DNA of 64,000 bases from Candidatus Palauibacter polyketidifaciens. GTDB taxonomy: Bacteria > Gemmatimonadota > Gemmatimonadetes > Palauibacterales > Palauibacteraceae. Below the pieces are notes generated by a model that worked only from the letters and a program-made list of their open reading frames with translations, was not told the DNA's origin and did not search any database. Shown in pieces: positions 1 to 64,000 of this stretch. The position numbers and the translations under genes are program-made. Where the stretch lies: contig NZ_CANPVO010000015.1 in assembly GCF_947581785.1 (NCBI RefSeq), forward strand, positions 124,001 through 188,000, read 5' to 3'. The first letter of the stretch is position 1. Each line of letters begins with the position of its first letter.

Positions 1-639
1 TTCCACGCCGTCGGGCGGCGCCGGATCCCCCCCGTCCAACATGCGCACGACGACGTCGGGCGGCCGGTTGTGCTGTTCGACGAGCCGCCGCACGTCCGCC
101 AACTCCCAGCGGGCGAGCCATCGCCGGACGAGCCACTCCGGATGCGAACCCCAGGAGCAGAGGTGTCCCACCGGGTCCTCGTCCGGATCGGGGAAGGGGT
201 CGCCGCCCGCAGGCGCGCCCGCGCGGCCGGCCGCCCGCGCATCCGCACCGCCGCCGGAATCGGCGTCGCGGCGCCTCGCGAGCGCCCGCAGAACGGCGTT
301 CACGTACCCCGCGCGCCGGCGCCCCAGCACGGAACGCGCCGCGCCGACGGTCTCCCCCACCGCCGCGTGGTCCGGCGTCCGCAACTCCGTGAGCTGGTAT
401 ACGCCGATGCGAAGCCAGTCGCGCACCGCCCGGTCCATGCGGGAGGGCGGCCGGTCGGCGCAGGCCCCAATCCAGGCGTCGAGGCGGGCGCGCAGGCGGA
501 GGCAGCCGAAGGCGATGTCCAGCGCGAGTCCGCGGTCGGCCGGGTCCACGGCCGGGAGGACGCGCGATGCCGCGCGGTCGGAGAGCGTCCCGCGCCGCAC
601 CTCGCCCAGGATCCGGTGGGCCGCCGCGCGGGGGTTCAA
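1..639 (-). CDS. rsmB: 16S rRNA m5C967 methyltransferase RsmB, N-terminal part (runs off left edge)
   Basis: Reading from 639 towards 1, the frame is open for 213 codons and continues beyond the window. The N-terminus (LNPRAAAHRILGEVRRG, then DRGLALDIAFGCLR and a YQL motif followed by VNAVLRALAR) is the NusB-like RNA-binding domain that precedes the methyltransferase domain in RsmB (Sun/Fmu). The catalytic SAM-binding half is not in the window. The start is a TTG whose last two bases form the thiG stop (TTGA overlap), so it should be translationally coupled to thiG. Its position downstream of def-fmt matches the common def-fmt-rsmB order, here interrupted by thiazole genes. Family call is good; the TTG start is inferred. 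Confidence 0.85.
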   Translation of the reverse strand, partial: MNPRAAAHRILGEVRRGTLSDRAASRVLPAVDPADRGLALDIAFGCLRLRARLDAWIGACADRPPSRMDRAVRDWLRIGVYQLTELRTPDHAAVGETVGAARSVLGRRRAGYVNAVLRALARRRDADSGGGADARAAGRAGAPAGGDPFPDPDEDPVGHLCSWGSHPEWLVRRWLARWELADVRRLVEQHNRPPDVVVRMLDGGDPAPPDGVE

Positions 640-1412
640 GCCGGCGGCGGCACGCCCTCGAGCGGGCTCGAAGGCACCGCCCATTCGCGTCGGGGCATGC
701 GGCCGGCGAGGTAGGCGCGCCGGCCGGCCTCCACCGCCATCCGCATGGCGCCGGCCATCTCCACCGGGTCCTCCGCCGCCGCGATCGCCGTGTTCATGAG
801 GATCCCGTCCACGCCCTGCTCCATCGTCGCGCAGGCGTCGGACGCCGTGCCCACGCCGGCGTCGACGATGACCGGAACGGACAGGCGGGACTTGATGATG
901 CGGATGTTGAGCGGGTTGAGGAGTCCGAGACCGCTCCCGATCGGCGAGGCGAGCGGCATCACCGCGGCGGCCCCGGCCTCTTCGAGCCGCAACGCCGTGA
1001 TGAGGTCGTCGTTCGTGTACGGGAGCACGACGAACCCCTCGGCAACGAGCACGCGCGTGGCCTCGATCAACTCCTCGGTGTGGGGGAGGAGCGTGTCGGG
1101 GTCGCCGATGACCTCGAGCTTCACCCAGTCGCTCATGCCCGCCGCCCGCCCCAGCCGCGCCGCGCGGATCGCCTCCTCGGCGCTGTAGCAGGCGGCGGTG
1201 TTCGGCAGCAGGCTGAACTCGTCCGGGCTCAGCGTGCGGAGGATGTCGTCGCGGTCGGGGTTCTCGATGTCGACCCGGCGCACGGCGACGGTGACCATGT
1301 CGGCGCCGGAGGCTCGGATCGCTTCGAGCATGATCTCGGGACTCGGGTATTTCCCCGTTCCGACGATGAGCCGGGAAGCGAAGGTGCGGCCGGCGATTTC
1401 GAGCGGCGTCAT
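636..1412 (-). CDS. thiG: Thiazole synthase ThiG
   Basis: A 258-residue protein of normal family length. ThiG makes the thiazole phosphate of thiamine from 1-deoxy-D-xylulose 5-phosphate, dehydroglycine and sulfur carried as ThiS thiocarboxylate. It starts MTPLEIAGRTFASRLIVGTGKY, the usual ThiG N-terminus. It keeps the TIM-barrel strands with VTVAVRRVD near residue 45, the LPNTAACYSAEEA segment, VKLEVIGD, and the phosphate-binding end segment AVMPLASPIGSGLG. The reading frame is open upstream, but the ATG at 1412 is one base after the thiS stop and fits the family start. It is followed directly by rsmB. Cytoplasmic; with ThiS and the TenI-like protein it forms a small thiazole module. Confidence 0.95.
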   Translation of the reverse strand: MTPLEIAGRTFASRLIVGTGKYPSPEIMLEAIRASGADMVTVAVRRVDIENPDRDDILRTLSPDEFSLLPNTAACYSAEEAIRAARLGRAAGMSDWVKLEVIGDPDTLLPHTEELIEATRVLVAEGFVVLPYTNDDLITALRLEEAGAAAVMPLASPIGSGLGLLNPLNIRIIKSRLSVPVIVDAGVGTASDACATMEQGVDGILMNTAIAAAEDPVEMAGAMRMAVEAGRRAYLAGRMPRREWAVPSSPLEGVPPPA

Positions 1413-1413
1413 C

Positions 1414-1614
1414 TCATCCGCCTCCCACGAAGTGGACGAGTTCGACGCGGTCCCCCGCCTCCAGCTGCACGCTCTCGATCTCGGGCGGACGGACGATCCG
1501 CCGATTGAGTTCGACGACGAGCATGCGTCCATCGAGGCCGAGATCCCGGAGCAACGTCGCGACCGACGTTCCCGCGGGAATGTCCCGCTCCTTTCCGTTC
1601 ACCTGTATCTGCAT
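1414..1614 (-). CDS. thiS: Sulfur carrier protein ThiS
   Basis: A 66-residue ubiquitin-fold protein starting MQIQVNGKERDIPAG and ending in the required Gly-Gly C-terminus (VHFVGGG). That tail is adenylated and converted to a thiocarboxylate that donates sulfur to ThiG. An in-frame ATG three codons upstream (1623) would add MEI; I prefer 1614 because family members begin with M.I.VNG. The stop is one base before the thiG start, so the two are co-translated. No ThiF-like activating enzyme is visible in the window, so activation must come from elsewhere in the genome. Confidence 0.92.
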   Translation of the reverse strand: MQIQVNGKERDIPAGTSVATLLRDLGLDGRMLVVELNRRIVRPPEIESVQLEAGDRVELVHFVGGG

Positions 1615-1671
1615 GATTTCCATGAGGTCCGTATCCGGTAGTGATCCGTCCGGCGGTGCGTGCGAGTCCGG

Positions 1672-2280
1672 TCAGCCGTCCCGCCGGTCGAGCCGGTCGA
1701 GCTGTCTGCGCAGGCCGAGCGCGGCTCGCGCCGGGTCCGGCGCGGACCACACGGCCCGCCCTACCACGATGCCGTACGCTCCCGCCTCCGTCACCTCCTC
1801 GACCCGATCCGCGCCGATGCCTCCGATCGCGAGGATCGGGGGCGGACGCCGAGCGGAAGGTCGGTGAACGGCGAGCCGGTGGGCGGTCAGTCGGCGGCGA
1901 ACCGCGGACACGGCGGCGGGACCGCTTCCCTCGACCCCCGGGTGCGAGGGCGTCGCGTAGATCGTGCCGAGCACGATGTACTCAGCGCCCTCCCGGGCCG
2001 CTCGCAGCGCCCCCTCCGCGTCATGCACGGAGGCTCCGATCGCGAGCCTCCCCGCGCACGCCCGGACCATTCGGCGCGTCTCCTCCACCCCGAGCGCGGT
2101 CCGCCCAAGTTGTACGGCCCGCGCACCCGCCGCCAGCGCCACGTCGGGCCGTCCGTTCACGACGAACCAGCCCCCGGCGCGGGACGCGATGGGGGCGAGC
2201 CGGTCCGCGACCTCGAACAGCCGCCGGGCGCTGATCCGGGCCCGCAGATGGATCGCGAGGGGCGCCGCGCGCTCCAGCAC
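1672..2280 (-). CDS. ThiE/TenI-fold protein, more like thiazole tautomerase TenI
   Basis: TIM-barrel protein of the thiamine-phosphate synthase superfamily. The motifs IHLRAR (residues 10-15 of this call), VVNGRPDVAL, AVQLG and GVEGSG resemble TenI, which isomerises the ThiG product. ThiE would have QLRxK, NDRxDVAL and VHLG instead. The basic residue that follows the arginine in ThiE is absent. Context fits TenI, since thiS and thiG follow. The only canonical start is the GTG at 2280, but the same frame codes for a good first beta-strand upstream (RLPRLHVLVSERELG, about 2400-2355). The true protein is therefore probably about 35-40 residues longer, with an unusual start; an AAGGAGGT site lies at 2418-2425. 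Enzyme-level assignment is inference. Confidence 0.75.
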   Translation of the reverse strand: MLERAAPLAIHLRARISARRLFEVADRLAPIASRAGGWFVVNGRPDVALAAGARAVQLGRTALGVEETRRMVRACAGRLAIGASVHDAEGALRAAREGAEYIVLGTIYATPSHPGVEGSGPAAVSAVRRRLTAHRLAVHRPSARRPPPILAIGGIGADRVEEVTEAGAYGIVVGRAVWSAPDPARAALGLRRQLDRLDRRDG

Positions 2281-2404
2281 GCGCTCGACGGCCGCGAGCC
2301 CGCCCGGGCCACACCGGTCGCCCGGGCCACGCGGGCTGCTCGAACCGGGCGGGTCGCCCAGTTCCCGCTCCGAGACGAGGACGTGCAGTCGCGGAAGTCG
2401 TGGC

Positions 2405-3385
2405 TCAGTCGAAACGGACCTCCTTCGGATCCGGGAGGCCCCTCACCCATGCGGCCGCGCTCATGCGGCGGCGGCCGGCCGGCTTCACGGCGCCGACGGC
2501 GACCGTGCCCGATCCCGTCGCGACGCGCAGTCCCCGAACGGGATCGGCCCGGACGACGGTGCCCGGCGCGGCTCCCGAGTGCGCGCTGTCGGCGACGCCG
2601 CCGCCAGCGGGCGAACCTTCGACGCTCGGCTCGAAGCACTGCACGGTTCTCCCGGCGAGGGCGGCGGGCGCGGCGAGGGAGGTCCACGCGGCGGGCCACG
2701 GGTCGCACCCGCGGAGCCGGTTCGCCACCTCGGCCGCGGGGCGAGACCAGTCGATGCGCGCCGTCTCGCGGTCGAGCTTCGGCGCCCATGTCGCACGCGC
2801 GTCGTCCTGCGCCCGCTCCACCGCCCGCCCGGACGCCAGGTCGCCGAGCACCGCGACGAGCCGTGCGCCCCCGGCCTTCGCGGCCTCCGCGTACAGTTCC
2901 CCGGCCGTCATCGCCGCCGGGATGGGGATCCGCGTCTGCCCGAGCACGGGACCGGCGTCGAGTTCCGCGACCATGCGCTGGATGCTGACCCCGGACTCGC
3001 GGTGCCCGCGGATGATGGCCCAGTTGATGGGGGCCGCGCCGCGCAGCGCGGGCAGGAGCGACGCGTGCACGTTCAGCGATCCGAGCGGCGGCAGATCCAG
3101 CGCCACCTGCGGGAGGAGACGGCCGTACGCCGCGACGACGGAGATGTCGGGACGCAGGCGGCGGGCGGCGGCGAGGAAGGCCTCCTCGCCGGGACGCTCG
3201 GGCTGCAGCACGGGCACTCCGGCCTCGAGCGCCCACGCCTTCACCGGACTCGTCCGCGGACGCCTCCCCCGCCCGGCGGGTCGGTCCGGGTTCGTGACGA
3301 CGCCCGCGATGTCGTGCCCCGCCCCCCGCATCGCCTCCAGCGCGGGGAGTCCGAACTCCGGCGTGCCCCAGAACAGAACCCTCAT
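2405..3385 (-). CDS. fmt: Methionyl-tRNA formyltransferase
   Basis: 326 residues, close to the usual 310-320. Formylates Met-tRNAfMet with 10-formyl-tetrahydrofolate for translation initiation. The start MRVLFWGTPEFGLPALEAM is typical of the Rossmann-like N-terminal domain. The catalytic Asn and His are in NVHASLLP, the binding loop is LRGAAPINWAI, and the catalytic Asp lies in ELDAGPVLGQ. The C-terminal domain holds the RLRGCDPWPAAW motif. It lies 33 bp downstream of def, the usual partner that later removes the formyl group. Confidence 0.96.
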   Translation of the reverse strand: MRVLFWGTPEFGLPALEAMRGAGHDIAGVVTNPDRPAGRGRRPRTSPVKAWALEAGVPVLQPERPGEEAFLAAARRLRPDISVVAAYGRLLPQVALDLPPLGSLNVHASLLPALRGAAPINWAIIRGHRESGVSIQRMVAELDAGPVLGQTRIPIPAAMTAGELYAEAAKAGGARLVAVLGDLASGRAVERAQDDARATWAPKLDRETARIDWSRPAAEVANRLRGCDPWPAAWTSLAAPAALAGRTVQCFEPSVEGSPAGGGVADSAHSGAAPGTVVRADPVRGLRVATGSGTVAVGAVKPAGRRRMSAAAWVRGLPDPKEVRFD

Positions 3386-3418
3386 GGGAAGAGAACCCTC
3401 ATGCCGCCCGCGGCCGCT

Positions 3419-3913
3419 TCAGTCCCGCTCCTGTTTCCGCCACTTCGCGAGCAGGATCTTGCGCTTGAGCGGACTCACGCGGTCCAGGAAGAGGATCCCG
3501 TCCAGGTGGTCCTTCTCGTGCTGGATGCAGCGGCTCAGAATGCCGTCGGCGCGGATCTCGACCGACTCGCCGTCCAGTCCGAGGCCGCGGGCGACGATGG
3601 ACTCGCTCCGCTCGACCGTCTCCGACAGTCCGGGGATGCTCAGGCATCCCTCCTCCTCCTTCGTCGCGCCCTTCTCTTCGACGATCTCGGGGTTCACGAG
3701 AACGCCGGGCGGGATCTCGTCGTCGCGCACGTCGTACACGAAGAGACGGATCGGCACGCCCACCTGGGGCGCCGCGAGACCGATGCCGTCCGCATCGTAC
3801 ATCGTCTCCTGCATGTCGGCGGCGAGTCGGCGGATCTCGTCGTCGATCTCCGCCACGGGCGCGCACTTCTCCCGCAGGACGGGGTCTCCGAAGATGCGGA
3901 TGTCGAGGATCAC
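3419..3913 (-). CDS. def: Peptide deformylase
   Basis: 164 residues from a GTG start at 3913 (VILDIRIFGDPVLREK). Removes the N-formyl group from nascent proteins. All three family motifs are present: GIGLAAPQVG (motif 1), EEGCLSIPG carrying the metal-binding cysteine (motif 2), and QHEKDHLDG, the HExxH metal site (motif 3). The C-terminus LKRKILLAKWRKQ is also typical. Sits between yajC and fmt in a minus-strand run. The frame stays open upstream across yajC, but family length and motif spacing place the start at 3913. Confidence 0.95.
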   Translation of the reverse strand: MILDIRIFGDPVLREKCAPVAEIDDEIRRLAADMQETMYDADGIGLAAPQVGVPIRLFVYDVRDDEIPPGVLVNPEIVEEKGATKEEEGCLSIPGLSETVERSESIVARGLGLDGESVEIRADGILSRCIQHEKDHLDGILFLDRVSPLKRKILLAKWRKQERD

Positions 3914-3969
3914 GAGGACTCGGCGAGGCGGCCGGAACCGGCGGGACGGGGGCGCCGAACCCGCGGCGG

Positions 3970-4263
3970 CTAGTTGACCTTGCCGATCTTCGAGCGCTCG
4001 ACTTCGACCCGCGTGTCGCCGCTCTTGATCGTGACGATGTCGTTCGTGAGGTGGACGATCTCGCCCACGATGCCGCCGATCGTCGAAACCTTGTCCCCCC
4101 GCTTCAGGTTCTTCACCAGCTCCGCGTGCTCCTTCTGCTGCTTTCGCTGCGGACGGAAGAAGAGGAAGTAGAAGATGGCGATGAATCCGAACACCATCAT
4201 CAGGCTGGCGGCCTGATTCGGCGCCCCTCCTTGGGGGGCGGCCATGAGGTTCAGCATCAGCAT
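3970..4263 (-). CDS. yajC: Preprotein translocase accessory subunit YajC
   Basis: 97 residues with one transmembrane segment (SLMMVFGFIAIFYFLFF, about residues 20-36) followed by RPQRKQQKEH and the soluble domain GDKVSTIGGIVGEI, the YajC signature. An accessory protein associated with the SecDF complex at the inner membrane. The start overlaps the end of tgt by 7 bp; the tgt-yajC order is common in bacteria. An alternative ATG at 4257 would shorten it by two residues. No secD or secF is present in the window. Confidence 0.93.
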   Translation of the reverse strand: MLMLNLMAAPQGGAPNQAASLMMVFGFIAIFYFLFFRPQRKQQKEHAELVKNLKRGDKVSTIGGIVGEIVHLTNDIVTIKSGDTRVEVERSKIGKVN

Positions 4264-5489
4264 GGTCCGTCCTCACCTTCCTGTTCGGTAGCGGGGCTCG
4301 GGGGGCCGCGCCGGTAGGTCGCAAGCCAGTCGTCGGCCCAGCGGTCATATTGGCCCCGCAGGATCGCCGCGCGCGCGTGGGAAGTCAATCGGATCAGGAA
4401 GCGCACGTTGTGCAGCGAGAGGAGCCGCAGGCCGAGCAGTTCGCCGCTCACGAAGAGGTGCCGCAGGTAGGCGCGGCTGTAGTCGGTGCAGCAGGGGCCG
4501 TCGCACGTCTCGTCGAGCGGCGCGGGGTCGGATGCGAAGCGCGCACCCTTGATGTTGAGGGTACCCTCGGCGGTGAAGGCGGTGCCGTTCCGGCCGTTCC
4601 GGGTCGGCGCCACGCAGTCGAACATGTCCACGCCGCGCCGCACCGCCTCGATGACGTCGTCGGGATAGCCGACGCCCATCAGGTAGCGGGGCCGGTCGGC
4701 GGGAAGGACGGGTTCGATCGCGTCGAGCACGCGGTGCGTCACGTCTTTCTCCTCGCCTACGGAGAGTCCTCCGATCCCGACGCCCGGCCACTCGCCCATC
4801 GCGAGCGTGCGTTCGACGGACTCGAGACGAAGGTCCTCGCAGGAGGCGCCCTGGACGATGGGAAAGAGGAGGCCGTCCTCGTCCGGATGCGCATCCCGGT
4901 GCGCTTCGTGACTCGCCCGGCACCGCGCCAGCCAGGCGAGCGTGCGTTCTACCGCCGTCCGCGCGGCCTCGGGGGAAGACTCCGCGGGGGGACATTCGTC
5001 GAACGCCATGCGGATGTCGGAGCCGATGGCGGCCTGGATCTCCATCGAGAGTTCCGGCGTGAGCCGGTGCAGGCTCCCGTCCAGGTGGCTGCGGAAGGTG
5101 ACGCCCTCGTCGTCGATCCGGTTGATGCGGGCGAGCGAGAAGACCTGGAACCCGCCGGAGTCGGTGAGGATGGGACCGTCCCATCCCATGAAACGGTGGA
5201 GCCCGCCGAGTTCCTGTAGCACGCGCGTGCCCGGCCTCAGGTAGAGGTGATAGGCGTTCCCGAGCAGGACCTCGACCCCCGCGTCGCGGAGTTCCCCGGG
5301 GGTGAGCGATTTCACCGTCCCGAGCGTCCCGACGGGCATGAAGCAGGGGGTGTGGATCGTGCCCCGCGACAGGCGGAGGGTCGCGGCGCGCGCCCGCCCG
5401 CTCGTCCCCTCGACGCGAAAGCGCCCGGCGTCCGTGGGTCCGGCCGCGGCGTCCGGCGGTCCCGTCGCGGCGTCTGCGGGGCCCGTCAC
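4257..5489 (-). CDS. tgt: tRNA-guanine transglycosylase Tgt
   Basis: 410 residues from a GTG start. Exchanges guanine-34 for preQ1 in tRNAs with GUN anticodons. The catalytic region DSGGFQVFSLA, RMAFDECPP and YLMGVGYPDD, and the zinc region before YSRAYLRHL, mark bacterial Tgt. An alanine/proline/glycine-rich stretch of about 20 residues precedes the conserved domain (RFRVEGTSG). The zinc site is unusual. The common spacing is C-x-C-x-x-C, but here the sequence is C-D-G-P-C-C: the middle cysteine is glycine and an extra cysteine sits next to the last one. Directly follows queA, the next enzyme of queuosine synthesis, and overlaps yajC. Confidence 0.95.
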   Translation of the reverse strand: MTGPADAATGPPDAAAGPTDAGRFRVEGTSGRARAATLRLSRGTIHTPCFMPVGTLGTVKSLTPGELRDAGVEVLLGNAYHLYLRPGTRVLQELGGLHRFMGWDGPILTDSGGFQVFSLARINRIDDEGVTFRSHLDGSLHRLTPELSMEIQAAIGSDIRMAFDECPPAESSPEAARTAVERTLAWLARCRASHEAHRDAHPDEDGLLFPIVQGASCEDLRLESVERTLAMGEWPGVGIGGLSVGEEKDVTHRVLDAIEPVLPADRPRYLMGVGYPDDVIEAVRRGVDMFDCVAPTRNGRNGTAFTAEGTLNIKGARFASDPAPLDETCDGPCCTDYSRAYLRHLFVSGELLGLRLLSLHNVRFLIRLTSHARAAILRGQYDRWADDWLATYRRGPPSPATEQEGEDGPC

Positions 5490-5499
5490 GGCATCGTCC

Positions 5500-6657
5500 T
5501 CATGTGATGACCATCGCGTCGCCGTACGAATAGAAGCGGTATCGCTCGCGGATCGCGTGCGCGTAGGCCTCGAGCGTGAGTTTCCGGCCCGCGAATGCCG
5601 CGACGAGCATGAGCAGGCTGGAGCGCGGAAGGTGGAAGTTCGTCACGAGGGCGTCCACCGCGCGGAAGGTGTACGGGGGACGGATGAAGAGGTCCGTCCA
5701 GCCCCGTCCCGGTGCGAAGGGGCCTCCCGCCGGAACGCCGCCGCCCCTGCCGCCGCCCGCGACGACGGTCTCCAGCACGCGGCAGGAGGTCGTGCCGACG
5801 GCGAACACGCGCCCGCCCGCCGCGCGCGTCGCGTTCAGGGCCGCGGCCGCGGAGGCGGAGAAGCTGTACGCCTCGCGGGCGACTTCGTGCGCGTCGATCC
5901 GGTCCGCGGTCACGGGGCGGAAGGTGCCGAACCCGACGTGGAGGGTGAGGGAGACGAGACGGACGCCTCGGGCCTCGATCGCGGCGAGCGTCTCCCGGGT
6001 GAAATGAAGTCCCGCCGTCGGGGCGGCGACGCTCCCGGCCGGCGCCGCATACACCGTCTGGTAGCGCTCCCGGTCGTCGGCATCGTCGCACGCCTGCCAC
6101 GCCCCGTCCCGGGCCCCAACCGGCTCCTCTGGGGCGCCGCGGACGATGTACGGCGGGAGGGGGACGCGGCCGTGGCGCAGGATCAGGCTCCACGGGTCGG
6201 CGTCGCCGGCCAGCCGCACGAGGCGGGTGCCGTCGGAGGCGGAGTCGAGGATCTCGACGGCGAACCCGTCCGCGATGTCCACCGTGCGGCCGGGCTTGAG
6301 CTTGCCGCCGGGGCGGACCATGGCGCGCCAGAAGTGGGTGTCCGCCTCGTCGAAGGGGGCGAACGGCTGGAGCGCGTCGGACTCGGGGCGGATGAGGAGG
6401 ATCTCGGCGCGCGCGCCGGTCGGCTTGCGGCCCAGCAGCCGGGCCGGGAAGACGCGGCTGTCGTTGACGACGACGGCATCGCCGGCGCGGAGCCGCTCGA
6501 TCAGCGCGGGGAAGGCCGCGTCCGTGAAGCGGCGCCGCCCGCGATCCAGCACGAGGAGGCGGCTGGCGTCGCGCCGCGCGGCCGGGCGGGCCGCGATCAG
6601 CTCGGCCGGCAGCTCGTAATCGTACGCCTCCGTCCGGCCCGCCCGCTCATCCGTCAT
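5500..6657 (-). CDS. queA: S-adenosylmethionine:tRNA ribosyltransferase-isomerase QueA
   Basis: 385 residues from ATG 6657 ([17 protein letters not shown]). Converts preQ1-modified tRNA to epoxyqueuosine-tRNA using the ribosyl part of SAM. Diagnostic segments are [51 protein letters not shown] and [14 protein letters not shown] near the C-terminus. The start overlaps the end of ruvB by 11 bp and tgt follows after 10 bp, giving a ruvB-queA-tgt-yajC operon. Some arginine/glycine-rich inserts make it slightly longer than typical (about 350). Confidence 0.95.
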
Positions 6658-7795
6658 CGCCGAACAGCGCACCCTGTGACCCGCCCTCCGACCCCTCCCG
6701 GTCGCTCGGGAGGGCGTAACCGAAGCGCTCGTACGCCTTCCGGGTGGCCACGCGGCCGCGTGACGTGCGCTGCATGTACCCGTTCTGGATCAGGTACGGC
6801 TCGTAGACCTCCTCGAGCGTCCCCGCGTCCTCACCCACGGCGACCGCGAGGGAGGCGAGTCCCACCGGCCCCCCGTCGAAGGTCTCGATGATCGCCTTCA
6901 GCACGCGCGCGTCCATCTCGTCAAGGCCGTACTCGTCGACGTTTAGCAGCGTGAGGCCCTTCTCCGCCGTCCCGGAATCGATCGTGCCGTCGCTCCGTAC
7001 CTGCGCGTAGTCGCGGACGCGGCGCAGGAGGCGGTTCGCGATCCGGGGGGTGCCGCGGGCGCGGCGGGCGATCTCCCCGGCGCCCCCGGGCGTGATCGGG
7101 ATGTCGAGGAGGCTCGCGGAGCGAGTGACGATGCGCGCGAGTTCCTCCGGCGGGTAGTAGCCGAGGCGCTCGATGACGCCGAAGCGCGCGCGCATTGGGG
7201 CGGTCAGGAGCCCGAAACGGGTCGTCGCGCCCACGAGCGTGAAGCGCTCGAGCTTCATCGAGAAGGTCTCCACCCGGGGCCCGTCGCCGAGCCGGATCTC
7301 GATGCGGTAATCCTCCATCGCCGGATAGAGGAACTCCTCGATCACGGGCCGGAGACGGTGGATCTCGTCGATGAAGAGGATCCCGCGCGGCGGGAGGTTC
7401 GTGAGCAGGCCCGCGAGGTCGCCCGGCTTCTCGAGCACGGGGCCCGATGTGAGCTTGATCCCGACGCCGAGTTCCTCCGCGAGGAGGAGAGCGAGCGTCG
7501 TCTTCCCGAGGCCCGGAGGACCGTAGAAGAGGGTGTGGTCGAGCGCTTCCTCGCGACCCAGCGCCGCCTCCACGAAGACGGAGAGGCTTTCCTTGACCCG
7601 CGCCTGTCCGATGAACTCGTCGAGCCGCCGCGGGCGCAGCGAGGCGTCCGGGCGCTCGTCGCTCTCGAGCACCTCCGGCGTCGTGATCTCCGTGCGCGGA
7701 CGGGCCTCGCCCCCGGCGCCCGCATCGCCCCCGGCGCCCGGGTCGCCCGCGTTCCTCGTGTCGCCGGATCGGCCCGGCGGCCCCGGTGCGGTCAT
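6647..7795 (-). CDS. ruvB: Holliday junction branch-migration ATPase RuvB
   Basis: 382 residues. Hexameric AAA+ motor that drives branch migration with RuvA. Walker A is GPPGLGKTT, Walker B is [10 protein letters not shown], sensor 1 is GATTRFGLL and the arginine-finger region is [11 protein letters not shown]; a C-terminal winged helix follows ([12 protein letters not shown]). It is longer than the usual 335-345 because of about 45 Gly/Pro/Ala-rich residues before the conserved [11 protein letters not shown]. The ATG overlaps the ruvA stop (ATGA), so ruvA and ruvB are coupled. Confidence 0.97.
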
Positions 7796-8394
7796 ACGTG
7801 CTGCAGCGCGCGGCGCACGAGTTCCTCGGCCCCCACGTCGGGCTCCTCGCCCGCCTGCGCGAGTCCCTGCATGGCGCGGCTGACGGCGTTCTCGCTCTGG
7901 GAGCGCGGGTAGCCGAGGCCGCGCAGCGCCTGCACGGCCGCCGCGGCGACCCCCCCACCCGGCACGGGGTCGTCGCCCATGTCGCCGAGGTCGTCGAGCT
8001 TGTCCGCGAGTTCGATCACGATGCGTTCGGCCGTCTTCTTGCCGACGCCGCTCACGGTCTGGAGCGTGCGGTGGTCCTTGGCCCGGATCGCGCGCACGAC
8101 GCGTTCGGGCCGGAGCGCTCCCAGGATCGCGAGCGCGAGCCGGGGGCCCACCCCGCTCGGGACCCGGAGCCGCTGGAAGAGTTCGCGGTCGCGCGGCGTC
8201 TCGAAGCCGAACAGCTCGAAGGCGTCGTCGCGCACGACGAGGACCGTGTGCAGTTCGACCTCGGACCCCTCGGGCGGGAGGCGTCCGGCGAGCCCGAGCG
8301 GCACGCCGACCTCATAGCCGACGCCGTCGCCCGTGAGGACCTCGACGGCGCCCTCCGCGCGCCCGATGAGTTCGCCCCGAAGACGCCGGATCAC
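7792..8394 (-). CDS. ruvA: Holliday junction DNA-binding protein RuvA
   Basis: 200 residues (family about 200) from GTG 8394 ([17 protein letters not shown]). Domain I is the OB fold (residues 1-65). Domain II has two helix-hairpin-helix motifs ([17 protein letters not shown] and [16 protein letters not shown]), and the C-terminal domain III ([18 protein letters not shown]) contacts RuvB. The GTG overlaps the ruvC stop (GTGA) and the stop overlaps the ruvB ATG, giving a fully coupled ruvC-ruvA-ruvB set. Confidence 0.96.
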
Positions 8395-8867
8395 CGGGTC
8401 GGTCCGCCGAGGAGGTGGCAGAGCGCGACCGCGCACCCGTCCGCCGCATCCGCCGGACGCGGCGGCTCGCCGAGCCGCAGGTGGTGCTTGACCATGAACC
8501 CGACCTGTTCCTTGCTCGCGGCGCCTGTCCCGACGACGCGCTTCTTGATTTCGCGCGGCGCGTACTCGTGCACCGGCAGCTCCCGGAGCGCGGCGGCAAG
8601 CACGAGGACGCCCCTGGCGTGCCCGAGCACGAGCGCGGTGCGCGCGTTCCGCCCGTGGAAGGCGCTCTCGATGGCCACGCAGGTCGGCTCCAACCGGTCG
8701 ATGAGTTCAAGCGCCGCGGTGTGGATGTCGACGAGACGCCCGGGGAGGCCCTCTCCGCGCGGCCGCACGACGCCGCACTCGATGAGGCGATACGCGGGCC
8801 CTCCCGGGCGGCGCCCTTCGACGAAGCCGTAGCCGGTCGCCCGCGTGCCCGGGTCGACGCCCAGCAC
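8391..8867 (-). CDS. ruvC: Holliday junction resolvase RuvC
   Basis: 158 residues from GTG 8867 (VLGVDPGTRATGYG). RNase-H-fold endonuclease that resolves four-way junctions. The four acidic catalytic residues are in place: D5 in GVDPG, E67 in AIESAF, and D140 and D143 in the ADAADG segment. The GTG lies just after the yebC stop. A CTG two codons earlier (8873) would overlap that stop, but the GTG is sufficient. The order yebC-ruvC-ruvA-ruvB is widespread in bacteria. Confidence 0.95.
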   Translation of the reverse strand: MLGVDPGTRATGYGFVEGRRPGGPAYRLIECGVVRPRGEGLPGRLVDIHTAALELIDRLEPTCVAIESAFHGRNARTALVLGHARGVLVLAAALRELPVHEYAPREIKKRVVGTGAASKEQVGFMVKHHLRLGEPPRPADAADGCAVALCHLLGGPTR

Positions 8868-8869
8868 CT

Positions 8870-9622
8870 TCAGGGAGCCTCCCAGTCCGCCCCCTCCGCC
8901 TCCTCCAGATCCACGTTCGTATTCACCTTCAGCACGTCGTCGTGCTCGTCGAGCGCGTGCAGGACGGCGAGGACCTTCTCCGCGTCGCGCCCCTCCAGTT
9001 TCACCGTGTTGCCGGGCACCATCGCGAGTTCCGCCTCCTCGACCGGAACGCCGGCGTCGCGCATCGCGCCGAGCACGTCGTGGAAGTCGGGCGCCGCCGT
9101 CGTCACGACGTACATCCCGTCCTCGGACTCGAAGTTCTCCGCCCCCGCCTCGAGCGCCGCGTCGAGCACCGCGTCCTCGTCGCACTCGTCGGCGGAGACG
9201 AGGATCTGACCCTTGCGTTCGAACATCCACGCGACGGAGCCGCTCTGGCCCAGGTTGCCGCCCCGCTTGTCGAGCAGGTGCCGGAGTTCGGCCAGCGTGC
9301 GCCGGGGGTTGTCCGTCAGGCACTCGAGGTAGAGCGCGGCGCCGCCCGGCGCGTAGCCCTCGTGCGTGACCTCCTCGAAGTTCGCGCCCGGCAGGTCCCC
9401 CGTCCCGCGGCGCACGGCGCGATCGATGTTGTCGGCCGGCATCCGCTGGCTCTTCGCGTTGTCGATCGCGGTCCGCAGGCGCGGATTGAAGTCCGGATCT
9501 CCTCCGCCTTCCCGCGCCGCCACGGCGATTTCGCGACCGAGCTTGGAGAAGAGCTTCCCCTTCGCCTTGTCGGTCACCGCCTTCTGGCGCTTGATCTTCG
9601 ACCACTTCGAATGGCCCGCCAC
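8870..9622 (-). CDS. yebC: YebC/PmpR family protein
   Basis: 250 residues starting MAGHSKWSKIKRQKAVTDK, the hallmark of the YebC/TACO1 family. Members have been described as transcriptional regulators and more recently as factors that help ribosomes through difficult motifs such as polyproline; the role here is not shown by the sequence. The NIDRAVRRGTG, YAPGGAALYLECLTDN and GSVAWMFERKG segments are conserved. Lies 20 bp downstream of the EF-G-like gene and directly ahead of ruvC. Confidence 0.95.
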   Translation of the reverse strand: MAGHSKWSKIKRQKAVTDKAKGKLFSKLGREIAVAAREGGGDPDFNPRLRTAIDNAKSQRMPADNIDRAVRRGTGDLPGANFEEVTHEGYAPGGAALYLECLTDNPRRTLAELRHLLDKRGGNLGQSGSVAWMFERKGQILVSADECDEDAVLDAALEAGAENFESEDGMYVVTTAAPDFHDVLGAMRDAGVPVEEAELAMVPGNTVKLEGRDAEKVLAVLHALDEHDDVLKVNTNVDLEEAEGADWEAP

Positions 9623-9642
9623 CGGCTACCGCCCGCTCGTTT

Positions 9643-11730
9643 CTAGTCTTCGTCGCGCTGCGACTCGGCGATCACCTTCTCCTGAACATGCGGAGGAACC
9701 TGCTCGTACGCAGCCAGGCTGCGCGTGTGCGTTGCCTTTCCGTGCGTCAGGGAGCGCAGCGCGGCGGAATACTTGTAGAGTTCCGCCTGGGGGACGTGCG
9801 CCTTCACGACCTGCCGCCGCCCCTTCGAATCCATGCCGAGCACGCGGCCGCGCCGCTGGTTGAGGTCCCCCATCACCTCGCCCATGTATTCCTCGGGCGT
9901 CTCGACCTCGACCTCCATGATCGGCTCGAGGATCACGGGGTTTGCGTCCCGCGCGACCTTCTGGAAGGCGATCGATCCCGCGATCTGGAAGGCGATGTCC
10001 GAGCTGTCCACGGAGTGATGCGATCCGTCGTAGCACTCGGCCTGGAAGTCCACGAGCGGATAGCCGGCGAGGACCCCCCGGTTCGAGGCCTCCCCGATCC
10101 CCTTCCCCACGGCCGGGACGAACTTGGTCGGGATCACGCCGCCCTTGATCGAGTCGACGAACCTGTACCCTTCCCCGCGCGGCAGCGGGCTGAGCCGGAT
10201 GTGGCAGTCGCCGAACTGCCCGCGCCCGCCCGACTGCTTCTTGTGGCGCCCCTGCCCCTCCGCGGTCTTCGTGATCGTCTCGCGGTAGGCGATGTTCGGC
10301 TGGTGCGTGTCCACGTTGACCCCGTACTTCCGAGTCATCTTCTCCAGCGAGATGTTGAGGTGGATCTCGCCGAGCCCGCGGATGATCGTCTGGCCCCGCT
10401 CGGGATCGTAGCCGGAGGAAAAGGTCGGATCCTCCTCGTGCAGCTTCGCGAGGCCGCTGCCGATCTTGTCCTCGTCGGCCCGCGTGCGGGCGGTGACGGC
10501 GAGGGAGAGATCCGGCTGGGGCCATTCGATCCCGCCGAAGGAGAGCTGGCTCCCGCTGTCGCAGAGCGTGTCCCCGGTGTGCGTGTCCTTGAGCTTCGTC
10601 ACGACCCCGATGTCGCCGGGGTTCAGCGCGTCGACGTCGATGCGGCGCGCCCCGTGCGGAATCGCAAGATGCGCGATGCGCTCGCTCGCGGAACGGTCGG
10701 GGTTCGCGAGCGTGACGCCGTTCGTGATCCGGCCGGAGAAGACGCGGAAATAGCTCAGGTCGCCGACGTGGGGCTCCGACGTCGTCTTGAAGACGAGCGC
10801 CGCGGTGGGCGACCCGGCTCCCGGCTCCAGCGACACTCCGCCGTTTCCGTCGCTCGCGCTCTGGGACGCGGCGCGGTCGGGCGAGGGGAAGAGTTCCACG
10901 ATGCGGTCCATGAGCGCCGGCACTCCCGCGCTCGTCTGGCATGAGCCGCAGAACACGGGGACGATGTCGCCGGAGCGGATCGCTTCCGCGAACACTTCGC
11001 CGAGGCGGCCGGGATCGAGTTCCTCTCCCTCGAAATAAGCTTCGAGCAGGTCGTCATCCCCCGACACGATCGCCTCGATGAGCTCCTCCCTGAGGTCCTC
11101 CACCTCCGACGCGATATCCTCGGGTGCGTCGGCGACGCCGGCCGCCCCCTTGTCCCCACCCTTGGAGGTGTGGGCCTTCATCGTGAGGAGGTCGACGAAG
11201 CCGCTGAAGTCGGCGCCCGCCCCGATGGGGACGTGGACCGGCATCGCGGCGGAGGTGAGTTCGCCGCGGATCTGGCCGAGGGTGTTTCGGAAGTCCGCGT
11301 TGTCGCGGTCCATCAGCGACACGAAGACGGCCCGGGGCAGGCTCGCGGCGTCCGCGGCGGCCCAGGTCTTTTCCGTCCCCACCTCGACGCCGGAGATCGC
11401 ATCGATGACGCAGATGCCGGCGTCCGCCACGCGGATCCCCGCCACGACTTCACCCAGGAAATCGAGGTAGCCGGGAGTGTCGATGAGATTGATCCGCACG
11501 TCGTTCCGGACGGCGTGGGCGACGGCGAGGTTGATCGAGATCTTGTGGCCGGTCTCTTCCGGCGTGAAGTCGGTGAGCGCGTTCCCCTTCTGGACATCGC
11601 CCTTCCGCGTGGCTCCGCCGGCGATGTAGCACATCGCGTCCACAAGCGTCGTCTTGCCCGCCCCCCCGTGCCCGAAGAGGACGACGTTGCGAAGGTTGCG
11701 CGTTTGATATTCCGAGGCGGCAGGCGCCAT
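9643..11730 (-). CDS. Elongation factor G-like GTPase (EF-G paralogue)
   Basis: 695 residues from ATG 11730, preceded by a strong GAGGAG Shine-Dalgarno site. It has the EF-G layout: GTPase domain, beta-barrel domain II, and C-terminal domains III-V (IRGLGEIHLNI, GGRGQFGDC, EPIMEVEVETPEEYMGEVMGDLNQRRG). Differences from true EF-G are the P-loop GHGGAGKTT (EF-G has GHIDAGKTT) and the G4 motif, where NKMD is replaced by SLMD. This is the FusA2-like group, whose role is uncertain. Neighbours are yebC and ruvC. Not the housekeeping EF-G, which usually sits with rpsL/rpsG/tuf. Confidence 0.88.
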   Translation of the reverse strand: MAPAASEYQTRNLRNVVLFGHGGAGKTTLVDAMCYIAGGATRKGDVQKGNALTDFTPEETGHKISINLAVAHAVRNDVRINLIDTPGYLDFLGEVVAGIRVADAGICVIDAISGVEVGTEKTWAAADAASLPRAVFVSLMDRDNADFRNTLGQIRGELTSAAMPVHVPIGAGADFSGFVDLLTMKAHTSKGGDKGAAGVADAPEDIASEVEDLREELIEAIVSGDDDLLEAYFEGEELDPGRLGEVFAEAIRSGDIVPVFCGSCQTSAGVPALMDRIVELFPSPDRAASQSASDGNGGVSLEPGAGSPTAALVFKTTSEPHVGDLSYFRVFSGRITNGVTLANPDRSASERIAHLAIPHGARRIDVDALNPGDIGVVTKLKDTHTGDTLCDSGSQLSFGGIEWPQPDLSLAVTARTRADEDKIGSGLAKLHEEDPTFSSGYDPERGQTIIRGLGEIHLNISLEKMTRKYGVNVDTHQPNIAYRETITKTAEGQGRHKKQSGGRGQFGDCHIRLSPLPRGEGYRFVDSIKGGVIPTKFVPAVGKGIGEASNRGVLAGYPLVDFQAECYDGSHHSVDSSDIAFQIAGSIAFQKVARDANPVILEPIMEVEVETPEEYMGEVMGDLNQRRGRVLGMDSKGRRQVVKAHVPQAELYKYSAALRSLTHGKATHTRSLAAYEQVPPHVQEKVIAESQRDED

Positions 11731-11840
11731 GTACTCCTCCTGGGATGGAACCGGGGCCGGCGACCCGCGACAGGCGCTTGCTCCGGCCACGGGCCGTTCC
11801 ATGCGCGACGCTCCCGGCCGGGGGCTCGCGCGGGGCGGAC

Positions 11841-11869
11841 ATTGTAGAAACCGGCGGCGAAAAACTCCA
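11841..11869 (-). promoter_or_regulatory. Candidate sigma-70 promoter for the EF-G-like gene
   Basis: In the 162-bp gap between the rhomboid gene and the EF-G-like gene, the minus strand has TACAAT (11846-11841) and, 17 bp upstream, TGGAGT (11869-11864). The -10 is good and the -35 is poor. This would give a leader of about 100 nt before the start at 11730. Low confidence. Confidence 0.3.
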
Positions 11870-11892
11870 GCCGCGCCGCGGGTGCGGGCCGG

Positions 11893-12801
11893 CTAGTGGG
11901 TGCGGGTCTTCTTCTCCGTCCCGTTGGTCTGCTGGTACTGCCGACTCACTTCGTCGAGGAAGGCGCGCTCGCGCGCCGAGAGGGAGTCCATGCCGTCCGC
12001 GCGGATCTTGTCGAGGATCCGGTCCACTTCGTCGAGGGAATCCCCGTCCACCCGGCGGCGGCGGCCGGGCGGGGGCGGCGGCCGCCGGGTGGGCGCCGGC
12101 CGCCGGGTGGGCGCCGGCCGCTCCTTGTAGAGGGCCCTCTGCGCGAAGCGGCCGATGCGTTCTCCGTAACGGAGATAGACGAACCCGGTCACGAGTCCGC
12201 CGAGGTGGGCCCAGTGCGCCACGCCGTCCGCCGACCCCTGTACGGTGGAGAGGAGGGTGAGGGCGCCGAGCCCGGCGACGAACCACTTCGCCGGCACGGG
12301 AAAGACGAAGTAGAGGTAGATCTTCGCGTCCGGCCAGTTGAGGGCGAAGGCGACGAGGAGGCCGAAGATCGCCCCGGAGGCGCCCACCATGATCGTCGGC
12401 CCCGTAAGCGAGTAGAGGAGCACGGAGAACGCGGCCCCGCCGAGCCCGGTCACGAGGTAGAAACGGAGGAAGAAACGGCTGCCCCACTTCTGTTCGAGCG
12501 GCGGGCCGAAGAAGAAGAGGGCGAGCATGTTCATGAACAGGTGCATGAAGCCGCCGTGCACGAACATGTAGGTGACGGCGGTCCACGGGCGCGTGAGGAA
12601 GAGGGGCACCGCGAAGCCGAGCCATTCGATCGCCCCGGCGGGCACGATCCGCACCGCCATGAGGAGGAAGATCGCGAAGTTCGCGATCATGAGCCGCAGG
12701 ACCCAGCGACTCATCGGAAAGCCGTGGCCGAAGCGGACGCCGCCCGAGCGGCCGCCACCGAAGCGGCCGCCACCGCCCCGGAACGCGGGCTGTCTCATCA
12801 T
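11893..12801 (-). CDS. Rhomboid family intramembrane serine protease
   Basis: 302 residues with about six transmembrane segments. The catalytic serine is in GASGAIFG and the catalytic histidine in AHWAHLGGLVTG; the first-loop motif is HGGFMHLFMNM. The protease core (about residues 30-220) is flanked by a glycine/arginine-rich N-terminus (about 25 residues) and a cytosolic C-terminal tail. The tail has an APTRRP duplication, a proline run and a basic patch, then a charged helical end (DEVDRILDKIRADG). Cleaves membrane proteins in or near the membrane; the substrate is unknown. The ATG overlaps the ddl stop (ATGA). Confidence 0.92.
   Translation of the reverse strand: MMRQPAFRGGGGRFGGGRSGGVRFGHGFPMSRWVLRLMIANFAIFLLMAVRIVPAGAIEWLGFAVPLFLTRPWTAVTYMFVHGGFMHLFMNMLALFFFGPPLEQKWGSRFFLRFYLVTGLGGAAFSVLLYSLTGPTIMVGASGAIFGLLVAFALNWPDAKIYLYFVFPVPAKWFVAGLGALTLLSTVQGSADGVAHWAHLGGLVTGFVYLRYGERIGRFAQRALYKERPAPTRRPAPTRRPPPPPGRRRRVDGDSLDEVDRILDKIRADGMDSLSARERAFLDEVSRQYQQTNGTEKKTRTH
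12083..12118 (+). repeat. 18-bp perfect tandem duplication in the rhomboid tail
   Basis: An 18-bp unit (cgccgggtgggcgccggc) occurs twice back to back inside the rhomboid gene. On the coding strand it produces the repeated hexapeptide APTRRP. It keeps the reading frame and looks like replication slippage in a proline/arginine-rich linker. Confidence 0.85.
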
Positions 12802-14030
12802 CCCGAACCTGCCTCGCTCTGGTTCGCCCCCCCGCCGTCCGCCCCGCCGCCGTCCTGGAGGTCGATCGCCGAGGCGAGCCGTTCGTCACGCTCCGCGCGT
12901 TCGATCGCGAGCCGGATGAGGCGGTCGATGAGTTCCGGGTAGGACACGCCGCTCGCATCCCAGAGCTTGGGGTACATGCTGATCCGCGTGAAGCCCGGGA
13001 GTGTGTTGATCTCGTTTATCACCAGTGAACCGGACGGGAGGGGGCCGCAAGGCTCCGTCGCGAGGAAGAGGTCGACCCGCGCCATCCCCTCGCAGCACAG
13101 CGCCCGGAAGGCGCGGACGGCGATCTCGCGGGCCCGCGCCGTGGTCTCGGCATCGAGATCCGCCGGAATGAGAAGGTCCGCGCCGTCGTGATCCAGGTAC
13201 TTGGCTTCGTAGGAGTAGAACGCGTGCGTGGGGACGATCTCCCCGGGAACCGAGGCTTCGGGCGTCTCGTTCCCGAGGACGGAGATCTCGATCTCGCGGC
13301 CCCGGATCGTCCGTTCGAGGAGCACCTTGGTGTCAAAGGAAAAGGCCTCGTCGAGCGCCCGCCGGTAGTCCGCGTCCGTTTCGGCCTTCGACACGCCGAC
13401 GGATGACCCCATGTTCGCCGGCTTGACGAAGATCGGGGCGTCGAGCGCGGCCACGGTCTCGTCCCAGGAGGGGGCTTCGGCACGGGAGAGCACCGTGATG
13501 AAGGGCGCGACGGGGATACCCGCGTCACGCAGCAGCCGCTTGGCCACGTCCTTGTCCATGCAGACGGCCGAGCCGAGGATCCCGGGCCCGACGAAGGGGA
13601 GGTGCGCGAGTCGCAGGAGCCCCTGGACGGTGCCGTCCTCGCCGAAAGGACCGTGGAGGACGGGAAAGATGACGTCGAGTTCCGGCAGCTCGGCCGGCTC
13701 CGGGCGCCCCTCGCCGGAACCGTCGGGTTCGCCGGGGTCCTCGTGACCGTGTGGGACGACGGGGACGATCCGCGGGCGGCGGCCGGGGGTCAGGGCGAGC
13801 CGGACCGGCGCGTGGGGGAGGCGGATGCGCCGCGGGTCCGAGGCGTGCCGCAGGAAGCGCGATTCGTCGGCGAGATGCCAGCGGCCGCGCCGGTCGATGC
13901 CGATGAGCACGATGTCGTAGCGCTCGCGGTCGATCGCCTCGATGACGTTCTTCGCCGAGCGGAGCGACACCTCGTGCTCCGGGGACTCGCCGCCGAAGAG
14001 GACGCCGACGCGCACGCGGGGGTCAGCCAC
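12798..14030 (-). CDS. ddl: D-alanine--D-alanine ligase
   Basis: 410 residues from GTG 14030 (VADPRVRVGVLFGGESPEHEVSL begins with this codon). Joins two D-alanines for peptidoglycan precursors. ATP-grasp family: N-terminal GGESPEHEVSLRSA, PVLHGPFGEDGTVQGLL, substrate-binding KPANMGSSVGVSKA, and the metal-binding end INEINTLPGFT. An insert of about 35 residues rich in Pro/Glu lies between the early strand (IVPVVPHGHE) and LPELDVIFPV. The start overlaps the preceding gene; the stop overlaps the rhomboid ATG. Cytoplasmic; no other mur genes are nearby. Confidence 0.93.
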   Translation of the reverse strand: MADPRVRVGVLFGGESPEHEVSLRSAKNVIEAIDRERYDIVLIGIDRRGRWHLADESRFLRHASDPRRIRLPHAPVRLALTPGRRPRIVPVVPHGHEDPGEPDGSGEGRPEPAELPELDVIFPVLHGPFGEDGTVQGLLRLAHLPFVGPGILGSAVCMDKDVAKRLLRDAGIPVAPFITVLSRAEAPSWDETVAALDAPIFVKPANMGSSVGVSKAETDADYRRALDEAFSFDTKVLLERTIRGREIEISVLGNETPEASVPGEIVPTHAFYSYEAKYLDHDGADLLIPADLDAETTARAREIAVRAFRALCCEGMARVDLFLATEPCGPLPSGSLVINEINTLPGFTRISMYPKLWDASGVSYPELIDRLIRLAIERAERDERLASAIDLQDGGGADGGGANQSEAGSG

Positions 14031-14454
14031 CGGACGGCACCGGGTAGCTGACGGGGAGTTGCGCCCAGATGGCGGTGGGGACGCCGCCGTGCCGCGCCGG
14101 CCGGTACCGCAGGAGGCGGGCGCCCTCCACCGCGGCCGAGTCGAGGACGGCATGTCCCGACGAGGTCACGACCGCGACGGAATCGACGCGTCCGACAGCG
14201 GAGATTCGAATGCGGAGGAGGATCTCTCCGCCCGCCCCCTCCTCCAGGGCCTGTGCCGGATAGGGGAACGCGGGAGACGGCGGGGACTCGAGGACGGGCC
14301 ACACGAGGCCGCCCTCGCGGAGCTGGTCGACGCGCAGCGCGCCGACCTCGGAGCCGGGCTCGTCCGCGCACCCGGTGGACCCGGCGCCGGCGAGGGCGGC
14401 GAGCGCCGCAAAAACGCCGGACCCTGCGGCCCGCGGCAAGAGCCGGTCATGCAT
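14023..14454 (-). CDS. Exported TonB C-terminal-domain protein
   Basis: 143 residues. A hydrophobic export signal at residues 8-26 ends in a possible weak lipobox (AGSTGC). A TonB C-terminal-like domain follows: PYPAQALEEGAGGEILLRIRIS, GRVDSVAVVTSSGHAVLDSAA, and YRPARHGGVPTAIWAQLPVSY. The proline-rich periplasmic spanner of true TonB is missing, and no ExbB/ExbD lie nearby. It may therefore be a stand-alone periplasmic domain rather than an energy transducer. Overlaps mutS by 8 bp at its start and ddl by 8 bp at its end. Confidence 0.75.
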   Translation of the reverse strand: MHDRLLPRAAGSGVFAALAALAGAGSTGCADEPGSEVGALRVDQLREGGLVWPVLESPPSPAFPYPAQALEEGAGGEILLRIRISAVGRVDSVAVVTSSGHAVLDSAAVEGARLLRYRPARHGGVPTAIWAQLPVSYPVPSGG

Positions 14455-17095
14455 CGCCGTACGCCTTCCATTCGGCGAGCGTGTTCAGCGCTTCGAGGGG
14501 CGTCATCCCATCGAGGTCGATCCCGGCCAGCTTCTCGAGCACCTCGCGCGCGGCGGCGAGGTCCGCGCTCTCGGCGCTGTCGGGCGCGGACGGCACGGGG
14601 CCGTCCTTCGGACCGGGGGCGGCAGCTTCGAAGAGGGAGAGTTGCCCCATCCCCGCTTCGGCGAGCGCGGCTCCGCGGCCGCCGGCGCCCCACGGCCCGC
14701 TCTCGAGCACGTGCAGGATGCGGGCAGCGCGCCCCACGACATCGGGGGGCAGCCCGGCGAGCCGGGCGACGTGCACGCCGTAGGAACGATCCGAGCCCCC
14801 CGGCTGCAGCCGGTAGAGGAAGACGATGTCCCGGCCGGTCTCCCGCACGGCGACGTTGAAGGCGGCCGCGCGCGGCAGCGACTCCGCGAGGCCGACGAGT
14901 TCGTGGTAATGGGTGGCGAACACCGTGCGCGCCCCGAGTTCGTGCAGTCGCTCCGTCACCGCCCACGCGATCGAGAGACCGTCGTACGTCGACGTGCCCC
15001 GCCCGATCTCGTCGAGGAGGACGAGCGAGCGCTCGGTGGCGCCGTGCAGGATGGTCGCCGTTTCCGTCATCTCCACCATGAAGGTGCTCTGCCCCGCCGC
15101 GAGGTTGTCGCTGGCGCCCACGCGCGTGAACACGCGATCGCATACCCCGATGCGGGCCCGGCGAGCCGGGACGAAGGAACCGATGTGCGCCATGAGCGCG
15201 ATGAGCCCCGCCTGGCGCAGCACGGTGGACTTCCCCGCCATGTTCGGGCCGGTGACGATCAGGGTCCGGTGTTCGTCGTCCAGCCGCATGTCGTTCGGGA
15301 TGAAGGTGTCCCTTGCGACCGCGGTCTCGACGACGGGGTGCCGGCCCTCTTCGATGTCGAAGACGATGTCGTCGCTGAGCCGCGGGCGCACGTAGTCCTC
15401 GGCGGCCGCGACCTCGCCGAGGCAGACGAGGAAGTCGATCTCGGCGACGTGGGCGGCGGCCGCCTGGATCCGCCCCACCTCGGCCGCGACGGCATCCCGC
15501 ACCGAGTGGAAGAGCCGCGCCTCGAGCTTCGCGATCTCATCATCGGCGCCGAGGACCTTCGCTTCCCATTCCTTGAGTTCCGGCGTGAGGTAGCGCTCGG
15601 CGTTGGTGAGCGTCTGCCGGCGGGTCCACTCCTCCGGCACGCGGTCGAGCTTCGCGCGCGTGACCTCGAGATAGTACCCGAACACCTTGTTGAACCCGAT
15701 CTTCAGCGTGTCGATGCCGGTGCGCTCGCGCTCCCTCACCTGCATGCCGGCGATGAAGTCGACGGCGCTTCCGCGCGTGCCGCGCAGCTCGTCGAGGTCG
15801 GCGGAGAAGCCGCTTCGGATCACACCCCCGTACTTGAGGGCGTGGGGGGCCTCGGGGTCGATGGCTTCGTCGATGCGGGCCGCCACGTCCGGGAGCGGAT
15901 CGAAGCCGGAACGAAGCTCGGCGAGACGGCCGGCCTCCAGCGGCTCGAGGGCGGCCGCCAGCCCCGGCAGCGCGCCGAGCGAGAGGCCGAGACCGAGGAG
16001 TTCGCGGGGCGCCGCGCGACCGGCGGAGACGCGGGCGGCGAGCCGCTCCAGGTCGCGGATCGGGCGGAGCGCGCTTCGGATGCGCTCCCGCTCCTCCGCC
16101 CGCTCGACGAGTTCCTGCACGGCGTCGAGGCGGGCCGCGATCTCGGCGGGGACGACGAGCGGTCGCAGCAGGCGCCGGCGCAGCAGGCGCGCCCCCATCG
16201 GCGTCCGCGTGCGGTCGACGAGGGCGAGAAGCGACGCGCCCTCGCCGGGGCGCAGCGGTTCCACGAGTTCGAGGTTCCGCCGGGTCATCTCGTCGAGGTA
16301 CATCACGCGTCCGGCCCGGTCCACGCGCGGCGGCCGCAGGTGATCGAGGCCGGTCGGCCGCACCTCGTCCAGGTAGCCGAGGAGGGCGCCGCTCGCCGCG
16401 AGGAGAAGCGGGTCGCCCGCGGAGTCGAGGCCGAAGCCGGTGGAGGAGGCGACCCCGAACCGTTCCCGGAGCCGCTCGTCCCCGAGCGAAGCGTCGAAGC
16501 GCCAGGCGGGGCGCGCGGTCACGTGCCAGGGTCCGGCCGGCGCCTCCGTCTCCTCGGGGATCACGATCTCGGCGGGCTCGATCCGCCCGAGTTCGTCGCT
16601 GAGATCCGCGGCGGCGACCTCGCGAAGCTCGAACTCGCCGGTCGAGAGGTCGACGGTGGCGAGCCCGAACGGGGCGTCTCCGGCGATCGCGACGACGTAG
16701 TTGTTGCGGCGCGCCGCGAGAAGCTTGTCCTCGAGGACCGTGCCCGGAGTGATGATCTCGACGACGTCCCGCCGCACGATCCCCCGGGCCTCCGCCGGAT
16801 CCTCGAGCTGCTCGCAGATCGCCACTCGGCGGCCCATTTCGAGCAGGCGGGCGACGTACTCGTCCACGGCCTTCACGGGGACGCCCGCGAGGGGGATGTC
16901 CCGCTTTCCGCCGTTGTTCCGGGCGGTGAGGGTGAGCCCCAGCAGGCCGCTCCCCTCCTCCGCGTCCTCGAAGAACATCTCGTAGAAGTCGCCGACCCGG
17001 AAGAAGAGGAGCGAATCGGGGTGGCGCGACTTGATGTCGAGATACTGACGGATGAGCGGCGGGTACGCCTCCGAGCCCGTGGTCGCCGCAGCCAT
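14447..17095 (-). CDS. mutS: DNA mismatch repair protein MutS
   Basis: 882 residues from ATG 17095 (MAAATTGSEAYPPLIRQYLDIK). The mismatch-wedging F-Y-E motif is at residues 37-39 (GDFYEMFF). The connector, lever and clamp domains follow, then the ABC-type ATPase: Walker A GPNMAGKST, Walker B LLDEIGRGTSTYDG, and ATHYHEL. Typical length for MutS1. The reading frame is open upstream but only this start matches the family. No mutL in the window. The SPOR gene lies 7 bp upstream, so they are probably co-transcribed. Confidence 0.97.
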   Translation of the reverse strand: MAAATTGSEAYPPLIRQYLDIKSRHPDSLLFFRVGDFYEMFFEDAEEGSGLLGLTLTARNNGGKRDIPLAGVPVKAVDEYVARLLEMGRRVAICEQLEDPAEARGIVRRDVVEIITPGTVLEDKLLAARRNNYVVAIAGDAPFGLATVDLSTGEFELREVAAADLSDELGRIEPAEIVIPEETEAPAGPWHVTARPAWRFDASLGDERLRERFGVASSTGFGLDSAGDPLLLAASGALLGYLDEVRPTGLDHLRPPRVDRAGRVMYLDEMTRRNLELVEPLRPGEGASLLALVDRTRTPMGARLLRRRLLRPLVVPAEIAARLDAVQELVERAEERERIRSALRPIRDLERLAARVSAGRAAPRELLGLGLSLGALPGLAAALEPLEAGRLAELRSGFDPLPDVAARIDEAIDPEAPHALKYGGVIRSGFSADLDELRGTRGSAVDFIAGMQVRERERTGIDTLKIGFNKVFGYYLEVTRAKLDRVPEEWTRRQTLTNAERYLTPELKEWEAKVLGADDEIAKLEARLFHSVRDAVAAEVGRIQAAAAHVAEIDFLVCLGEVAAAEDYVRPRLSDDIVFDIEEGRHPVVETAVARDTFIPNDMRLDDEHRTLIVTGPNMAGKSTVLRQAGLIALMAHIGSFVPARRARIGVCDRVFTRVGASDNLAAGQSTFMVEMTETATILHGATERSLVLLDEIGRGTSTYDGLSIAWAVTERLHELGARTVFATHYHELVGLAESLPRAAAFNVAVRETGRDIVFLYRLQPGGSDRSYGVHVARLAGLPPDVVGRAARILHVLESGPWGAGGRGAALAEAGMGQLSLFEAAAPGPKDGPVPSAPDSAESADLAAAREVLEKLAGIDLDGMTPLEALNTLAEWKAYGDA

Positions 17096-17102
17096 CAGCG
17101 CC

Positions 17103-17954
17103 TCACGAGACGATGGGGATGACGGCGGGCTCGAAGCCCGCGTCCCGGAGTCGGCGCGTGAGGCTCTCCGCCGCTTCCCGGCGGGCGAAGCGGCCCAGTC
17201 GGACGCGGTGGAGTCCGTCGTACTCGACGACGCGGGAGAAGAAGCCGGCGGCTTCCAGTTGTCCGCGCATCTCCTCCGCCGGATCCCGGCGCGAGAAGGC
17301 TGCGACCTGTATCGCGAAGCGCGGGGTGCCCGGCGCGCAGCCGAGCGCCGAGGTCTCCGCAAGAAGCGCGATCTCCTCGGCGCCGACGCGCCGAGCCTCC
17401 GCGGCCCCCCGTTGCCACGCCTCGCACGCCCGATCGAGGAGGCCCCGGTCCTCGAAGGTCCGCGCCGTCCAGTACCAGGATTCGACCGCCTCGGCGCGCC
17501 GCGCGTGGTCCGCCCGCAGACGCTCGAGATCGGCCGCCGCGCGGGCGGGTTCGTCTAGCGCCAGATCCAGTTGCGCGAGTCGCAACCATGCCCGGGATCC
17601 ATGGCGCGCGCCGCCGTTCATGGCGACGGCGAGGAGTTCCGCGCGCGCGGAGTCCGGGTCGGCGAGGAGGCGCGCCCGGAGGTACCGCGCCCGCAGCACG
17701 TCGCCGCGCGCCGCGTTCCGCGCCTCCGTGGCGAGCCAGCGGTCGACCGCCTCGGCAGCGCCTTCGAATCTCCCGGCCTCGATCCGTGCTTCGAGATGGT
17801 CGAGATCCACGGGAGTGGCGGCTTGCGCGGCCTGCGCGGCGGAGGGGGCCGAAAGTCCCCATGACGGCGCGCCGGCGAGAAGCGCCAGCGCCCACGCGCG
17901 GCCCCTTCCGAGACGCGGGGGGCGTCCTCCGCGGCTCCGGCGGCTCGAGGTCAT
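17103..17954 (-). CDS. Exported protein with TPR-like helices and a C-terminal SPOR domain
   Basis: 283 residues. Basic N-terminus and a signal peptide (WALALLAGAPSWGLSAPSAAQA, ending about residue 45), then alpha-helical repeats (about 50-200). The last about 70 residues form a SPOR domain (FAIQVAAFSRRDPAEEMRGQ and LHRVRLGRFARREAAE), which in other proteins binds septal peptidoglycan lacking stem peptides. So it is likely a periplasmic cell-wall protein. The ATG overlaps the holA stop (ATGA). Two cysteines (residues 177 and 206) could form a disulfide. Confidence 0.82.
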   Translation of the reverse strand: MTSSRRSRGGRPPRLGRGRAWALALLAGAPSWGLSAPSAAQAAQAATPVDLDHLEARIEAGRFEGAAEAVDRWLATEARNAARGDVLRARYLRARLLADPDSARAELLAVAMNGGARHGSRAWLRLAQLDLALDEPARAAADLERLRADHARRAEAVESWYWTARTFEDRGLLDRACEAWQRGAAEARRVGAEEIALLAETSALGCAPGTPRFAIQVAAFSRRDPAEEMRGQLEAAGFFSRVVEYDGLHRVRLGRFARREAAESLTRRLRDAGFEPAVIPIVS

Positions 17955-18961
17955 CTCCCGGCGTTCTTCACCTGCCCCAGCGCCAGGAGCATCTCGGCGA
18001 GCGCCGCCTGGTCTCCCCGCCCCGATTTGAGGTGACGGTCGGCGCGGTGGAGCGCCCTCAACGCATGATCGAGTTCGTGTACGGTCCATGCCCTCGCCTG
18101 CTTCGCGTATGCGTTCGCCTTCCAGGAGAGATAGCCGCGCCCGGTTTCCGACAGTGCGGCGCGCAAGCCGGCGGGTCCCGCTTCGAGGGCCAGACCAAGC
18201 AGAAGGTGCTGTTCCACAAGTCCGGCGACCAGCCCAACCCCCCGTTCCGAAGTGAGCACGTTTTCCAACTCGCGCAAGGCGCGCGCGTAGTCGCGCGAAG
18301 CCACGAGATCGAGCCAGCTCCAGCGATCGATCCGATGCGTCCGCGGAACGATCGCCCGGATGTCCGCGTCGGTCCGGCGGTCGGCGGGAAGCGAAGCGAG
18401 CTTTTCGAGCTCGGCGTCCAGCGTCGACAGGTCCGACCCGACGGCTCCCGCGATCCACTGGGCCGACGCCGGGGAGAGGTCGAGCTTCCAGCGGCTCCGC
18501 GCCCGGTCGTGAATCCATCCGGGGATCTCCGCCGCCCGCGGCGTCTTCCACTCCAGCGTGCGGCAGAGCTTCCCGAGGTCGCGGTAGAAGGCCGCGCGCG
18601 ACCCCTTGGGGATGCGCGCCGTGACGATGAGGGCGAGGTCGGGGGGCGCCGCCGCCGCGGCTTTCTTCAGGACCGCGCGGGCCTTCGTCCCCAGCCGCTC
18701 GACATCCCGCACGAAGACGACGCGGCGTTCCGCCATCATTGGGGGCATGGCCAGGGTGGCGGCGAGCTGCTCGTCCGTCACGTCCTCGGCGTGGAACTGG
18801 TCGTAGTTGAAGTCGCGCGTGGCGGGGTCGACGGCGGCCTCGACGAGCTGCTGCGCGGCTTCGTCCCGCAGGCGGATCGCGTCTCCGTGCAGGAACCACG
18901 CGCCGGTCGGGGGACTCCGGCCCAGGGCTCGCGAGAGCCGCGGGTCGAGGGGCGCGCTCAC
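17951..18961 (-). CDS. holA: DNA polymerase III delta subunit
   Basis: 336 residues from GTG 18961 (VSAPLDPRLSRALG). The clamp-loader delta subunit opens the sliding clamp. It has the HolA pattern: WFLHGDAIRLRDEAAQQLVE, FNYDQFHAEDVTDEQL, PPMMAERRVVFVRDVERL, a LALIVTARIPKG strand, and the C-terminal collar region. Upstream in-frame codons to 19111 lack family features and overlap the anti-sigma gene, so I reject that longer start. Coupled to the SPOR gene by ATGA. Confidence 0.9.
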   Translation of the reverse strand: MSAPLDPRLSRALGRSPPTGAWFLHGDAIRLRDEAAQQLVEAAVDPATRDFNYDQFHAEDVTDEQLAATLAMPPMMAERRVVFVRDVERLGTKARAVLKKAAAAAPPDLALIVTARIPKGSRAAFYRDLGKLCRTLEWKTPRAAEIPGWIHDRARSRWKLDLSPASAQWIAGAVGSDLSTLDAELEKLASLPADRRTDADIRAIVPRTHRIDRWSWLDLVASRDYARALRELENVLTSERGVGLVAGLVEQHLLLGLALEAGPAGLRAALSETGRGYLSWKANAYAKQARAWTVHELDHALRALHRADRHLKSGRGDQAALAEMLLALGQVKNAGR

Positions 18962-19001
18962 GGCGCCGGGAGAGACCCGTGCCGCGGGCCGCGGTGGTGG
19001 G

Positions 19002-19595
19002 TCAGCGAGACTCGTCGAGTTGGCCGGAGCGTCGCTCGACCGGCAGGGGAATGGAGTCGCTCGTCGCGATCGGTACGGCGTACGTCGAACCGAACAGTCC
19101 GCCTCCGTCATCGAGCGCGGGAGCGAACGGGACGAGGAACCAGTCGGGTACGGAGGGGTCGTCGGCGAACCGGTTCCCCCGGCTCTCCGCCACCGTCTCC
19201 GCGGGCACGTCCGCCATCACCGGCGGAAGCTGCACTTCGACGAGCAGCGGTTGGCTTCCGTTCGACACGCCCAGCGTAAAGAGTCCCGCCGACGCCACGG
19301 CGATGGCCGCGGCTCGGCCGAACTGGCTCCGCCAGGACCGCTTTGAAGACTCATCGACGTGGTAGAGGCGGTGCTGCAGGCGGGGCAGGAAATCCGGAGA
19401 GGTGGAGACGCGCGGGAGGGCTCGCCACGCTGCGAGCCCGCGAGTCAGGACTCGCTGATAGCGTCGACACGACTTGCATCCCACAAGATGCGCGTCGAAC
19501 CGACGGCGCTCGTCAGGGGCAAGCGCACCGTCGACGTATTCGGTGTACCGCTCGATAAATTCTTTGCAGGCCATCTCTTCGCAAACCATCATTGC
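19002..19595 (-). CDS. Zinc-finger anti-sigma-like membrane protein
   Basis: About 197 residues, depending on start (ATG at 19616, 19595, 19592 or 19574). The N-terminus carries a zf-HC2 type zinc site: a cysteine in MACKEFIERY, then H-x3-C-x2-C in HLVGCKSC. A single membrane segment (AAAIAVASAGLFTLGV) follows, then an extracytoplasmic tail. This is the layout of anti-sigma factors that hold ECF sigma factors. It sits 83 bp downstream of the ECF sigma gene on the same strand, so the two most likely form a regulatory pair. The signal sensed is unknown. Confidence 0.8.
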   Translation of the reverse strand, partial: AMMVCEEMACKEFIERYTEYVDGALAPDERRRFDAHLVGCKSCRRYQRVLTRGLAAWRALPRVSTSPDFLPRLQHRLYHVDESSKRSWRSQFGRAAAIAVASAGLFTLGVSNGSQPLLVEVQLPPVMADVPAETVAESRGNRFADDPSVPDWFLVPFAPALDDGGGLFGSTYAVPIATSDSIPLPVERRSGQLDESR

Positions 19596-19677
19596 ACCAT
19601 CACGAAAAACGTCCATTCGGGCTCATTCTACTCTGAACTGCGTACCAGGGTTCCTTTCGGCGGGCCGGGCGCCGGGT

Positions 19678-20334
19678 TCAATCGAGCATCGGGGCGATGA
19701 TGCAGGCGAACCGGTTCCGCGCCCGGTTCAGGCGCGACTTGACGGTGCCCAGCGTCACTCCCGTGATCTCCGAAATCTCCTCGTAGCTCTTCCCTTCCAG
19801 TTCACGCAGCACGAATACGACACGGTGATGCTCGGGAAGTTCCGCCACCGCGGCCTCGACCTGCTCGCGGACGCGCCGCTTGCGGAACAGATCGTCGGGC
19901 CGGTAGGCCGTATCCTCGAATTCGAGCGGCCGATGGTCGGCTTCCCAACTCTTCCGGAGCGAATGGAAGAGCACCAGCGGGTTGCGAGCCCGGTTCCGCA
20001 ATTCGTTCTTCGCCAGGTTGCTGGCGATCGTATAGATCCAGGTCGAGAACTTCCGCGCGGGATCGAATCGGTGGAGGTGCCGGTAGACGCGCACGAAGGT
20101 CTCCTGCACGAGATCCTCGGCACGATCCCGGTCTCCGATGGTGCGGTAAATGAAATTCAGCAGGCGATCCTGATAGCGCTCGGCGATCTCGTTGAACGCG
20201 AAGCGCTGCCCGCCCAAATAATGCGTGACGAGCTCCGCGTCCTCGAGGCGCTTCAACTCGCCGCGCCCGAGCGGTTCCATCTTTTCGGGCGTCGCGTATC
20301 GGCTTGTGACTTCGAGGTTCGGCTTCGTGTCCAT
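19678..20334 (-). CDS. ECF-family RNA polymerase sigma factor
   Basis: 218 residues from ATG 20334 with an AAGGGAG site upstream. Region 2: FNEIAERYQDRLLNFIYRTIGDRDRAEDLVQETF (seen in pieces from residue about 48), with FDPARKFSTWIYTIASNLA. Region 4: LPEHHRVVFVLRELEG and YEEISEITGVTLGTVKSRL, a helix-turn-helix that reads the -35 box. An insert of about 35 residues separates the two regions. Paired with the zinc-finger anti-sigma gene downstream. Autoregulation is likely but no clear ECF promoter could be picked out. Confidence 0.92.
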   Translation of the reverse strand: MDTKPNLEVTSRYATPEKMEPLGRGELKRLEDAELVTHYLGGQRFAFNEIAERYQDRLLNFIYRTIGDRDRAEDLVQETFVRVYRHLHRFDPARKFSTWIYTIASNLAKNELRNRARNPLVLFHSLRKSWEADHRPLEFEDTAYRPDDLFRKRRVREQVEAAVAELPEHHRVVFVLRELEGKSYEEISEITGVTLGTVKSRLNRARNRFACIIAPMLD

Positions 20335-20377
20335 GCCGCTCCCTTTGCAGGGCTCCCGTTGCAGGCGATTCGACGCG

Positions 20378-21025
20378 TTAAACCCCGGCGCCGCCGATTC
20401 GATCCATCCGGCAGGCAACCCAGCGCGCCGCGAGGGTCAGCGCGCAGATCGTCTTGCCGTCGCTGATCTCTCCCGCATCGATCATCTCGATGGTACGTCG
20501 CAGGGGCAGCCGATGCACATCCATGAACTCGCTCGCCTCGTGACGCGTCTCCACCGCGTCGAGGTCCCACGCCGCGAAGAGGTGAATGACCTCGTCGGTG
20601 AAACCCGGCGTCGTGCGCACGGAGGCGAGCGGCTCCAGACGTCCGGCACGCAGCCCCGCCTCCTCTTCCAGTTCCCGGAGGGCGCACGCCTCGGGAGGCT
20701 CGCCGGGTTCCAGGTTTCCGGCCGGCACCTCCCAGATGAACCCGCCGGCGGCGTACCTGTATTGACGCACCAGGGTGACGATGGGTTCGCGAGGCGGCGC
20801 ACCGGCGGCTCCGCCGGGAGGGCCGGGCAGGTCCAGCGCGACGACGGCGGCGGCGCCGGGGTGGCGGATCAGTTCGAGCCGGCCGATGGATCCGTCCGGG
20901 AACCGCACGCGATCCACATCGACATGGATCCTGCGGCCGGAGTAGACGCGCTCTCCGTCCACGCGGCCCGTGGAGCCGCCCCGCCCGGCGCCTTCGCCGG
21001 CATTTTCGCGCGCGTCTTCGGTCAC
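20378..21025 (-). CDS. Nudix hydrolase, ADP-ribose pyrophosphatase type
   Basis: 215 residues from GTG 21025; an ATG at 21052 would add nine residues and overlap the M16 gene. The complete Nudix box runs from GNLEPGEP to RELEEEAGL. The preceding IWEVPAGNLEPGE and the FPDGS/HPGAAAVVAL strands are typical of NudF-like ADP-ribose pyrophosphatases; the substrate is inferred. A glycine-rich N-terminal stretch precedes the domain. Lies between the peptidase pair and the sigma gene, all on the minus strand. Confidence 0.85.
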   Translation of the reverse strand: MTEDARENAGEGAGRGGSTGRVDGERVYSGRRIHVDVDRVRFPDGSIGRLELIRHPGAAAVVALDLPGPPGGAAGAPPREPIVTLVRQYRYAAGGFIWEVPAGNLEPGEPPEACALRELEEEAGLRAGRLEPLASVRTTPGFTDEVIHLFAAWDLDAVETRHEASEFMDVHRLPLRRTIEMIDAGEISDGKTICALTLAARWVACRMDRIGGAGV

Positions 21026-21032
21026 GGCGCGG

Positions 21033-22397
21033 TCACGAGGCGGGCCGCACATCCACGGGCCCGAGGCCGTCCAGCGTGGGCTCGGCCGTCGCCGCGTCGC
21101 CCACGGCGAGGAGCGTGAGGCGGCCGGGGTCGAGGTACGTGCGGCAGACCTCCTGCACCTCGTCCGGCGTCACGGCCTCGATGCGGGAGCGGTACGTCTC
21201 CCAATAGTCGTCGGGAAGGCCGAATACGCGCTGGCGGCTCACCTTTCCGCAGATCTGCACGGCGGTCTCGAACTGGAGCGGGAGGGAGAGCGTGAGGGCG
21301 TTGCGGGCCAGCTTCATTTCGCCATCGGTGACGGGTGCCGCGCGCATGGTCTCGATCTCGCGCAGGATCTCCTCGAACGCGGGGCCGGTCCGGGCGGATT
21401 CGACGGCCGTGCGCGCGACGAAGGGTCCCGCGCCCCGGCGGAACCGGAAACTCGATCTCGCGCCGTAGGTCCACCCTTTGTCCTCCCGCAGATTGAGGTT
21501 GATCCGTGAGTTGAAGAGGCCGCCGAGGATCGCGTTGGCTACGATGATCGCGTGATGATCCCCTGTGTTGTAGGGCACCCCCACCGTCGCGACGCGGATC
21601 TCGCTCTGGGCGCTGCCGGGCCGGTCGATGAGGACGAGGTCGCTCGCCCGCGGCTCCGGCGTTTCCGGGGGCGGGACCGGGGCGGTCTCGCCGCTCCAGA
21701 CGCCGAAACGCGCCTCCGCCGCGGCGATGAGGCGCTCGCGGTCGAGGTCTCCGCACGCGATGAGGAGAGCGCCGCCGGGGCGGTAGCGCGCGGCGTGGAA
21801 ATCCCGCACCGCTTCCGGGCCGATACCGGACACGGTGGCTCCGGTGCCCCCGACGGGCCGGCCGTACAGTCCGTCGCCGTAGAGTTCGGCGATCGTGGCG
21901 AGACCCGCGACGGTCGCCGGGTCGTCCGCCTGGCGTTCGATTTCGTCGATGCGCTCGCCGCGGATGCGTTCGACTTCGTGCTCGGGGAACTCGGAATCGA
22001 GGATGGTCGCGGCGAGGAACTCGAGCGCCTCCTCGAACAAGTCCGACAGGAAGTGCATGGAGACGGCCCCGACGCCGTAGCCCACCGTTGCGCGATAGCC
22101 GACGCCGAGGCGGTCGAGCCAGCGTGCCATCTCGATGGCGTCTCGCCCGGGAGTGCCGGCGGTGAGGAGCCGGGCGGTCAGCTCGCCGAGACCGCCGAGT
22201 CGCGGCGGTTCGGCGCCCGCGCCGCATTCGAGGACGAGGTGGAGCGACACTTCGGGCAAACCGCGTCGTTCCGCGTACTCGACCCGGAGGCCGTTGCCGA
22301 GCGTGTGTCGCTCGAAGCGCGGGAGCGCGAGCGGGCGCGGGGCGGCCGGCGCCGGGCGCACGGCGCGATCGGGGGTCGCGATCCGGGGCTTCGTCAC
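21033..22397 (-). CDS. M16 family peptidase-like protein, inactive partner
   Basis: 454 residues. Two M16 repeats with the family strand FERHTLGNGLRVEYAERRGLPEVSL (in part) and the YRPGGALLIACGDLD segment. The zinc motif HxxEH of active M16 members is replaced by GLGELTARLL, so it is not expected to hydrolyse peptides alone. In M16B heterodimers one subunit supplies the HxxEH site and the other an R/Y substrate-binding pair; the neighbouring upstream gene keeps the motif, so the two probably form such a dimer. The ATG overlaps the stop of that gene. Confidence 0.88.
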   Translation of the reverse strand: MTKPRIATPDRAVRPAPAAPRPLALPRFERHTLGNGLRVEYAERRGLPEVSLHLVLECGAGAEPPRLGGLGELTARLLTAGTPGRDAIEMARWLDRLGVGYRATVGYGVGAVSMHFLSDLFEEALEFLAATILDSEFPEHEVERIRGERIDEIERQADDPATVAGLATIAELYGDGLYGRPVGGTGATVSGIGPEAVRDFHAARYRPGGALLIACGDLDRERLIAAAEARFGVWSGETAPVPPPETPEPRASDLVLIDRPGSAQSEIRVATVGVPYNTGDHHAIIVANAILGGLFNSRINLNLREDKGWTYGARSSFRFRRGAGPFVARTAVESARTGPAFEEILREIETMRAAPVTDGEMKLARNALTLSLPLQFETAVQICGKVSRQRVFGLPDDYWETYRSRIEAVTPDEVQEVCRTYLDPGRLTLLAVGDAATAEPTLDGLGPVDVRPAS

Positions 22398-23686
22398 GGC
22401 GTCCCCTCCGTCGTGTCCGTTGCGTCCGTCTCCTCTTCGGGAACGACGTGGAGGACCGTGAGGCCGCGCGGGTCGAGCACGGTGCCGGCCGCGCGGTTCA
22501 CGTCCGCGCGCGCGACGGATCCGTAGCGCGCAAAGGCATCGTTCACGTAGCCCGCGTCGCCCCGCAACACGGCGGCGTGCGCGATCGCGTCCGCGCGGTC
22601 GCCGAAGCCCGCGCGCCCGTTCAGGAGCCCGCGGCGCGCCCGGTTGCGCGCCCCCTCCAGCTCTTCCTCCTCCACGCCGTCGCGGAGCAGGTCATCGAGA
22701 ACGTCCCTCAGCTCGGTCTCGAGGTCGGCGGCGGCGACGCCGGGGCGGGCGGTCGCGACGACGAAGCACATCCCGGCGCTCTCGGTCGGCCAGGTGAAGG
22801 AGGTGACGTCCGCCGCCATCCGCTTCTCGTACACGAGCGTCTTCTCCAGCCGGGAACTGTTCCCATCGGCGAGCAGGTAGTTGAGGATGACGACGTCCTC
22901 GAAATCGGGGTCCGCGTAGCGCGGCGAATGATACATGAGGTACACGCGGGGCATCTGAACGCGGTCGCGAAGGAGGGCGCGCCGCTCGCCGCCGCGCGCG
23001 GGCACGGGCACGTCCGGGCGCGCCGCCACGGGTCGCGCGGGAATCTCCCCGAACCAGGCCTCGACCCGCGCCAGCGCCGCAGCCGGATCGAAGTCGCCGA
23101 CGAGCACGAGGGTCGCGTTGTTCGGACCGTAATGGAGATCGAAGAACTGGTGCACGTCCTCGAGCCGCGCCGCGTCGATGTCGGGCATGTAGCCGATCGT
23201 CGGATGGCGGTAGGGGTGTCCCTCGTCGTAGGCGCACGCGAGCAGGGTCTCGAACGCGAGACCGTAGGGGCGGTTCTCGTACGACTGCCGCCGCTCGTTC
23301 TTCACCACCTCGCGCTGGTTGTCGAGCTTCTCCTGCGTGATCCCGGGCTTGAAGAACCCCATGCGGTCGGACTCCAGCCACAGGCCGAGATCCAGTTCGT
23401 TCGCGGGCAGCGTCTCGAAGTAGTTCGTGCGGTCGAACCACGTCGTCCCGTTGAGCGTGCCGCCCGCGTCCTGGATGAGTTTGAAGTGGTGCTCGCGCGG
23501 CACGTGCTCGGACCCCTGGAAGAGGAGATGCTCGAAGAGGTGCGCGAAGCCGGTCCGGCCGGCGCGCTCGTTCTTCGATCCCACGTGGTACATGACGTGA
23601 ACGGCGACGAGGGGAGCGGACGCATCGGGCTGCAGGACGACCCTCAGCCCGTTGTCGAGCACGTGCTCGCGGATCTCGAACCTCAT
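22394..23686 (-). CDS. M16 family zinc peptidase, catalytic partner
   Basis: 430 residues from ATG 23686 (MRFEIREHVLDNGLRVVLQ). The zinc site HLFEH in GFAHLFEHLLFQGS, and the downstream ligand in the ENRPYGLAFET to GHPYRHPTIGYM region, are typical. The C-terminal half is a second M16 repeat. The frame is open up to a GTG at 23833, but that codon lies in the conserved 3' end of the RNase P RNA gene, so the long start is unlikely. No signal peptide is seen with the short start. Coupled to the inactive partner by ATGA. Confidence 0.88.
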   Translation of the reverse strand: MRFEIREHVLDNGLRVVLQPDASAPLVAVHVMYHVGSKNERAGRTGFAHLFEHLLFQGSEHVPREHHFKLIQDAGGTLNGTTWFDRTNYFETLPANELDLGLWLESDRMGFFKPGITQEKLDNQREVVKNERRQSYENRPYGLAFETLLACAYDEGHPYRHPTIGYMPDIDAARLEDVHQFFDLHYGPNNATLVLVGDFDPAAALARVEAWFGEIPARPVAARPDVPVPARGGERRALLRDRVQMPRVYLMYHSPRYADPDFEDVVILNYLLADGNSSRLEKTLVYEKRMAADVTSFTWPTESAGMCFVVATARPGVAAADLETELRDVLDDLLRDGVEEEELEGARNRARRGLLNGRAGFGDRADAIAHAAVLRGDAGYVNDAFARYGSVARADVNRAAGTVLDPRGLTVLHVVPEEETDATDTTEGTP

Positions 23687-23801
23687 CGCGGCGGAAGACG
23701 CTGGAGCCAAGGGCCCTTCCCTTTCCGTGCTGTTCTGGGTGCTGCTCTGTGCCGGTGCCGGCGCGTTTCTCCGTGCCGCTCCCGGCGCGGCGGCATGAGG
23801 A

Positions 23802-24180
23802 GAGGCGGAGGGAGATAAGCCGGGTTCTGTCACCGGCGGGCCAGGCCCGCGGCGAGGTCATCTATCTGGGACCTGCGGTTTCCCGAGGCCTCGTGCGGCC
23901 TACCCGGAACTCGAACGCGACGGGCCGCCGCTCGTTCCTGCTTGGCCTTGCTCCCGGCGGGGTTTGCCGTGCCGTCCCTGTCTCCAGGAAACGCGGTGGG
24001 CCCTTACCCCACCCTTTCACCCTTGCCTGTGCGGCCGAAGCCGCCATCGGCGGTCTGCTCTCTGTGGCACTTTCCGTCGCCTTGCGACGCCCGGGTGTTA
24101 CCCGGCGCCGTGCCCTGCGGAGCCCGGACTTTCCTCGAACGGCGTGCGCGCACCCGTCCGCGACCTCTTCTCCCTCCGCC
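23802..24180 (-). ncRNA. rnpB: RNase P RNA (bacterial class A)
   Basis: Catalytic RNA that removes 5' leaders from pre-tRNA. On the minus strand the conserved 5' block GAGGAAAGTCCGGGCTCC lies at 24136-24119, and the 3' block ACAGAACCCGGCTTAT near 23832-23815. Between them are further RNase P signatures such as GGTAAGGGCCCACCGCG and GGCAAACCCC. The 5' end GGCGGAGGGAG (24180-24170) is the exact complement of CTCCCTCCGCC near 23802-23812, forming helix P1, which sets both ends. Ends may be off by a few bases. Divergent from the beta-propeller gene. Confidence 0.96.
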
Positions 24181-24314
24181 GCGGACAACCTAACGCGATT
24201 GGCAACCCCTTGAGGAATTGTCTACTCTAAGGGTAGGAGGGGAAGTGTCCGGCAGAGGCGGTTGCCGGGCCTGGAGTCGTCCCGGAGAAGGAGTCGCGAA
24301 CGCGCGTAAATCGT

Positions 24315-25448
24315 ATGCTATCCGAGTCTACAACACCCCGCTTGGCGATGGCTTGGTGGGCGCTGGGAACGACGGTCGCGGCGGTTCCCGCCGAGGCCTC
24401 CCAGGAAAACAGCCCCGACGGCCTGTCGTCCTATTACGTCTACGTGGCGGCGGAATCGGAGGATCGCGTCGATCTCGTCCGGTTCGATGGCACCGGTGCG
24501 TCGGTGCTGGATTCCGTCTTCGTGGGACGCTTCCCGACGGAAATCGACGGGCCGCACGGCCTCGCGGTCGATCCGGGCGGGGAACGGTGGTACGTGACGC
24601 TCGCCCACGGGAATCCCTTCGGCTCGGTCGTCGCCTATTCCACGGAGACGAACCGTCCGCTCGGGAGCGCCGAACTGGGGCTCTTCCCCGCCACCATGCA
24701 AGTGACGCCGGCGGGCCTGCTCTTCGCGGCGAACTTCAACCTGCACGGCGAACACGAGCCGAGTTCGGTGTCCGTCGTCGACGTCGGCGCGATGATCGAG
24801 GTCGCGCAGATTCCGACCTGCACAATGCCGCACGGCTCGCGGCTCACGGCGGATGGGGCGCGGCACTACTCCGTGTGCATGATGGATGAGTTGCTCGTGG
24901 AGGTCGACGCGCACCGGCTCGAGGTCACGCAGCGCTTCATCCTCTCCCCGGGCGAGGAGCAGGCCTGGCCGTACGACTGGCTTCCGACGCGGCCCGTGGG
25001 GGCGCCCGGCTGCAGCCCGACATGGGCGCACCCGGCCGTGGACGGACGCCATGTGTACGTCGCCTGCAACCGGAACGCGGAGGTGCTGGAGATCGACGTA
25101 CAGTCGTGGCGGGTGACGCGAAGATTCGAGACGGGCGAGGGTCCGTACAATCTCGATGTTTCCCCGGACGGCTCCATCCTCGTCGTGACGTACAAGAGCG
25201 GACAGGCAACCGGGGTCTGGGATCTCGCCAGCGGGACGGAGGTGGCCCGGATCCCGAACACGCGGACGCTGCCGCACGGGATCGCGATCTCTCCGGATTC
25301 GCGGTACGCCTTCGTGAGCGTGGAGGGCGTGGGCGGCGAGCCGGGAACGGTGGACGTGATCGACCTCCGCGACGGGGTCCGGGCGGCCAGCGTGGACGTG
25401 GGCAAGCAGGCGGGCGGCATCGCCTTCTGGAAGGTGGAGCCGCGGTGA
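24315..25448 (+). CDS. Exported YVTN-type beta-propeller protein
   Basis: 377 residues with a likely signal peptide ending near residue 29 (AAVPAEAS). Several propeller blades repeat a proline-glycine-led strand pattern: GPHGLAVDPGGERWYV, MPHGSRLTADG, GPYNLDVSPDG and LPHGIAISPDSRYAFV. Three blades share a PHG motif, and there are four or five cysteines (for example in IPTCTMPHG and VGAPGCSP), so metal or cofactor binding is conceivable but not shown. The start could also be the ATG at 24348. Overlaps the next gene by GTGA, so it heads a three-gene exported operon. Function unknown. Confidence 0.8.
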   Translation: MLSESTTPRLAMAWWALGTTVAAVPAEASQENSPDGLSSYYVYVAAESEDRVDLVRFDGTGASVLDSVFVGRFPTEIDGPHGLAVDPGGERWYVTLAHGNPFGSVVAYSTETNRPLGSAELGLFPATMQVTPAGLLFAANFNLHGEHEPSSVSVVDVGAMIEVAQIPTCTMPHGSRLTADGARHYSVCMMDELLVEVDAHRLEVTQRFILSPGEEQAWPYDWLPTRPVGAPGCSPTWAHPAVDGRHVYVACNRNAEVLEIDVQSWRVTRRFETGEGPYNLDVSPDGSILVVTYKSGQATGVWDLASGTEVARIPNTRTLPHGIAISPDSRYAFVSVEGVGGEPGTVDVIDLRDGVRAASVDVGKQAGGIAFWKVEPR

Positions 25449-28315
25449 GGCGCGGCGCGCTGACCGTACTCGCGGGGGTGCTCGCGGGCGTGCTCGCGAT
25501 CGGGTGCGGGGACGGGGGGAGCACGGAGGTCGGCTCACCGCCGACGGCCCTGATCCCCGTCTCTTCCGCCGTGGACACGATCGTGACGGGCGAGGCCACG
25601 GACCCCCCGATCGCGGTCCGGGTCGAGGATGCGCTCGGGAACGCGGTCGAAGGGGCGCCGGTCCGGTTCGTCATCGTGCGGGGCGAAGGGGAGCTTTCGC
25701 CGGGCGTCGCCGTCGCGGGGCGGGACGGCGTCGCGGAGTCGGTCTACCGCGCCGGGCCGACGCCGGGCGAGGCGGAGATCCAGGCGGACATCCCGAGCGC
25801 CGCGAACGTCCCTGCCCTCCGCTTCCTCGTCCTCGCGGAGGCCGCGGACACGGTCCTCCTCAGCATCGTGGAGGGAGACGGCCAGCAGGCGGAGGCGGGA
25901 AGCCAGCTGTCGCTCCCGTTCTCCATCCGCGCGGAGACGACAAGCGGCGCTCCGGCCGGCGGCGTCCGGCTCGGCTTCGACTGGACCCCGCCGGAAGAGG
26001 TCCTGGATGTGGCGGCAGGGGAGGAAGCGCCGGAACTGCTGGAGGCGGGGGACACGGTAGCCGTGGCGGAACCGCCCGCGCCGGGGGAATCGCCGGAACG
26101 CGGGGGCACCCTCACGCACGACGTCGTGATGACGGATGCGGACGGACGGGGCGGCGCCGTCTTCACGCTGGGCTCGCGACCGGGCGACTACCGGATCCGC
26201 GTCTTCGCCATGGGCGGCGTGTACTCGGACACGCTCTCCTTCTCGGCCACGGCTCTCGCCTCGCCGGGCGGGGCCGTACAACTCGACTCGATCGGGAGCG
26301 GAAGACTCGCTGCCGGTACGCGGGCGCTTCTCTACGGCAGCGGCTTCCGCCCGGTTCCGGACGACAACCAGGTCCGGATCGAAGGCACGGCGGCGACGGT
26401 GGTGAGTGCCACGGAGACGGAACTCACCGTTGAAGTGCCCGCCTTCGCCCGCACGTGCCTGCCCGAGCGCGAGGTCGGCGTGCGGGTGCTCGTGGGTTCC
26501 GACGCGAGCAACGGTCTTCTGCTGCCGATCGAACCGGCGAACCTGCGCGTAGATCTCGAGGTCGGCGAATCGCTCACGCTGCGCGGGGCGGTCGAGGTCG
26601 AATGCGTCCAGTTCGCACCCGGAGCGCCCATGGAAGCGGGCGAGGCGGGAGAACCCGGAGCGCCGGAAGACATCGAGCCGGAGACACCCGAGTATCGAAT
26701 CGTCATCGGCAATACGGGGCGTAACGCCTCGAGCGGACTCCCGCTGCGGATCACGGTGCGGACGCCTGCCGACATGTCCGGGGATGGCCCGGCGACGGCG
26801 GTGGACCGGGGGACGGTCGACCCCCGGATCGCGGAAGCTGCGCTCGCCGGCACGAGCAGGGACATCGGGATTCGCGCCCGCACGCTTGCACGCCTTGTTC
26901 AGGCCCGGATCTCACCCCTTCGACCCGATGGATCGACGGCGGTTTCCGCGCCGGTACCGGGAGACACGGTCGAGTACTTCTTCTCCGTCGGACCGGAGAT
27001 GGCGGCGACCTGCGTCGACCCGGCGAGCACGGTGCGGGGTACCGTGCGGGCCGTGGGCGACGGGGTGGTCCTCGTGGAGGATCTCGCCGCGCCCGCCGGA
27101 GGTCCGACCGAGGAAGAGTGGCTCGCGCTCGCCCGGGAGCTGGACGGGACGGTTCTTCCGACGGTGACCTCCTATTTCGGTCCGCCCGAGGACATCGACC
27201 GGAACGGGCGCGTCGTCATCCTGTTCACGCCCGCCGTGAACCGGCTCGGCGACGGCGAGGCGGGCGTCGGCGGGTTTTCCCTCCCCCAGGATCTTGCCGC
27301 TTCGGGACGGGGCGACGGCGAGTTGTCGGACCCGGACGGGGGAATCTGCCCGGCGAGCAACGAGGCGGAGATCGTCTACAGCGTGAGCGCGGACCCCGAT
27401 GCGACGCTCGGCCGCGCGATCTCGGCGGAGGACGTGCTGCGCGAGACGCCCGCCCTCGCGGCGCATGAAATCCAGCATATCGTCAGCGCCGGGCGCCGGG
27501 TGCCCACCTCTTCGGCGGGTTTCGGGGCGGTCGAGGAGATCTGGCTGGACGAGGCGCTCTCGAGCCTGGCCGAGGAAGTGGCGGGGCTCGCCGCCCTCGG
27601 GCTCCCGGTGGGCGACCGCCTCACCTTCGAGCGCGTATCCGAGACGCCCGAGGAACTCGACACCTTCAATGCCTACATGCTGCGCAACTTCCGCAACCTC
27701 GGCCTGTACATGCTCGGACTCCCCGGCGCTCCCACCGTGTCGACGGACGACCTGGACGGCGTCGGCGGGTTGCAGATGCGGGGCTTTGGCTGGTTCCTCC
27801 TGCGACGGCTCGCGGACCAGGCGGGGGGGGATGAACGGGCCTTCTTCCGGTCCGTGGTCGGGGGCGGACAGAACTACGGACGGGGGATCGCGAACCTGGA
27901 GCGGGTCACGGGAAGGGAGTGGGCGAACATTCTGGCGGACGTGTCGGTCGCGCTGGCGCTGGGCGCGGGGCCGCTGGACGGGGGGACGGAGGATCCCCCG
28001 GAGGAGAACCTCGAAGCGCCGGAGGCGGGGCCGCAGCTCGATGCGGCAACGTGGGACGCCGCGGATGTGTTCCAATCCCTGAATCAGGATACGGACACCC
28101 GATCGGGTCTTCCGACCGCCATCGCGCTCCGGACCCAGCCGCTGGGGTTTGAAACCCGGGTACTGAGCCTCGACGTAGGGCCGTCGAGCGTACAGTACTT
28201 CTCACTCGCCTCGGCTCCCGGTGCGCCGGGTCTCTCGCTGTCGCTGGAAACGGCGGGAGGAACTCCGGCGGGTGAGACCGCGGAACCGCTAATCACGATC
28301 GTGAGGACCAAATGA
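25445..28315 (+). CDS. Large lipoprotein with Ig/IPT-like domains and an HExxH zinc-peptidase-like domain
   Basis: 956 residues from GTG 25445. Lipoprotein signal with cysteine at residue 21 (LAGVLAIGC). An Ig-like region (IAVRVEDALGNAVEGAPV) follows, then an IPT/TIG-like fold near 279-350 (GTRALLYGSGFRPVPDDN). Later there is a peptidase-like domain: HEIQH at 674-678 and E703 in WLDEALSSLAEE, the spacing of gluzincin zinc sites. Preceding text DIDRNGRVVILFTP resembles hyicolysin-like (M30) enzymes. An unknown C-terminal domain (about 840-956) ends the protein. Probably a surface or outer-membrane-tethered protease; substrate unknown. Overlaps both neighbours. Confidence 0.75.
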   Translation: MRRGALTVLAGVLAGVLAIGCGDGGSTEVGSPPTALIPVSSAVDTIVTGEATDPPIAVRVEDALGNAVEGAPVRFVIVRGEGELSPGVAVAGRDGVAESVYRAGPTPGEAEIQADIPSAANVPALRFLVLAEAADTVLLSIVEGDGQQAEAGSQLSLPFSIRAETTSGAPAGGVRLGFDWTPPEEVLDVAAGEEAPELLEAGDTVAVAEPPAPGESPERGGTLTHDVVMTDADGRGGAVFTLGSRPGDYRIRVFAMGGVYSDTLSFSATALASPGGAVQLDSIGSGRLAAGTRALLYGSGFRPVPDDNQVRIEGTAATVVSATETELTVEVPAFARTCLPEREVGVRVLVGSDASNGLLLPIEPANLRVDLEVGESLTLRGAVEVECVQFAPGAPMEAGEAGEPGAPEDIEPETPEYRIVIGNTGRNASSGLPLRITVRTPADMSGDGPATAVDRGTVDPRIAEAALAGTSRDIGIRARTLARLVQARISPLRPDGSTAVSAPVPGDTVEYFFSVGPEMAATCVDPASTVRGTVRAVGDGVVLVEDLAAPAGGPTEEEWLALARELDGTVLPTVTSYFGPPEDIDRNGRVVILFTPAVNRLGDGEAGVGGFSLPQDLAASGRGDGELSDPDGGICPASNEAEIVYSVSADPDATLGRAISAEDVLRETPALAAHEIQHIVSAGRRVPTSSAGFGAVEEIWLDEALSSLAEEVAGLAALGLPVGDRLTFERVSETPEELDTFNAYMLRNFRNLGLYMLGLPGAPTVSTDDLDGVGGLQMRGFGWFLLRRLADQAGGDERAFFRSVVGGGQNYGRGIANLERVTGREWANILADVSVALALGAGPLDGGTEDPPEENLEAPEAGPQLDAATWDAADVFQSLNQDTDTRSGLPTAIALRTQPLGFETRVLSLDVGPSSVQYFSLASAPGAPGLSLSLETAGGTPAGETAEPLITIVRTK

Positions 28316-28971
28316 GACGCCCGTCCGGCGTTCTTCCACATTTCTCTCTCTTTCTCTGCGGGCTCTCTCTCGGAGCGTCGAGCCTGACGGCCCAGATGAC
28401 CCCCGCGGCACCCGCCGGCGACGATACCGGTCCGGAAGTGTTCGGGCTCGCCGGCGTCATCCAGCCCCTCAACAACCTCACGGACAATACCGGCGCGTAC
28501 GGCATCGTGATGCCGCCGGACGTGATGATGGGGGGCGAAGTGACCTATTGGGCGTCAAGCGCGGTCGGGATCGGCGTCATGGGGCTCTATTCCCCGGCGA
28601 CGCTCGAAGGCGTCGGCGGCGGACCCGGGCGGGGACTCGGAACGCTCGGCGAAACGGAGTACCTGGCGGGCACGGTGAACCTGACGTTCCGACTGCGGCC
28701 GTCAGGCTCGGCGGGGGCGCTCGAACCCTATTTCACGATGGGCGGAGGGCTCCGGCAGTTGAAGTTCTACGGCGCCGAAGTGCCGAAGCTCAGCGCGACG
28801 GATCCGATGGCGACGGCCGCAATCGGGGTCCGGGTACAGCTCATGTCATCGCTCTGGTTCCGGGGCGAACTTCGGGACATGGCGTCCTACTACATCTCCG
28901 CCGCGACGGACGCGTCGAAGCTTCAGAACGACATCGGCATCACGATCGGCTTCGGCTACCGCTACCGCTAG
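28312..28971 (+). CDS. Outer-membrane beta-barrel-like protein
   Basis: 219 residues with a signal peptide (SLFLCGLSLGASSLTAQ, cleavage about residue 28). Alternating hydrophobic strands are rich in glycine and aromatics (EPYFTMGGGLRQLKFYG, IGVRVQLMSSLWFRGEL), and the end (ITIGFGYRYR) is a terminal aromatic/basic strand as in outer-membrane barrels. Starts inside the stop of the lipoprotein gene (ATGA), so it belongs to the same operon. Its stop TAG shares the palindrome CTAG with the stop of the opposite gene. Specific role unknown. Confidence 0.7.
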   Translation: MRRPSGVLPHFSLFLCGLSLGASSLTAQMTPAAPAGDDTGPEVFGLAGVIQPLNNLTDNTGAYGIVMPPDVMMGGEVTYWASSAVGIGVMGLYSPATLEGVGGGPGRGLGTLGETEYLAGTVNLTFRLRPSGSAGALEPYFTMGGGLRQLKFYGAEVPKLSATDPMATAAIGVRVQLMSSLWFRGELRDMASYYISAATDASKLQNDIGITIGFGYRYR

Positions 28972-31900
28972 CGCCAGCCGCCGGGGGACGGGACGCGCAC
29001 TTCGAGCGTCCCCGGCGCGATCGGGACCGATGTCTCCTCGCCGCCCGGCCACACGACACGCAGCGCGGAGGGGGCGCGTGACGCACCCGTCGCGCCGGCC
29101 ACGCCGAGCGTCTGAGTCGTTTCATGGCGGGCGAGGTAACCCTCCCCCGACCGAACCTCCCGTGCCGGACCGAGCGTTCCGTCCGTGTATTCGAGCCGGA
29201 GGCGGGCGCCGACGGCCCGCGGGTTCGCGGGCGGGCCCTCGAGCGTGACCCTGAGACCGGGCATCGCACCGACGTTGCGGTAGAGCCGGGTCTCGCCGCC
29301 GTTCACGCCGAAGGCCAGGTCGACGCGCCCATCGCGATCGTGGTCCGCGAGCGCGACGGCCCGGGTGTCCCCGTAGACGGCGATCCCGGAGCGGGAGCCT
29401 CGCACGGGCTCGAAGCCCCCCTCGCCGTCCCCTCTCAGCCAGAGCCCGCGCCCCGCGGCGTGGCGCGGCGCCCCCGGCCGGCCGGCGTAGAAGTTCTGCG
29501 CGAGGACGAGATCTTCGTGGCCATCCCCGTCGAGGTCGGCGGCGGCGACGCCGAAGGCGGGGGCGCGCTGGGCCGCGGCGGGTAGAGGGGCGCTCTCGAA
29601 GCCGGAGGAGCGATTGAGCCACACGGTGTGGCGCATTTCGTTCGCGTCGAGCCGGCGCTCGGGGTCCAGGCCGCCGATAAGGTCGGTCAGGGGCGTGTTC
29701 GCGAATCGCTCGTACGTCACGCGCAGGAGCGTGGAGAGTCCGCCCGGGACGGCGAGCGCGTCCCTGCCCCGGAGAGGGCGCCACACGCCGGATTCCAGGC
29801 GGGCCTCAACGAGATCGACGATGCCGTCCCGATTCATGTCGCCGTAGATGAGTGAGTAAGCGGGCGGGACGTCGAGGTTCGCGCCCCAGCCTGTCGCGAC
29901 GAGGTCGGGCCGGCCGTCCTCATCGAAGTCCGCGGCGGCGAGGCCGTTCCAGCGCCCCCTGAGGCGCGTGAGCCCGAGCGCGTCGCTCACATCGGTGAAA
30001 CGGCCCTGGTCGTTGCGGAAGAGGCGGACGCTGCCCCAATCCAGGGCGAGCGCGAGGTCGGGGTCGCCGTCGAGATCGTAATCCGTGAAGAGGGCGGCGG
30101 AGACGAGCCCGACGCGCGCGAAGGGGCGGGAGCGCTCCGCATCGACGCGCAGGACGTCGCCGTCGTGGATCAGCAGGCGGGAGTCGACCGCGGCGGGATA
30201 GGCACCGGGGGCGACGCGGCCGCCCACGAAGAGGTCGAGGTCGCCGTCGCCGTCGATGTCGGCCTGGGCAAGCGGGCCGGTCGCGGCGGGGAGCTGCCCG
30301 GGCGGGACGCCGGGAGCTTCGATGAGCGGGGGCGCCGGCGCGGACGCGCCGAGCGGGGCCGCGATGACCGCGGGAACGGCCGCGGCCTCCGCGGGCGTGC
30401 CCGCCTCGTACGCGCTCGTGCCGATGAGCAGCGCGACGCGACCGTCGGCCGCGCGATGCGGCAGCACGGCGGTCGCGTCCCACGCCAGCGCGGGCACGAG
30501 GGCGCGCGGGGCGGCGAAACCGTCGCCCTCGTTCCGCATCACGACCGGGCTGCCCCCCCGGCCGCTCCCGACGACGAGATCCGCGTCGCCGTCGTCGTCC
30601 ACGTCGATCCACGACACGCCCGGGCCGAGGCGATCGAGGGAATGGGGCAGGAGCGGCTGCCGGAGCCGGTCGTTGAAGGGCGATTCGACGTGCCGGTGCC
30701 CGAGTCCGTCCGAAACGTCGACGAAATGGGCGGCGCCCGCCGGGCGGGTCGCCGCGGCGTCGCGGGCGGGCGCCGAGCCGGGACCGACCGCCTCGGCGGT
30801 GGCGTCGTCGATGACGTACTCCCGGTTCGCAACAATCCCCTCCAGCCGCGTGCGGCGGCCGTCCGGCCATTCGACGACGAGCGTCATCGCTCCGCCGGCA
30901 GGCGCGGCAAGGCTGGCGGCGGGTTCGGGCGATGACAGATAGGCGCCTCCCGCCGTGATCTCGCGCAGCTGGGGGGCCGGCGCCTCGGCGGCACCGGGCG
31001 CGGTGGGGCTCTCGAGGCGGATCCGGGCGCCGATCCCGCGCGTGTTCGGGCCCGGACTCCTGAGGCGGACGAGGATGCGGGGGGCCGCGGCGTCGTTTCG
31101 GTACAGGAGCGGGGGCGCCCCCAGGCGGGTCACGACGACATCGAGGTCCCCGTCATTGTCGAGATCGCCCGGGGCGAGGCCGTGCGAGATGTCCGGCTCC
31201 CGTCCCCAGCGCCAGCTGTCGCTCACGTCGGTGAAGCCGCCCGGCCCGCCGCGGAAGGCGACGTTCGGCTGCGGGAGCGCCGGGAACATCCGCAGCGCCT
31301 GGTCGGCGGGCAGCCCGGGGATCGCCGCGATCCGGGCGTTCGCATCGCCGTCGAGCTGATCCCACGCGTGGCCCGTCGTGACCAGGATGTCGTTCCAGCC
31401 GTCGAGATCCGCGTCCATGATGAGCGCGCCCCACGTCCAGTCGGACGCGGCGAGCCCAAGTTCCCACGCCGCCTCGGCGAAGGTCCCGTCGCCGCGGTTC
31501 AGCTGCACCGCGTTCCGGTTCAGCTGCACCCGCGTATCCGTCACCCCGGGCGGCTCCGGGGCGGCCTCATAGCTCGGCGTCTGGGTGAGGCGCTCCGCCG
31601 CGCCCCGGGCGAGCATGTCGGTGGTGAGGAGATCGAGGTCTCCGTCGCGGTCGAGATCTCCGACGTCGACGGCCATCGAGGAGAGGCTCGTCGCGCGGAC
31701 GGCCTCGTTCGAGACGGGCGAGAAGGTCCCGTCGCCCTCGTTGAGCCAGATCCCGTCCTCGCTGTTGAAGTCGTTCGCAACGTAGAGGTCCGGGTCGCCG
31801 TCCTCGTCCCAGTCGCTGAAACGGGCCGCGAGTCCCCAGTCCCGCGCAGGCACCGTGACGTTCCCGCGGGAACGCGTGAGAGGGGCCCCGGGGGGTGCGG

Positions 31901-32702
31901 GCGCGAATCGTCCGTCCCCGAATCCCGTGTAGTACTCGTCCGGCTCTCCGAGTTCAAAGCGGCGCACGAAGCGGCCATCGAGCAACTCCACGCGGTAGTG
32001 CTCCGCGTACAGGTCCCGGAGTTCGGGCGGGATGAAGGGCCCACCGTCCTCGCCCCGCCGGATGTGATTGATGTCCAGCACATCGGGCGGATGGAGGTCG
32101 TCCACCTGCCGCGTCTTGTAGTTCGCGATGTAGAGGTCGAGATCCCCATCTCCGTCGGTGTCGGCCAGCGCAGGGGTCGTGCTCCCCCACGCTCCGGCGA
32201 GACCCGCATCCTCGAGTTCCGGGAAGCCGCCCGCGCCGTCGCCGAGGAAGATCCGGTTCCGGCCCCCGTGGACCGTGATCACGAGATCGAGGTCATCATC
32301 TCCGTCCAGGTCGACGAGCGCCGCCCCCCGCGCGAGCACGCCCTCGAGCGCGAGGGAGGGGGGCGTGATCTCCTCGAAGCGCCAACCGCCGAGGTTGCGG
32401 TAGAGGGCGCTCGCGCCCCCGTAGCCGGCGAAGAAGACGTCGGCCAGACCATCGCCGTCCACATCCCCGATTGCCACGCCCTGCCCCTCGGCGAGCACGC
32501 GGTTGTCGAGGCGCGCCTCCTCCTCGACGTCATAGAGGAAGGTCACGCCGCGACGCGACGCGTCGAGCGGACGGAAGCCTCCGGAGCCGCGTGGCTTCAG
32601 CTCCCGCCACCGGTATCCGTCCGCCTCGACCCAGGGGCCGGGCTCCGGCGCCCCGCAGGCCGAGGCGAGCAGGGCCGCCGCGAGGAGGGCCCGTGTGTTC
32701 AG
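28968..32702 (-). CDS. FG-GAP/VCBS repeat protein with UnbV/ASPIC domains (CRTAC1-like), lipoprotein
   Basis: About 1,244 residues. Many FG-GAP calcium-type loops (DVDGDGLADVFF, DTDGDGDLDLYI, DLDRDGDLDLLT) and two ASPIC/UnbV segments (GIGARIRLESPT and AVGARLRLEYTDG, each followed by a PDG or PGG pattern). Only GTG 32546 is a canonical start. The frame upstream, however, codes a full lipoprotein signal (ALLAAALLASAC) and begins at a CTG (32702) overlapping the S9 peptidase stop, with a GGGGAGGG site before it. I therefore use the CTG. Likely outer-membrane or surface; binding role unknown. Confidence 0.82.
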   Translation of the reverse strand: MNTRALLAAALLASACGAPEPGPWVEADGYRWRELKPRGSGGFRPLDASRRGVTFLYDVEEEARLDNRVLAEGQGVAIGDVDGDGLADVFFAGYGGASALYRNLGGWRFEEITPPSLALEGVLARGAALVDLDGDDDLDLVITVHGGRNRIFLGDGAGGFPELEDAGLAGAWGSTTPALADTDGDGDLDLYIANYKTRQVDDLHPPDVLDINHIRRGEDGGPFIPPELRDLYAEHYRVELLDGRFVRRFELGEPDEYYTGFGDGRFAPAPPGAPLTRSRGNVTVPARDWGLAARFSDWDEDGDPDLYVANDFNSEDGIWLNEGDGTFSPVSNEAVRATSLSSMAVDVGDLDRDGDLDLLTTDMLARGAAERLTQTPSYEAAPEPPGVTDTRVQLNRNAVQLNRGDGTFAEAAWELGLAASDWTWGALIMDADLDGWNDILVTTGHAWDQLDGDANARIAAIPGLPADQALRMFPALPQPNVAFRGGPGGFTDVSDSWRWGREPDISHGLAPGDLDNDGDLDVVVTRLGAPPLLYRNDAAAPRILVRLRSPGPNTRGIGARIRLESPTAPGAAEAPAPQLREITAGGAYLSSPEPAASLAAPAGGAMTLVVEWPDGRRTRLEGIVANREYVIDDATAEAVGPGSAPARDAAATRPAGAAHFVDVSDGLGHRHVESPFNDRLRQPLLPHSLDRLGPGVSWIDVDDDGDADLVVGSGRGGSPVVMRNEGDGFAAPRALVPALAWDATAVLPHRAADGRVALLIGTSAYEAGTPAEAAAVPAVIAAPLGASAPAPPLIEAPGVPPGQLPAATGPLAQADIDGDGDLDLFVGGRVAPGAYPAAVDSRLLIHDGDVLRVDAERSRPFARVGLVSAALFTDYDLDGDPDLALALDWGSVRLFRNDQGRFTDVSDALGLTRLRGRWNGLAAADFDEDGRPDLVATGWGANLDVPPAYSLIYGDMNRDGIVDLVEARLESGVWRPLRGRDALAVPGGLSTLLRVTYERFANTPLTDLIGGLDPERRLDANEMRHTVWLNRSSGFESAPLPAAAQRAPAFGVAAADLDGDGHEDLVLAQNFYAGRPGAPRHAAGRGLWLRGDGEGGFEPVRGSRSGIAVYGDTRAVALADHDRDGRVDLAFGVNGGETRLYRNVGAMPGLRVTLEGPPANPRAVGARLRLEYTDGTLGPAREVRSGEGYLARHETTQTLGVAGATGASRAPSALRVVWPGGEETSVPIAPGTLEVRVPSPGGWR

Positions 32703-35284
32703 CCACCCTCCCCGTTGGGCGATGCGCCGTTGGCCGATGCCCCCTGGCCGCCGCCGATCACGCGCTCGAACAGCTCGTAGATGCGCCGGTATTCATCGGT
32801 CCACGACGAGGGCTCCACGAACCCGTGGTTCTCCACCGGATACACGGCCATCTCCCAGTTCTCCTTCCCCAGTTCTATGAGACGCTGGGCGAGGCGCACG
32901 ACGTCGGAGAAATGCACGTTCGTGTCGTACATCCCGTGTGCGATGAGGAGGTGTCCCTCGAGCCCCTCCGCGAAGTAGATGGGCGAGGACTGGCGGTACG
33001 CTTCCTCGTCCTCGTGGGGGAGGTTGAGGATGCGGCTCGTGTACCAGTGGTTGTAGTGCGCCCAGTCGGTGACGGCGCGGAGCGCGCCGCCCGCCGCGAA
33101 GGACTCCGGCGCGGTGAAGAGCGCCATCAGCGTGATGAAGCCGCCGTACGAGCCGCCGTAGATCCCCATCCGGTCGGGGTCGACGCCCTCCTCGCGGACG
33201 AGGTACGCGGCGCCGTCCACCTGGTCGGAGAGATCCCAGCCGCCCATGTGACGGTAGATCGCCGTGCGCCAGTCGCCCCCGTATCCGGCGGAGCCGCGGT
33301 AGTCGATGTCGAGCACCGTGTAGCCCTGGGCCGCCAGGAAGTGGTGGAACATGTATTCCCGGTAGTAGTTCGACCACCAGTTGTGGACGTTGTGCAGGTA
33401 TCCCGCCCCGTGGACGAAGATGACGCCGGCCCCGTTGGGTTCGACCCCGAAGTCGGCCGGGCGGTAGATGCGGGCGGGCACGGGCACCCCGTCGCGGGCC
33501 TCGAAGTGCACGATCTCGGGCCTGAGCCAGGGGAAGCCGAGCCACGTCTCGGTAGGGGAGGTCGTGACCTGGGCCATCGCGGCGCCCGGCGCGGCGTCGG
33601 CGAGGTAGAGTTCGGGTGGCCGGTTCGCGCGCGAATGGAGGACGGCGAAGCGACGCCCGTCGGGCGATGGCGTGACGGTGAACGAACCCTCTCCCTCGAG
33701 GAGTTGAACCCGGTCCGAACCATCGAACTCCATGCGCCACGGATGCTGGTCGAAGGGTGACAACTCGCTCGTCTGCATCAGGAACGAATCCCATCCATCG
33801 GGAATCGTCACGCCGAGGACCTCCCACTCTCCGGCCGTGAGCGCCTCGCGGTCCCCGCCGTCGGCGTTGATCGCGTACAGGTGGGAGTAGCCGGTCTCCT
33901 CGCTCACGTACCAGGCGCGGGGCATCTCGCCCGCCGCCTCCGCCGGGAGCCAGCCGATGCAGCCCGCGCCCTGGAAGCCGAAGCAGGGGCCGCCGACCCA
34001 CGCCTCGTCGTAGTGGGTGTCCAGCATCGTGAGCGCGCCGGTCGCCGCCTCCCAGGCGTAGAGGCGCCACGTCTTGTAGTCGTAATCGACCGCGAATACG
34101 AGCCCGTGCGAGCCGGAGTCGTTCCAGCCCGCGAAGCTCGCGACGGCGAGGCGGTCGTCGGATTCGGAGTCGCCCGCCTCGGATTCCGACTCCCCCGACT
34201 CCCCGGATTCCGCCTCCCCGGATTCCGGATCGGAGCCATCGCCGGTGAGGTCGAGCCAAGTGGCTTCGCCCGTTTCGGCATGGACCACGGCGAGCCTGGA
34301 CTCACCCTGTTCGTCGCCCACCTTGGGCCGCATCTCGGTGTTCTCGGTGTAGCCGGACTCCGTGATCCAGAGGGGGATGTCGGTGCGCCGGCCGCCATCG
34401 TTGAAGGTGCCGCGGGTCGCGGTGACCGCGATCCACGTGCCGGTGGGATCGGCGACGAGCGACTGCGCGCGCTCGCCCTGCGCGAGGTGCAGGGTCTCGC
34501 GCTGTCCGGCCTCGCGGAGTTCCCGGCGCTCCTCGGCGCGCTCCTCCCGGATCTCCTGCACGCGGATGTGCTCGAACAGCTCTCGCTGCTGCTCTTCGAG
34601 GAAGGCCTTGTGTCCTTCCGCCTCGGGGTCTTCGGGCTGCTCCGGCCCGCCCACCGCGGTGAGCTGCCGGATCTCGCCGTCGTCGATGTCGAAGGCGAAG
34701 AGGTTGTTCCCGCGGCGGAAGAAGATGGAGGCACCGTCGCCGGAGAATACGGGACTCACCTCGGCGTCCTCGGTGTGGGTGAGCCGCCGGGTCGCGGCGC
34801 CGTCCCGCTCGATGAGATAGAGGTCTCCACCGGAGGACGTCACGCGCCAGCGGCCATCCGGGGACACGTCGCCCGGCGCCAGGGTGGGGCCGAGGCGCAG
34901 CTCTTCCTCGTCATCGACGCGCTCGGGCGTGCCGCCGGTCGAACGGACCCGATAGAGGGCGCGCTGCTCGTGCCACTCGGCGCCGCCCGGGAGCCAGCGG
35001 AAGTAGATCCACTCGCCGTCGTCGGACCAGCTCACGCCGACGGGCGCCTGCCCCACGTGCTCGGAGCCCCGCATGATGGACTCGAGCGTGAGCGCGAAGG
35101 TGTTGTCGCGCGCGGGGACGGGCTCGAAACTGGCCAGATTCTGAGCCTGGAGCGGCGGGGCCGCGGCAACCCACGCGGCGGAGACGGCGATCGCGGCGGC
35201 GGAGATCCACGCGCCTCCGCGTCCCGCGGGCCGGACGGGGATACGCCGGAAGACGGCGCGTTGGAACGTCGCAGAAGATTTCAC
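32699..35284 (-). CDS. Exported S9 family prolyl oligopeptidase-type peptidase
   Basis: 861 residues from GTG 35284. Signal peptide of about 47 residues (ISAAAIAVSAAWVAAAPPLQA). The N-terminal beta-propeller (about 60-560) carries an odd Glu/Ser-rich linker, and a C-terminal alpha/beta hydrolase follows. Nucleophile serine is in IYGGSYGGFITL, aspartate in AHGMYDTNVHF, histidine in PVENHGFVEP. The DPP-IV-like order suggests cleavage of short peptides, possibly after proline; specificity is not readable. Its stop lies at the start of the UnbV gene and its start overlaps the stop of the NTF2-like gene (GTGA). Confidence 0.93.
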   Translation of the reverse strand: MKSSATFQRAVFRRIPVRPAGRGGAWISAAAIAVSAAWVAAAPPLQAQNLASFEPVPARDNTFALTLESIMRGSEHVGQAPVGVSWSDDGEWIYFRWLPGGAEWHEQRALYRVRSTGGTPERVDDEEELRLGPTLAPGDVSPDGRWRVTSSGGDLYLIERDGAATRRLTHTEDAEVSPVFSGDGASIFFRRGNNLFAFDIDDGEIRQLTAVGGPEQPEDPEAEGHKAFLEEQQRELFEHIRVQEIREERAEERRELREAGQRETLHLAQGERAQSLVADPTGTWIAVTATRGTFNDGGRRTDIPLWITESGYTENTEMRPKVGDEQGESRLAVVHAETGEATWLDLTGDGSDPESGEAESGESGESESEAGDSESDDRLAVASFAGWNDSGSHGLVFAVDYDYKTWRLYAWEAATGALTMLDTHYDEAWVGGPCFGFQGAGCIGWLPAEAAGEMPRAWYVSEETGYSHLYAINADGGDREALTAGEWEVLGVTIPDGWDSFLMQTSELSPFDQHPWRMEFDGSDRVQLLEGEGSFTVTPSPDGRRFAVLHSRANRPPELYLADAAPGAAMAQVTTSPTETWLGFPWLRPEIVHFEARDGVPVPARIYRPADFGVEPNGAGVIFVHGAGYLHNVHNWWSNYYREYMFHHFLAAQGYTVLDIDYRGSAGYGGDWRTAIYRHMGGWDLSDQVDGAAYLVREEGVDPDRMGIYGGSYGGFITLMALFTAPESFAAGGALRAVTDWAHYNHWYTSRILNLPHEDEEAYRQSSPIYFAEGLEGHLLIAHGMYDTNVHFSDVVRLAQRLIELGKENWEMAVYPVENHGFVEPSSWTDEYRRIYELFERVIGGGQGASANGASPNGEGG
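34158..34232 (-). repeat. Ser/Glu-rich low-complexity segment in the S9 peptidase
   Basis: About 25 codons encode a run of Glu, Ser, Gly and Asp (EAESGESGESESEAG and flanks) inside the propeller domain. The DNA is built from short repeats around gattccg. Most S9 relatives lack such a stretch, so it is probably a flexible loop formed by slippage. Confidence 0.7.
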
Positions 35285-35880
35285 GGGGCACCTCCTCCGT
35301 TCCCCGAGGGCAGATACTGTCCCGGGATCGGCAGGTCGGACCGCTCCGCGGCCCAGTAGATCGTGACGACGTACCAGCGGTCGCCATCGTGCATGAGCTG
35401 GATCGAGTTGATGCCGCGGGCGAACGGTTCGGGGTCGTCCGCGTTCCGCTTCGAGTCGTAGGTCGAGAAGGCGTGCACCACCGGGCCGAAGCGCTCCTCC
35501 GTGCGGGCGATCTCCCGCTCGAAGAATCCGTTCTGCTCGAGGAAGCCGCCCGCCTGTTCCGCGTATTCGCCCGGACTCCACACGCTGTAGCCGTGCTCGC
35601 CCTCCGGGGACCGGCCCGTGGGAATGAGGCGGGCCTCCGGGATGAACAGGGAGCGGAAGCGGTCCCAGTCGCGCGCCTGCCCGGCCGGGCCCGAGATCAC
35701 GTCGTAGAGCGCGGTCAGGATGCTGTCCACCGACTCCACGTCGCCGGCATCGGCATCGGGCCAGCTCTCCGCCATGGCCACGTTCGGTCGGCCCTGGGCG
35801 AGCGAGGGAGTGGGCATCGCGAGCGCCAGGGGTCCGGCGGCCAGCGCGCCAAGGAGGAAGAGTGTGCGCAGTCGTCGCAT
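35281..35880 (-). CDS. Exported SnoaL/NTF2-like protein
   Basis: 199 residues from ATG 35880 (MRRLRTLFLLGALAAG), with a signal peptide cleaved near SLAQG (residue 30). The mature part has the small cone fold pattern: VESVDSILTALYDVISG, DWDRFRSLFIPEARLI, HAFSTYDSKRN, and GINSIQLMHDGDRWYVVTIYW. Typical of SnoaL-like or DUF4440-type proteins; ligand or enzyme activity unknown. The stop overlaps the S9 peptidase GTG. The reading frame continues upstream into the tRNA region, but the signal peptide fixes the start. Confidence 0.82.
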   Translation of the reverse strand: MRRLRTLFLLGALAAGPLALAMPTPSLAQGRPNVAMAESWPDADAGDVESVDSILTALYDVISGPAGQARDWDRFRSLFIPEARLIPTGRSPEGEHGYSVWSPGEYAEQAGGFLEQNGFFEREIARTEERFGPVVHAFSTYDSKRNADDPEPFARGINSIQLMHDGDRWYVVTIYWAAERSDLPIPGQYLPSGNGGGAP

Positions 35881-35986
35881 CGTTCCGCTCCGGTTCTGGT
35901 GGAAGGCGTCCCCGAATCTAGCCCGGACCGGACGCCGGGTGCGACCCGGAGGCGACGACGCGGACCGTCGGGGCGGCCGCGTTCGG

Positions 35987-36015
35987 TTGCATCGGACGCG
36001 GGCCGCGTCTACCGT
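35987..36015 (+). promoter_or_regulatory. Candidate sigma-70 promoter of tRNA-Arg
   Basis: TTGCAT at 35987-35992 and TACCGT at 36010-36015 are separated by 17 bp. The predicted start of transcription is around 36022, about 12 nt before the tRNA. A reasonable match given the GC-rich background; not proven. Confidence 0.4.
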
Positions 36016-36033
36016 TTTCGGCTCGCGGCGCCC

Positions 36034-36107
36034 GCGCCCGTAGCTCAATTGGATAGAGCGTCTGACTTCGGATCAGAAGGCTGGGGGTTCGAGTCCTCCC
36101 GGGCGCA
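36034..36107 (+). tRNA. tRNA-Arg (anticodon UCG)
   Basis: 74 nt with all arms. Acceptor GCGCCCG pairs with CGGGCGC (36100-36106) and is followed by discriminator A36107. D-arm AGCTCAATTGGATAGAGC. The anticodon stem TCTGA/TCAGA encloses the loop CTTCGGA, so the anticodon is UCG, reading CGA (and with wobble other CGN) arginine codons. The T-arm contains GGTTCGAGTCC. CCA is not encoded. It lies between a divergent gene and the DUF454 gene. Confidence 0.95.
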
Positions 36108-36161
36108 TGATCCCTCGTCCGATGACCCCGAGAACGCCGAGCTTCGACGAACTTCACCGAC

Positions 36162-36638
36162 ATGAAGCCGAATCCGAACATGCCCCGGGGCCAGACGGCG
36201 ACCCCTCCGCAGGCGGCCCAGTGCCCGGTCGATCACCGGGCTGCGGAGCGCGCCGCGAGGGCGCTGCCGGGTCCCGTGCGACGAGCCGTCTTCCTGGGCG
36301 TCGGGACGCTGAGCGTGACCGCGGGCATCATCGGCATCGTCGTGCCGCTCTGGCCCACGACGTGCTTCCTGCTTCTCGCCGCCTGGTGCTATGCGCGCAG
36401 TTCCCCGCGCGCGGAGCGCTGGCTGCTGGAGAACCGCGTGTTCGGACGCTACCTCACCGCATACCGGGAGCGCGGCGTGATCTCCACCCGCGTGCGGCGC
36501 GGCGCGACGATCTTCCTGTGGAGCGCGATCCTCGTCTCGGCCGTGCTGGCCGCCGGACACCTCTGGGTCGTGGCCCTCCTCCTCCTCGTCGCCGCGCTGG
36601 TCACCGCCCACCTCTACTCCCTCCCGGGAGAAGGCTGA
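36162..36638 (+). CDS. DUF454 (YbaN-like) inner-membrane protein
   Basis: 158 residues with three to four membrane segments. The family signature PLWPTTCFLLLAAWCYARSSP is followed by RWLLENRVFGRYL; the usual family pattern is LPTTPFLLLA then FARSSP. Function of the family is unknown. The N-terminal about 35 residues are polar. Its stop lies 7 bp from the stop of the opposite cystathionine beta-synthase gene. Confidence 0.85.
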   Translation: MKPNPNMPRGQTATPPQAAQCPVDHRAAERAARALPGPVRRAVFLGVGTLSVTAGIIGIVVPLWPTTCFLLLAAWCYARSSPRAERWLLENRVFGRYLTAYRERGVISTRVRRGATIFLWSAILVSAVLAAGHLWVVALLLLVAALVTAHLYSLPGEG

Positions 36639-36645
36639 CCGTTCC

Positions 36646-38034
36646 TCAGGCGCTCTCGGCTCCCAGGGCTGAGATCAGGTCGGAGCGGGTGAGGATGGAG
36701 AGCGTGCCGTCTTCTCCCCGCACCAGCACGGCGGGCTGTTCTCCGCTCAACTCGTTCGCGAAGGCGTGCACGGGGCTTGAGGCCTCCACCACCGGGAAGG
36801 GCGGGCCCATGAGGTCGCCCACGAGGCGTGCCCGCGCGTCGGGGTCTCCCATGAGGAAACGCAGGATGCTCTGCTCGATGAGGCTCCCGACGACTTCTCC
36901 CCCCTCCATCACGGGAAGCTGCGAAATCGCGTGCTCCCGCATCGACGCGATCGCGTCGTCGAGCGACATGTCGGCCGGCGCCGACACAAGCGGCCTCTCG
37001 GTCGGGCGACGTGCGACTAGCGCGCCCGCGGTGAGGGTCTCGCCCTCGTCCAGGAAGCCGTGCTCCTGCATCCAGACGTCGTTGTACACCTTCCCGAAGG
37101 CCCGGTAGCCGCCGTCGGGCATGATCACGACGAGCACGTCGTCGTCCGAGAGCGTCTCCCGGTTCGCCTCCATCCATTGGAGCGCGCCAGCCATCGCCAT
37201 GCCGCACGAGCCGCCGAGGAACATCCCCTCCTCGCGCGCGAGACGGCGGGTCATGAGCATCGACTCCCGGTCCGTGACGCGCACGTAGTCGTCGACGAGG
37301 TCGAAGTTCATGTTGCCCGCGAGGATGTCCTCCCCTACTCCCTCCGTGACGTAGGGATAGATTTCATCCTCGTCGAACTCGCCGGTGTGGAAGTACTTCC
37401 AGTAGACGGAGCCGAAGGGATCCACGCCGATGATCCGGACGCCGGGGTTCCGTTCCTTGAGGTAGGCGGCGGAGCCCGAAATCGTGCCGCCGGTGCCGGA
37501 GCCGACGAAGAGGTGCGTGATCCTCCCCTCCGTCCCCTCCCAGAGTTCCGGGCCCGTCGTCCGGACGTGGGCCGCCGTGTTCGCGGGGTTGTCGTACTGG
37601 TTCATGTAGAAGGAGTTGGGTGTCTCCTCCGCGAGCCGGCGCGAGACCTGGTAGTAGGAGCGAGGATCCTCGGGGTCCACCGCCGTGGGACAGACGATGA
37701 CCTCCGCTCCGAGCGCCCGCAGGATCGCGATCTTCTCGGGGCTCTGCTTGTCCGTGGTCGCGAAGATGCACCTGTAGCCGCGGGCGATAGCGGCGAGGGC
37801 GAGGCCGACGCCGGTGTTCCCGCTCGTCCCCTCGACGATCGTGCCGCCGGGCGCGATCTCTCCCCGCGCCTCGGCGGCCTCGAGCATCGAGATCCCGATC
37901 CGGTCCTTGACGGAGCCGCCGGGGTTGAAGTACTCGAGCTTCGCGAGGACGGTGCCGGGCAGGTGCGCGGCGAGCCGGTTCACGCGCACCAGCGGCGTAC
38001 CGCCGATCGTACCCAGGATGTCCTCGTGCCACAT
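36646..38034 (-). CDS. Cystathionine beta-synthase
   Basis: 462 residues. PLP-dependent fold type II: lysine K43 in GGSVKDRIG forms the Schiff base, and the SGNTG loop and SGTGGTISG bind substrate and phosphate. Two CBS domains at the C-terminus (about 335-460: ADMSLDDAIASMREHAISQLPV, SPVHAFANELS) set it apart from cysteine synthase. Condenses serine with homocysteine to cystathionine. The glycine run GSGTGGT and MFLGGSCGMA are typical. Next on the same strand (83 bp upstream) is a homocysteine methyltransferase, so both handle homocysteine. Confidence 0.92.
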   Translation of the reverse strand: MWHEDILGTIGGTPLVRVNRLAAHLPGTVLAKLEYFNPGGSVKDRIGISMLEAAEARGEIAPGGTIVEGTSGNTGVGLALAAIARGYRCIFATTDKQSPEKIAILRALGAEVIVCPTAVDPEDPRSYYQVSRRLAEETPNSFYMNQYDNPANTAAHVRTTGPELWEGTEGRITHLFVGSGTGGTISGSAAYLKERNPGVRIIGVDPFGSVYWKYFHTGEFDEDEIYPYVTEGVGEDILAGNMNFDLVDDYVRVTDRESMLMTRRLAREEGMFLGGSCGMAMAGALQWMEANRETLSDDDVLVVIMPDGGYRAFGKVYNDVWMQEHGFLDEGETLTAGALVARRPTERPLVSAPADMSLDDAIASMREHAISQLPVMEGGEVVGSLIEQSILRFLMGDPDARARLVGDLMGPPFPVVEASSPVHAFANELSGEQPAVLVRGEDGTLSILTRSDLISALGAESA

Positions 38035-38117
38035 GGCGATGTTCGCTCCTCTACCGGATCAAGCCCGGGGAAACCTTACGGGCCACGGTGACCCGGCGCC
38101 AAAAAAAGCTCTGTGCG

Positions 38118-39089
38118 TCAGCGCACCGCATCCGCGCGGATGGCGGCGATCTCGGCGGGGCCGACGCGGCAGCAGCCACCGACGCCGTCGGCGCCCTCCC
38201 GCCGCCACTCGGCGGCGCTCCGGGCCCAGTCCAGCGGGGTCGCGGGGCCTGTCCAGCGCTTGGCTTCCGCGTCCCATTCCTCCCCCGAGTTGGGATAGAC
38301 GAGGATCGGCTTTCCGGTCGCCCGCCGCGCCGCGTGGATGAGCGGCGCAACAAGGCGCGGATCGACGCAGTTCACGCCGATCGCGACAACGTGGGGTTCG
38401 GCCTCGCACAAGGCGACGGCGGTCTCGAACGGCGCGCCGTCCGCGAGGCGCGCGCCGTCGCGGCACTGGAAGCTGATCCACGTCGGGCGATGGGAGACGG
38501 CCGCGAGCCGGCAGTAGGCGCGCGTCTCCTCCACGGACGGCGTCGTCTCGCAGGCGAGGACATCGGCCTCCGTCTCGGCGAGGACCTCCCAGCGCGGGGC
38601 GTGGAAGTCGTACAACTCAGCCGCGGAGAGGCCGTAGTCGCCCGTGTACTCCGATCCATCGGCCAGGTAGGCCCCGTACGGCCCGATGCTCGCCGCGACG
38701 AGCGGCGGCGGGCGGCTCGCGGGCGGCTGGCCGGCGGGAGGCAGGTCGTCGGGGTCGGGCGCCACACTGCCGCCGAGGAAGTCCGCGCGGGCCGAGATGG
38801 CCAGGTCGACGGAGTCGCGCAGGAGGCGGGTGGTCGCCGCCGCGTCGAGCCCCCGGGACGCGAAACCCTCGAAGGTCGCCTGGTAGGTCGCGGTGGCGAT
38901 GCAGTCGGCCCCCGCCTCGAGGAAGCGGCGGTGCGCGGTGCGGATCGCCTCCGGCGCCTCGATGAGGGCGCGGGCGGACCACAGGGGATCGTCGAGGTCG
39001 CAGCCCAAGGCCTCGAGTTCCGTCGCCAGGCCCCCATCGAGCACCAGGAAGCCCTCCCGCTCGATGAAGTCGCGGATCGGGTCGGTCAA
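38118..39089 (-). CDS. mmuM: Homocysteine S-methyltransferase (MmuM-like)
   Basis: 323 residues. TIM-barrel family that methylates homocysteine, usually from S-methylmethionine or SAM. N-terminus FLVLDGGLATELEALGCDL is diagnostic, as are ATYQATFEGF and SIGPYGAYLADGSEYTGDY. The zinc ligands are the cysteine in IGVNCVDP and the pair in GVGGCCRVGP. The methyl donor cannot be told from sequence. The ATG overlaps the stop of the metallo-beta-lactamase-fold gene (ATGA). Confidence 0.92.
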   Translation of the reverse strand: MTDPIRDFIEREGFLVLDGGLATELEALGCDLDDPLWSARALIEAPEAIRTAHRRFLEAGADCIATATYQATFEGFASRGLDAAATTRLLRDSVDLAISARADFLGGSVAPDPDDLPPAGQPPASRPPPLVAASIGPYGAYLADGSEYTGDYGLSAAELYDFHAPRWEVLAETEADVLACETTPSVEETRAYCRLAAVSHRPTWISFQCRDGARLADGAPFETAVALCEAEPHVVAIGVNCVDPRLVAPLIHAARRATGKPILVYPNSGEEWDAEAKRWTGPATPLDWARSAAEWRREGADGVGGCCRVGPAEIAAIRADAVR

Positions 39090-40051
39090 CGCGGGTCCGG
39101 GCCGACCATGATCGAGAACCCTTCGAACACGAACTCGACCCCGCCGTCCCGCAGTCGGTTGCCGACGGCGATGCCGTCGAACATGGCTTCCACGGCATCG
39201 TGCAGTTCGAGCAGCCGCGAGGGCTGCGCAACCGGCGTGTTGTGGGCCGTGAACAGCGTGGTCAGGTCGGGTGCGAGCTCGGCGAGCCGGGCCACCGAGG
39301 TCCGGTACGCCTCCAGGTCCGTCTCGGGCGCGAACAGCCAGATCGGGCCCTCGTAGAAGGAATCGCCGGTCCAGAGGAACCCGGCTTCGCGGTCGAGGAG
39401 GGCGATCGCGTCCGGCGTATGGCCGGGGACGGCGACGACCTCGAGCGTGCGTCCCCCCAGATCGATCCGGTGTCCGTCGTCGATGAAGGCGGAGATCTCG
39501 AAGGCGGGCGTGTGGTAGTTGTCTTCCGTGATCCCCGCGGGCAGGGGCCGGCAGACCGCGCTTCCGGCCACTTCTCCGCGCACCTCGGCGTTCGTGCGGC
39601 CCCGGGCGTGCGCGCGGGTGAACTCGGTGTCCAGGGCGAGCACGCGCTCGAACTCGGCGTTGCCCCCGACGTGGTCCATGTGCGTGTGCGAGTTGAGGAC
39701 GGTCACGGGCAGCGCCGTGAGTTCGTCCACGATGGTGCGGATGCGTCCGATCCCCATGCCCGTGTCGAAGAGGAGGCCGCCCTCCTCACCCAGGATCAGG
39801 TAGGAGATGACCTCCTGGAACTGAAACGGCTCGTAGATCGCGTACACGCGCGGGGCGACGCGATACACCTCGAACCAGTCATCCGTGACTTCGACGCGCT
39901 CCAGGTCAGCGTATTGCCCGCGGGGCACGTTCGAGCAGAACCCCGCCGTCGCGGCGCGCGACTCGGGCGCGGGCTCACCGCCGGGCGCGCAGGCGAGCGC
40001 CCCCCCGGCCAGCGCGCCCGCGGCCGCCAGCCGGAGGGTCGCCCCGCGCAC
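39086..40051 (-). CDS. Metallo-beta-lactamase-fold lipoprotein
   Basis: 321 residues from GTG 40051. Lipoprotein signal with cysteine at 21 (GALAGGALAC). Zinc motif HTHMDHVGG (HxHxDH), then VAVPGHTPDAIAL and WTGDSFYEG, typical of the fold. Could be a secreted hydrolase such as a beta-lactamase-like, glyoxalase-like or lactonase enzyme; the substrate is not visible. Between it and the BNR-repeat gene are only 5 bp, and it overlaps mmuM. The lipoprotein anchor suggests it works in the periplasm or outer membrane. Confidence 0.87.
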   Translation of the reverse strand: MRGATLRLAAAGALAGGALACAPGGEPAPESRAATAGFCSNVPRGQYADLERVEVTDDWFEVYRVAPRVYAIYEPFQFQEVISYLILGEEGGLLFDTGMGIGRIRTIVDELTALPVTVLNSHTHMDHVGGNAEFERVLALDTEFTRAHARGRTNAEVRGEVAGSAVCRPLPAGITEDNYHTPAFEISAFIDDGHRIDLGGRTLEVVAVPGHTPDAIALLDREAGFLWTGDSFYEGPIWLFAPETDLEAYRTSVARLAELAPDLTTLFTAHNTPVAQPSRLLELHDAVEAMFDGIAVGNRLRDGGVEFVFEGFSIMVGPDPR

Positions 40052-40056
40052 GTCCG

Positions 40057-43000
40057 CTATCCGTCCTCGGTGGTGATGACGCGGCCCACCCGTGCCTGGA
40101 GCATCCGGTTGAACCCGGCGAGTTCGTCGGTCAGCACCGCCTGCAGCCGCACCTCCACCTCGTCGATCATGTCGCTCAGCATCTGCGCCACCTCGGCGTG
40201 CTGGTCCGTGGGCGGGAAGTCGGCCGTCCCCACGGTACGCTGGAGGTAGGAGAGGCGGGCGCTGATCATCGCCGGCCAGCGCACCCCGTCGGACCCGGTG
40301 TCCTTGAGTTGCACGAGTTCGCTCTCCACCTCGATGAGCGACTCATCGAGCGCCTCGCCCGCCTCCATCACATCCTCCGCGTCATCCGCCGCCTCGAGCA
40401 CCGGGCGCAGGTCATGGATCTGCCGTCGCAGGAGTTCGATCTGGTTCACGGCATCCGCGAGGCGGTTACGATCCTCCACGATGTCGTCGAGCAACGCCTT
40501 CTGGGCCAGGATGTCCGCCATCGACCCCTCGGAGTTCGGGTCCCGGAGGACGGTCAGTTGCTGCGACCCCGCGTCCTCACCGTCCACGACGAGCGTGACC
40601 GTGTAGGTGCCCGGGGGCTGCCTCGGTCCCCCACCGCCCCCGAAGAAGAAGCCGCCCCCAGCCTGCCGCGAGACCTCGGGCATGGGCATCCAGTCCGCGA
40701 ACTGCGGCTTCGTCCGGTAGAGAATCGGCTTGGCGTCCGGGCCCCGGAAGTTCCACCACACGCGGTTGAAGCCGTCGTGGTTCGTCCCATCGAGCGTGGC
40801 CAGCGTCTCGCCATCCGAGTTTTCGACCCGCACCTGGACTTTGCGCCCTTCCCCGTCCGCAAGCCAGTAATTCATCGACGCGCCGTTGGGCGGGTTCTCG
40901 CCCACCGACCAGTCCTCATACATCACTTGCGGTTCGGCGATGTCGTTGAAGCGGTACGCGTCGCGCGGCGCGAACAGGTGGGCTTCGGAGGCCGCGACCT
41001 CGGGCGTAAGTTGCTGGACCGCGCTCAGGTCGTCGAGAATCCAGTAGCCGCGCCCGTACGTCCCGGCCACGAAGTCGTTGAAGTGCTCCTGGATGATGAG
41101 CCCGTAGTACGGCGACGGGGGAAGGTTCGGCATGAAGAGTTGCCAGCTCTCGCCGTCGTCGTAGCTGATGTAGACGTTCGTCTCGGTGCCGAGGTAAAGG
41201 AGCCCCGGTCGTACCGGGTCCTCGAGCAGGTAGCGGGTGTAGTCGACGGGGTAGTTGTCGACGCCGTCGGTGATCTGCGTCCATGTCGCCCCGAAGTCGT
41301 CCGTCCTGTAGGCGCGCGCGTCGAAGTCGCCGACCTGGTGGTGCTCGATCGTGATGTAGGCCTTCGCGACGTCGTAGCGAGAGGCGTCAATGCTCCGCAC
41401 GACGCCGTCGGGAGGCAGGTTCGGGATGTTCGCCGTGACGTTGGTCCACGTCGCGCCGTCATCGCGGCTCACCTGCACGAGACCGTCGTTCGTGCCGGCC
41501 CAGAAGACGCCTTGCTCGATGGGCGACTCGTCGAAGGCGTAAATGACGCAGCAGAACTCGACGCCGATGTTGTCAGGGGTGAGCCCGCCCGAGACCCCCA
41601 TCTTTGAGCGGTCGTTCGTAGACAGATCGGGGCTGATCACCTCCCAGCTCTGGCCCCGGTTGCGCGTGCGGTGCACGTGCTGGCTGGTGACGTAGATCGT
41701 TTCGCTGTCGTGCGGGGAGATGAGGAGGGGGAAGGTCCACTGGAAGCGGTAGCGGACATCGCTCGCCGGACGTCCGCGCGTCGATTCCGGCCACACCTCG
41801 ACATCGCGGAACTGGCCGCGCTCCCTGTCGTGGCGCACGACGATGCCGCCGACGGCACCCGACCCCGAGGCGCTCGACCACACGATGTTGGGATCCGTGG
41901 GATCGGGCGTGGCGAAACCGCTCTCGCCTCCGCCGACGGTCCTCCAGTCGCCGCGCGGAATGAGTCCACGGGCCCAGAAACCCGTGTAGCGCGTATTCGA
42001 CGGCCCGTGGTAGGAGGGCCCGTCCTGCCGGTTCCCCATAACGTTGTACGGGATCGCGTTGTCCACCGTGACGTGGTACATCTGCGCAATCGGCAGTTGC
42101 ATGCGGGACCAGGACTTCATGCGGTTCTCGGTGATCGCGACGCCGCTGTCGCCGCCAATGAAGATCCGGTCCGGGTTCTCCGGATCGACCCAAACATCGT
42201 GCAGATCCCAGCCCGGGGCGGCCGGGTCGCCTCCCGGAGGGCCGCCGCCGAGGAAGTTGAACATCTCGTACGTCGCGCCTCCGTCGCGGCTCACGCTGAA
42301 GCTGGACGAGAGGAAGTAGAGTTCGTCGCGATCGCCGGAGGAGACGCCGCAGCGCGTGTAGTAGGCCTGCCGCGTCGCGAGGTTGTGGCTGTAGTTCACG
42401 AGGCGCCATGTGCGGCCGCCGTCATCGCTGCTCCACAGCTCGCCGGTGTCGGTCTCGTACCCCTCCATGGGGACGCCGTCGCTCGTCTCGATGAGGGCGT
42501 ACACGCGGTCGGAGTCCGAGTGCGACATGCAGACGGCGATCTTGCCGAGCGTACCGGTCGGAAGCCCGTTGCCCTGGAGTTCGGTCCAGGTGTCGCCGCC
42601 GTCCATCGTGAGGTGGAGACCGCTCCCCGGCCCGCCGCTGTCGCGTTTCCACGTCTTGAGATCGATGTCCCACATGGTGGCGAAGATCTTCCGCGGGTTC
42701 CCGGGATCCATGACCATGTCGTAGGCGCCCGTCCCGCGGTCCACGAAGAGGATCTTCTCCCACGAGGCGCCGCCGTCCGAGGTCCGGTACACGCCACGCT
42801 CGTCGGATTCCGCGTAGGCGTGGCCGAGCGCCGCCACGTACACGATGTCCGCGTCGTGCGGATGGATCAGGATGCGGCCGACGCGGCCGGTCCCCTCCAG
42901 CCCCATGTGGGTCCAGGTCTCGCCGCCGTCCGTCGACTTCCAGACGCCGTTCCCGATCGAGACGTTCGAGCGGATCGAGGTCTCACCGGTCCCCGCCCAC

Positions 43001-43308
43001 ACGACCGCGTGGTCGCTCGGGGCGACGGCGAGGGCGCCGATGGAGTGCACGGGCTGGTCGTCGAACACGGGCCGCCAGTGCAGGCCGGCGTCGTCCGTCT
43101 TCCAGATCCCTCCGGTCGCGGCGCCGGCGAAGTACGTGTTGCGGTCCCCGGGGACGCCGGCGATCGAGGAGACGCGGTTGCCGACGGGGCCGATGTGGCG
43201 CGCCCGCAGCCCCTCGTACTGCTCGGGCGTGAGTTGCTGGGCCGCCAGCGGCGCGGCGGCCGCGAGCGCGAAGGCGAGACTGATGGAGAAGCGGCGAACG
43301 TTGGACAT
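40057..43308 (-). CDS. Exported sortilin/BNR-repeat (VPS10-like) protein
   Basis: 1,083 residues with a signal peptide (SISLAFALAAAAPLAAQ, cut about residue 24). Repeated BNR/Asp-box motifs (SxDxGxTW): STDGGETWTHM, TSDGGASWEK, MDGGDTWTE, SDDGGRTWRL, SRDDGATWTN, SYDDGESWQL and others build propellers. The C-terminal about 250 residues contain a glycine-rich FGGGGG segment and a helical end. Often labelled glycosyl hydrolase, but no catalytic residues are evident. Large secreted families of this type are common in Gemmatimonadota and Acidobacteriota. Function unknown. Confidence 0.88.
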   Translation of the reverse strand: MSNVRRFSISLAFALAAAAPLAAQQLTPEQYEGLRARHIGPVGNRVSSIAGVPGDRNTYFAGAATGGIWKTDDAGLHWRPVFDDQPVHSIGALAVAPSDHAVVWAGTGETSIRSNVSIGNGVWKSTDGGETWTHMGLEGTGRVGRILIHPHDADIVYVAALGHAYAESDERGVYRTSDGGASWEKILFVDRGTGAYDMVMDPGNPRKIFATMWDIDLKTWKRDSGGPGSGLHLTMDGGDTWTELQGNGLPTGTLGKIAVCMSHSDSDRVYALIETSDGVPMEGYETDTGELWSSDDGGRTWRLVNYSHNLATRQAYYTRCGVSSGDRDELYFLSSSFSVSRDGGATYEMFNFLGGGPPGGDPAAPGWDLHDVWVDPENPDRIFIGGDSGVAITENRMKSWSRMQLPIAQMYHVTVDNAIPYNVMGNRQDGPSYHGPSNTRYTGFWARGLIPRGDWRTVGGGESGFATPDPTDPNIVWSSASGSGAVGGIVVRHDRERGQFRDVEVWPESTRGRPASDVRYRFQWTFPLLISPHDSETIYVTSQHVHRTRNRGQSWEVISPDLSTNDRSKMGVSGGLTPDNIGVEFCCVIYAFDESPIEQGVFWAGTNDGLVQVSRDDGATWTNVTANIPNLPPDGVVRSIDASRYDVAKAYITIEHHQVGDFDARAYRTDDFGATWTQITDGVDNYPVDYTRYLLEDPVRPGLLYLGTETNVYISYDDGESWQLFMPNLPPSPYYGLIIQEHFNDFVAGTYGRGYWILDDLSAVQQLTPEVAASEAHLFAPRDAYRFNDIAEPQVMYEDWSVGENPPNGASMNYWLADGEGRKVQVRVENSDGETLATLDGTNHDGFNRVWWNFRGPDAKPILYRTKPQFADWMPMPEVSRQAGGGFFFGGGGGPRQPPGTYTVTLVVDGEDAGSQQLTVLRDPNSEGSMADILAQKALLDDIVEDRNRLADAVNQIELLRRQIHDLRPVLEAADDAEDVMEAGEALDESLIEVESELVQLKDTGSDGVRWPAMISARLSYLQRTVGTADFPPTDQHAEVAQMLSDMIDEVEVRLQAVLTDELAGFNRMLQARVGRVITTEDG

Positions 43309-43429
43309 GGCTCTCTGCCTCGTGAAACGGGTCGTTTGAGCGACGAAACGTGCGGCCCTGGACGGATGCGGGCCAGAGCCCGCGGGACCGGAGACGGGCC
43401 GGGGGCCCCGCCGGCGGCTCCCGTCGCCG

Positions 43430-45325
43430 CTAGGAACCCGTGGCGACGGGAAGTTCGACGCTCGACGGATGGGTCGCGGAGCGGTACACGCGCACGGTCG
43501 GCGGGTCCTCCGACACCTCCTCCGCGTTGTCGCGATCGGCGCCCATGACCGTTACGCGCAGGCGATGGCCCGCGTTGAAGACGGTCGAGGTCGGGTGCAG
43601 GTCGAGCCGCAGTTCGGCCGGCTCTTCCGGAAGCGGTTCGACATCGCTCGCGTAGCTGCGCTGGAAGGGGAGACCGAGGTTCTCCCACGGTGCTTCCGCG
43701 AGCGCGCGATGCGAGGCGCGCAGCACGCCCTCGGTCACGTAGCGAGAGGATCCCTCCGCGTCCACTTCCTCAAGCAGCACGAAGAAATCGGCGTCCCGCT
43801 TCGACGAGGTCACCCACAGCGTCACGACCGGATGGCCCGTGACCGTGAGGTCGGACTCCAGCGGCGGCGTCGTGTAGGTCAGCGACTTCGCGTCCGTGTC
43901 GCGCAGGTCGGGGTACACCATCTCCGGCGCGGCCCCGACGGCGTTGTCCCAGCGGCTGGAGGTCCCGGTGGTCGTCGAGAGATCGACCAGGTACTCGTCG
44001 AACGCGGTCTCGACCGTCGGCGCGTCCGGCGAAAGACCACCGTCGTTGACCGATGCGACGCTCCCGCTCGTCCCGGGCGCGAGGAAGAGGCGTTGGCTCG
44101 TCGTCTCGGGCGGCCACGCGTCGGCCGATACCCAGCGCCAGTCGCCGGGATCGTTCATGACGGCGTAGTGGATCGGCGCCTCGTCGAGCACGCCGTTGTC
44201 GATGCCCTTGAGCCAGTAGTCGAACCAGCGGTGCTGCTCCACCGCGTACAGTTCGATGCGTTCGGCCATCAACCCGGGATCGGGCATGCCGGAGTGGGAC
44301 CAGGCCCCGATGCCCAGCTTCTGCGGCCCGCGGTAGTTCGCGAACCAGAGCGTAGCGTCGGTGACGAAGATGTCGTACCAGCCGTTCCAGTGGTACGCCG
44401 GAATCCCGGCCTCGAGCACGTCTTCGAGGACGCCGCTGGGTCCGTGGCGCTCCCACGCCAGTTCGGGCGCCGCATGATCACGATAGCGCCCCGCGCCGTA
44501 TTGCTCGAGCACGTCCCAGTTGTCCTCGTGCTCCTCCATCGCCTGCCGCAGGAGCACCCCCTCGACATCCTCGTCCACCGCCGGGGCCGGAATGGAGACG
44601 TCGAACTCGCGGGTCAGGCCGCCCCAGTGCCCGATGAGGTCATCCCGGTACACGCCGCCGGGATACATGAGATCGTACATGTCGAGGGCCGCGACATCGG
44701 GGAAAATCGCCTTGAGCGCCGACGGATTGCGGGACGCGGCCATGTACTGCGTGATCCCCAGGTAGGAACCGCCGTACATGCCGACGTTGCCGTCCGACCA
44801 GGGCTGCGAGGCGAGCCACTCGATGAGTTCGACCGCATCCGTCGTCTCCGACTCCGAGAACAGCCCCTCGTAGCGGCCGAAGGAGGCCCCGCTCCCCCGC
44901 ACACCGGCCGCCGCCACGACGTAGCCGTGGAGGACGAGCCGCTGGAGATCCTCGTTCGCGTCGACCTGGGAGCGGATGTCCGGGGCCGGGTCCAGGTCCG
45001 GCGCGATCACGCGGATGATCTGGCCCGGATGGCGGTGATAGCGGGAATGCGTCCACACGACCGGCAGGGGCTTGCTCTCGAGCACGCCCCCAAGCGCCGG
45101 CCGGGTGACCTCGACCGCCAACCGCACGCCGTCGCGCATCTCGACGTAGCGGGACGTGGTGACCCAGCCGTCGAACCGGGGCTCGCTGTACCCCTCGTAG
45201 CGGCCGAACTCCGACACGCGGTCGGTCGCCTCTCCTTCGGCGCCGTCGGCGCCGGGCTCGGCGACACACGCCACCAGAAGTATGGGGAGAACGCCGGGGA
45301 GGAAGCTGGCGGCGGTGTTCCTCAT
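43430..45325 (-). CDS. CocE/NonD (X-Pro dipeptidyl-peptidase S15-like) hydrolase, lipoprotein
   Basis: 631 residues. Signal with cysteine at residue 20 (PILLVAC). Alpha/beta hydrolase: nucleophile serine in GMYGGSYLGITQYMAA, followed by a helical cap and a C-terminal jelly-roll domain (SLTYTTPPLESDLTVTGHP, then HRLRVTVMGADRDN). The family includes cocaine esterase and X-Pro dipeptidyl peptidases, so it hydrolyses ester or peptide bonds; the precise substrate is unknown. A 22-bp gap separates it from the acyl-CoA dehydrogenase. Confidence 0.9.
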   Translation of the reverse strand: MRNTAASFLPGVLPILLVACVAEPGADGAEGEATDRVSEFGRYEGYSEPRFDGWVTTSRYVEMRDGVRLAVEVTRPALGGVLESKPLPVVWTHSRYHRHPGQIIRVIAPDLDPAPDIRSQVDANEDLQRLVLHGYVVAAAGVRGSGASFGRYEGLFSESETTDAVELIEWLASQPWSDGNVGMYGGSYLGITQYMAASRNPSALKAIFPDVAALDMYDLMYPGGVYRDDLIGHWGGLTREFDVSIPAPAVDEDVEGVLLRQAMEEHEDNWDVLEQYGAGRYRDHAAPELAWERHGPSGVLEDVLEAGIPAYHWNGWYDIFVTDATLWFANYRGPQKLGIGAWSHSGMPDPGLMAERIELYAVEQHRWFDYWLKGIDNGVLDEAPIHYAVMNDPGDWRWVSADAWPPETTSQRLFLAPGTSGSVASVNDGGLSPDAPTVETAFDEYLVDLSTTTGTSSRWDNAVGAAPEMVYPDLRDTDAKSLTYTTPPLESDLTVTGHPVVTLWVTSSKRDADFFVLLEEVDAEGSSRYVTEGVLRASHRALAEAPWENLGLPFQRSYASDVEPLPEEPAELRLDLHPTSTVFNAGHRLRVTVMGADRDNAEEVSEDPPTVRVYRSATHPSSVELPVATGS

Positions 45326-45347
45326 GTCGTCTCGCTTCCTGCTCTCT

Positions 45348-46532
45348 TCAGTTGTAGGCCGGGAGTCCCGTGGCGTCGTGTCCGAGGATCAGGGAATGGA
45401 TGTCGTGGGTGCCCTCGTACGTATAGACCGACTCCAGATTCGCCATGTGACGCATCGAGGCGTATTCGGCGAGAATCCCGTTCGCGCCGAGCAGCCGCCG
45501 CGACTCGCGGGCGCACTCGCACGCCATGTTCACGTTGTTGCGCTTCGCGAGCGAGACGTGCTGCGGCCGCATCGTGCCCTCGTCCTTCATCCGGCCGAGC
45601 CGGAGGCAGAGAAGCTGCGCCTTCGTGATCTCGGTGAGCATGTCCGCGATCCGGACCTGCTGGATCTGGGTCTGCGCGATCGGCGTCCCGTCGAACTGCA
45701 CGCGGTTCTTCGCGTATTCGACCGACTCGCGATAGCAGCCCATGGCGGCGCCGACGGCCCCCCACGAGATCCCGTAGCGCGCCTGCGTCAGGCACTTCAA
45801 CGGGCTCTTGAGCCCCCCGCTGGCCGGGAGGACGTTCGCCCGCGGCACCCGCACGTCCTGCAGGACGAGTTCGGAAGTGTCGGACGCCAGGAGGGAGAGT
45901 TTCCCCTTCTGGTCGCTGGCGGAGAAGCCGTCGCGCCCCGTCTCGACGATGAAACCGCGGATCGAGCCGACGTCGTCCAGTTCCCCGGTCTTGGCCCAGA
46001 TCACCGCCACATCGGCCATCGAGCCGTTCGTGATCCACATCTTGGCGCCGTTGAGGACCCACTCGTCCCCGTCCTCGACCGCCCGCGTGATCATGCCGCC
46101 GGGGTTGGAGCCGAAGTCGGGCTCGGTGAGGCCGAAGCACCCGATGGACTCGCCGCTCGCCATCCGCGGCAGCCACTCGCGCTTCTGTTCTTCGGAACCG
46201 AAGGCGAAGATCGGGTACATGACGAGGGCGCCCTGCACGGAGACGAAGGAGCGGAGGCCCGAGTCCGCCCGCTCGAGTTCCTGCATGATGAGGCCGTAAG
46301 CCACGTTGTTTAGGCCGGCGCAGCCGTACTCCTCCGGGAGGTTCGCCCCGAAGAAGCCGAGTTCGCCCATCTGGGGGATGAGTTCCCGAGGGAACGTGCG
46401 TTCGATGTAGTGGTGGCCGATGATGGGCAGGACCTCCTGGTCCACCCACTCACGCACCAGATCCCGAATCGCGATCTCCTCTTCGTCGAGGAGCGCATCG
46501 AGATTGAAGTAGTCGACACCCTCGAAAGTCAT
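45348..46532 (-). CDS. Acyl-CoA dehydrogenase, glutaryl-CoA dehydrogenase-like
   Basis: 394 residues from ATG 46532. FAD-dependent acyl-CoA dehydrogenase fold. GLTEPDFGSNPGGM and TEPDFGSNP bind flavin, and the catalytic base glutamate is in VYTYEGTHDIHSLILG. The ADSGLRSFVSVQ segment and RHMANLE C-terminal pattern match glutaryl-CoA dehydrogenase (lysine and tryptophan degradation). The usual substrate-binding arginine appears in SGLRSF, so glutaryl-CoA is the best guess. The ATG overlaps the small membrane gene (ATGA). Confidence 0.88.
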   Translation of the reverse strand: MTFEGVDYFNLDALLDEEEIAIRDLVREWVDQEVLPIIGHHYIERTFPRELIPQMGELGFFGANLPEEYGCAGLNNVAYGLIMQELERADSGLRSFVSVQGALVMYPIFAFGSEEQKREWLPRMASGESIGCFGLTEPDFGSNPGGMITRAVEDGDEWVLNGAKMWITNGSMADVAVIWAKTGELDDVGSIRGFIVETGRDGFSASDQKGKLSLLASDTSELVLQDVRVPRANVLPASGGLKSPLKCLTQARYGISWGAVGAAMGCYRESVEYAKNRVQFDGTPIAQTQIQQVRIADMLTEITKAQLLCLRLGRMKDEGTMRPQHVSLAKRNNVNMACECARESRRLLGANGILAEYASMRHMANLESVYTYEGTHDIHSLILGHDATGLPAYN

Positions 46533-46795
46533 TCGCGAGTTTCTCCGGATTCCGGGCAGCGCGTGGCTGCGGGGTGAGGGACGGCGGACGAATCCGCGCG
46601 GAAACAATGGACGCCGAGCGCGACGCCGGCGGCGGCCAGGAGGATGCCCGCGGCGACTCCCGGCCAGCCGTACACGTGCGCGTTGATGACGAGGACGATC
46701 CCGACCATGGTGGCGAGCGCCGCGGCCGGAAGCCCCAGCACGGTCCGGATGCCGGCGCGCCTGCCGGGCCGCGCGCCTATCGGCCGAGCCGCCAT
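46529..46795 (-). CDS. Small two-helix membrane protein
   Basis: 88 residues. Basic N-terminus (ARPIGARPGRRAG), then two hydrophobic segments (AALATMVGIVLVINAHVYGW and AGILLAAAGVALGVH) and a polar tail. Its start overlaps the zinc-ribbon gene by 19 bp and its stop overlaps the dehydrogenase ATG, so it is translated in the same operon. No family recognised; function unknown. Confidence 0.55.
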   Translation of the reverse strand: MAARPIGARPGRRAGIRTVLGLPAAALATMVGIVLVINAHVYGWPGVAAGILLAAAGVALGVHCFRADSSAVPHPAATRCPESGETRE

Positions 46796-47097
46796 CGGGT
46801 GTAGCCCTTCACGACCTCGCGGCCGATGCGGAAGCCGAGATAGTACGCCGCCACAAGCGGCAGGCCCCACGCGTACGCCGGCAGGAAACCGAGGTCGGGG
46901 GAGGTGCGGAGCCAGATGACGACCCAGACGGCGAACGGCAGCGTGATGCTCGCGGCGACGACGTGGCGCCCGCGCCGCATCCGCCGCTGCATGCGGGGTC
47001 CGCAGGCCTCGCACCAGTCGTCGCGGTGCAGCTGTCCCTTGGGGAACATCTGGCCGCAGGCGCCGCACATCACGCCCTTGAAGTGAAGCTCTTCCAT
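46777..47097 (-). CDS. Zinc-ribbon membrane protein
   Basis: 106 residues from ATG 47097, which has GGAG nine bases upstream; an ATG at 47121 would add eight residues. N-terminal zinc ribbon with two CxxC knuckles (MCGACGQMF and WCEACGP), then two membrane segments (VVAASITLPFAVWVVIWL and PAYAWGLPLVAAYYLGF) and a basic end. Conserved function unknown. Lies between the isocitrate-dehydrogenase-like gene and the small membrane gene. Confidence 0.65.
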   Translation of the reverse strand: MEELHFKGVMCGACGQMFPKGQLHRDDWCEACGPRMQRRMRRGRHVVAASITLPFAVWVVIWLRTSPDLGFLPAYAWGLPLVAAYYLGFRIGREVVKGYTRWRLGR

Positions 47098-47145
47098 CCG
47101 CTCGCGCTCCGTGCCGATCATTCCGCGCCGGTCGTTCCGCCCCGG

Positions 47146-48180
47146 TCATTCACCGGCGGCATCCAGTCGTTCGATCACCGCGCCGGCGAACTCTGCCGTG
47201 CTCGCGGAACCGCCGAGGTCCGGGGTATGGGCGGCGCCGTCCTGCAGCGTCCGGTGCAGGGCGGCGCGGATGCGCGCGGCCACCCCGGGTTCATCGAGGT
47301 GGTCGAGCAGGAGGCAGCCCGCGAGCAGGAGGGAGGTGGGGTTGGCGATCCCCTTCCCCGCGATGTCCGGCGCGGATCCATGCACCGCCTCGAAGATCGC
47401 CGCCCGCTCGCCGAGGTTCGCGCCCGGCGCGAAGCCGAGCCCGCCGATGAGTCCGGCCACCTGATCGGAGAGGATGTCGCCGAACATGTTCTCGGTCACG
47501 ATCACATCGAAGCGGTACGGATCCAGCGCCAACTGCATCGCCGTTGCGTCCACGATCTTGTCGTCGAATTCCACCCTTCCCTCGTACTCGGCCGCGACGT
47601 TGCGCCCCACCTCGAGGAAGAGACCCTGCGTGTACTTGAGGATATTCGCCTTGTGGACCAGGGTCACGAGACGCCGGTTGTGGGCGAGCGCGTACTCGAA
47701 CGCGAAGCGGACGATGCGGCGCGACCCGTAGCGCGTAATGAGCATGACGGATTCGGCGACGGCGCGGGGGTCGTTCTCCATCCCGATGAAGTGCTCGATC
47801 CCGGCGTAAAGGCCCTCCGTATTCTCCCGCACGATGACGAGATCCACGTCCGGATAGCGGGCGGCCGGGAGAAGGGTGACTGCGGGACGGACGTTCGCGT
47901 AGAGATCGAAGTGCTTGCGGAGCGCGACGTTTACGGACCGGAAGCCGGAGCCGATGGGGGTCGTGAGCGGCCCCTTGAGCGCGACGCCGGTCGCCTCGAT
48001 CGATTCGAGCGTCGCCTGCGGAAGCGGCTCTCCGACCGTTTCCATGGCGGTGACGCCGCCGAGGCTCTCGCGCCAGCGGATGGGCGCGCCCGCAGCCTCC
48101 AGGATCGCGACGGTGGCTTCGGATATCTCCGGGCCAATGCCGTCGCCCGGGATCAACACGACGTCGTGTAGCGGTTTCAT
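47146..48180 (-). CDS. Isocitrate/isopropylmalate dehydrogenase family enzyme, NAD-isocitrate-dehydrogenase-like
   Basis: 344 residues from ATG 48180 (MKPLHDVVLIPGDGIGPEI). Beta-decarboxylating dehydrogenase. The substrate segment GSGFRSVNVALRKHFDLYANVRP has the S-x-N-x-x-L-R pattern of isocitrate dehydrogenases. RENTEGLYAGIEH, VHKANILKYT and the metal site ENMFGDILSDQ are conserved, as is VHGSAPDIAGKGIANP. Closest to mitochondrial-type NAD-IDH and homoisocitrate dehydrogenase. Substrate (isocitrate or homoisocitrate) is not settled. Two bp from an exported protein gene and near a LeuA-family synthase. Confidence 0.85.
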   Translation of the reverse strand: MKPLHDVVLIPGDGIGPEISEATVAILEAAGAPIRWRESLGGVTAMETVGEPLPQATLESIEATGVALKGPLTTPIGSGFRSVNVALRKHFDLYANVRPAVTLLPAARYPDVDLVIVRENTEGLYAGIEHFIGMENDPRAVAESVMLITRYGSRRIVRFAFEYALAHNRRLVTLVHKANILKYTQGLFLEVGRNVAAEYEGRVEFDDKIVDATAMQLALDPYRFDVIVTENMFGDILSDQVAGLIGGLGFAPGANLGERAAIFEAVHGSAPDIAGKGIANPTSLLLAGCLLLDHLDEPGVAARIRAALHRTLQDGAAHTPDLGGSASTAEFAGAVIERLDAAGE

Positions 48181-48182
48181 CG

Positions 48183-48794
48183 TCAGGAAGGTGCGAGTTG
48201 ATCGGCCACGCGCAACGCGAGCGTGGTGAGGGCGAACGGGGACGCGGCCTCCGCGACCGCCCCCGCGACGGGGCCGTGCCAGAGGACGGCGCTGCGCCGC
48301 ACGTCGATGATCGCGAGGCGCAGAACGGCCCGACGCTCCCGATACGAGACCGCGAGCGGCAGCACGACGAGGCGGGCTCCGAAGAGGGCCGCCACCTTGC
48401 GGAGCTGCGTGTGGAGCGGTTCGTAGAGTTGCGCCCGGGAATCCGGCGCGGTGAGCAGGCCCCGGTAGGCGAGTCGCCCCGGGTCGACGCCGATCGTCGG
48501 GTTGCGGGCGAGGCGAGCCTCCACCGCGGGCGCGAGAGCCCAGTGTGCGGCCCCCACTTCCTCTCCGAACGCAAACTCGATCTCGGCGTTGAGGAGGTCG
48601 ATCGTGCCCTCCGCGCTCTCCGTCCCCCCGATCCACGTCCCTCCGGGGTCCGGAAGGGCCGACTGCACCGGGAGGACGACGACCGGCACGCCCGCGGGCA
48701 CCGCCGGAGGATCGTCGGCCGGAGGCTGCTCGGCCGCCAGCGCCCCGGCTGAGAGAAGAGCCAGCGCGCAGGACGACACCGTCCGCCGTCTCAT
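48183..48794 (-). CDS. Exported protein of unknown function
   Basis: 203 residues with a signal peptide (SSCALALLSAGALAAEQ; cleavage near residue 21). The mature part has VPVVVLPVQSALPDPGGTW, LNAEIEFAFGEEVG, RLVVLPLAVSYRERRAVLRLAIIDVRRSAVLWHG and an end helix. The V-V-L-P pattern and a strand of paired hydrophobics resemble periplasmic DUF4136- or curli-assembly-like folds, but I do not recognise the family. Coupled to the synthase gene upstream (ATGA) and 2 bp from the dehydrogenase gene. Confidence 0.7.
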   Translation of the reverse strand: MRRRTVSSCALALLSAGALAAEQPPADDPPAVPAGVPVVVLPVQSALPDPGGTWIGGTESAEGTIDLLNAEIEFAFGEEVGAAHWALAPAVEARLARNPTIGVDPGRLAYRGLLTAPDSRAQLYEPLHTQLRKVAALFGARLVVLPLAVSYRERRAVLRLAIIDVRRSAVLWHGPVAGAVAEAASPFALTTLALRVADQLAPS

Positions 48795-50032
48795 GCCCGC
48801 GCCGCCGCGACGCGTGTGATCTCAGCTTCGATTTCCTCCTGCGAGAGTGTGTGATCGCACTTCTTGGCGAGCCCGAACACCGCCTCGCACAGCGTCTCGT
48901 CCCCCGCGTCGTATCCGTGCTGGCTCAACCAGAAGCGGACGTTGCTGAGGCCGGACACCGGAGAAATCTCGATGGTCTGTTTCCGTCCCACGATCGAAGC
49001 CGGGACGCCGCTGTAGACGCGGTCCTCCAGCCAGCCGTCCCCCTTCTGCATGGCCTTGATGATCGCGGCCGCGTGTACGCCGGTCCCCGTCCGGAAGGCG
49101 TCGTCCCCGATGACCGGATAGTTGTGGGGCACCTCGACTCCGCACATCTCCGCCGTGAGCCGGCAATAGTCCGAAAGCCGGTCGATCGGGTGATTGTGCG
49201 TCCCGAGCAGGTGAAGGTTCACGAGCAGCAGATCCATCTCGACATTGCCGATCCGCTCGCCGATGCCGAGCGCGGTGGCATGCACGCGGTCCACACCTTC
49301 CTCGATGGCCGCCAGCGCATTCGCCAGCCCGAAGCCGCGGTCCCGGTGTCCATGCCAGTCGATCTTCACGGACTCTCCCGTGCCGGCCACGATGTCCTTC
49401 GCGAAACGCACGAGTCGCCGCACGCCGTGGGGCGTCGAGTGACCGACGGTGTCCGCGAGACAGATCCGCCGCGCCCCCGCCTCGACCGCGGCCGAGAAGA
49501 GCCGGGCGAGCGTCCTGGGCCGCGACCGCGTCGTGTCCTCCGTCACGTACATGACGTCGAGTCCCTCGCCGATGGCGAACCCGATGGCGTCGCGCGTCGA
49601 GGAGAGGATCTGGTCGACATCCCAGTTCTCGGCGTACTGGCGGATCGGCGAGCTTCCGATGAAGGTGGCGACCTCGATTTTCAGACCGGTCGCCTGCTGG
49701 ACGCGCGCCACGGGTTCGATGTCGGCCCTGACCGTGCGGGCGGCCGCGTTGGCCCCGATCGGGAGTGCGCACTCGGTGATCTCCCGGGCCAGCGCGAGGC
49801 ACGACTCGTAGGCACGGGGGCCGGCGCCCGGAAGGCCGATGTCGACAGCGTGGATGCCGAGGTCCACCATGAGGTGGAGGAGTTCGATCTTCTTCTCGAT
49901 GGGCGGGTCCTTGACGGACGGATTCTGCAGGCCGTCGCGCAGTGTCTCGTCGTCTAGTTCGACGCGGGTCGCCTCGTAGTCGTGGCTCCCCGGAAGCGCG
50001 TTCCAGTCGTATATGAGTTCGTCCTGGCTCAC
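48791..50032 (-). CDS. LeuA-family (DRE-TIM) acyl-CoA carboxylate synthase without regulatory domain
   Basis: 413 residues from GTG 50032. Metal-dependent Claisen-condensing TIM barrel: DETLRDGLQNPSV (DRE motif), the IDWHGHRDRGFG metal HxH, and GIGERIGNVEMD, the LeuA signature. The helical subdomain follows (LSNVRFWLSQHGYD), but the roughly 130-residue C-terminal allosteric domain of isopropylmalate synthase is missing. It could therefore be isopropylmalate, homocitrate, citramalate or Re-citrate synthase. The neighbouring IDH-like gene fits citrate or homocitrate. Start overlaps the nucleotidyltransferase stop (GTGA). Confidence 0.85.
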   Translation of the reverse strand: MSQDELIYDWNALPGSHDYEATRVELDDETLRDGLQNPSVKDPPIEKKIELLHLMVDLGIHAVDIGLPGAGPRAYESCLALAREITECALPIGANAAARTVRADIEPVARVQQATGLKIEVATFIGSSPIRQYAENWDVDQILSSTRDAIGFAIGEGLDVMYVTEDTTRSRPRTLARLFSAAVEAGARRICLADTVGHSTPHGVRRLVRFAKDIVAGTGESVKIDWHGHRDRGFGLANALAAIEEGVDRVHATALGIGERIGNVEMDLLLVNLHLLGTHNHPIDRLSDYCRLTAEMCGVEVPHNYPVIGDDAFRTGTGVHAAAIIKAMQKGDGWLEDRVYSGVPASIVGRKQTIEISPVSGLSNVRFWLSQHGYDAGDETLCEAVFGLAKKCDHTLSQEEIEAEITRVAAARA

Positions 50033-51021
50033 GTCCGCTCGCCTTCGACGACCCCGTCGTCGCCCACGTTCACTCTTCCGCGCACGCCCCGCAGCGTCAC
50101 GCGGTCCCCGACGAGCGAATCTACGAGGTCGCAGTCTTCGATGACGCTGTCCGCGCCGACGATCGTGTGGCGGAGGCGCGACCCCCGGACCCGGCTTCCG
50201 GATGCCACGCTCACGTTGGGGCCGACCGCCGAAGTCTCGACGACGGCGTCCGCCGCGACCGCGATGGCGCCGTCGACGGCGACGGAGTCCGGGAGGTCCG
50301 GGTCCCCTCCGTGCCCGCGCTCGAGCATCGTCCGGTTCGTCTCGAGCAGCGTCTCGGGCTTCCCGCAATCAAACCAGCCGCCCACTTCCGCCGTATGGAG
50401 ACGTGCGCCACGGTCGATCATGTACTGGAAGGCGTCCGTGAGAAAGAACTCCCCGAGCCCGGGATCCCGGTCCATCACATGCCGAACCCCCTCGAACAGC
50501 AGCTCATGATCCTTCACGTAGTAGACGCCGATGTTCGCGAGCTTCGACACGGGTTCCGATGGCTTTTCGATGATCCGCTTCATGTATCCCGCTTCATCGG
50601 TGAGGATGACGCCGAACCGCTGGTAGTCCTCGACTTCCTTTGCCCAGATGATGCCGGACGCGGAGGCGTGGCGGTGCAGCACGCTGAAGTCGGCATCGAA
50701 GAGCGTGTCCACGAAGACGATGATGACCGGCCCGGTCACCCAGGGTTCCGCCAGCGCGACCGCGTCGGCCGTCCCCCGCTGGGTGGCCTGCTCCACGTAG
50801 GTGATCGAGAGGCCGGGGAACTCCTCGGCCATGAAGGCCCGGATCTGACCGGCGAGGTGCCCGGTGATGAAGATGAACTCGTCGACGCCCTCGGCTCTGA
50901 GCTGCTCGACAACGTAGGAGAGCACGGGCCGATTAGCCACGCGGAGCAAGGGTTTGGGACGGGTGTGGGTGTGGGGACGGACCCTTGTACCCATTCCCGC
51001 CAACGGTATTATGGCCTGCAT
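50029..51021 (-). CDS. NDP-sugar pyrophosphorylase-like nucleotidyltransferase
   Basis: 330 residues. The N-terminal nucleotidyltransferase starts MQAIIPLAGMGTRVRPHT with the PKPLLRVANRPVL signature and GTADAVALA, as in glucose-1-phosphate thymidylyl- and uridylyltransferases. The C-terminal third (about 245-325) is a left-handed beta-helix of hexapeptide-like repeats (AVAADAVVETSAVGPNVSV). Sugar and nucleotide specificity cannot be read. Stop overlaps the synthase GTG; no other sugar-pathway genes are in the window. Confidence 0.85.
   Translation of the reverse strand: MQAIIPLAGMGTRVRPHTHTRPKPLLRVANRPVLSYVVEQLRAEGVDEFIFITGHLAGQIRAFMAEEFPGLSITYVEQATQRGTADAVALAEPWVTGPVIIVFVDTLFDADFSVLHRHASASGIIWAKEVEDYQRFGVILTDEAGYMKRIIEKPSEPVSKLANIGVYYVKDHELLFEGVRHVMDRDPGLGEFFLTDAFQYMIDRGARLHTAEVGGWFDCGKPETLLETNRTMLERGHGGDPDLPDSVAVDGAIAVAADAVVETSAVGPNVSVASGSRVRGSRLRHTIVGADSVIEDCDLVDSLVGDRVTLRGVRGRVNVGDDGVVEGERT
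50985..51012 (+). promoter_or_regulatory. Candidate plus-strand promoter for the DUF1499-like gene operon
   Basis: TTGTAC (50985-50990) and TATTAT (51007-51012), spacing 16 bp, point to the plus strand. They lie inside the 5' end of the opposite nucleotidyltransferase gene. Predicted transcription start is near 51019, giving a leader of about 138 nt. The -10 is good and the -35 weak. Confidence 0.35.
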
Positions 51022-51156
51022 GTTTAGCCGTCAGAGTTTCGGGAGAGTGGTCCTGCTGTCTGCGGGGGCCGGGAGCCCGGGCCAACCGGGCCCCGCGGAC
51101 CGCCAAGCTATCCGACCGCAGCGGACGCGGGCAACCGGGGAAAGGGGATTTTCGGG

Positions 51157-51612
51157 GTGACGGAGGCATCTCCCGACGGCGGGCAGGCCGGCGGGCTTTC
51201 CCGCTGGTTCCACCAGAATTCGGCAGATACCCGTGCGCCGGACGGGCCGGAGCCGCGCCTCTATGAGGTGGCCTTCTCCCGGGTCTGGGACCAACTGCTG
51301 AAATACGCGGGGCGGCGCTGGTTGTGGACACTCGCCCACCGCGACGAAGACCTCGGACTCATCTCCGTGAGCTGCACGGTCCCGCTCCTGCGGTGGGTCG
51401 ATGACCTGACGATCTGGGTCGCCCTGGATGCGAACGGACTCACGCGGGTCGAGGCGTTCTCTCGCGCGCGGCGGCGAAATTTCGATCTGGGCGTGAACCG
51501 GCGAAGGATCCGGCGCATGCTGAAGTCGCTAGACCGGGCCCTGGGACCGCGAGCCAGGCTGCCCGACCCCGCTCCCGGCGGGGACGCCTGGGACGCGCCG
51601 GGGGAGACGTGA
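51157..51612 (+). CDS. DUF1499-like protein
   Basis: 151 residues from GTG 51157. The core (WLWTLAHRDEDLGLISVSCTV) is followed by LRWVDDLTIWVALDANG, a serine/arginine motif FSRARRRNFDLGVNRRRI, and a terminal helix. This matches the DUF1499 pattern of VDD and D-L-G-x-N-x-x-R-I. Function unknown. The preceding 30 residues are disordered. Its stop overlaps the next gene's GTG (GTGA), so it heads the operon that continues to the oxidase-assembly genes. Confidence 0.72.
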   Translation: MTEASPDGGQAGGLSRWFHQNSADTRAPDGPEPRLYEVAFSRVWDQLLKYAGRRWLWTLAHRDEDLGLISVSCTVPLLRWVDDLTIWVALDANGLTRVEAFSRARRRNFDLGVNRRRIRRMLKSLDRALGPRARLPDPAPGGDAWDAPGET

Positions 51613-52520
51613 TCGGGCGATGGTCGTCCGGTGTGGCGGGCGCCGCCCTGATCCTCTCCGCCTGTGCAGGGCCTCCTCCGGATGGAACAGCGGAGGCTCG
51701 CGGAGAAATCGCCGGCGGCCCGCTCACGCCGGCGGTCGACGCACGGTATCTGACGCACCTGCTCTTCGCCGCCGACGACGGGACGACGTTCATCGGCTCG
51801 TTCGATCAGACGGCCGAGGGCGAAGATCTGCTCCTCGACTACGACGTGCGCCTCGCAGAAGGAGACGCGTGGCGGTCCCTCGTTCTGACGCACGACACGG
51901 TGTCCGTGGCCCGTGCGGCGTGGCGCCTTCTGCCTACGCCGGCGATGGCAGTGCGTATCGGCGACGCCGGCCAGGTCGTGAGCCTTCTGTTCACCGAACC
52001 CGACGGCGGAGGCACGGATTCGGTGCGTCTCGTCGCGGGCGAAGAGGTGTCCGTCTGGACCGGACCGACGGGGCAGCGCGAGTCGCTGGGGATCGCGGCG
52101 ATGGTGATGAACGACAGGACCGTGCCCGGCATCCTCTTTTTTCGTCGCGCCGCCCGGGCGCTGAGCATCCCCGGCGCGTCGACGGATGGCCGGACGTTCG
52201 TGTTCGCCGACTCGCTCGGGAACGGACTCGTCGTCCATGCGGGCACCATCGGCCAACCCACCGTTGCCCACACCTGGCTCCATGGGATAGAGGCGGCCTG
52301 GGGCGATGTCACGCTCGAATCGCCGGAGGCGGGTCGGACCGGGGGTTCGGACTCGGCCTGGCGGTTCGAGATCTCCGGTACGACGGTCCGCGGGAGCTTT
52401 CGGCCGCTGATGGACGGAGACCCCGGCGACGGGACGCTCATCCGCATGGAGGCCACCGTCTACGTCGGAACGGAAGTGCTTTACTTCAACGGGTTTGCCG
52501 CCACGCTGCCATCTCCCTGA
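51609..52520 (+). CDS. Lipoprotein of unknown function
   Basis: 303 residues from GTG 51609. Lipobox LILSAC with cysteine at residue 19. The mature part is beta-rich (YLTHLLFAADDGTTFIGSFDQT, GEDLLLDYDVRLAEGD, FRPLMDGDPGDGTL). No recognised domain, and no cysteines after the lipidated one. Overlaps both neighbours by one to four bases. Probably outer-membrane- or inner-membrane-tethered. Function unknown. Confidence 0.72.
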   Translation: MIGRWSSGVAGAALILSACAGPPPDGTAEARGEIAGGPLTPAVDARYLTHLLFAADDGTTFIGSFDQTAEGEDLLLDYDVRLAEGDAWRSLVLTHDTVSVARAAWRLLPTPAMAVRIGDAGQVVSLLFTEPDGGGTDSVRLVAGEEVSVWTGPTGQRESLGIAAMVMNDRTVPGILFFRRAARALSIPGASTDGRTFVFADSLGNGLVVHAGTIGQPTVAHTWLHGIEAAWGDVTLESPEAGRTGGSDSAWRFEISGTTVRGSFRPLMDGDPGDGTLIRMEATVYVGTEVLYFNGFAATLPSP

Positions 52521-54109
52521 TGGAATTCGACTGGCTGCGCGCCCTCGTCACGGTGGCCTTCGGCGCTCTGGCGGGCGGGATTACGAACCGGATCGCCGTA
52601 TGGATGATCTTCCATCCCTACCGTCCGCCGAAGGTTCTTGGCCGCCCCGTGCGCTGGCTGCAGGGAGCCGTGCCGAAGAATCAGAAGCGGCTGGCGGATT
52701 CGGTCGGTGGCGTCGTCGGCGGCGCGCTCCTCACGCCGGAAGACATCACCTCCGAACTGCGGCAACTCGAATCCGCCTTCAGGGAGCGGCTGCGGGAACT
52801 CGCGGTCGAACTCAGCGAGGGCGAGCAACCCGCGCTCGCCGACCTCCTCCCCGAGGCCGCGCTCGTGGAGGTCCGCACGATCCTCACGCAGATTCTCGGG
52901 CAGGGCCGGGAGTTCCTGGCGGGGACGCTGGATTCCCCGGACTTCGGGGACGAATCCGGGCGCCTCCTCGAATCGATCCGGGAGTCGCTGAGCGACGAAT
53001 CCCTTGCGCAGACGCTGGAGCCGGAACGGATCGCCGCCATCCGCGACACGATGGACGGCTGGCTCGCGCGGCTCGCCGATTCGTCCGCCTTGGAGATGAC
53101 GGTACGCCGCCATCTGGACGAGGCCGCGCGGCAACTGCTCAGGCCGCACCGGACCTTCGAGCAGCTGATTCCCGCGGGGCTCGTGGCCGCACTGGAGCAC
53201 GCGATCAAGGACTATCTCCCGGTCGCGATCGAGCGTTTGAGCCGACTGTTGGACGACCCGGATGCGAGGAAGCGGATCGAACACGTGCTCGGGGAACTGT
53301 TCGACCGCTTCATGCAGGATCTCCGCTTCCACCAGCGCGTCGTGGCCCGCCTCGTTGTCACCGAGGAAACGGTGACGCACGCACTCGATACCCTCCGGGA
53401 GGAAGGCGCCGACCGTCTCGGCGGCGTGTTGCGCGAACCGGAGGTCCAGACGGCGATCGCGCGGCACGTCAACGATGGCGTCGTCGAGTTCCTCCGGCAC
53501 CCTCCCTCCGAGGTCATCGGCGACGCGGGCGATCCCCAGGTCGAGAGCGCGCTCGATGCCTTGGCGGAGTGGCTCGTGAAGGCGGCGCGGGACCCGGGCT
53601 CGCGTGCCTTCCTGCTCGACCGGCTCGAGGGACTGCTTGAACGCTTCGGCGAGAGGAGCTGGGCGGACGTGCTGAATGCGGTTCCAGCCGACCGAGTGGC
53701 GGCCTCGCTCGCCGCGGGCTTTCGGTCCGACGCGGGACGCGTCCTCTTCGACTCGATCGCCGAGCCGATGGCGGACCGGCTCCTTCACACGCCGATCGGG
53801 CGGCTCGGGCGTTTCCTGCGCGAGGACGCCGCGGTACGGCTGGCGGATACGCTGGCTGCGCCCGCATGGGACTGGATCGTAAACCGGGTGCCTGAGGTGG
53901 CGAAGCGGATCCGGATCTCCGAACGTATCTCGACGAAGATCGAGAACTTTTCCATCGAGCGGATCGAACACCTTGTTCGCGATATCAGCCAGCGCGAATT
54001 CGACCTCATTGTGCGGCTCGGATACCTGCTCGGCGCCGGCATCGGCACCGGGCTCGTGATTCTGGATTCCCTCCCGGTACTCGAGTTTCTCCGGGGGCTG
54101 TTCGGATGA
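52520..54109 (+). CDS. DUF445 family membrane protein
   Basis: 529 residues from ATG 52520. The N-terminal hydrophobic segment LVTVAFGALAGGITNRIAVW has the family's G-x-x-T-N motif, followed by MIFHPYRPP; the C-terminal hydrophobic segment is LGYLLGAGIGTGLVIL. The long middle is helical and charged. The family is widespread and uncharacterised. The frame is open upstream, but this ATG overlaps the preceding stop and begins exactly where homology does. The end overlaps the Sco gene start (ATGA). Confidence 0.85.
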   Translation: MEFDWLRALVTVAFGALAGGITNRIAVWMIFHPYRPPKVLGRPVRWLQGAVPKNQKRLADSVGGVVGGALLTPEDITSELRQLESAFRERLRELAVELSEGEQPALADLLPEAALVEVRTILTQILGQGREFLAGTLDSPDFGDESGRLLESIRESLSDESLAQTLEPERIAAIRDTMDGWLARLADSSALEMTVRRHLDEAARQLLRPHRTFEQLIPAGLVAALEHAIKDYLPVAIERLSRLLDDPDARKRIEHVLGELFDRFMQDLRFHQRVVARLVVTEETVTHALDTLREEGADRLGGVLREPEVQTAIARHVNDGVVEFLRHPPSEVIGDAGDPQVESALDALAEWLVKAARDPGSRAFLLDRLEGLLERFGERSWADVLNAVPADRVAASLAAGFRSDAGRVLFDSIAEPMADRLLHTPIGRLGRFLREDAAVRLADTLAAPAWDWIVNRVPEVAKRIRISERISTKIENFSIERIEHLVRDISQREFDLIVRLGYLLGAGIGTGLVILDSLPVLEFLRGLFG

Positions 54110-54798
54110 GGCCGGCGCGCGTCGGCGTGCTCGGCGCCGTTGTGTGCAGCGTCGGTCTCGCCGTGTCCGCCTGCGCCTCACCCGACACGGCGATCGACCG
54201 CACGGAGGGCACGGGGGAGCTGCGCGGGCTCGCGCTCGAACAGCCGTTCGAGGTGCCGGAGTTCAGCCTCAGGGATTCCCGGGGGCGCCGGTTCGACTTC
54301 CGGCCGGAGACCGCGGGGTCGCTCACGCTGCTCTTCTTCGGTTATACGCACTGCCCCGACATCTGTCCGGTGCAGATGGCGGTGCTCGGCGCCGCGCTCG
54401 ACGATCTTTCGTACGCGGACCGCCGCGAGATCGAAGTCGTCTTCGTGACGACGGATCCCCAGCGCGACACGCCGGACCGGCTCCGGAGCTGGCTGGACCT
54501 CTTCGATGCGTCCTTCGTCGGCCTCAGCGGGGAGTTGGAGACGGTGAACGAGATCCAGGCCGGATTCCACCTTCCGCCGGCGCGGATCGAGGAGACCTCG
54601 CCCCCGCCGGGTGCGGGAGAGCCTTATCTGATGGGACACGCGACGCCGATCGTCGCCGTCACGGGCGACGGCGTGGCGCGGGCGCTGTACCCGAGCGGCG
54701 TGCGCCAGACCGACTGGCGTCACGACCTCCCCCTGCTCCTGCGCCTCAACCGGTCGGTTTCGCCGCCGGCGGGCGGAGCGGACACGAGCGGCGACTGA
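54106..54798 (+). CDS. Sco1/SenC/PrrC family copper chaperone lipoprotein
   Basis: 230 residues. Lipoprotein signal with cysteine at 23 (SVGLAVSAC). Thioredoxin-like fold with CxxxC in THCPDICPVQ (about residues 84-90), FVTTDPQRDTPDRL, and a conserved histidine in LMGHATPIVAV. Delivers copper or reduces the CuA site of cytochrome c oxidase. Downstream, after 9 bp, is a CtaG-like assembly protein, so the operon serves oxidase assembly; the oxidase genes themselves are not in the window. Confidence 0.92.
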   Translation: MRPARVGVLGAVVCSVGLAVSACASPDTAIDRTEGTGELRGLALEQPFEVPEFSLRDSRGRRFDFRPETAGSLTLLFFGYTHCPDICPVQMAVLGAALDDLSYADRREIEVVFVTTDPQRDTPDRLRSWLDLFDASFVGLSGELETVNEIQAGFHLPPARIEETSPPPGAGEPYLMGHATPIVAVTGDGVARALYPSGVRQTDWRHDLPLLLRLNRSVSPPAGGADTSGD

Positions 54799-54807
54799 GG
54801 CCACGCG

Positions 54808-55593
54808 ATGCAATGGTGGTGTGCGGCCCAGAGCATCCCGTGGGACTGGTCGTGGCGCCCCTATCCGGGCGTCTGGCTCTTCATCGCGTTCGTGTGCCTC
54901 GCCTATCGCGCCTTCACGCGTGGCGCCGCGCCTTCGCGACTCGAGATCGCCCGGTTCGCCGGCGGGGCGCTCGCACTCTGGATCGCGCTGGACTGGCCGG
55001 TGGGCGCGCTGGGCTCGGGATACCTGGCTTCGGTGCACATGGTGCAGTTCCTCCTCATCGCGCTGCTCGCCCCGCCTCTCCTCATCGCGGGGCTTCCCCG
55101 CGAGGCGCTGGAGCGAGTGCGCGGCGGCAGGGCCACCTCCGTCCTCGAGTTCCTCGCGCGACCGCTCATCGCGCTGCTCTTCTTCCACGCGATCGTCGTC
55201 GCGACGCACTGGCCGGAGGTCGTGGACGGCCTCATGGCTTCGCAGGCAGGCTCGCTCGCGCTCGACATGGCCTGGCTGGGCGGCGGACTCGCCTTCTGGT
55301 GGCCCGTCGTGAGTCCGGTCCCGCACCGGCCGCGTTTTCCGCTCGGCGTGCGGATCTGCTACCTGATCGCGAGCACGGTGTTGATGACGCTGCCGTATGT
55401 CTTCCTGACGTTCGCGGAACTCCCCTTCTACGCGACGTACGAACTCGCGCCTCCGGTGGGCACGCTCTCCGCGGGCGAAGACCAGCGGCTCGCGGGGCTG
55501 ATCATGCGGATCGGCGGAGGCACGATCCTGTGGACGGCGGCGGGCGTCGTCTTCTGGTTCTGGTACCGCTCCGAGAACGACGCCGCCCGCTGA
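54808..55593 (+). CDS. Caa3-type cytochrome oxidase assembly factor CtaG-like
   Basis: 261 residues with about six or seven membrane segments. It has the Caa3_CtaG pattern: WSWRPYPGVWLFIAFVCLAYR at the N-terminus, the histidine-containing SVHMVQFLLIALLAPPLLI, the HAIVVATHWPEVVD loop, and FWWPVVSPVPHRPRFP. The conserved histidines may hold copper, but this is not proven for the family. Forms an operon with sco. The stop is 12 bp from the opposite cutA stop. Confidence 0.88.
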   Translation: MQWWCAAQSIPWDWSWRPYPGVWLFIAFVCLAYRAFTRGAAPSRLEIARFAGGALALWIALDWPVGALGSGYLASVHMVQFLLIALLAPPLLIAGLPREALERVRGGRATSVLEFLARPLIALLFFHAIVVATHWPEVVDGLMASQAGSLALDMAWLGGGLAFWWPVVSPVPHRPRFPLGVRICYLIASTVLMTLPYVFLTFAELPFYATYELAPPVGTLSAGEDQRLAGLIMRIGGGTILWTAAGVVFWFWYRSENDAAR

Positions 55594-55605
55594 GGCGCGG
55601 TAGCG

Positions 55606-55926
55606 CTAGTCGTTCACCTGTTCGGTGACCCACTCCATGTAGGGTGGGGAGCCGGCGGCTACGGGGATGAAGAGAACCTCCGGGACGGCGTAGGGGTGGA
55701 GTTCGCGGATGCGGCGCTCGACGGCATCGCTGCGGGACGCGGTCGTCTTGAGGATACCGAGGGCTTCCGCTTCCTCGCATACCTCGCCTTCCCATCGATA
55801 GACGGAGGTCACGCGGTCGACGACGTTCAGGCAGGCGATGAGCCGTTCGTCGACGAGGACCCGGCCGATCCGCACGAGTTGTTCGCGGTCGGGCCCCGTG
55901 ACGAGCCCGGCCACGACATCGTTCAC
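55606..55926 (-). CDS. cutA: Divalent-cation tolerance protein CutA
   Basis: 106 residues from GTG 55926 (VNDVVAGLVTGPDREQLVRIG). The family core LIACLNVVDRVTSVYRWEGEVCEEAEALGILKTT (seen in pieces) and HPYAVPEVLFIPVAAGSPPYMEWV is complete. Trimeric small cytoplasmic protein; the historical link to copper tolerance is uncertain. The GTG overlaps the acyl-CoA synthetase stop (GTGA). Confidence 0.93.
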   Translation of the reverse strand: MNDVVAGLVTGPDREQLVRIGRVLVDERLIACLNVVDRVTSVYRWEGEVCEEAEALGILKTTASRSDAVERRIRELHPYAVPEVLFIPVAAGSPPYMEWVTEQVND

Positions 55927-57794
55927 GGGCGGTCTTGCTCTCTTTCGCGCCCGCTCATGGCGTCCTCGGCCCGCTCGTAGAGCGCTTCGATCGCGCCGGC
56001 GAAGCGGGTCTCGATCACGCGACGCTTGACCTTGAGCGTCGGCGTCAGCTCCCCGCCCTCGACGGTGAACGGACCAGGGACGAGGAGCACGTCGCGCGGC
56101 CGCTCGTAGTGCGCGAAGTCCCGGCAGCGTTCCCGCACGGCGCCTTCGATCATTTCCCGCGTCCGGGCGTCCGTGACGAGGTCGGCGTCCGCCGCTTCCT
56201 CGACGCCGTGCAATTCCGGGCGGACAGCCTCGAATTCGGGCACGACGATGACGATCGGGAACTTTCGTCCGTCGCCGAGCATCACCGCTTCCGCCACCAT
56301 CGGGTGCCGCTTGATCTCCGCTTCGACGGGCTGAGGGGCGATGTTCTTTCCGTAAGCGGTGATGATGAGGTCCTTCTTGCGATCCGTGATTCGGAGGTAC
56401 CCGTCCTCGTCGATCTCGCCCACGTCGCCCGTGTGGAACCAGCGGTCCCCGTCGATGGCTTCGACCGTCGCCCCGGGCTTGTTGTAGTAGCCCGCCATGA
56501 TCTGCGGCCCGCGGATGAGGATCTCTCCGTCCTCGGCGATCCGGATTTCGGTGCCTGGGATCGGTTTCCCGACCGTGCCGAGTCGGATGGCGTCGATCGG
56601 ATTGAAGCTGACGGCGGGCGAGGTCTCCGTGAGCCCGTAACCCTCGACGATGGGCAGGCGCGCGGCGAAGAAGAAGCGGGCCACGGCGGGAGAGAGGGGG
56701 GCTCCGCCGCTCACGAAGTAGCGGACCTCCCCTCCGGTGCGGGCGCGCAGCTTCGAGAACACGAGGCGGTCGGCGAGCGCGGACTGGAGCTGGAGACCCG
56801 GCCCGACCCGGCGACCCTCGAGTTCCGCCATCGCGCGGGCTTCGCCGACGCGACGCGCCCAGTTGAAGATCTTCTGCTTCGCGCCCCCCGCCTCCCGGGC
56901 GGTGGCTTCGGCCCTCTCGAGCACCTTCTCGAACACGCGCGGAACGGCGGCCATGAAGGTGGGCGAGACCTCGCCGAGGTCCCGGGCCACCGTGTTGGGG
57001 GACTCCGCGTACGCCACGGTGACCCCCGCCCGCCACATGATGTAGTGGCCGACCGTGCGCTCGAACACGTGCGCGAGGGGCAGGAGCGCGAGGGCCACGT
57101 GGGTGGAGTCGATCGGGAAGACCCGCAGCGCCATGTCCGCGTTCGAATGGAAGTTGGCGTGCGTGAGCATCACGCCCTTCGGGTCGCCGGTCGTGCCCGA
57201 GGTGTAGATGAGCGTCGCCAGATCTTCCGGACGCGTCTTTCGGGCGTGCGTTTCGTAGGTCGACGCGAGCGATTCGGGCGCGGACTCGCCGAGATCGGAG
57301 AGGGCGTCCAGCTGCATCGCGGCCAGCGAGGAGCCCTCGGGTGCGGTCACGGGCCCGAAGGCGATGGCCAGCTCCAGAGCGGGGAGGTCGTGTTCTACCT
57401 CCGCGACCTTGTCCAGCTGCTCCTGGTCTTCCACGAATACGGCTCGCGCACCGGAGTCCGCGAGGATGTAGCGAACCTGGTCGGCGGGAAGCACCGGATA
57501 GACGGGGACGGAAGTGAGCCCCGCCATGACGATGCCCCAGTCGGCCAGGGCCCACTCGAGGCGGGTCTGCGAGAGGATCGCGATGCGGTCGCCCGCCTCG
57601 AACCCTCGTGTCCGGAGCCCGAGCGCGATGGCGCGGGCGCGGCGTCCGATGTCATCGGTGGAGGTCGAAACCCAGACGCCGTCCGCTCCCCGCGTCCGCG
57701 CCGCATCATCCCGCGGCCGCGAGAGCCCGTCGAGGAAGAGGTCCGGCAAGGTGCCGGGCCGATAGTCGTCCGGGAGCGGGCTCGAGGCTTGCAC
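55923..57794 (-). CDS. Long-chain fatty-acid--CoA ligase (AMP-forming)
   Basis: 623 residues from GTG 57794. ANL superfamily: P-loop YTSGTTGDPKGVMLTHANF, VEGYGLTETSPAVSFN, GDRWFHTGDVGEIDEDGYL, and DRKKDLIITAYGKNI with the catalytic-lysine C-terminal domain (LTPTLKVKRRVIE). The layout and the LAHVFERTVGHY motif match FadD-like or Acsbg-like long-chain synthetases. Activates fatty acids for lipid synthesis or oxidation. Translated with the TPR gene 18 bp upstream; both follow the promoter at 58344-58371. Confidence 0.93.
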   Translation of the reverse strand: MQASSPLPDDYRPGTLPDLFLDGLSRPRDDAARTRGADGVWVSTSTDDIGRRARAIALGLRTRGFEAGDRIAILSQTRLEWALADWGIVMAGLTSVPVYPVLPADQVRYILADSGARAVFVEDQEQLDKVAEVEHDLPALELAIAFGPVTAPEGSSLAAMQLDALSDLGESAPESLASTYETHARKTRPEDLATLIYTSGTTGDPKGVMLTHANFHSNADMALRVFPIDSTHVALALLPLAHVFERTVGHYIMWRAGVTVAYAESPNTVARDLGEVSPTFMAAVPRVFEKVLERAEATAREAGGAKQKIFNWARRVGEARAMAELEGRRVGPGLQLQSALADRLVFSKLRARTGGEVRYFVSGGAPLSPAVARFFFAARLPIVEGYGLTETSPAVSFNPIDAIRLGTVGKPIPGTEIRIAEDGEILIRGPQIMAGYYNKPGATVEAIDGDRWFHTGDVGEIDEDGYLRITDRKKDLIITAYGKNIAPQPVEAEIKRHPMVAEAVMLGDGRKFPIVIVVPEFEAVRPELHGVEEAADADLVTDARTREMIEGAVRERCRDFAHYERPRDVLLVPGPFTVEGGELTPTLKVKRRVIETRFAGAIEALYERAEDAMSGREREQDRP

Positions 57795-57812
57795 GCTGCT
57801 GGTGCGCGGCCG

Positions 57813-58259
57813 CTAGTGCGCGACCGATTCCGCGGCCGGCACCCCCAGCCGCTGCAGCGTGCGCCGGGCATGCTCGAGGTGCCTCGGTTCCTCCCGGTCT
57901 CCGCGCGCGTAGGCCAGGAACTCCTGAAGGTGGCGCGAGGCGTCCCGCTCGGCGCCCTTCTTCAACAGGAGGAACGCCAGGCCGTAGTGCGCCGCGGTGC
58001 TGCGCGGGCGCTCCTCGAGGGCGGCCCCGTACGCGCGAACCGCATCATCGGTCAGTCCAATGTGCGTGTACACCACGGCCATCTGTTCGAGCGTGGCCGG
58101 ATGCCGCGGATTGTACTTCAGGGAGAGACGAAACGAGATGAGCGCTTCATGGTAGAGCTCCTGCCGAACCAACTCCACGCCTTCCTCATAGAAGTCCGGC
58201 TGCTTGCGTCGGCGCCGTCCGTCACTGTCCCAGATCTTCCACCACACCATTCCACCCAT
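57813..58259 (-). CDS. Small TPR-repeat protein
   Basis: 148 residues (an ATG at 58250 would be three codons shorter). After a basic start (GRRRRKQPDF), TPR-like helices occur: YEEGVELVRQELYHEALISF, LEQMAVVYTHIGLTDDAVRAYG, and AAHYGLAFLLLKKGAERDASRH. No signal peptide. Likely a protein-binding adaptor; partner unknown. Stop lies 18 bp before the acyl-CoA synthetase. Confidence 0.78.
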   Translation of the reverse strand: MGGMVWWKIWDSDGRRRRKQPDFYEEGVELVRQELYHEALISFRLSLKYNPRHPATLEQMAVVYTHIGLTDDAVRAYGAALEERPRSTAAHYGLAFLLLKKGAERDASRHLQEFLAYARGDREEPRHLEHARRTLQRLGVPAAESVAH

Positions 58260-58343
58260 GCCATCCTCCCCCGAGCGAGCTGGATCTTACATCTCACTCA
58301 ACGACCTTCCACACATTCCCCACACATCTGGCGACAACAGGGA

Positions 58344-58371
58344 ATTATAGCGTCTTGTCAAGCTGTGGCAA
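58344..58371 (-). promoter_or_regulatory. Sigma-70 promoter of the TPR-fadD-cutA operon
   Basis: On the minus strand a perfect TATAAT (58349-58344) lies 16 bp downstream of TTGCCA (58371-58366). Transcription should start near 58337, about 78 nt before the TPR start. The -35 box is part of a 22-bp tandem repeat. This is the cleanest promoter in the window. Confidence 0.7.
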
Positions 58372-58396
58372 CTTTCTTGTCAAGCCGTGGCAACTT
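58353..58396 (+). repeat. 22-bp tandem repeat overlapping a stop codon and the promoter
   Basis: Unit 1 at 58353-58374 and unit 2 at 58375-58396 are identical except for one base (T58364 versus C58386). Unit 2 holds the stop codon and last residues (QVATA) of the zinc-ribbon gene; unit 1 carries the TTGCCA -35 element. Each unit also contains TTGACA on the minus strand, but not at the right spacing for the -10. Confidence 0.95.
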
Positions 58397-59069
58397 GCTG
58401 ACTCCGTTCACCGACCCAGACGGTGGCGTCGGAGGCGACCTCCGTGAACTCCGACGCGGCGAGCGCGTCGAGATCCGCGGGGGTCGGCGTCTCCACGACG
58501 AGGCGCGCGCCGGGCCGGGCGCAACGCGTGATCTCGGATAGTGGTAGCGCGATGGGAGCGGCGAGCGCGATGCCGTGCAGTGCACCGGAGCGGATCGGCC
58601 AGCGGTTCGGCGCGGCGCCCAGGAGGGGATCGACGCCGGCAACGAGATCCTCGACGACCGCGGCGCCCGAGGGGGAACGGTCGGCGGCGTCCGTCAGCCA
58701 GACAAGTACCTCGAGACGGTCTCCGAGGCGGGCGATCGCAGCGGCGTGCGCGGCGAGCCGGGGGCCGAGGAGCACCACCATGCCTGTCCGGTCGCTCACG
58801 CCCAGCAGCGCCGCGAGTCGCAGTGGCGCCTCCGGAGCGGTCTCCCCGGCGGGGTGCTCCGTCCCGGCGGGCGGCGTGGCGCGTCGTGCGGCATCGGAAA
58901 GATCGAACCGCATCGTCCCGCGACGGATGGGCACCTCGATCTCGCACAGGGGGCAGCCCAGCCGTCCCTCGACCACGCGACGCGACTCCGCCCGGTCGAC
59001 GAAGGTGACGAGCCCGACCGACTCATCGCAGTCGGGACAGTCCAGGACCTCAGCGAGTTCAAGAAACAT
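58380..59069 (-). CDS. Zinc-ribbon protein with a degenerate methyltransferase-like domain
   Basis: 229 residues. N-terminus has a Trm112-like zinc ribbon: DCPDCDE and, 27 residues on, CPLCE. The rest alternates hydrophobic strands and helices (RTGMVVLLGPRLAAHAAAI, RLEVLVWLTDAA, PLSEITRCARPGARLVVETP), as in SAM-dependent methyltransferases, but the glycine-rich SAM loop is missing. So catalysis is doubtful. The last codons lie in the 22-bp tandem repeat. Function unknown. Confidence 0.65.
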   Translation of the reverse strand: MFLELAEVLDCPDCDESVGLVTFVDRAESRRVVEGRLGCPLCEIEVPIRRGTMRFDLSDAARRATPPAGTEHPAGETAPEAPLRLAALLGVSDRTGMVVLLGPRLAAHAAAIARLGDRLEVLVWLTDAADRSPSGAAVVEDLVAGVDPLLGAAPNRWPIRSGALHGIALAAPIALPLSEITRCARPGARLVVETPTPADLDALAASEFTEVASDATVWVGERSQQVATA

Positions 59070-59116
59070 GTCGCCGCCCCGTACCGCCGGGCGTCGCCCC
59101 GTCCCGCCCGGGATGC

Positions 59117-59142
59117 AAAAGGGGCGACCCGTGGGTCACCCC
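59117..59142 (-). terminator. Terminator-like hairpin followed by U4
   Basis: On the minus strand GGGGTGACCC and GGGTCGCCCC pair over 10 bp (one G-T wobble) with a 2-base spacer and are followed by TTTT (59120-59117). The T-run is short. It stands 48 bp upstream of the zinc-ribbon gene start, so it would end a transcript coming from upstream, or act as an attenuator. Confidence 0.5.
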
Positions 59143-59153
59143 CCCTGTAGAAT

Positions 59154-59300
59154 CGGATGCAAGGTGATTTCTTGAAGCCCTCCGCAACACGGTTCGGCCC
59201 CTCCCATCGGTTTTCGCCGTCCCCGCAGGGCATGACGTCCGCCTCCGGATCGGAGACTCTATGGGCAATTGTTGGCTCAAGAAATATGGCCCTGCATCCG
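59154..59300. repeat. Imperfect inverted repeat, arms about 26 bp, 95 bp apart
   Basis: Left arm 59154-59179 and right arm 59274-59300 are complementary over CGGATGCA, GG, ATTTCTTGA and GCC, with a few unpaired bases between blocks. The spacer is non-coding. It could fold as a long hairpin RNA or mark the ends of a small decayed element. Confidence 0.6.
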
Positions 59301-59428
59301 TCTTCGTGAAGGTTAGTGCGGCTTCGGGTTCGCGGCAAATCCCTCTGGCGCTCGAGGAACGGGCGACGGTGGCGCGCGGCGATCATCGAAGTCATGATCC
59401 TTCCGAACCTCTTCCCAACGGAGGCGCC

Positions 59429-59713
59429 ATGGCCCGCCGACCCGCTCCGCCGCGTTCGGTCACGTCATCGCAGGAGGTGACGGACGAACAACTCGACGCG
59501 TACATCCACACGCGCCTCGCGCTGCTCGGGGTCGATCTCTCCGTGCTTCCCGCCGACGACGAGGATGCGCCGGCCGACCAACGCCGCATCATGGCGTCCG
59601 CGCGGCGCTTCCTGCGGTCGACGCCCGGCGCGATCGCCGATTTCGAGTTCGACCCGATGGGGCCGGCGCCCGCCATCTATCCCGCCGAAGTGAGCGCGTG
59701 GAACCGTGGGTGA
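59429..59713 (+). CDS. Small protein upstream of the amidase, possible GatC/AtzG-like partner
   Basis: 94 residues from ATG 59429 with GGAGG five bases upstream. A helical N-terminal half (VTDEQLDAYIHTRLALLGVDL, then DQRRIMASARRFLRST) is followed by a proline-rich end (FDPMGPAPAIYPAEVSAW). No signal peptide or cysteine. It overlaps the amidase start by 8 bp. Amidases such as GatA and AtzE need small helical partners (GatC, AtzG); this protein has similar size and position but no clear sequence match. Confidence 0.65.
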   Translation: MARRPAPPRSVTSSQEVTDEQLDAYIHTRLALLGVDLSVLPADDEDAPADQRRIMASARRFLRSTPGAIADFEFDPMGPAPAIYPAEVSAWNRG

Positions 59714-61481
59714 GGTGAACCGGCGCCGCTTCCTCGAGCGGATGACGGCGCTGACCGCGACGGCCGTGGCGACGCCTGCAACGCTGGGCGCGATCGCCAA
59801 CGCGGGGTCCCGATTCCCCGGCGAGACCCGAGCGAGCAGCCGGGTCGTGGCCGGACACCCTGACGAGCTGAACCTCCCGCCGGCGGGCCGTCCGCAACCT
59901 GCGGAGCTGACCGAATTCACGCTCGCCGAGGCGGCGCGACTCCTTCGCGACGGCGACGTCGGCGCGGTCGAACTCGTGGAGGCGTATCTCGCGCGGATCG
60001 GCCGCTGGGACGCCCGCTATCAGGCGTTCAACACCGTGGCTTCGCGGGGCGCGCTCGAGGCGGCCCGGACCGCCGACCGGACGCGCGGCCGGGCGCCGCT
60101 GACGGGCGTGCCGCTCGCGATCAAGGACAACTACTTCACGGCCGGGGTCCGCACGACGGCGAACTCGTTCATCTTCGAGGACTTCGTACCGGACTTTGAC
60201 GCGACCTCGTGGGCCCGGCTTCGCGACGCGGGCGCGATCCTGCTCGGCAAGACGCAGATGGGACCGCTCGCGACGACGGCCGCCTCGACCCCCAACGGAG
60301 AGCGCACGACAGCGAACGCGTGGGCACCTCACCACGACGATGTGAGCCCCGGCGGGTCCTCGAGCGGATCGGCGACGGCCGTCGCCGCGCGCATGGCCGC
60401 GTCAAGCACCGGGACGCAGACGGGCGGCTCGATCACGAACCCCTCGAACGCCCAGGGCCTGACGGGGATCAAGCCGACGATGGGCCGGGTCTCGCTGCAC
60501 GGCATCCTCCCTCTCACCTACACGCGGGATCACCCGGGTCCCCTGGCCAGGGACGCGGTCGATGCCGCGCTGATGCTGCAGATCATGGCGGGACCGGACC
60601 CCGCGGACCCCCGGTCCCTCGGTCTCCCGCCGGTCCCGGATTACCTGGGGGCCGTACGCGAGGATGCCGGCGGGCTCACGCATCCAGAGCGCGGAGGGCC
60701 GGTGCGGATCGGCGTCCTGCCCGGCTTTCTCGACGAGCCCGAGCCGCCGGAAGATCCCGGGCCTGACCCGGACCCCGATATCGACCGCATCGGGAGTTCG
60801 TTCCCGCGGCGGGAGCGGACGCAGGCGGCGTACCGTCGCGAGGTCGCGACGGTGGAGGCGCGGCGGCGCATGCTCGCGACCCTCGAGGAGATGGGAGCGG
60901 AAATCGTCGAACTCGACTTCCCCACCCACTGGGAGGCGTTGACGAGCTTCAACTTCAACAACGTGCGGCTCCCCGAGCGCTCGGAGATCTTCCTCGAACA
61001 CCTTCGGGATGACGTGAGGAAGTTCGGCGTCTCGCTCGCGCCATGGATCAACGGGCTGCTCCTTCCCGCGGCGGAGTACGTGCGGGGCTCGCGGGCCCGG
61101 CTCGTCCTCCTGAAGGAGGTCCTTGACGAGGTGTTCGGCCGCTGCGACCTGGTGACGCAGACCGCGCCCTACCCCTTCGACATGGTGGGGCTGCCGCTCA
61201 TCGGCTTCCCGATCGGGTTCGAGGCCGGATCGACGGGATACCCGAGGCCCATCGGCGGCATGTTCGGCGCGGAACCCTACGCGGAGCACCACCTGCTCGC
61301 CGTCATCGCGGCGTATCAGCGCGCAACGGACTGGCACCTGCGGCGACCCGCGGACCCCGGCGAACTCCGGCCCGCCGAAGGGGACGGGGGCGGTCCCCGC
61401 GGCGGAGCCGACGGCGCGACCGGCCGCGAGCGTCTACCGGGGCGCTACGATCTGTTCGATGTGATGGAGCGCGGCGAATAG
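59706..61481 (+). CDS. Tat-exported amidase (amidase signature family)
   Basis: 591 residues from GTG or ATG near 59706 (MGEVNRRRFLERM). The N-terminus has a twin-arginine signal (RRRFL, then LTATAVATPATLGAIA). The Ser-Ser-Lys triad is complete: lysine in VPLAIKDNYF, the cis-serine in GGSITNPSN, and the nucleophile region in SPGGSSSGSATAVAA. The middle PERGGPVRIGVLPG and a C-terminal SPLDxxG-type substrate domain follow. Hydrolyses amide bonds; the substrate is unknown. Translation is coupled to the small upstream gene. Confidence 0.92.
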   Translation: MGEVNRRRFLERMTALTATAVATPATLGAIANAGSRFPGETRASSRVVAGHPDELNLPPAGRPQPAELTEFTLAEAARLLRDGDVGAVELVEAYLARIGRWDARYQAFNTVASRGALEAARTADRTRGRAPLTGVPLAIKDNYFTAGVRTTANSFIFEDFVPDFDATSWARLRDAGAILLGKTQMGPLATTAASTPNGERTTANAWAPHHDDVSPGGSSSGSATAVAARMAASSTGTQTGGSITNPSNAQGLTGIKPTMGRVSLHGILPLTYTRDHPGPLARDAVDAALMLQIMAGPDPADPRSLGLPPVPDYLGAVREDAGGLTHPERGGPVRIGVLPGFLDEPEPPEDPGPDPDPDIDRIGSSFPRRERTQAAYRREVATVEARRRMLATLEEMGAEIVELDFPTHWEALTSFNFNNVRLPERSEIFLEHLRDDVRKFGVSLAPWINGLLLPAAEYVRGSRARLVLLKEVLDEVFGRCDLVTQTAPYPFDMVGLPLIGFPIGFEAGSTGYPRPIGGMFGAEPYAEHHLLAVIAAYQRATDWHLRRPADPGELRPAEGDGGGPRGGADGATGRERLPGRYDLFDVMERGE

Positions 61482-61488
61482 CGAGCCG

Positions 61489-63396
61489 TCACCATGCGAT
61501 GCCGTAGTCGTCGCCGTGGTGGCTCGATCCACCCCAGAAGGCGTCGTTCTCCCAGTCGAAGAAGATCGCGTTGATCGGCCCCGACGTGCGCTCCGCGAAG
61601 GTCAGGTCGTATCCCATCGACTCCAGCGCGGAGCGGATCCAGGGCGGCGTCGCGTCCTGCAGGAGCATCCGCCCCGGGCGCGTCTCGTGCTGGCCGAACG
61701 AACCGCGCATCTGGAAGCTGTTCATGTTCGGCGCCTCGACCGCCTGCTGCACGTTCATGTCCCACTCGACCACGTTCAGGAAGAACTGGAGCAGATTCTG
61801 GTCCTGCCCGTCGCCGCCCTGGACGGCGAACGAGAGGAACGGACGGCCGTCCTTGAGCGCCATGCCCGGCGTGAGCGTGGCGCGCGGGCGCTTTCCGGGC
61901 TCGATCACGTTGTACGGGTTGTCCGCCTCGTCGAGGACGAAGCTCTGGGCCCGCTGCGAGAGCCCGATCCCCGTCTCCCCGGCGACGACGGCGGGGATCC
62001 AGCCGCCGGAGGGCGTGATGGAAACGACCCAGCCCTCGGCGTCCGCCGCCTGTACGGAGGTCGTGCCGAGATAGAAGTCTTCATCGAGTGTCGCGTGGTC
62101 CTCCAGCGACAGTTCGACCCCCTGTTCCGTCGTGACGGCGGCCCGCGTCCCCCAGCGCTCGAGCAGGTCGGCGAAGGGGTTCTCCTCCCCCTGGAAGGGA
62201 TAGGGATCGCCGGGCCCTGCGTTCGGATCGTTCCGGTCCCATTCGATGGTTTCGAGCCGGGCCCGTGCGTAGTCCTTCGAAAGGAGTCCCTCGATCGGCT
62301 CCGCGGGCGGGAAGTAGGGGTCCCCGTAGTAGAAGTCGCGGTCGGCGAAGGAGAGGTTCATCACCTGATAGAGCGCGTGGAGGTAGTTCGCGCTGTTGTA
62401 TCCCATGGCTTGCAGGTCGAGTTGCTCGGCCATGTTGAGCGCCTGCAGCATCACGGGTCCCTGGACCCACGTCGTGAGCTTGTAGACGTCGATCCCCTTG
62501 TAATTCGCGGTGACGGGTTCCTCCAGGTGGACCTGCCAGTTCGCCATGTCCTCCATCGTGATGAGCGCGCCGGCCGCCTGCGCGCCCGCGACGAAGTCCG
62601 CCGCGATGTCGCCCCGGTAGAAGGCGTCGTAGGCGGCCTGGATCGCCTCCTTGCGGCTGGCGCCTCCCGCCAGCGCCTCGGCTTCGGCTTCCACGAGGCG
62701 TTCGAGCGTCCGCTTGAGACCGGGCTGCCGGAAGACCTCGCCCTCCCGCGGGCCCGGGTTCTCCACGTCGTCCGGGTGGGTGAAGTAGACAGCCATGGAC
62801 GACGGCCACTGCCGAATGTCGTCCGCCGAATTCCGGATGCGGCGCGCCGCGTCCGCTTCGATCGGGTATCCCTCCGCCATCTCGATCGAGGGCTGAAGCA
62901 CGTCGGCGAGGCTCAGCCGGCCCCATTCGGCGAGCATCGTCATGAGCCCGCCGGGCGTGCCGGGGGTCACGGCAGACAGCGGACCGACCTCGGGCGGAAA
63001 GTTCTCGTGTCCCTCCGCGCGATAGTGGTCGGGGGTTGCGCCGGTCGGCGCCACGCCGAGCGCGTTGACGCCGATGACGCGCTGTTCTCCCGGATGATAG
63101 ACGAGCGCCTGCGTCTCCCCTCCCCACGAGAGCACGTCCCACATGGTGGAGGTCGCGGCGAGCATGGCGGCGGCCGCGTCCACCGCGTTTCCGCCCTGGT
63201 GGAACATGCGCGCCCCGGCGGTGGCGCCAAGCGGCTTGCCGGTGATCGCCATCCAGTGGCGCCCGTGCAGAACCGGCTTGGCGGTGCGCTGGGCTTCGAC
63301 GATCGGGGGCAGAGTCAGGAGCAGCAGCACTGCGAGCGCGACGCGGGGCGCCGCGACGCTGCAGGGGGGGCGGGAGCCGAAAGCGACAGACATCAT
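61489..63396 (-). CDS. Exported gamma-glutamyltransferase
   Basis: 635 residues from ATG 63396, preceded by GGAGGATTCC. Signal peptide (VALAVLLLLTLPPIVEAQ, cut near residue 36). N-terminal nucleophile hydrolase precursor: AITGKPLGATAGARMFHQGGNAVDAA at the start, and the autoprocessing threonine in LGTTSVQAADAEGWVV about residue 430. Ends YGIAW. In classic enzymes the nucleophile is followed by T-H; here it is T-S. Cleaves gamma-glutamyl bonds of glutathione or related compounds. Convergent with the amidase (7 bp). Confidence 0.9.
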   Translation of the reverse strand: MMSVAFGSRPPCSVAAPRVALAVLLLLTLPPIVEAQRTAKPVLHGRHWMAITGKPLGATAGARMFHQGGNAVDAAAAMLAATSTMWDVLSWGGETQALVYHPGEQRVIGVNALGVAPTGATPDHYRAEGHENFPPEVGPLSAVTPGTPGGLMTMLAEWGRLSLADVLQPSIEMAEGYPIEADAARRIRNSADDIRQWPSSMAVYFTHPDDVENPGPREGEVFRQPGLKRTLERLVEAEAEALAGGASRKEAIQAAYDAFYRGDIAADFVAGAQAAGALITMEDMANWQVHLEEPVTANYKGIDVYKLTTWVQGPVMLQALNMAEQLDLQAMGYNSANYLHALYQVMNLSFADRDFYYGDPYFPPAEPIEGLLSKDYARARLETIEWDRNDPNAGPGDPYPFQGEENPFADLLERWGTRAAVTTEQGVELSLEDHATLDEDFYLGTTSVQAADAEGWVVSITPSGGWIPAVVAGETGIGLSQRAQSFVLDEADNPYNVIEPGKRPRATLTPGMALKDGRPFLSFAVQGGDGQDQNLLQFFLNVVEWDMNVQQAVEAPNMNSFQMRGSFGQHETRPGRMLLQDATPPWIRSALESMGYDLTFAERTSGPINAIFFDWENDAFWGGSSHHGDDYGIAW

Positions 63397-63476
63397 GGAA
63401 TCCTCCGGATAGGAACCGAGCGAGCCGACAGCCGAATATGGACCCCGCCATGCACGTGGCGAAAGCCGGGCCGAGG

Positions 63477-64000
63477 CTATCGCCGGCGTCGGATCCCGCG
63501 CCTCAGGGCCGTGGGCTCGGGGCGCTCGACCTCCGGCGCCTCCGGGGGCGGCGGCTCCACATCGGGTTCGAAACCCGGGATGACGCGCCGCTCGATCGTG
63601 TCGCCCAGGAGGCGCTCGATCGCTCTGATCTCGACCCAGTCGCTCGAGGCCATGAGCGTGATGGCGTCGCCGGTGTCGTCGCCGCGCGCGGTGCGGCCGA
63701 CGCGGTGCACGTAGTCTCTGGGGTCTTCGGGCACGTCGAAGTTCACCACGTGGCGGATGCCGCGGATATCCAGGCCTCTCGCGGCCACGTTGGTGGCGAC
63801 GAGGACGCGGATCGAGCCTTCGCGGAACCGGCGCAGCGCCTTGTCGCGCTGGTCCTGGTGCTTGCCGCCGTGCAACCCCGCCACGGCGACGTCGTGCGAC
63901 CGCAGATAGTCGGCGAGGTAGGTCGCCGTCACCCGCGTCCGCGTGAAGACGAGCACCTGCCCCTCCGGCCACTCGCCGAGCAGGTGGTGAAGGAGGGCAT
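63477..64000 (-). CDS. DEAD-box RNA helicase, C-terminal part (runs off right edge)
   Basis: The open frame reaches the window edge (ALLHHLLGEWPEGQVLVFTRTRV is the beginning of the seen part). The RecA2 domain is complete: VLVFTRTRV (motif IV), GLHGGKHQDQRDKAL, VLVATNVAARGLDIRGI (motif V) and YVHRVGRTARGDDTGDA (motif VI). The tail (EPPPPEAPEVERPEPTA and RRGIRRRR) is proline-rich then basic. The DEAD and Walker A motifs lie outside the window. Unwinds RNA duplexes, probably in ribosome assembly or RNA decay. Confidence 0.93.
   Translation of the reverse strand, partial: ALLHHLLGEWPEGQVLVFTRTRVTATYLADYLRSHDVAVAGLHGGKHQDQRDKALRRFREGSIRVLVATNVAARGLDIRGIRHVVNFDVPEDPRDYVHRVGRTARGDDTGDAITLMASSDWVEIRAIERLLGDTIERRVIPGFEPDVEPPPPEAPEVERPEPTALRRGIRRRR

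Follow-up and report, generated by a model that had tools for sequence, protein, structure and literature searches.

A widespread, sequence-defined family of LeuA-like synthases that may elongate hydrophobic 2-oxo acids

Introduction

Which substrate does a LeuA-like synthase use when it has no regulatory domain and its gene shares an operon with an isocitrate-dehydrogenase-like enzyme? The question is raised by a 64,000-nucleotide stretch of DNA from Candidatus Palauibacter polyketidifaciens (here, the window), which encodes such a synthase, termed A', close to the dehydrogenase, termed IDH' (Table 1). The first-pass annotation had read the two as either a Re-citrate synthase with its isocitrate dehydrogenase or a homocitrate/homoisocitrate pair, rather than as enzymes of leucine synthesis.

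Table 1. Features of the A' operon in the window and proposed partners elsewhere in the window's genome (G000)
Feature	Position	Strand	Remarks
Nucleotidyltransferase	50029..51021	-	Directly upstream of A', 4-nt overlap; adjoins A' in most family f1 regions seen
A'	48791..50032	-	413-aa LeuA-like synthase of the Claisen-condensing DRE-TIM type; starts with GTG, lacks the regulatory domain
Ala97 of A'	49742..49744	-	Substrate-selecting position; His in homocitrate synthase, Leu in isopropylmalate synthase (IPMS), Ala73 in HphA
DWHGHRDRG, residues 225-233 of A'	49334..49360	-	Two presumed metal-binding histidines; position computed from the ORF
Protein of 203 aa	48183..48794	-	4-nt overlap with A'; no Pfam or NCBIfam match
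IDH'	47146..48180	-	NAD-isocitrate-dehydrogenase-like, 344 aa; SVNVALR at residue 82
Small protein with Cys pairs	46777..47121	-	Zinc-ribbon-like by eye, hydrophobic stretches; no Pfam match
Glutaryl-CoA-dehydrogenase-like acyl-CoA dehydrogenase	45348..46532	-	Conserved A' neighbour; no NCBIfam model over cut-off
Fused LeuD-LeuC-like dehydratase	contig C52:1566-3602		Proposed A' partner
B', LeuB-like dehydrogenase	contig C21:15178-16239		Proposed A' partner

Results

A' keeps the synthase core

The reading frame of A' starts at 50032 and closes with a TGA stop at 48791. A Pfam search placed an HMGL-like domain (PF00682, E 6.8e-45) at residues 25-281 and returned no second domain; the LeuA regulatory domain is absent. 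The AlphaFold2 model (mean pLDDT 94.1, pTM 0.91) matched two structures over 376-378 residues, corresponding to the barrel and the helical subdomains: Sulfolobus homocitrate synthase 6ktq in its catalytic domain (Z 43.6), and the MAM synthase 6e1j (Z 41.7). The domain search, model and structure alignment thus bear out the earlier description of a LeuA-family core with its helical subdomain kept and its regulatory domain missing.

In the family alignment (122 rows, with a few proteins repeated, the window's A' among them), Arg32 and Asp33 are conserved in 121 rows, the remaining one being a gap in a fragment, while Glu165, Thr195, His227, His229, His320 and Tyr340 are kept in all 122. The two histidines of the DWHGHRDRG motif are, by their role in the superfamily, presumably metal ligands. 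Arg232 is equally invariant (122/122), and is replaced by leucine in all nine LeuA rows. Sequence and model together place A' among the Claisen-condensing DRE-TIM enzymes, with a PF00682 barrel, the Arg-Asp pair, a metal-binding HxH, the catalytic glutamate and helical subdomains. An identity as HMG-CoA lyase was rejected, since Claisen synthases align beyond the barrel with Z 34-44, compared to 28-30 for HMG-CoA lyases.

The A' operon

The A' gene shares the four nucleotides GTGA with the gene upstream and ATGA with the gene that follows, and the three are therefore probably co-translated. A single gene separates A' from IDH', which indeed carries the S-x-N-x-x-L-R pattern that had been reported for an enzyme of this operon. 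We surveyed 25 other A'-bearing regions (17 of 20 in one set, 8 of 15 in a second); gene limits on the maps were set by simple ORF picking rather than with a gene caller. A glutaryl-CoA-dehydrogenase-like gene lies in the same gene run as A' in 13 of these regions, 11 of which also contain IDH'. The solved relatives closest to the window's acyl-CoA dehydrogenase are glutaryl-CoA dehydrogenases, and a hydratase adjoins the corresponding gene in genome G043. The small Cys-pair protein is retained in operons that lack IDH'.

A' forms a separate family and is probably not an enzyme of leucine synthesis

Judged by sequence, A' is a member of a distinct, uncharacterised and widespread family, which occurs in Myxococcota, Acidobacteriota, Gemmatimonadota and other phyla. 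A scan of one genome collection gave at least 569 candidate relatives, of which 80 loci were examined; many of these end at contig ends, making the neighbour counts lower bounds. A' was present in 49 of 60 related genomes, three of them (G026, G029, G030) having fragments that were scored as present, with only 19.9 bits for that of G026. In the phylum of G093, 3 of the 79 genomes drawn contained A' at E 1e-70 or better. A phylogeny with LeuA, CimA and NifV, part of a check proposed in the first-pass annotation, placed A' outside all three, as a separate clade on a branch of ~1 substitution per site. Of 59 LeuA-like ORFs, 7 with an already represented core were dropped before alignment. A' also stays below the cut-offs of the LeuA equivalog models (161 bits to TIGR00973, cut-off 599; 199 to the best LeuA model, cut-off 517) and of the CimA model TIGR00977 (115 bits, cut-off 450).

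Neither a second PF00682 protein nor an ilvC over cut-off was found in the window's genome, a 97%-complete Gemmatimonadota genome. Across the 60 genomes A' does not track ilvC (p=0.34), compared with p=3e-8 for LeuA-class proteins (at least 300 bits to PF00682), and such a protein coexists with A' in six of them. LeuA and A' share the DRE-TIM core and the catalytic residues, but at positions 97/122/161/163/191/251 LeuA has mostly L/H/E/S/N/E and A' has A/A/M/V/C/H; the five substrate-selecting positions are unlike those of IPMS. As A' is the sole PF00682 protein, ilvC is missing and A' falls outside LeuA, CimA and NifV, it probably does not serve leucine synthesis, in support of the earlier judgement. 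A feedback-free isopropylmalate synthase would fit the gene order A'-LeuC-LeuD-LeuB at locus L146 and the single PF00682 protein in 8 of 37 genomes reached through the loci. The missing regulatory domain is not telling by itself, because three of the nine LeuA-class proteins of relatives are likewise short (386-414 aa, the other six being 517-538 aa). Given the missing ilvC and LeuA-class protein in the window's genome, the coexistence in six relatives, the altered pocket and the tree, we find this reading very improbable.

IDH' is not always found beside A'

IDH' is nearest to NAD-isocitrate dehydrogenases, with 417 bits to 6lky compared to 271 for the best homoisocitrate dehydrogenase, and it shares the substrate motif of 6lky, which together identify it as isocitrate-dehydrogenase-type. 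It differs from 6lky in its placement between A' and the glutaryl-CoA-dehydrogenase-like gene, and it stays below NCBIfam cut-offs (PRK08997, 431 bits, cut-off 510). The A' operons of G012 (L067) and G013 (L065) contain no IDH', so that the A'/IDH' pair is not obligatory. The sole other listed match of IDH' strength in G013 is LeuB-like (347 bits to LeuB, 155-179 to IDH'), and G012 (85% complete) has B' only.

The suggestion that A' is a Re-citrate synthase working with the adjacent isocitrate dehydrogenase draws on the type and motif of IDH', but two A' operons lack IDH', and the window's genome carries AcnA, NADP-IDH and one PF00285 protein over the TIGR01800 cut-off (469 bits, cut-off 421). 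This model does not separate citrate synthase II from 2-methylcitrate synthase; the protein could be either, and a further citrate synthase might still be needed. We nevertheless regard a Re-citrate synthase as highly unlikely. As to the proposed look for a separate leu gene set and gltA, a citrate-synthase-family protein is present and PF00682 proteins other than A' are not found.

The substrate pocket lacks the homocitrate synthase carboxylate set

Homocitrate synthases (Sulfolobus 6ktq, Thermus 2ztj) are the best sequence and structure matches of A', sharing its barrel and subdomains. The residues that contact the distal carboxylate in homocitrate synthase, given as His/Arg/Thr/Ser/His in Table 1 of PMC12961565, are however Ala/Met/Val/Cys/His in A'. 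Throughout the family the His/Arg/Thr(Ser) set is replaced by Ala, Met (or another small or uncharged residue) and Val, and the family has its own motifs, DAFRTxTGVHAAA and HGHxDRG. Scores to the homocitrate synthase models are below cut-off (TIGR02146, 184 bits, cut-off 414; TIGR02660, 163 bits, cut-off 463).

A homocitrate-type route would have A' condense 2-oxoglutarate with acetyl-CoA, the dehydratase and IDH' or B' then leading to 2-oxoadipate; a 2-oxo-acid dehydrogenase would give glutaryl-CoA, and the neighbouring glutaryl-CoA dehydrogenase, a hydratase, hydroxybutyryl-CoA dehydrogenase and thiolase two acetyl-CoA. It would account for the glutaryl-CoA-dehydrogenase-like neighbours (13 of 25 regions), the hydratase in G043, the runs of B', thiolase and hydroxybutyryl-CoA dehydrogenase described below and the top match to 6ktq, and Arg249 (113 of 122 rows) might stand in for the lost arginine. 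Against it stand the replaced pocket residues, the persistence of A' where IDH' is missing, the motif of B' and the aromatic gene links that it leaves unexplained, and we consider it unlikely. The homocitrate/homoisocitrate pair of the first-pass annotation likewise found no support, as the carboxylate pocket is replaced and IDH' is isocitrate-type and missing from two A' operons.

Mapping through 6ktq allowed a comparison with HphA, the 2-benzylmalate synthase of L-Phe/L-Tyr homologation in cyanobacteria. PMC12961565 describes this enzyme and reports that its A73 governs substrate choice, A73L having 17-fold higher activity on the IPMS substrate, and that A73, D157 and M186 are much less conserved in HphA homologues than the equivalents in HCS and IPMS. 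An alanine occupies the A73 position in 121 of 121 A' family rows. The other four of the five positions differ (Asp157, Ala159, Met186 and Ser242 in HphA; Met161, Val163, Cys191 and His251 in A'), His251 being the same as in Sulfolobus homocitrate synthase. The LeuA-like protein of a plasmid cluster with LeuC, LeuD, aminotransferase and NRPS genes has Leu at the gate, which counts against an arylpyruvate substrate for A'.

A fused dehydratase and B' as better candidate partners

Of 60 relatives, 42 carry the fused dehydratase with a score of at least 445 bits, and 44 carry B' with at least 338 bits. Both co-occur with A' (p=0.0016 for the dehydratase, p=0.0005 for B', kinship ignored and with thresholds of 440 and 338 bits set after the lists had been seen); among the 49 A' genomes, the fused dehydratase is absent from 10 and B' from 8. 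In the window's genome the three genes lie on three different contigs. Elsewhere, 11 of the 80 loci, L146 included, have LeuC/LeuD/LeuB-type genes no more than 4.7 kb from A', and a Streptomyces gene cluster carries the A'-dehydratase-dehydrogenase triad. No steady neighbour of the fused dehydratase was apparent by eye in eight regions (L182-L189). Across several phyla, the dehydratase and dehydrogenase genes that accompany A' are other than IDH'. Because of their co-occurrence with A' and their adjacency elsewhere, the fused dehydratase and B' fit A' better as partners than IDH' does.

Of the 80 loci, 19 have a thiolase gene close to A'; in 18 of them it lies upstream, on the strand of A' and no more than 2.1 kb away. 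Of 12 class regions, B' is followed by a thiolase in nine and by a 3-hydroxybutyryl-CoA-dehydrogenase-type gene in eight, sometimes with one gene intervening; in the window's genome, too, a thiolase lies downstream of B'. Among six B' proteins, four have the isopropylmalate-dehydrogenase-like LLGxR, two carry different residues at this recognition motif, and none has S-x-N-x-x-L-R.

Aromatic gene links and the proposed route

The alpha subunit of indolepyruvate:ferredoxin oxidoreductase (IOR_alpha) exceeds its cut-off at A' loci L110, L153 and, by 0.6 bits, L045, whose A' genes belong to three separate clades. L110 also contains a quinohemoprotein amine dehydrogenase that exceeds its cut-off and two PaaK-like ligases that fall short of theirs (627 and 552 bits against 646). 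At L116 and L123, A' is part of an array with benzoyl-CoA-reductase-like genes, an alcohol dehydrogenase, Oah (548 bits, cut-off 464), a Dch-like hydratase (253 bits, cut-off 292), an SDR and a TPR protein. Two genomes of the window's order, G034 and G036, combine benzoyl-CoA-reductase-like genes with A' and IorA. The cut-offs are not reached by the matches to BcrB and BcrC in G034, nor by that to BcrB in L123. A separate clade, distinct from the window's A', unites the A' genes of L116, L123, L150, L156, G034 and G036. In the window's genome no PF06050 benzoyl-CoA-reductase-type protein was found, and the glutaryl-CoA-dehydrogenase-like neighbour suits a glutaryl-CoA route better than an arylpyruvate route.

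Our preferred explanation, held tentatively and at somewhat less than even confidence, is that A' is an acetyl-CoA-dependent homologation enzyme with LeuDC- and LeuB-like partners of its own, that its substrate is a hydrophobic 2-oxo acid, an arylpyruvate being the likeliest, and that the product is converted to an acyl-CoA for beta-oxidation. We infer its reaction, substrate and order of steps as follows. A' would condense acetyl-CoA with, for example, phenylpyruvate or 4-hydroxyphenylpyruvate to a substituted malate, which the fused dehydratase would isomerise and B' would oxidatively decarboxylate to a 2-oxo acid one carbon longer. A 2-oxo-acid dehydrogenase or ferredoxin oxidoreductase could then form the acyl-CoA, to be shortened by acyl-CoA dehydrogenase, hydratase, hydroxyacyl-CoA dehydrogenase and thiolase; starting from phenylpyruvate, the end products would be benzoyl-CoA and acetyl-CoA.

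A short or branched aliphatic substrate (2-oxobutyrate, 2-oxoisovalerate or 4-methyl-2-oxovalerate), elongated for beta-oxidation or as a branched fatty-acid primer, seems rather unlikely. The hydrophobic pocket, the IPMDH-like B' and the hydroxybutyryl-CoA dehydrogenase and thiolase genes would suit it, as would the acyl-CoA dehydrogenase beside A' at L153, nearest to acryloyl-CoA reductase (below cut-off). L145 adds a hydroxybutyryl-CoA dehydrogenase over cut-off, a biotin-carboxylase-like gene and a gamma-carboxygeranoyl-type hydratase below cut-off. Such a substrate leaves the IorAB, PaaK-like and benzoyl-CoA-reductase-like neighbours unexplained, and the usual route to 2-oxoisovalerate is closed without ilvC, although valine could still supply it.

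Discussion

Among characterised systems, HphA resembles A' as a LeuA-type synthase that carries Ala at the gate and has a dedicated isomerase and dehydrogenase. It works in the making of peptide natural products, whereas A' adjoins genes of CoA-thioester degradation; the comparison was made by pocket positions. A Nostoc plasmid match (H20), at first a candidate HphA, adjoins a gene that by eye resembles a nitrogenase gene in an unannotated record; it was used as a NifV reference. MAM synthase likewise elongates 2-oxo acids by Claisen condensation and aligns along most of A', but it is an enzyme of plant glucosinolate synthesis with 24-25% identity to A'.

Among the matches listed by searches of the open-licence PMC literature, we found no publication on the A' family or the proposed route. 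In its full form, homologation followed by beta-oxidation would lengthen the arylpyruvates of Phe and Tyr by a dedicated LeuABCD-like set, lead to 3-arylpropionyl-CoA and, through thiolase cleavage, to benzoyl-CoA or 4-hydroxybenzoyl-CoA, with acetyl-CoA acting catalytically. It would replace Pad-type alpha-oxidation, and in Myxococcota, Acidobacteriota and Gemmatimonadota A' would catalyse its opening step; this more specific proposal we put forward as doubtful. A study of Desulfococcus multivorans (PMC5109826) leaves the final step of the route that it describes, from phenylglyoxylate to benzoyl-CoA, unclear.

By their best model matches, A' proteins would be labelled isopropylmalate or homocitrate synthases, and organisms without ilvC would be credited with making leucine or lysine. 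As the catalytic residues are invariant and the dehydratase, dehydrogenase and thiolase partners recur, A' may instead mark a common, undescribed carbon route. Should the substrate be an arylpyruvate, phenylpyruvate could be joined to benzoyl-CoA without Pad enzymes, and the A' family would perhaps feed aromatic amino acids into energy metabolism.

A regulatory-domain-free synthase

The gene for A', a LeuA-like Claisen-condensing synthase of the DRE-TIM type, overlaps by four bases both the upstream nucleotidyltransferase gene and the downstream gene of unknown function. Its operon also encodes IDH', an NAD-isocitrate-dehydrogenase-like protein. HMGL-like is the sole Pfam domain in A' (E 6.8e-45), and the LeuA, homocitrate and citramalate models all score far under their cut-offs (top score 199 of 517 bits). 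An AlphaFold2 model of high confidence (pLDDT 94.1) superposes, along almost all of its length, on the catalytic portion of Sulfolobus homocitrate synthase (Z 43.6, rmsd 2.6, 378 residues). It does so on MAM synthase as well (Z 41.7, rmsd 2.8, 376 residues). The first-pass annotation of this gene as a synthase missing its regulatory domain was confirmed. Since three of the nine LeuA-class proteins of relatives (at least 300 bits against PF00682) are as short as A' (386-414 aa), this absence decides nothing by itself. These three are found at loci L011, L013 and L016, and a true LeuA lacking the regulatory domain may also exist in the window's class. In genus members G001, G005 and G011, the DUF445-like to acyl-CoA synthetase genes keep their position beside the A' operon.

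Features of the A' operon and of related loci (C, contigs of the genome under study; L, excerpted DNA loci)
Feature	Location	Strand	Remarks
A'	window 48791-50032	minus	413 residues, GTG start
IDH'	window 47146-48180		downstream of A', after the unknown gene
Small Cys-rich membrane-like protein, then acyl-CoA dehydrogenase			downstream of IDH'
DUF445-like, SCO1-like, caa3-assembly-like, acyl-CoA synthetase genes	window 51620-57794		named by eye
Fused LeuD-LeuC-like dehydratase	C52:1566-3602 (L064)		small-domain match (weak, 28 bits) N-terminal to large aconitase domain
Isolated LeuB	C12:811-1848 (L060 775-1857)		TIGR00169 424 bits (cut-off 353)
Streptomyces sp. KN37 plasmid triad	L160 14884-19152		A'-like gene (43% identical), aconitase-family protein, dehydrogenase
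Streptomyces violaceusniger pSTRVI01 gene set	L217 5989-11565		LeuA-like, LeuC, LeuD, aminotransferase, dehydrogenase genes beside NRPS
Benzoyl-CoA-reductase-like genes, A', indolepyruvate:ferredoxin oxidoreductase in one run	L045 3112-12873; L073 6346-13740		Gemmatimonadota relatives
M20-type peptidase gene	L108, L113, L127, L131, L137, L139, L151, L157, L158		by eye

The A' family and leucine synthesis

A'-type relatives, separate from LeuA, occur throughout the window's class (138-164 bits against PF00682, fragments lower), and a scan of genome contigs yielded at least 569 candidates. The best 80 of these were taken for examination; by title they come from Myxococcota, Acidobacteriota, Gemmatimonadota, Eisenbacteria, Methylomirabilota, KSB1 and others, with 52-64% identity to a divergent query except for four at 93% or more. 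Just downstream of A', nine of the 80, of Acidobacteriota type, carry the M20-type peptidase gene. Locus L080 is titled Gammaproteobacteria, yet its A' matches exactly the A' of G057, a relative from Gemmatimonadota, and L112 is titled Euryarchaeota, yet its A' groups with Myxococcota-type sequences; both contigs are probably mislabelled or mis-binned.

In a midpoint-rooted tree, A' and the Streptomyces KN37 protein formed a single clade on a long branch (support 0.915), apart from references that were annotated, not characterised, and did not include HphA, Lys20 or Re-citrate synthase. They comprised nine plasmid proteins (eight named by their own records, the Nostoc one in this analysis) together with seven proteins from relatives, of LeuA, CimA or other PF00682 type.

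Leucine synthesis, already disfavored at first pass, is an unlikely role for A': no ilvC was found over cut-off in the genome under study (3.2 Mb assembly, 97.3% complete, with the window at C15:124001-188000), and A' shows no association with ilvC across 60 genomes (p=0.34). LeuA-class proteins and ilvC, each present in nine of the 60, co-occur in eight of nine (p=3e-8). On the suggested check for a separate leuA-leuB-leuCD set and gltA, A' is the only PF00682 protein, LeuB is present, and a single PF00285 protein (TIGR01800, 469 bits, cut-off 421) is a citrate synthase II or 2-methylcitrate synthase. AcnA and NADP-IDH were also found. The isolated LeuB adjoins a frame resembling thiC by eye at the contig end, and is possibly a remnant of a lost leucine pathway, the genome having neither LeuA-class protein nor ilvC.

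Partner genes

A' and IDH' had been proposed to act as a pair, in a Re-citrate or a homocitrate pathway. They do share an operon, but among 13 class regions that combine A' with a glutaryl-CoA-dehydrogenase-like gene, IDH' is present in 11 and missing in G012 and G013. The only other listed dehydrogenase candidate of that score in G013 is LeuB-like (347 bits versus 155-179). G013 retains the fused dehydratase and B', a separate LeuB-like dehydrogenase; G012 (85% complete) retains B', with no fused dehydratase seen. Because A' and the glutaryl-CoA-dehydrogenase-like gene persist there without IDH', the latter is not an obligate partner. The proposed A'/IDH' pathways find little support.

Among 60 relatives, A' and the fused dehydratase are both present in 39 (A' only 10, dehydratase only 3, neither 8), and A' and B' in 41 (8, 3 and 8, respectively). 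Two Myxococcota loci, L091 and L094, have dehydratases of the same cluster (708 and 658 aa, respectively) in a long fused form resembling that of the genome under study. On C52, 2-oxo-acid dehydrogenase E1-beta-type and E2-type genes lie ~4 kb from it. A thiolase comes after B' (C21), and the 12 class regions around B' contain a thiolase in nine and a 3-hydroxybutyryl-CoA-dehydrogenase-type gene in eight (the only one scanned, L180, exceeds the PRK07819 cut-off). The recognition motif of B' is LLGxR in four of six, as in isopropylmalate dehydrogenases, and LMTIR or VARLR in two, unlike the S-x-N-x-x-L-R of IDH'. Among the best 80 A' loci, 19 have a nearby thiolase (18 at most 2.1 kb upstream on the same strand) and 11 have LeuC-, LeuD- or LeuB-type genes no more than 4.7 kb away; L146 reads A'-LeuC-LeuD-LeuB, with a BktB-like thiolase 0.7 kb beyond.

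The KN37 triad belongs to an NRPS/PKS cluster that also encodes two crotonyl-CoA carboxylase/reductases, where it perhaps makes an unusual extender unit via 2-oxo-acid homologation. The pSTRVI01 set looks like an amino-acid homologation cassette.

Aromatic links and the substrate pocket

Acidobacteriota loci L116 and L123 present a single array of BcrC-, BcrB- and two BcrA/D-like genes, alcohol dehydrogenase, Oah (548 bits in L116, cut-off 464), Dch-like hydratase, SDR, TPR protein and A'; its BcrB match is under cut-off (321 of 487 bits) and its activase match over. In L159, a BcrC over cut-off (485 bits, cut-off 421) lies ~5 kb from A' on the opposite strand. Within the window's order, G034 and G036 carry A' together with IorA and BcrC/BcrB/BcrAD-like genes. 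G034 has an IorB-like gene as well, and its reductase subunits are under cut-off (BcrC 261 of 421, BcrB 218 of 487). The benzoyl-CoA-reductase-like subunits of L045 are likewise under curated cut-offs, and G039 has PF06050 genes 2-5 kb from A' by coordinates. In two loci A' adjoins an IorA over cut-off: L110, which also has PaaK-like ligases that narrowly miss their cut-off as well as a quinohemoprotein amine dehydrogenase, and L153, which also has an acyl-CoA dehydrogenase. L110, L153 and L045 each have their A' in a different clade.

Five substrate-selecting positions, as given in PMC12961565, are Ala73/Asp157/Ala159/Met186/Ser242 in HphA, His/Arg/Thr/Ser/His in homocitrate synthase and Leu/Glu/Ser/Asn/Glu in IPMS. 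Transferred via alignment to 6ktq, they correspond to Ala97/Met161/Val163/Cys191/His251 in A', all on barrel strands of the model. Over 122 A' rows, with a few proteins repeated, Ala97 is found in 121 (the other a gap), Val163 and His251 in all, Cys191 in 102 and Met161 in 74 (most others Ala, Thr, Cys or Ser). At the same positions, the residues in nine LeuA rows are Leu, Glu (seven) or Gln (two), Ser, Asn and Glu. From this comparison, the pocket looks hydrophobic and widened at the gate. Caution comes from His251, common to A' and Sulfolobus homocitrate synthase, from Arg249 (113 of 122 rows), which could face the pocket, and, for the gate, from a LeuA-like protein of an NRPS homologation cluster that has Leu there. 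Bulk is traded between residues 122 and 161, which pair as Cys+Met (32 rows), Ala+Met (24), Tyr+Ala (20), Gly+Met (11), Tyr+Cys (8) and Met+Thr (7), as if pocket size were constant; with row counts uncorrected for relatedness, the pattern is no more than suggestive.

An arylpyruvate would be the likeliest single substrate class, carried over from relatives and helped by the common pocket. It is a transfer because the genome under study has no detected PF06050 protein, its A' belongs to a different clade from those beside benzoyl-CoA-reductase-like genes, and the acyl-CoA dehydrogenase neighboring A' is glutaryl-CoA-dehydrogenase-like (459 bits to 2eba). For the same reasons, a glutaryl-CoA route stays a live rival. 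The main uncertainty lies in the substrate, assigned here by prediction. For A' itself, the better reading is part of a dedicated homologation set that feeds CoA-thioester degradation, and the family is new in detail, inside a known kind of enzyme.
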